From Alphaproteobacteria bacterium (GTDB lineage Bacteria > Pseudomonadota > Alphaproteobacteria > UBA828), in the NCBI GenBank assembly GCA_029937205.1, contig JAPYQV010000173.1, forward strand, positions 1 through 6,290: 6,290 nt of DNA. The letters run 5' to 3'. Shown piece by piece: positions 1-6,290 of this stretch (its first letter is position 1; each line of letters begins with the position of its first letter). Position numbers and translations under genes: made by a program. The notes below the pieces were generated by a model that saw only the letters and a program-made list of their open reading frames with translations, made no database searches and was not told the DNA's origin.

Positions 1-2
1 AG

Positions 3-284
3 GATGTGCCGCCCGGCGCCACCATGGTCGGCATTGCGGCACACCCGGCGACCGGTGTGCCGAAAGGCAATGAAGCGCAGAGCGGATTTGCCGCCTATGG
101 CACGCCGTCGCCCAACGTCGCGGATCCGATATCGCGCTCGATCGAAGGGTTGCTTGAGGAGCTTGATCGTCTGCGCGCCCGGGTCGGACAACTCGAAATC
201 GAGAGTGGCGAAGAGAAATCACCATCTGTGGCAGGTAAAGAAAGCGACGATGCCAAGGGCGACATTATTCCGCCGAATTGCTAG
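3..284 (+). CDS. cysE: Serine O-acetyltransferase CysE, C-terminal fragment (5' end outside window)
   Basis: This is the last 93 codons of a gene that begins left of the window. CysE acetylates L-serine with acetyl-CoA to give O-acetylserine, the carbon acceptor for sulfide in cysteine synthesis, in the cytoplasm. The fragment opens with DVPPGATMVGIAAHPATG, the final turn of the left-handed beta-helix (hexapeptide repeat) where CysE proteins normally read VPPGATVVGIPA. It is followed by a tail typical of alphaproteobacterial CysE: GFAAYGTP, then DPISRSIEGLLEELDRLRARVGQLE, a short amphipathic helix or coiled coil, and a polar end. The stop is TAG at 282-284. The catalytic residues lie upstream and cannot be checked. 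The next gene, iscR, begins 47 bases downstream, so co-transcription is plausible. A related hexapeptide acyltransferase is possible, but the tail and the iscR neighbour favour CysE. Confidence 0.85.
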   Translation, partial: DVPPGATMVGIAAHPATGVPKGNEAQSGFAAYGTPSPNVADPISRSIEGLLEELDRLRARVGQLEIESGEEKSPSVAGKESDDAKGDIIPPNC

Positions 285-331
285 ACGCGAGATGCTTTGC
301 CGGCAGCCTTTGAGAGAAAAGGAAGTCTGAC

Positions 332-853
332 ATGAAACTTGGTACCAAAGGCCGCTATGCGGTTATGGCGATGGTGAATCTCGCCGGCAGCACCGTCATG
401 AACGGGGAAAACAACCCCATGACGCTCGCCGATATTGCCGACCGTCAAGATATTTCCTTGTCCTATTTGGAGCAATTGTTCAGCAAATTGCGCAAGGCCG
501 GTTTGGTCAAGAGCGTGCGCGGACCCGGCGGCGGTTACATGCTGGCGCGCAGCGCCGATCTGTTGCGCATATCCGATATTGTGATGGCCGTGGATGAGCC
601 GATTCGCGTGACACGTTGCAATCCCAATACCGGCAAGGGCTGTATGCCCGATGGCGGCAGGTGTTTGACGCATGATTTGTGGGAAGAGTTGAGCAACCAC
701 ATCTACCTGTTCCTCAGCACCGTGTCGCTTGAGGATGTTTGTGAGCGCCGCGTCCTGGGTACCAGCGGTGTGCTGCATGCGGCGCAGCGGAACGAAAACG
801 AGCAGCAGTCGCATTTGCCGGCGTCTCCGGCTTCTCCTGTGGCGGCCGAATGA
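332..853 (+). CDS. iscR: Rrf2-family iron-sulfur sensing regulator IscR
   Basis: This is a DNA-binding regulator that reads cellular [2Fe-2S] status and adjusts transcription of Fe-S biogenesis genes. The 173 residues begin MKLGTKGRYAVMAM, the usual Rrf2/IscR N-terminus. The winged helix-turn-helix covers about residues 28-73, with the recognition stretch SLSYLEQLFSKLRKAGLV and the wing VRGPGGGYML; Glu47 corresponds to E. coli IscR Glu43. The cluster-binding segment keeps three cysteines and a histidine: Cys96, Cys104, Cys111 and His114 (CLTH). Spacing is CX7CX6CX2H, wider than the CX5CX5CX2H of E. coli IscR. A dimerisation helix and an Ala/Ser/Pro-rich tail follow. The Shine-Dalgarno AAAAGGAAG (317-325) lies 6 bases before the ATG and supports this start. 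The stop overlaps the start of the cysteine desulfurase (ATGA, 850-853), implying translational coupling. I saw no clear IscR operator in the 47 bases upstream. With all four ligands present, the protein should bind a cluster rather than being one of the ligand-poor alphaproteobacterial Rrf2 proteins. Confidence 0.93.
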   Translation: MKLGTKGRYAVMAMVNLAGSTVMNGENNPMTLADIADRQDISLSYLEQLFSKLRKAGLVKSVRGPGGGYMLARSADLLRISDIVMAVDEPIRVTRCNPNTGKGCMPDGGRCLTHDLWEELSNHIYLFLSTVSLEDVCERRVLGTSGVLHAAQRNENEQQSHLPASPASPVAAE

Positions 854-2055
854 ACCTTCGCCACCCCGATACGGAAGCAATCTACCTCGATTACAACGCC
901 ACCGCGCCAGTCAAACCACAAGTCACGGAGGCCATCGCCGGCGCATTGGCGATGACCGGCAATCCATCTTCCGTGCATCAGTTTGGCCGTGCGGCGCGGG
1001 ACGCCGTTGAGGAAGCGCGCGAGCGGGTTGCGGCGATGATCGGTGCCCAACCGGCGGAAATTGTTTTTACCGCGGGCGGCAGCGAAGCCAACAATACGGC
1101 GCTTTCCGGTGCTGGCCGGAAACGCCTGATCATTTCAAAAATCGAACACCCGTCGATACTCCGCGCCGCCGAAACGCTTGCCCAAGCGGGCAGTGGCGGG
1201 CGTGAGTTGCTTGTGCTGCCGGTTGATGGCGAGGGCGTCGTTTCACTCGACGCGCTCGACCGGGCGCTCGGCGCAAGCGCTGAGGATGCGTTGGTATCGA
1301 TCATGCTGGCCAACAATGAAACCGGCGTGATCCAGCCGCTCGCCGAAATCACCGCTCTGGCACACGGGCGCGGCGCGCTCGTCCATTGCGACGCGGTTCA
1401 GGCGCCAGGACGCATCGCCTTCGGCGTCGATAGCCTGGGCGTGGATATGCTTAGCCTGTCGGCGCATAAGTTCGGCGGCCCGAAGGGTGTCGGTGCACTG
1501 TTCCTACGCGCCGGCGCCGAACTTGATGCCCTCGTCGTCGGCGGCGGGCAGGAGCGGGGGCGCCGCGCCGGTACGGAGAACGTTGCCGGCATCGTCGGCT
1601 TCGGCGTTGCGGCCCAATTGGCGGCAGAGGATTTGCAAAATGCGCCGCATTTGGCGGCCTTGCGAGATGGCGTCGAACAGCGCCTGCGCGCCATCGACCC
1701 GGCGGTCAGAATATACAGCGCCGGTGCCGAGCGCCTGCCCAATACCACCTGTCTCACCATGCCGGGCGTGCAAAGCGAGACGCAGGTCATGGGTCTGGAT
1801 CTTTCGGGTGTTGCCGTTAGCGCCGGTTCCGCCTGTTCGTCGGGCAAGGTCGAGCCGTCCCATGTCCTGCGCGCTTTGGGCGCGCCCGACGCGGAGACCG
1901 GCTGCGCCATCCGAATCAGTCTTGGCTGGGCCAGCCGGGAAGCGGATGTGGATAAGCTGGTGAGCGTGTGGCGCGCTTTTTATGCCGGATTGACGGCGCG
2001 CTACACCGGCGGCATTTCGCAATCTTCGCAAAGCGCCAGTGCCATTGAGCGATGA
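850..2055 (+). CDS. iscS: Cysteine desulfurase (class V aminotransferase fold, IscS/NifS type)
   Basis: This is a PLP enzyme converting L-cysteine to L-alanine and an enzyme-bound persulfide, the sulfur donor for Fe-S clusters and thiolated tRNA. The 401 residues carry the family landmarks in order: YLDYNATAP (12-20), NPSSVHQFGR (38-47), FTAGGSEANN (73-82), the PLP-stacking His100 in EHPS, NNETG (155-159), HCDAVQ (179-184) and SAHKFGGPKG (204-213), in which Lys207 is the Schiff-base lysine. RRAGTEN (238-244) follows, then the catalytic loop SAGSACSSGK (324-333) with Cys329. These match E. coli IscS Lys206 and Cys328 almost position for position. The loop length and SSGK context place it in group I (IscS/NifS) rather than SufS. 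The start shares ATGA with the iscR stop, and no strong Shine-Dalgarno is evident, consistent with coupling. The short polar tail SQSSQSASAIER runs into a small repeat around the stop. The symbol iscS is by family; nifS-like is an equally fair label. Ferredoxin and mnmA downstream suggest roles in both cluster assembly and s2U formation. Confidence 0.92.
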   Translation: MNLRHPDTEAIYLDYNATAPVKPQVTEAIAGALAMTGNPSSVHQFGRAARDAVEEARERVAAMIGAQPAEIVFTAGGSEANNTALSGAGRKRLIISKIEHPSILRAAETLAQAGSGGRELLVLPVDGEGVVSLDALDRALGASAEDALVSIMLANNETGVIQPLAEITALAHGRGALVHCDAVQAPGRIAFGVDSLGVDMLSLSAHKFGGPKGVGALFLRAGAELDALVVGGGQERGRRAGTENVAGIVGFGVAAQLAAEDLQNAPHLAALRDGVEQRLRAIDPAVRIYSAGAERLPNTTCLTMPGVQSETQVMGLDLSGVAVSAGSACSSGKVEPSHVLRALGAPDAETGCAIRISLGWASREADVDKLVSVWRAFYAGLTARYTGGISQSSQSASAIER

Positions 2056-2066
2056 GCGTTGAGCGC
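2046..2066 (+). repeat. Three tandem 7-base TGAGCGN units across the cysteine desulfurase stop codon
   Basis: TGAGCGA, TGAGCGT and TGAGCGC follow one another without gaps. The second unit supplies the TGA stop at 2053-2055. Seven-base units shift the frame by one per copy, so gain or loss of a unit by slippage would change the desulfurase C-terminus. This is a small tract and may be chance. Confidence 0.5.
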
Positions 2067-2127
2067 GTGCCTTGCGTTGGGACGGCGATAAATTTAAACA
2101 GCACAAAGACTGTTGGAGACTTAATAC

Positions 2128-2460
2128 ATGCCACACATGACATTCATTGCGGCCGACGGCACGCGCATTGAAGTAAGCACGGCGGTCGGTGATTCAGTTC
2201 TGGATGTCGCGCGCGAAAACAATATCGCCATAGAAGGCGCATGTGAGGGCTCGATGGCCTGTTCGACCTGCCACGTCATCGTCGATAAAAACTGGTACCG
2301 CAAGCTTGAGGAATTGAGCGAGGACGAAGAGGATATGCTCGACCTTGCCTTCGGCCTGACGCGAACGTCGCGCCTCGGCTGTCAGATCGAAATCACCGAG
2401 GAACTGGATGGCCTTGTGGTGTCGCTGCCGAAAGAGACACGAAACATGCTGCTGGACTGA
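2128..2460 (+). CDS. fdx: ISC-type [2Fe-2S] ferredoxin (adrenodoxin family)
   Basis: This is a small soluble electron carrier of 110 residues, the normal length for the family. In ISC systems this ferredoxin supplies electrons for cluster assembly, notably reduction of the cysteine desulfurase persulfide. Four cysteines in the vertebrate/ISC ferredoxin pattern bind the cluster: Cys39, Cys45 and Cys48 in GACEGSMACSTCHV, and Cys85 in RLGCQI, giving CX5CX2CX36C. The acidic segment EELSEDEEDMLDLAFGLT (61-78) is the usual partner-docking helix. The ATG follows GGAG (2115-2118) with 9 bases between, supporting this start; an in-frame ATG three codons on lacks a better ribosome site. It lies 72 bases after the desulfurase and 2 bases before tenA. 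Its position beside a cysteine desulfurase fits a dedicated reductant role, although IscU and IscA are not in the window. Confidence 0.93.
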   Translation: MPHMTFIAADGTRIEVSTAVGDSVLDVARENNIAIEGACEGSMACSTCHVIVDKNWYRKLEELSEDEEDMLDLAFGLTRTSRLGCQIEITEELDGLVVSLPKETRNMLLD

Positions 2461-2462
2461 AC

Positions 2463-3164
2463 GTGGCCGGCGATACAGCCAAAGACGACACTGCGCCAGA
2501 CGGCCTGTTTGCCAGTCTGCGTGATGCTTGCGCCGAGGAGTGGCATGACTATACCCACCACCCCTTCCTCACGTCATTGGCCGCCGGCACACTGCCGAAG
2601 GCAGCGTTCCGCGCCTATTTGATACAGGATTATGTATTTCTCCGGCATTTTGCCCGCGCCTATGGCCTGGCCGCCTACAAGGCGGAGAGCCTGGCGGAAA
2701 TTCGCGCCGCGTTGAGCGGCCTCAGCGCCATTGTCGATGTCGAGATTGGACTGCATAAAAAATATTGCGCCGGCTGGGGCGTGGATTCCGCCACATTGGA
2801 AGCGGCGCCGGAAGACGATGCCACCCTGGCCTATACGCGCTATGTGTTGGAGCGCGGCATGGCCGGCGATCTGCTCGATCTTTATGTCGCTTTGGCGCCG
2901 TGCATTGTTGGTTACGGCGAAATCGGCGCGCGGCTGTTGGCCGATAAGGACATCCGTCTGGAAGGCAATCCCTACCGCGATTGGATTGAGATGTATGGCG
3001 GTGTGGAATATCAGGAGATTGCCGAACAGGCGGTTGGATACCTCGACAACATCGCCGAGACGCGCGGCGCACCGGCGCGCCGGGAAAGTTTGATCGCCAC
3101 CTTTCGCCAAGCCACTCGTTTGGAGACCGCGTTCTGGCAAATGGGTATGGCCGCGGCGGACTAA
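2463..3164 (+). CDS. tenA: TenA-family protein (aminopyrimidine aminohydrolase / thiaminase II)
   Basis: TenA enzymes hydrolyse degraded thiamin pyrimidines (amino-HMP) to HMP for thiamin salvage, and can also cleave thiamin. The 233 residues fit one TenA domain after a polar 14-residue leader. Landmarks are the helix EEWHDYTHHPFL (25-36), QDYVFLRHFARAYGLA (55-70) containing the pyrimidine-binding Asp56, LYVALAPCIVGYGEIG (140-155) containing Cys147 at the nucleophile position, NPYRDWIEMYGG (169-180), and LETAFWQMG (220-228) with Glu221 matching the catalytic glutamate. Cys, Asp and Glu are all present, so this is the Cys-containing TenA class. Phe59 occupies the place I align with B. subtilis Tyr47. 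The start is GTG, 2 bases after the ferredoxin stop; no other start occurs before residue 133, and the Shine-Dalgarno is weak, so translation is probably coupled. No thiamin riboswitch is visible. Its place in a sulfur operon may reflect the sulfur demand of thiamin synthesis, but that link is inference. Confidence 0.88.
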   Translation: MAGDTAKDDTAPDGLFASLRDACAEEWHDYTHHPFLTSLAAGTLPKAAFRAYLIQDYVFLRHFARAYGLAAYKAESLAEIRAALSGLSAIVDVEIGLHKKYCAGWGVDSATLEAAPEDDATLAYTRYVLERGMAGDLLDLYVALAPCIVGYGEIGARLLADKDIRLEGNPYRDWIEMYGGVEYQEIAEQAVGYLDNIAETRGAPARRESLIATFRQATRLETAFWQMGMAAAD

Positions 3165-3186
3165 CCGATAGAATCCATGCTTTCTC

Positions 3187-3214
3187 TTGTTCCACCGCAT
3201 TCACGCCCTATATT
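3187..3214 (+). promoter_or_regulatory. Possible sigma70-like promoter before mnmA
   Basis: TTGTTC (3187-3192) and TATATT (3209-3214) are separated by 16 bases in the 56-base gap between tenA and mnmA. Transcription would begin near 3221, on top of the first possible mnmA ATG. That would favour the second ATG (3251) or a leaderless message. The match is modest, so this is a suggestion only. Confidence 0.3.
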
Positions 3215-3217
3215 TCC

Positions 3218-3261
3218 GCCATGTCCCTATCACCTGCGACATCACCTGCCATGTCCCTATC
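3218..3261 (+). repeat. Direct repeat of 14 bases containing two alternative mnmA start codons
   Basis: GCCATGTCCCTATC occurs at 3218-3231 and again at 3248-3261, exactly 30 bases apart. Both copies carry an ATG in the mnmA frame, so the N-terminus reads MSLS twice (residues 1-4 and 11-14). ATCACCTGC is also repeated in between (3229-3237 and 3241-3249). A local duplication of the start region is the simplest explanation. Confidence 0.7.
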
Positions 3262-4414
3262 TTCGATCGAAGCCGGCATAGATAAGCCGCGCAGCAAGAC
3301 ACGCATTGTCGTGGCCATGTCGGGCGGGGTCGATTCCTCCGTCACGGCGGCGCTATATGCCGAGGCCGGATACGATGTGGTCGGTATCACGCTCCAACTT
3401 TATGACGATGGTGTGGAGCAAGGAAAGGTCGGCTCGTGTTGTGCCGGGCAGGATATTCACGACGCCCGGCGCGTCGCGGCGCATCTCGGCATTGCCCATT
3501 ATGTGCTCAATTACGAGAGCCGTTTCCGCAACGAGGTGATGGAAGATTTCGCTGATTCCTATTTGCGCGGCGAGACACCGATCCCGTGCATTACGTGCAA
3601 TCAGACGGTTAAATTCCGCGACCTTCTGGCCGCCGCCGGTGATCTTGGCGCCGATGCGCTTGCCACCGGACATTATGTCCGCCGCGTGATCGGCGAGAGC
3701 GGGCCGGAAATGCACCGCGCCCACGATCCGGTGCGCGACCAGAGCTATTTTCTATTCACCACCACGGCGGAGCAGCTTGCCTTCCTGCGCTTCCCGCTTG
3801 GCGATATCGCCAAGAGCGAGGTGCGTCGCCATGCCGAGCGCCTCGGCCTGGCGGTTGCGGAAAAACCCGATAGCCAGGATATCTGCTTTGTGCCGGGCGG
3901 CAATTACGCTGCCGTCATCGAACGGCTTCGGCCTGGCGCGGCGGAAGCCGGCGACATCGTCAATCACGCCGGCGAGGTTCTGGGGCAGCACGAGGGTATC
4001 ATTCACTATACCGTCGGCCAAAGGCGCGGGCTCGGCATCGCCGCGCCGGAGCCGCTCTATGTGGTCGCCGTCGATGCGGCGAAGCGGCTTGTCACCGTCG
4101 GGCCAAAGTCGGCGTTGCTATGTGACCGTATCACCCTCGACAGGACGCTATTTCTCGATACCGGCTTGGTGTGCGGCAGCGCGCACGACATTACCGTTCG
4201 CCTGCGTTCCACCCATCCCGGCGCGCCGGCGCGTCTGATCGTTAACTCCGATGGCACGGCGGAAATTCATCTTACGCAGCCCGAGGCCGCGACCGCGCGC
4301 GGGCAGGCGGCGGTCTGTTATCGCGGGGATCGTCTTCTCGGCGGGGGCTGGATCACCGGCACCGGGCGTAGCGCCGCCCTCGAGGCCGCTGCCGCGCAGA
4401 CGTTTTGTGATTAG
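3221..4414 (+). CDS. mnmA: tRNA-specific 2-thiouridylase MnmA
   Basis: MnmA uses ATP to adenylate U34 of tRNA(Lys, Glu, Gln) and inserts sulfur passed on as a persulfide, giving s2U34 in the cytoplasm. From the first ATG it has 397 residues. The PP-loop VVAMSGGVDSSV is at 30-41, SCCAGQDIHDARRVA at 72-86, and the first catalytic cysteine is Cys126 in PIPCITCNQTVKF. TGHYVR (149-154) and the tRNA-recognition stretch RDQSYFLF (172-179) follow, then the second catalytic cysteine Cys222 in DSQDICFVPGG. These two cysteines correspond to E. coli Cys102 and Cys199. The C-terminal part has the usual beta-barrel motif HYTVGQRRGLGIA. The second in-frame ATG at 3251 gives 387 residues and an N-terminus closer to the family's usual length before the PP-loop. 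Neither ATG has a Shine-Dalgarno, so the start is uncertain and the outer bound is given. The likely sulfur donor is the desulfurase upstream. The stop lies inside a CRP-like palindrome. Confidence 0.95.
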   Translation: MSLSPATSPAMSLSSIEAGIDKPRSKTRIVVAMSGGVDSSVTAALYAEAGYDVVGITLQLYDDGVEQGKVGSCCAGQDIHDARRVAAHLGIAHYVLNYESRFRNEVMEDFADSYLRGETPIPCITCNQTVKFRDLLAAAGDLGADALATGHYVRRVIGESGPEMHRAHDPVRDQSYFLFTTTAEQLAFLRFPLGDIAKSEVRRHAERLGLAVAEKPDSQDICFVPGGNYAAVIERLRPGAAEAGDIVNHAGEVLGQHEGIIHYTVGQRRGLGIAAPEPLYVVAVDAAKRLVTVGPKSALLCDRITLDRTLFLDTGLVCGSAHDITVRLRSTHPGAPARLIVNSDGTAEIHLTQPEAATARGQAAVCYRGDRLLGGGWITGTGRSAALEAAAAQTFCD

Positions 4415-4421
4415 CATCACA
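4406..4421. promoter_or_regulatory. CRP/FNR-family operator-like palindrome 1
   Basis: TGTGATTAGCATCACA is a perfect 6-base inverted repeat around TAGC and matches the E. coli CRP half-sites TGTGA-N6-TCACA at all ten positions. It covers the mnmA stop codon (TAG 4412-4414). Its centre (4413.5) is 31 bases before the middle of TAATAT (4442-4447), close to the 32 expected for a class II activator site at -41.5. No U-run follows, so it is not a terminator. Which regulator binds is unknown; alphaproteobacterial CRP/FNR proteins have diverse specificities. Confidence 0.55.
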
Positions 4422-4441
4422 GCGCGGATTACCAAATTCTT

Positions 4442-4447
4442 TAATAT
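4442..4447 (+). promoter_or_regulatory. Candidate -10 box for the first PilZ unit
   Basis: TAATAT matches four of six consensus positions and is placed where an activator bound at the palindrome centred on 4413.5 would need it. Transcription would then start near 4455, just before the riboswitch closing helix (4459). No good -35 is present, as expected for an activator-dependent promoter. Confidence 0.35.
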
Positions 4448-4458
4448 TCAGGGTCTAA

Positions 4459-4547
4459 GTTTCACGAAATGGCAAACCGCCGGTAACGGCGAGACGCAAA
4501 GCCTCCGGCCCAATCGATAGCGGGTAGCGGGGCCACCGAAAGGAAAC
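4459..4547 (+). promoter_or_regulatory. Cyclic-di-GMP-I (GEMM-I) riboswitch 1
   Basis: The aptamer core is read directly: GGCAAACC (4471-4478), a hairpin CGCCG-GUAA-CGGCG (4478-4491) with a GNRA loop, GACGCAAAGCC (4493-4503), then a second arm with CC 4505-4506 paired to GG 4529-4530 and CCC 4509-4511 paired to GGG 4522-4524, and finally ACCGAAAGG. This is the GEMM-I consensus. The ligand-contacting bases of the V. cholerae Vc2 aptamer are all present: G20 (4471), A47 (4498) and C92 (4536). G20 argues for c-di-GMP rather than the cGAMP-type variants. A closing helix GUUUC (4459-4463) with GAAAC (4543-4547) includes the GA of the Shine-Dalgarno AAAGGA (4539-4544). Stabilising this helix should hide the ribosome site, so I predict translation is off at high c-di-GMP; the direction is inference. 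The second arm is shorter than in Vc2. Confidence 0.93.
4539..4544 (+). promoter_or_regulatory. Shine-Dalgarno AAAGGA embedded in riboswitch 1
   Basis: AAAGGA ends 6 bases before the GTG at 4551 and identifies that GTG as the start of the first PilZ gene. It overlaps the conserved 3' end of the aptamer and the closing helix, so ribosome access and ligand binding should be linked. Confidence 0.75.
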
Positions 4548-4550
4548 GCC

Positions 4551-4880
4551 GTGCCGGCCCACGCGAACGATAAATCTTCCCCACAAAATGTAGACGAATC
4601 CTCGCCTCGCCATGATGATCGGCGCAGGTTCAGGCGCGAATTTGACGCAAATCAACAACTTCATCTCGTTGTTAACCACCGGCAATTGGTGACGATTGAT
4701 TGGTCTGCCGGCGGCTGTTTGGTCGAAGCCCTGGAAAATTGGCGTGTTGGCGATACGGTCGCCGGAACGTTGGAATCCCAAGATGGCGTGCCCATGGGCG
4801 CCGTTATCTCGAAAATCGTCAGAATAGACGATCAGAGTCGTGCCGCTCTGTGTTTCACAACGGTCGCAACGCTCTTTTGA
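4551..4880 (+). CDS. Single-domain PilZ protein 1 (predicted c-di-GMP receptor)
   Basis: This is a 109-residue cytoplasmic protein with no signal peptide or membrane segment. After a polar leader of about 22 residues comes the arginine motif DRRRFRRE (RxxxR, residues 24-28 or 25-29), then DWSAGG (50-55), an exact DxSxxG motif 25 residues later. These are the two c-di-GMP-binding signatures of PilZ domains, at normal spacing. Strands continue through VGDTVAGTLES and GAVISKIVRID to AALCF, completing a small PilZ barrel. There is no enzymatic or output domain, so it probably works by binding a partner protein, which is unknown. The start is GTG, fixed by AAAGGA 6 bases upstream; there is no in-frame ATG near it. 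Its leader is a c-di-GMP-I riboswitch, which strongly supports the assignment. A second, divergent copy with the same leader follows at 5080-5406. Confidence 0.85.
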   Translation: MPAHANDKSSPQNVDESSPRHDDRRRFRREFDANQQLHLVVNHRQLVTIDWSAGGCLVEALENWRVGDTVAGTLESQDGVPMGAVISKIVRIDDQSRAALCFTTVATLF

Positions 4881-4935
4881 GGAATTTCCATTATTCAATG
4901 TGAAACAGGGGTTTAGGCGCCTTATTTTGCCACTT
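4881..4935. other. Short intergenic stretch after PilZ gene 1, no gene seen
   Basis: This A/T-leaning 55-base spacer separates the first PilZ gene from the second CRP-like palindrome. It contains the self-complementary AGGCGCCT followed by TATTTTG, but no stem with a proper loop, so no convincing terminator. I see no coding sequence here. Confidence 0.5.
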
Positions 4936-4951
4936 TGTGACGAATGTCACT
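4936..4951. promoter_or_regulatory. CRP/FNR-family operator-like palindrome 2 (possible dual-use terminator)
   Basis: TGTGACGAATGTCACT matches nine of ten positions of the CRP half-sites TGTGA-N6-TCACA. Its centre (4943.5) lies 57.5 bases before the aptamer core GGCAAACC at 5001, exactly the distance in the first unit. In RNA the stem GUGAC-GAAU-GUCAC (4937-4950) is followed by UUUU (4951-4954), so it might also act as a weak terminator for the first PilZ gene. The regulator is unknown. Confidence 0.5.
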
Positions 4952-4973
4952 TTTCACGGGCATAAAATCTTGC

Positions 4974-4979
4974 AATAAT
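4974..4979 (+). promoter_or_regulatory. Candidate -10 box for the second PilZ unit
   Basis: AATAAT matches five of six consensus positions and is centred 33 bases after the centre of the CRP-like palindrome at 4943.5, near class II spacing. Transcription would start near 4985, just before the second riboswitch. There is no clear -35. Confidence 0.38.
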
Positions 4980-4988
4980 GTAAACAGT

Positions 4989-5073
4989 GTTCATCGAAAC
5001 GGCAAACCGCTGGTAACAGCGGGGCGCAAAGCCACCGGCCCAGGCATCGGGTAGCGGAGCTGCCGAAAGGAAC
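4989..5073 (+). promoter_or_regulatory. Cyclic-di-GMP-I (GEMM-I) riboswitch 2
   Basis: It has the same architecture as the copy at 4459-4547: GGCAAACC (5001-5008), hairpin CGCUG-GUAA-CAGCG (5008-5021), GGCGCAAAGCC (5023-5033), and a second arm with CC 5035-5036 paired to GG 5056-5057 and CCC 5039-5041 paired to GGG 5049-5051, closing with GCCGAAAGG. The contact bases equivalent to Vc2 G20, A47 and C92 are 5001, 5028 and 5063. The hairpin differs from copy 1 by a C-G to U-A exchange that keeps pairing, and the closing helix is GUUC (4989-4992) with GAAC (5070-5073) instead of GUUUC/GAAAC. Such compensatory changes show that structure is under selection. The closing helix again takes in the GA of the Shine-Dalgarno AAAGGA (5066-5071), predicting the same translational off-switch. 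Confidence 0.93.
5066..5071 (+). promoter_or_regulatory. Shine-Dalgarno AAAGGA embedded in riboswitch 2
   Basis: AAAGGA ends 8 bases before the TTG at 5080 and supports that rare start codon; no in-frame ATG occurs until codon 30. It overlaps the aptamer's conserved 3' end in the same way as at 4539-4544. Confidence 0.7.
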
Positions 5074-5079
5074 TGGAAA

Positions 5080-5406
5080 TTGAGAATTTTTGGATATTTA
5101 AGACGCCATTGGCGCTGGTGCAACCGGCGAGACGGCGCCCGGCTGGAGGATTTTCCATTGAAGTTGATGGTTGGCGAGCGTGAACTTGAAACGCTGAATT
5201 GGACGGTGGGCGGTTTTATGGCCCACGGACTTGAAGGCCTTGAGCCGAGAGACCGCTTCACGGGTCAATTGGAGCCGCCGGGCGGTCCATCATGCAAATT
5301 TACCGGCCAGGTCACGCGTGTGGACACCAATGGTGCCAGGGCCGTGCGCTTCGTCGAGGTCGATTTGTCCACGCTTTTGGCGATGCAGGATAGCCCCAGC
5401 GCCTGA
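5080..5406 (+). CDS. Single-domain PilZ-like protein 2 (divergent paralogue, TTG start)
   Basis: This is a 108-residue soluble protein. A basic, aromatic N-terminus (MRIFGYLRRHWRWCNRRDGAR) leads into RxxxR (Arg17-Arg21) and, 23 residues later, NWTVGG (40-45), an N/DxSxxG motif in which Ser is replaced by Thr. Later segments LEPRDRFTGQLEPPGG, CKFTGQVTRVDTNGARAVRFVEVD and LSTLLAMQ look like the remaining PilZ strands and end helix. Compared with the first PilZ protein, both have Trp after the D/N, GG at the motif end and a matching strand order, so they are probably paralogues. Signature changes make c-di-GMP binding likely but less certain than for copy 1. The start is TTG after AAAGGA (8-base gap) in the riboswitch leader. 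The partner and phenotype are unknown; motility, polysaccharide or pilus control would be typical of PilZ proteins. Confidence 0.75.
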   Translation: MRIFGYLRRHWRWCNRRDGARLEDFPLKLMVGERELETLNWTVGGFMAHGLEGLEPRDRFTGQLEPPGGPSCKFTGQVTRVDTNGARAVRFVEVDLSTLLAMQDSPSA

Positions 5407-5444
5407 GTAACGCACTGCGTTCATCCGGTGGCGCTCTGCTATGC

Positions 5445-5474
5445 TTGACTCCCAACACCACCCGGACGTATAGC
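5445..5474 (+). promoter_or_regulatory. Sigma70-like promoter for tRNA-Met
   Basis: TTGACT (5445-5450, five of six to consensus) and TATAGC (5469-5474) are 18 bases apart. The predicted start is near 5481, about 24 bases before the mature tRNA 5' end, a normal leader length. Confidence 0.6.
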
Positions 5475-5484
5475 CAACGCCGCG

Positions 5485-5498
5485 ATGGCTTCGGCCAT
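5485..5498 (+). other. UUCG-capped hairpin in the tRNA-Met leader
   Basis: ATGGC (5485-5489), TTCG, GCCAT (5494-5498) form a 5-bp stem with a C(UUCG)G loop, an exceptionally stable tetraloop, ending 6 bases before the mature tRNA. It may help precursor folding or RNase P access. No U-run follows, so it is not a terminator. Confidence 0.45.
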
Positions 5499-5504
5499 GG
5501 CTAT

Positions 5505-5580
5505 GGCGGGGTAGCTCAGTTGGTAGAGCAGTGGAATCATAATCCATGGGTCGGGGGTTCAAATCCCTCCCCCGCTACCA
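5505..5580 (+). tRNA. tRNA-Met (anticodon CAT, elongator type)
   Basis: This is a 76-base tRNA including an encoded CCA (5578-5580). The acceptor stem GGCGGGG (5505-5511) pairs with CCCCGCT (5570-5576), with a G-U at position 1-72. The D stem is GCTC/GAGC, and the anticodon stem GTGGA/TCCAT encloses loop ATCATAA with anticodon CAT. The variable loop is GGGTC, and the T arm is GGGGG-TTCAAAT-CCCTC. It lacks the C1:A72 mismatch and three G-C anticodon pairs of initiator tRNA. The sequence resembles alphaproteobacterial elongator tRNA-Met; tRNA-Ile2(CAT, lysidine-modified) is less likely. Its 3' half is overlapped on the opposite strand by the recombinase frame and is the probable integration site. 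No terminator is visible right after it. Confidence 0.95.
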
Positions 5581-6290
5581 GCGGTATTTGCACCCCAGTA
5601 TCCATTGATCCGGAGTGTTCGTCTTCCAGGGAAAAATCCAGCATTTCCGCCAGACTACCCCTCAAATGGATACGTAATTCGCCGTCGACGGGAACCAGCA
5701 GAATTTCTTCGATCAGATCCTGCAAGATGGCCGATGCCTCTGCCCGGGCACTTTCTTCATTTAGAGCTGTGCGCAGGTTGGCCACCTTCTTTCGATAAAT
5801 TTCACCGAGGTTCGGGTGAATTCGGACCGGCGTGGCGGGAGTCCCATCAATTTTCCTGCGCAAATTCTTTTTTTGATTCTCCAGCGCCATGAGTTCATCG
5901 GTCATGCTATCCGTTCGCATGCCGTCCTTGACGGCGTCGATGATGTGGCGAATGTCCATTTCCGTGCGGCTCAGTTCCGCCACGAGGCGATTGTGGGTCG
6001 TATTGTCGAGGGCCGCTTGCCGATTGAGTTCACGGTGATATTCCTTGGCAAACTCAGTCACGAGGTCAGGATGCATGAGCTTGTCGCGCAGCCCTTCGAG
6101 AACGCGAACCTCAAGATCGTCACGCCGAATTTTCAGGCGATTATCGCAGGTCCCCCTGTTCCGGGCCGTTGAGCAGCTATAGTGATGTCGGTGGTTCTTG
6201 GAATAGCCGCCACCACAAACACCGCAGCGAAGAAGCCCTGACAAGAGGTATCGCGGTCGCCGAGCACGCTCAGAGCGCACGCCATTGCTG
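5537..6290 (-). CDS. Large serine recombinase, C-terminal part (5' end outside window)
   Basis: The frame stays open to the right edge; the GTG at 6278-6280 is just an internal valine, so the N-terminal resolvase and recombinase domains lie outside. What is visible (residues numbered from that GTG) starts with RPRYLLSGLLRCGVCGGGYS, followed by YSCSTARNRGTC: Cys19, Cys22, Cys36 and Cys45 form the Cys4 zinc ribbon of serine site-specific recombinases. Next is a long charged helical region (about 55-140, LNRQAALDNTTHNRLVAELSR onward) matching the coiled coil, then a terminal region ending LRIHLRGSLAEMLDF. These enzymes integrate or excise DNA through a serine-linked break; the catalytic serine is not in view. 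The final residues LVAGEGFEPPTHGL are translated from the complement of the tRNA-Met 3' half, and the TGA stop (5539-5537) lies within the tRNA. This tail type is well known for integrases abutting tRNA genes. Sampled GC is lower here than in the sulfur genes, fitting acquired DNA. Confidence 0.88.
   Translation of the reverse strand, partial: SNGVRSERARRPRYLLSGLLRCGVCGGGYSKNHRHHYSCSTARNRGTCDNRLKIRRDDLEVRVLEGLRDKLMHPDLVTEFAKEYHRELNRQAALDNTTHNRLVAELSRTEMDIRHIIDAVKDGMRTDSMTDELMALENQKKNLRRKIDGTPATPVRIHPNLGEIYRKKVANLRTALNEESARAEASAILQDLIEEILLVPVDGELRIHLRGSLAEMLDFSLEDEHSGSMDTGVQIPLVAGEGFEPPTHGL
5545..5580. other. Probable integration (att) site in the 3' half of tRNA-Met
   Basis: The recombinase frame crosses this segment without a break and the tRNA remains intact through CCA, as expected if the incoming element carried an identical 3' tRNA segment. 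The exact core and the partner copy at the far end are outside the window, so the limits given are approximate. Confidence 0.4.
5581..6290. mobile_element. Left end of a putative integrated element next to tRNA-Met
   Basis: Everything from the tRNA CCA to the right edge is occupied by the serine recombinase gene, which is transcribed toward the tRNA. Sampled 60-base lines starting at 5821 and 6001 are about 48-50% GC, against about 68-75% for lines starting at 1381 and 4021. The cargo is not visible, so whether this is an island, a prophage or a recombinase remnant cannot be decided. Confidence 0.5.

What the first reader, a model, noticed from the sequence alone, without database searches (positions are those of the whole stretch)
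4406..5406. Duplicated cassette: CRP-like operator, c-di-GMP-I riboswitch, non-ATG PilZ gene, twice in a row
Two adjacent units have the same four parts in the same order. The distance from palindrome centre to aptamer core GGCAAACC is 57.5 bases in both (4413.5 to 4471; 4943.5 to 5001), while the sequence between them has mostly diverged. Each leader is a GEMM-I aptamer and each product is a lone PilZ-type domain. So one messenger appears to be read first by RNA, controlling synthesis, and then by the encoded protein. A probable CRP/FNR input adds a second signal. I am not aware of this exact tandem arrangement having been described, but cannot check.
Basis: partly seen in the sequence, partly recalled or inferred. 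Interest (0 to 1): 0.85.

Follow-up and report, generated by a model that had tools for sequence, protein, structure and literature searches.

The report
Two PilZ genes behind c-di-GMP riboswitches
In an uncultured alphaproteobacterium, two neighbouring genes for small PilZ-type proteins each sit behind a DNA site of CRP-consensus sequence and an RNA leader predicted to sense the messenger c-di-GMP, so the cell likely uses c-di-GMP to set how much it makes of what is predicted to be its own c-di-GMP receptor; the parts are all known, their combination is unusual.

Summary
The parts are real. Both leaders hit RF01051 above its cut-off (61.5 and 64.3 bits against 35) with contacts G20, A47, C92 intact. 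Both palindromes lie 57.5 bases before GGCAAACC. Both products are PilZ-type, unit 2 only through orthologues and fold.

Three parts of the reading change. (1) Not a duplicated cassette: the PilZ genes belong to different subfamilies (AU p=1e-5) and the paired aptamers are not each other's nearest. (2) Unit 2 most likely starts at TTG 5158, behind an SD seen in 5 of 5 orthologues, not at 5080; its 82-aa product then lacks RxxxR, so "read twice" is credible only for unit 1. (3) In unit 2 the palindrome is constant (5 of 5); the aptamer is intact in 2, vestigial in 1, absent in 2. Unit 1 has all parts in 3 of 3.

Likely mechanism: CRP-type activation, then c-di-GMP control of unit-1 translation (probably OFF), because the start codon lies 9 nt after the aptamer. 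SD occlusion got no covariation support. CRP plus GEMM-I has a precedent (Vibrio gbpA). Searches showed me no c-di-GMP riboswitch on a PilZ gene.

The parts
4406..4421 (+). CRP-type operator 1, TGTGATTAGCATCACA (overlaps the mnmA stop codon)
   Evidence: Read directly; TGTGA-N6-TCAC 0.01 expected in the window. Same place in G008 and G010; orphan copy TGTGATCCTAATCACA in G007.
4442..4447 (+). predicted -10 element of promoter 1 (TAATAT); start of transcription predicted near 4455, operator centre near -41.5
   Evidence: Inferred from spacing; the sigma-70 consensus scan reported no promoter here.
4461..4541 (+). c-di-GMP-I (GEMM-I) aptamer 1; ligand contacts G20=4471, A47=4498, C92=4536
   Evidence: RF01051 61.5 bits, RF03167 53.9 bits; contacts by PMC4744006 and PMC3764141 numbering, letters checked.
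4542..4545 (+). ribosome-binding site GGAA directly after the aptamer's P1 strand
   Evidence: Read directly; an SD-like triplet lies within 8 nt after the aptamer in 53 of 59 class-set and 29 of 63 phylum-set elements.
4551..4880 (+). unit-1 gene, 109-aa PilZ protein with RxxxR and DWSAGG (start GTG; ATG in G008 and G010)
   Evidence: Pfam PilZ 27.7 bits; dN 0.16, dS 1.11 against G008; AlphaFold model whose ten best Foldseek matches are PilZ-domain entries, best E 2.0e-3.
4936..4951 (+). CRP-type operator 2, TGTGACGAATGTCACT
   Evidence: TGTGA-N6-TCAC present in 5 of 5 unit-2 orthologues (G000, G007, G008, G009, G010).
4974..4979 (+). predicted -10 element of promoter 2 (AATAAT); transcription start predicted near 4985
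   Evidence: Promoter scan TTTTCA-17-AATAAT (0.7 expected by chance, so no proof); similar sequence up to TGTTCATC in 5 orthologues.
4991..5068 (+). c-di-GMP-I (GEMM-I) aptamer 2; ligand contacts G20=5001, A47=5028, C92=5063
   Evidence: RF01051 64.3 bits, RF03167 62.8 bits; letters checked.
5069..5157 (+). unit-2 leader after the aptamer, with hairpin CGCTGGT-GCA-ACCGGCG at 5113-5129 and ribosome-binding site GGAGGA at 5145-5150
   Evidence: dN/dS 0.21/0.35 for 5080-5157 against 0.107/1.25 in the rest of the frame, one genome pair, 26 codons; hairpin formed in 3 of 4 folds of G000 and G008; GGAGGA in 4 and GGAGAA in 1 of 5 orthologues.
5158..5406 (+). unit-2 gene, likely 82-aa PilZ-core protein (NWTVGG, no RxxxR); alternative start TTG 5080 (108 aa)
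   Evidence: Database protein P0001, 82 aa, longest contig 6290 nt like the window; fold.
3221..4414 (+). mnmA, conserved upstream neighbour
   Evidence: NCBIfam MnmA 409.5 bits; same order in 5 genomes, by reading of translations.
5505..5577 (+). tRNA gene (anticodon CAT read from the alignment), conserved downstream neighbour
   Evidence: RF00005 69.7 bits; same place in G007, G008, G009, G010.

Best explanation
Two PilZ-type genes of different subfamilies stand side by side, each with a CRP-consensus operator at a distance that predicts a class II CRP-type promoter and each with a c-di-GMP-I aptamer predicted to sense c-di-GMP, so that likely both a CRP-like activator and c-di-GMP set their expression. 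Inferred steps: (1) a CRP-like protein of this genome, whose recognition helix reads SRETVAR, binds at about -41.5 and switches transcription on. (2) The nascent leader folds as a GEMM-I aptamer and binds c-di-GMP. (3) In unit 1 there is no room for a terminator between aptamer and gene, so control most likely acts on translation or RNA stability. The ribosome-binding site directly follows the P1 strand that the ligand locks, so I predict that c-di-GMP turns synthesis OFF. (4) The 109-aa product has both c-di-GMP-binding motifs of PilZ, so the RNA would limit synthesis of a receptor for the same ligand. (5) In unit 2 the gene most likely begins 89 nt after the aptamer behind its own GGAGGA; its leader hairpin is the probable expression platform, and its 82-aa product, lacking RxxxR, is probably a partner or output protein rather than a canonical c-di-GMP receptor.
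For: Aptamers. Intact ligand contacts: letters, numbering from passages of PMC4744006 and PMC3764141. G rather than A at position 20 argues for c-di-GMP over c-AMP-GMP (passage of PMC9481103). Fixed operator-aptamer spacing: 5 of 5 PilZ-linked aptamers of the genus against 0 of 2, 0 of 50 and 3 of 55 controls. CRP-like regulator in G000, G007, G008 and G009, a sequence relative of CAP/CRP structures. GGDEF matches in 5 of 5 genus genomes searched, G006 not searched. Start codon 5-15 nt after the aptamer in 46 of 59 class-set elements (two of these are unit 2 of G000 and G008 counted by the upstream TTG, so 44 of 57 without them) but 9 of 63 phylum-set elements. No plus-strand terminator reported in 4380-5520. 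PilZ. RxxxR in 7 of 7 unit-1 rows. Unit-2 start. Synteny mnmA-[u1]-u2-tRNA.
Against: Pairing of the 5' flank with the ribosome-binding site is not better within leaders than between them: 742 of 2000 permutations as good for 56 of 59 class elements and 495 of 2000 for 8 of 63 phylum elements; 35 of 120 for the five genus PilZ leaders. Predicted SD pairing differs between leaders (paired in unit 1 of G000 and G008, largely open in unit 2 of G000). The OFF direction is therefore an argument from layout only; Vc2 is described as an ON switch (review passage, PMC12564702) and Vc1-dependent expression falls when c-di-GMP falls (PMC4744006 passages). G010 has both palindromes but no match to the CRP-like regulator at E<=1e-20. 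The unit-2 aptamer is dispensable in evolution (intact in 2 of 5). Two of three unit-1 homologues scanned fall just under the Pfam cut-off (22.1, 21.1, 34.0 bits against 22.5). G006, same genus, 86% complete, has neither genes nor aptamer. I have no expression or binding data.
Confidence: 0.55

Rival explanations
1. Same parts, opposite sign: c-di-GMP binding turns the PilZ genes ON (positive feed-forward), as described for Vc1 and Vc2 of Vibrio cholerae.
For: Lowering c-di-GMP reduces Vc1-dependent expression (passages of PMC4744006); Vc2 is called a gene-on switch (passage of PMC12564702). No covariation supports occlusion of the ribosome-binding site.
Against: Layout of unit 1: GGAA follows the P1 strand at once and the start codon is 9 nt on, so ligand-locked P1 should hinder ribosomes; the Vc1 aptamer lies in the first 111 nt of a leader of about 225-244 nt, a different layout.
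Confidence: 0.3
2. Relic reading: the lineage is losing these leaders. The CRP-type promoter is the working control of the PilZ genes and the aptamers are inherited remnants.
For: Unit 2 keeps the palindrome in 5 of 5 genomes but an intact aptamer in only 2 of 5; G010 keeps 17 nt of it, now part of a hairpin that runs into a T-stretch; a degenerate GEMM-like leader (18.6 bits, E=0.0037) precedes a PilZ gene in G008:C226.
Against: In G000 and G008 the ligand contacts are intact and the aptamers score far over cut-off; unit 1 keeps its aptamer in 3 of 3.
Confidence: 0.12
3. True tandem duplication of one CRP-aptamer-PilZ cassette, blurred by fast divergence.
For: Same order of parts and identical operator-aptamer distance; the second-nearest aptamer of unit 1 is unit 2 of G008 (84%).
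Against: Holding unit-1 and unit-2 PilZ proteins together as one clade is rejected, p=1.0e-5 (116 columns, long branches). Within a genome the two aptamers are 79-80% identical and rank 7th to 30th for each other among 58 others.
Confidence: 0.08

Closest known systems
Vibrio cholerae gbpA: cAMP-CRP promoter plus Vc1 GEMM-I leader (PMC4545359 abstract and section list; PMC4744006 passages)
   Same: One gene under both CRP and a c-di-GMP-I aptamer in its leader.
   Different: gbpA codes for a GlcNAc-binding colonization factor, not a c-di-GMP receptor; single unit; leader of about 225-244 nt. There Vc1 raises expression with c-di-GMP, while c-di-GMP inhibits transcription independently of Vc1.
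c-di-GMP-I riboswitch, RF01051, and its variant model RF03167 (c-di-GMP-I-GGC)
   Same: Sequence, secondary structure and contact nucleotides.
   Different: The gene class controlled: PilZ. In 59 class-set elements only 5, all of this genus, precede PilZ genes; in 63 phylum-set elements none was found.
Tandem c-di-GMP-I riboswitches (347 doublets and 12 triplets, PMC9481103 passage)
   Same: Several c-di-GMP-I aptamers close together.
   Different: There the aptamers stand in tandem as one system; here each aptamer has its own predicted promoter and gene.
Single-domain PilZ proteins (Foldseek best hits: Alg44 PilZ 4rt0/4xrn, PA4608 1ywu)
   Same: Fold; unit 1 also has both binding motifs.
   Different: Unit 2 most likely lacks the RxxxR segment.
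L166, JANQKO010000459.1, Alphaproteobacteria MAG PL25a_bin.159
   Same: GTGA-N6-TCAC 47 nt before a GEMM-I aptamer before a PilZ-type gene.
   Different: Single unit seen; half-sites GGTGA/TCACT; Pfam PilZ 18.3 bits, below the 22.5 cut-off.

Membership tests
c-di-GMP-I riboswitch (RF01051) | Covariance-model score over the curated cut-off | tested here: met
   61.5 and 64.3 bits, cut-off 35
c-di-GMP-I riboswitch (RF01051) | Ligand-contact nucleotides G20, A47, C92 | tested here: met
   4471/4498/4536 and 5001/5028/5063 (contact list; placing the numbers on the sequence, C92 above all, rests on a Vc2 sequence that I recalled)
c-di-GMP-I riboswitch (RF01051) | Binds c-di-GMP and changes expression | not testable with these tools
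   needs in-line probing and reporter fusions
c-AMP-GMP (GEMM-Ib) riboswitch | A instead of G at position 20 | tested here: not met
   G in both units; criterion from a PMC9481103 passage
c-di-GMP-I-GGC (RF03167) | Score over cut-off of 59 bits | tested here: inconclusive
   unit 2 62.8 (over), unit 1 53.9 (under)
PilZ domain (PF07238), unit 1 | Pfam cut-off 22.5 bits; RxxxR; (D/N)xSxxG | tested here: met
   27.7 bits; RxxxR and DWSAGG read in the sequence; RxxxR in 7 of 7 unit-1 rows; motif definitions recalled. Homologues P0024 and P0027 score 22.1 and 21.1, just under cut-off
PilZ domain (PF07238), unit 2 | Pfam cut-off 22.5 bits | tested here: inconclusive
   16.1-16.7 bits itself; P0002, P0008, P0010 pass at 22.7, 25.4, 23.4 bits; precomputed Pfam names PilZ in 2 of 21 relatives; Foldseek best hits PilZ, TM to query about 0.7, best E 2.4e-3
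c-di-GMP-binding PilZ, unit 2 | RxxxR motif before the barrel | tested here: not met
   absent from the likely 82-aa product; RDGAR exists only if translation starts at 5080, a stretch with weak coding constraint
Class II CRP-dependent promoter | TGTGA-N6-TCACA site | tested here: met
   operator 1 perfect, operator 2 one letter off at the last base; consensus recalled
Class II CRP-dependent promoter | Site centred at -41.5 from the transcription start | not testable with these tools
   inferred from AT-rich -10-like hexamers about 28-36 nt from the centre; start not mapped
Tandem gene duplication | The two copies are each other's closest paralogues | tested here: not met
   AU p=1.0e-5; aptamer ranks

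The most novel reading that the evidence does not exclude
A messenger that doses its own receptor, gated by a second signal: c-di-GMP, through RNA, sets the synthesis of a c-di-GMP-binding PilZ protein, and in parallel of a neighbouring RxxxR-less PilZ partner from another subfamily, while a CRP-type signal decides whether either is transcribed. The pair would form a two-input, same-ligand RNA-then-protein circuit that was assembled by convergence of two unrelated PilZ genes onto one leader design rather than by duplication.
Probability: 0.35. Interest if true: 0.7.

Novelty: new variant of a known kind. Interest (0 to 1): 0.5.

Why it matters
If true, the amount of a second-messenger receptor protein is set by an RNA receptor for the same messenger, which would give the cell built-in desensitisation (OFF) or amplification (ON) of c-di-GMP signalling. 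It makes a testable case of layered sensing: RNA and protein receptors of one ligand in one gene, with a CRP-type gate. It also gives a small natural series (intact, vestigial, absent aptamer behind one conserved promoter) in which the contribution of a riboswitch can be separated from that of the promoter. [quoted passage not shown]

Tried and rejected
Position 43 (A in unit 1, G in unit 2, same in G008) first looked like a changed ligand contact; checking the numbering in PMC3764141 showed that A47 is the first A of GCAAAGC and is intact in both, so I dropped a 'different ligand' claim.

Sequestering of the ribosome-binding site by the 5' flank: complementarity seen by eye (GUUUC/GAAAC, GUUC/GAAC) did not survive permutation (742 of 2000; 35 of 120).

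Tandem duplication: rejected. c-AMP-GMP specificity: not favoured, because position 20 is G. That the units are part of a mobile element: not supported; the order mnmA-(u1)-u2-tRNA is shared by five genomes.

PilZ downstream of other GEMM-I aptamers was sought with a profile built from six PilZ proteins of this genus and a motif expression, on ORFs of 50 aa or more starting within 700 nt; a distant PilZ could have been missed. The class and phylum searches used stricter filters that lose weak aptamers. The wide genome scan listed 80 of 92 stretches, so 12 were not seen; 2 of the 80 have PilZ by that profile (one is the same genus).

Literature: searched a library of open-licence PMC papers only; I saw listings, one abstract with its section list (PMC4545359) and found passages of the others, no paper in full. 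The 2017 variant-riboswitch paper that I believe defined the GGC type (recalled) was not held, and the original GEMM gene lists of 2007-2008 were not seen.

Full report
Setting. The window is the whole of contig C120 in a metagenome-assembled genome of 3.38 Mb, 630 contigs, 87% complete, 6% contaminated. Its genes run: end of a frame at 3-284, an Rrf2/IscR-type regulator, a NifS/IscS-type desulfurase, a 2Fe-2S ferredoxin, TenA, MnmA, then the two units, a tRNA and a recombinase fragment on the other strand. A same-genus genome, G010, holds a contig of the same length and match position as CAJXFT010000028.1, 'uncultured Alphaproteobacteria bacterium isolate ERR599062_bin.171', so I take the window to be alphaproteobacterial.

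Aptamers. RF01051 scores 61.5 bits (4461-4540) and 64.3 bits (4991-5067) against a cut-off of 35. RF03167 scores 53.9 and 62.8 against 59. A model built from 22 alphaproteobacterial aptamers, the window's own two among them, gives 92.9 and 90.4 bits. Published contact nucleotides of Vc2 (passages) map to G 4471, A 4498, C 4536 in unit 1 and G 5001, A 5028, C 5063 in unit 2 (letters; the mapping uses a Vc2 sequence that I recalled). G, not A, at position 20 argues for c-di-GMP rather than c-AMP-GMP (passage of PMC9481103). Binding itself is untested.

Operators. TGTGA-N6-TCAC occurs at 4406 and 4936, 0.01 expected in the window. It lies 50 nt (four cases) or 51 nt (one) before the core in the five PilZ-linked aptamers of the genus. 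It is absent from the 2 other aptamers of the genus and from 50 of 50 other class-set aptamers tested, and present in 3 of 55 phylum-set aptamers, all of one genus at 56 nt (genus label). A regulator is plausible: G000, G007, G008 and G009 encode a CRP/FNR-family protein with recognition helix SRETVAR or TRETVSR, a sequence relative of CAP/CRP structures; that this is the CRP-type helix is from memory. G010 has the palindromes but gave no match to that regulator. AT-rich -10-like hexamers at 4442-4447 and 4974-4979 put the operator near -41.5 (inference; the promoter scan gives one hit against 0.7 expected).

Proteins. Unit 1 is a 109-aa protein over the Pfam cut-off, with RxxxR and DWSAGG; dN 0.16 and dS 1.11 against G008. 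Its AlphaFold model (mean pLDDT 78) finds PilZ domains first, at weak E-values (best 2.0e-3). Unit 2 has a more confident model (87.4) that also finds PilZ domains first, TM about 0.7, E 2.4e-3, but its own Pfam score is under the cut-off. Where unit 2 starts matters. The 108-aa frame begins at TTG 5080. Against that: the database protein P0001, 99% identical and with a longest contig of 6290 nt, is 82 aa and starts at TTG 5158, and 8 of 21 relatives have exactly 82 aa (range 62-104); a GGAGGA site (GGAGAA in G009) precedes that start in 5 of 5 orthologues; and codons 5080-5157 show dN/dS 0.21/0.35 with little third-position excess (6, 3, 7 differences) while the rest shows 0.107/1.25 (12, 6, 37) (one pair of genomes, 26 codons). 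I therefore take 5158 as the likely start. The product then has no RxxxR, and 5069-5157 is a conserved leader; a hairpin at 5113-5129, same in G008, forms in 3 of 4 folds.

Relatives. In the order, 22 genomes were searched. G008 has the full tandem. G010 has unit 1 complete, and unit 2 with its palindrome, GTTCATCGAAACGGCAA of the aptamer region and then an 8-bp hairpin (-9.5 kcal/mol, loop of 10) whose 3' arm runs into a stretch of eight T; the terminator scan, limited to loops of 3-8, did not report it. G009 and G007 have unit 2 with its palindrome and no aptamer; unit 1 is missing, but G007 keeps a perfect orphan palindrome between mnmA and unit 2. G006 gave no match to either gene or to the aptamer models. 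MnmA plus TenA place G000 with G008 and G010 with G009 and G007 (unrooted), so the unit-2 aptamer was probably present in the common ancestor and lost, if the root lies between these groups. In short, in unit 2 the CRP-type operator is the constant element and the riboswitch the variable one.

Not a duplication. In a tree of 19 lone PilZ proteins of the genus, unit 1 groups with three PilZ genes of G008:C226 and unit 2 with two other groups; one clade of both units is rejected (AU p=1.0e-5; 116 columns and some long branches, so a caution stands). In this genome the two aptamers are 80% identical and rank 8th for each other among 58 others; against this, the second-nearest aptamer of unit 1 is unit 2 of G008 at 84%.

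How common. RF03167 occurs in 33 of 385 class genomes at E<=1e-5, RF01051 in 34 of 398 phylum genomes at E<=1e-6. PilZ genes follow 5 of 59 class-set elements (56 rows and 3 more), all five of this genus, and 0 of 63 phylum-set elements, G000 left out. A scan of one genome per species for the operator-aptamer geometry gave 92 stretches, 80 listed: 2 have PilZ, one being G010 and one (L166) from another alphaproteobacterial MAG. So an operator-like palindrome before GEMM-I is a recurrent design and PilZ as its cargo looks rare.

Mechanism. In unit 1 the start codon lies 9 nt after the aptamer, so control most likely acts on translation or RNA stability. In the class set 46 of 59 elements have a start 5-15 nt after the aptamer (44 of 57 without unit 2 of G000 and G008), in the phylum set 9 of 63. 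The layout suggests that ligand-stabilised P1 hinders the ribosome (OFF). Permutation tests found no covariation for direct pairing of the ribosome-binding site with the 5' flank (742 of 2000 and 495 of 2000; 35 of 120), so the sign remains a prediction, with ON as the main rival.

Known or new. cAMP-CRP on a gene with a GEMM-I leader is known for Vibrio cholerae gbpA (abstract of PMC4545359). Tandem c-di-GMP-I aptamers are known (passages of PMC9481103). I did not find a c-di-GMP riboswitch on a PilZ gene in searches of an open-licence library, which misses most subscription papers; a passage of PMC7266159 says that many GEMM-associated genes relate to c-di-GMP production, degradation or signalling, so earlier gene lists may hold such cases. 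I rate it a new variant of a known kind.

Noticed in passing
class-set loci, e.g. L011, L012, L016, L021, L023, L025, L026: In this class c-di-GMP-I aptamers recur in front of genes for a ParA-like ATPase (SQKGGSGKTT...): at least 14 of 59 elements by my count, in several families.
   Followed up: no
L215 (G008:C226) 1381-1472, minus strand: A degenerate GEMM-like leader (18.6 bits, E=0.0037 with model R1; the next background match has 14.1 bits, E=0.05) directly before a lone PilZ gene, in a cluster of three lone PilZ genes related to unit 1; the core GGCAAACC is lost and Rfam gave no match.
   Followed up: partly
L214 (G010:C28) 3160-3193: The unit-2 leader of G010 keeps the first part of the aptamer, now one arm of an 8-bp hairpin whose other arm runs into a stretch of eight T (-9.5 kcal/mol): an aptamer relic that looks like a terminator, though the scan with its loop limit did not list it.
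   Followed up: partly
L038 (G183:C3), places 63022-63109 and 63558-63646: Another pair of aptamer-gene units in a row in a different family: a 114-aa protein not identified here and then a ParA-like ATPase.
   Followed up: no
L254 (G422:C36) 975-1057 and 1197-1279: Two c-di-GMP-I aptamers whose starts are 222 nt apart on the same strand, in a 1.5-Mb genome.
   Followed up: no
loci, e.g. L121, L124, L144, L149 (Woeseiaceae or Gammaproteobacteria), L120, L126, L147, L184 (Vibrio, Photobacterium): GTGA-N6-TCAC at a near-fixed distance before GEMM-I aptamers recurs in Woeseiaceae (61-62 nt, before one family that begins MNVVIFGKG) and in Vibrionaceae (63-65 nt, in three of the four loci before a TfoX-like gene, name recalled); CRP-type input to GEMM-I leaders may be widespread.
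   Followed up: no
5505-5577 and 5537-6289: The tRNA gene overlaps the 3' end of a recombinase frame (zinc-ribbon domain) on the other strand, as at an integration site; the contig ends inside that frame.
   Followed up: no
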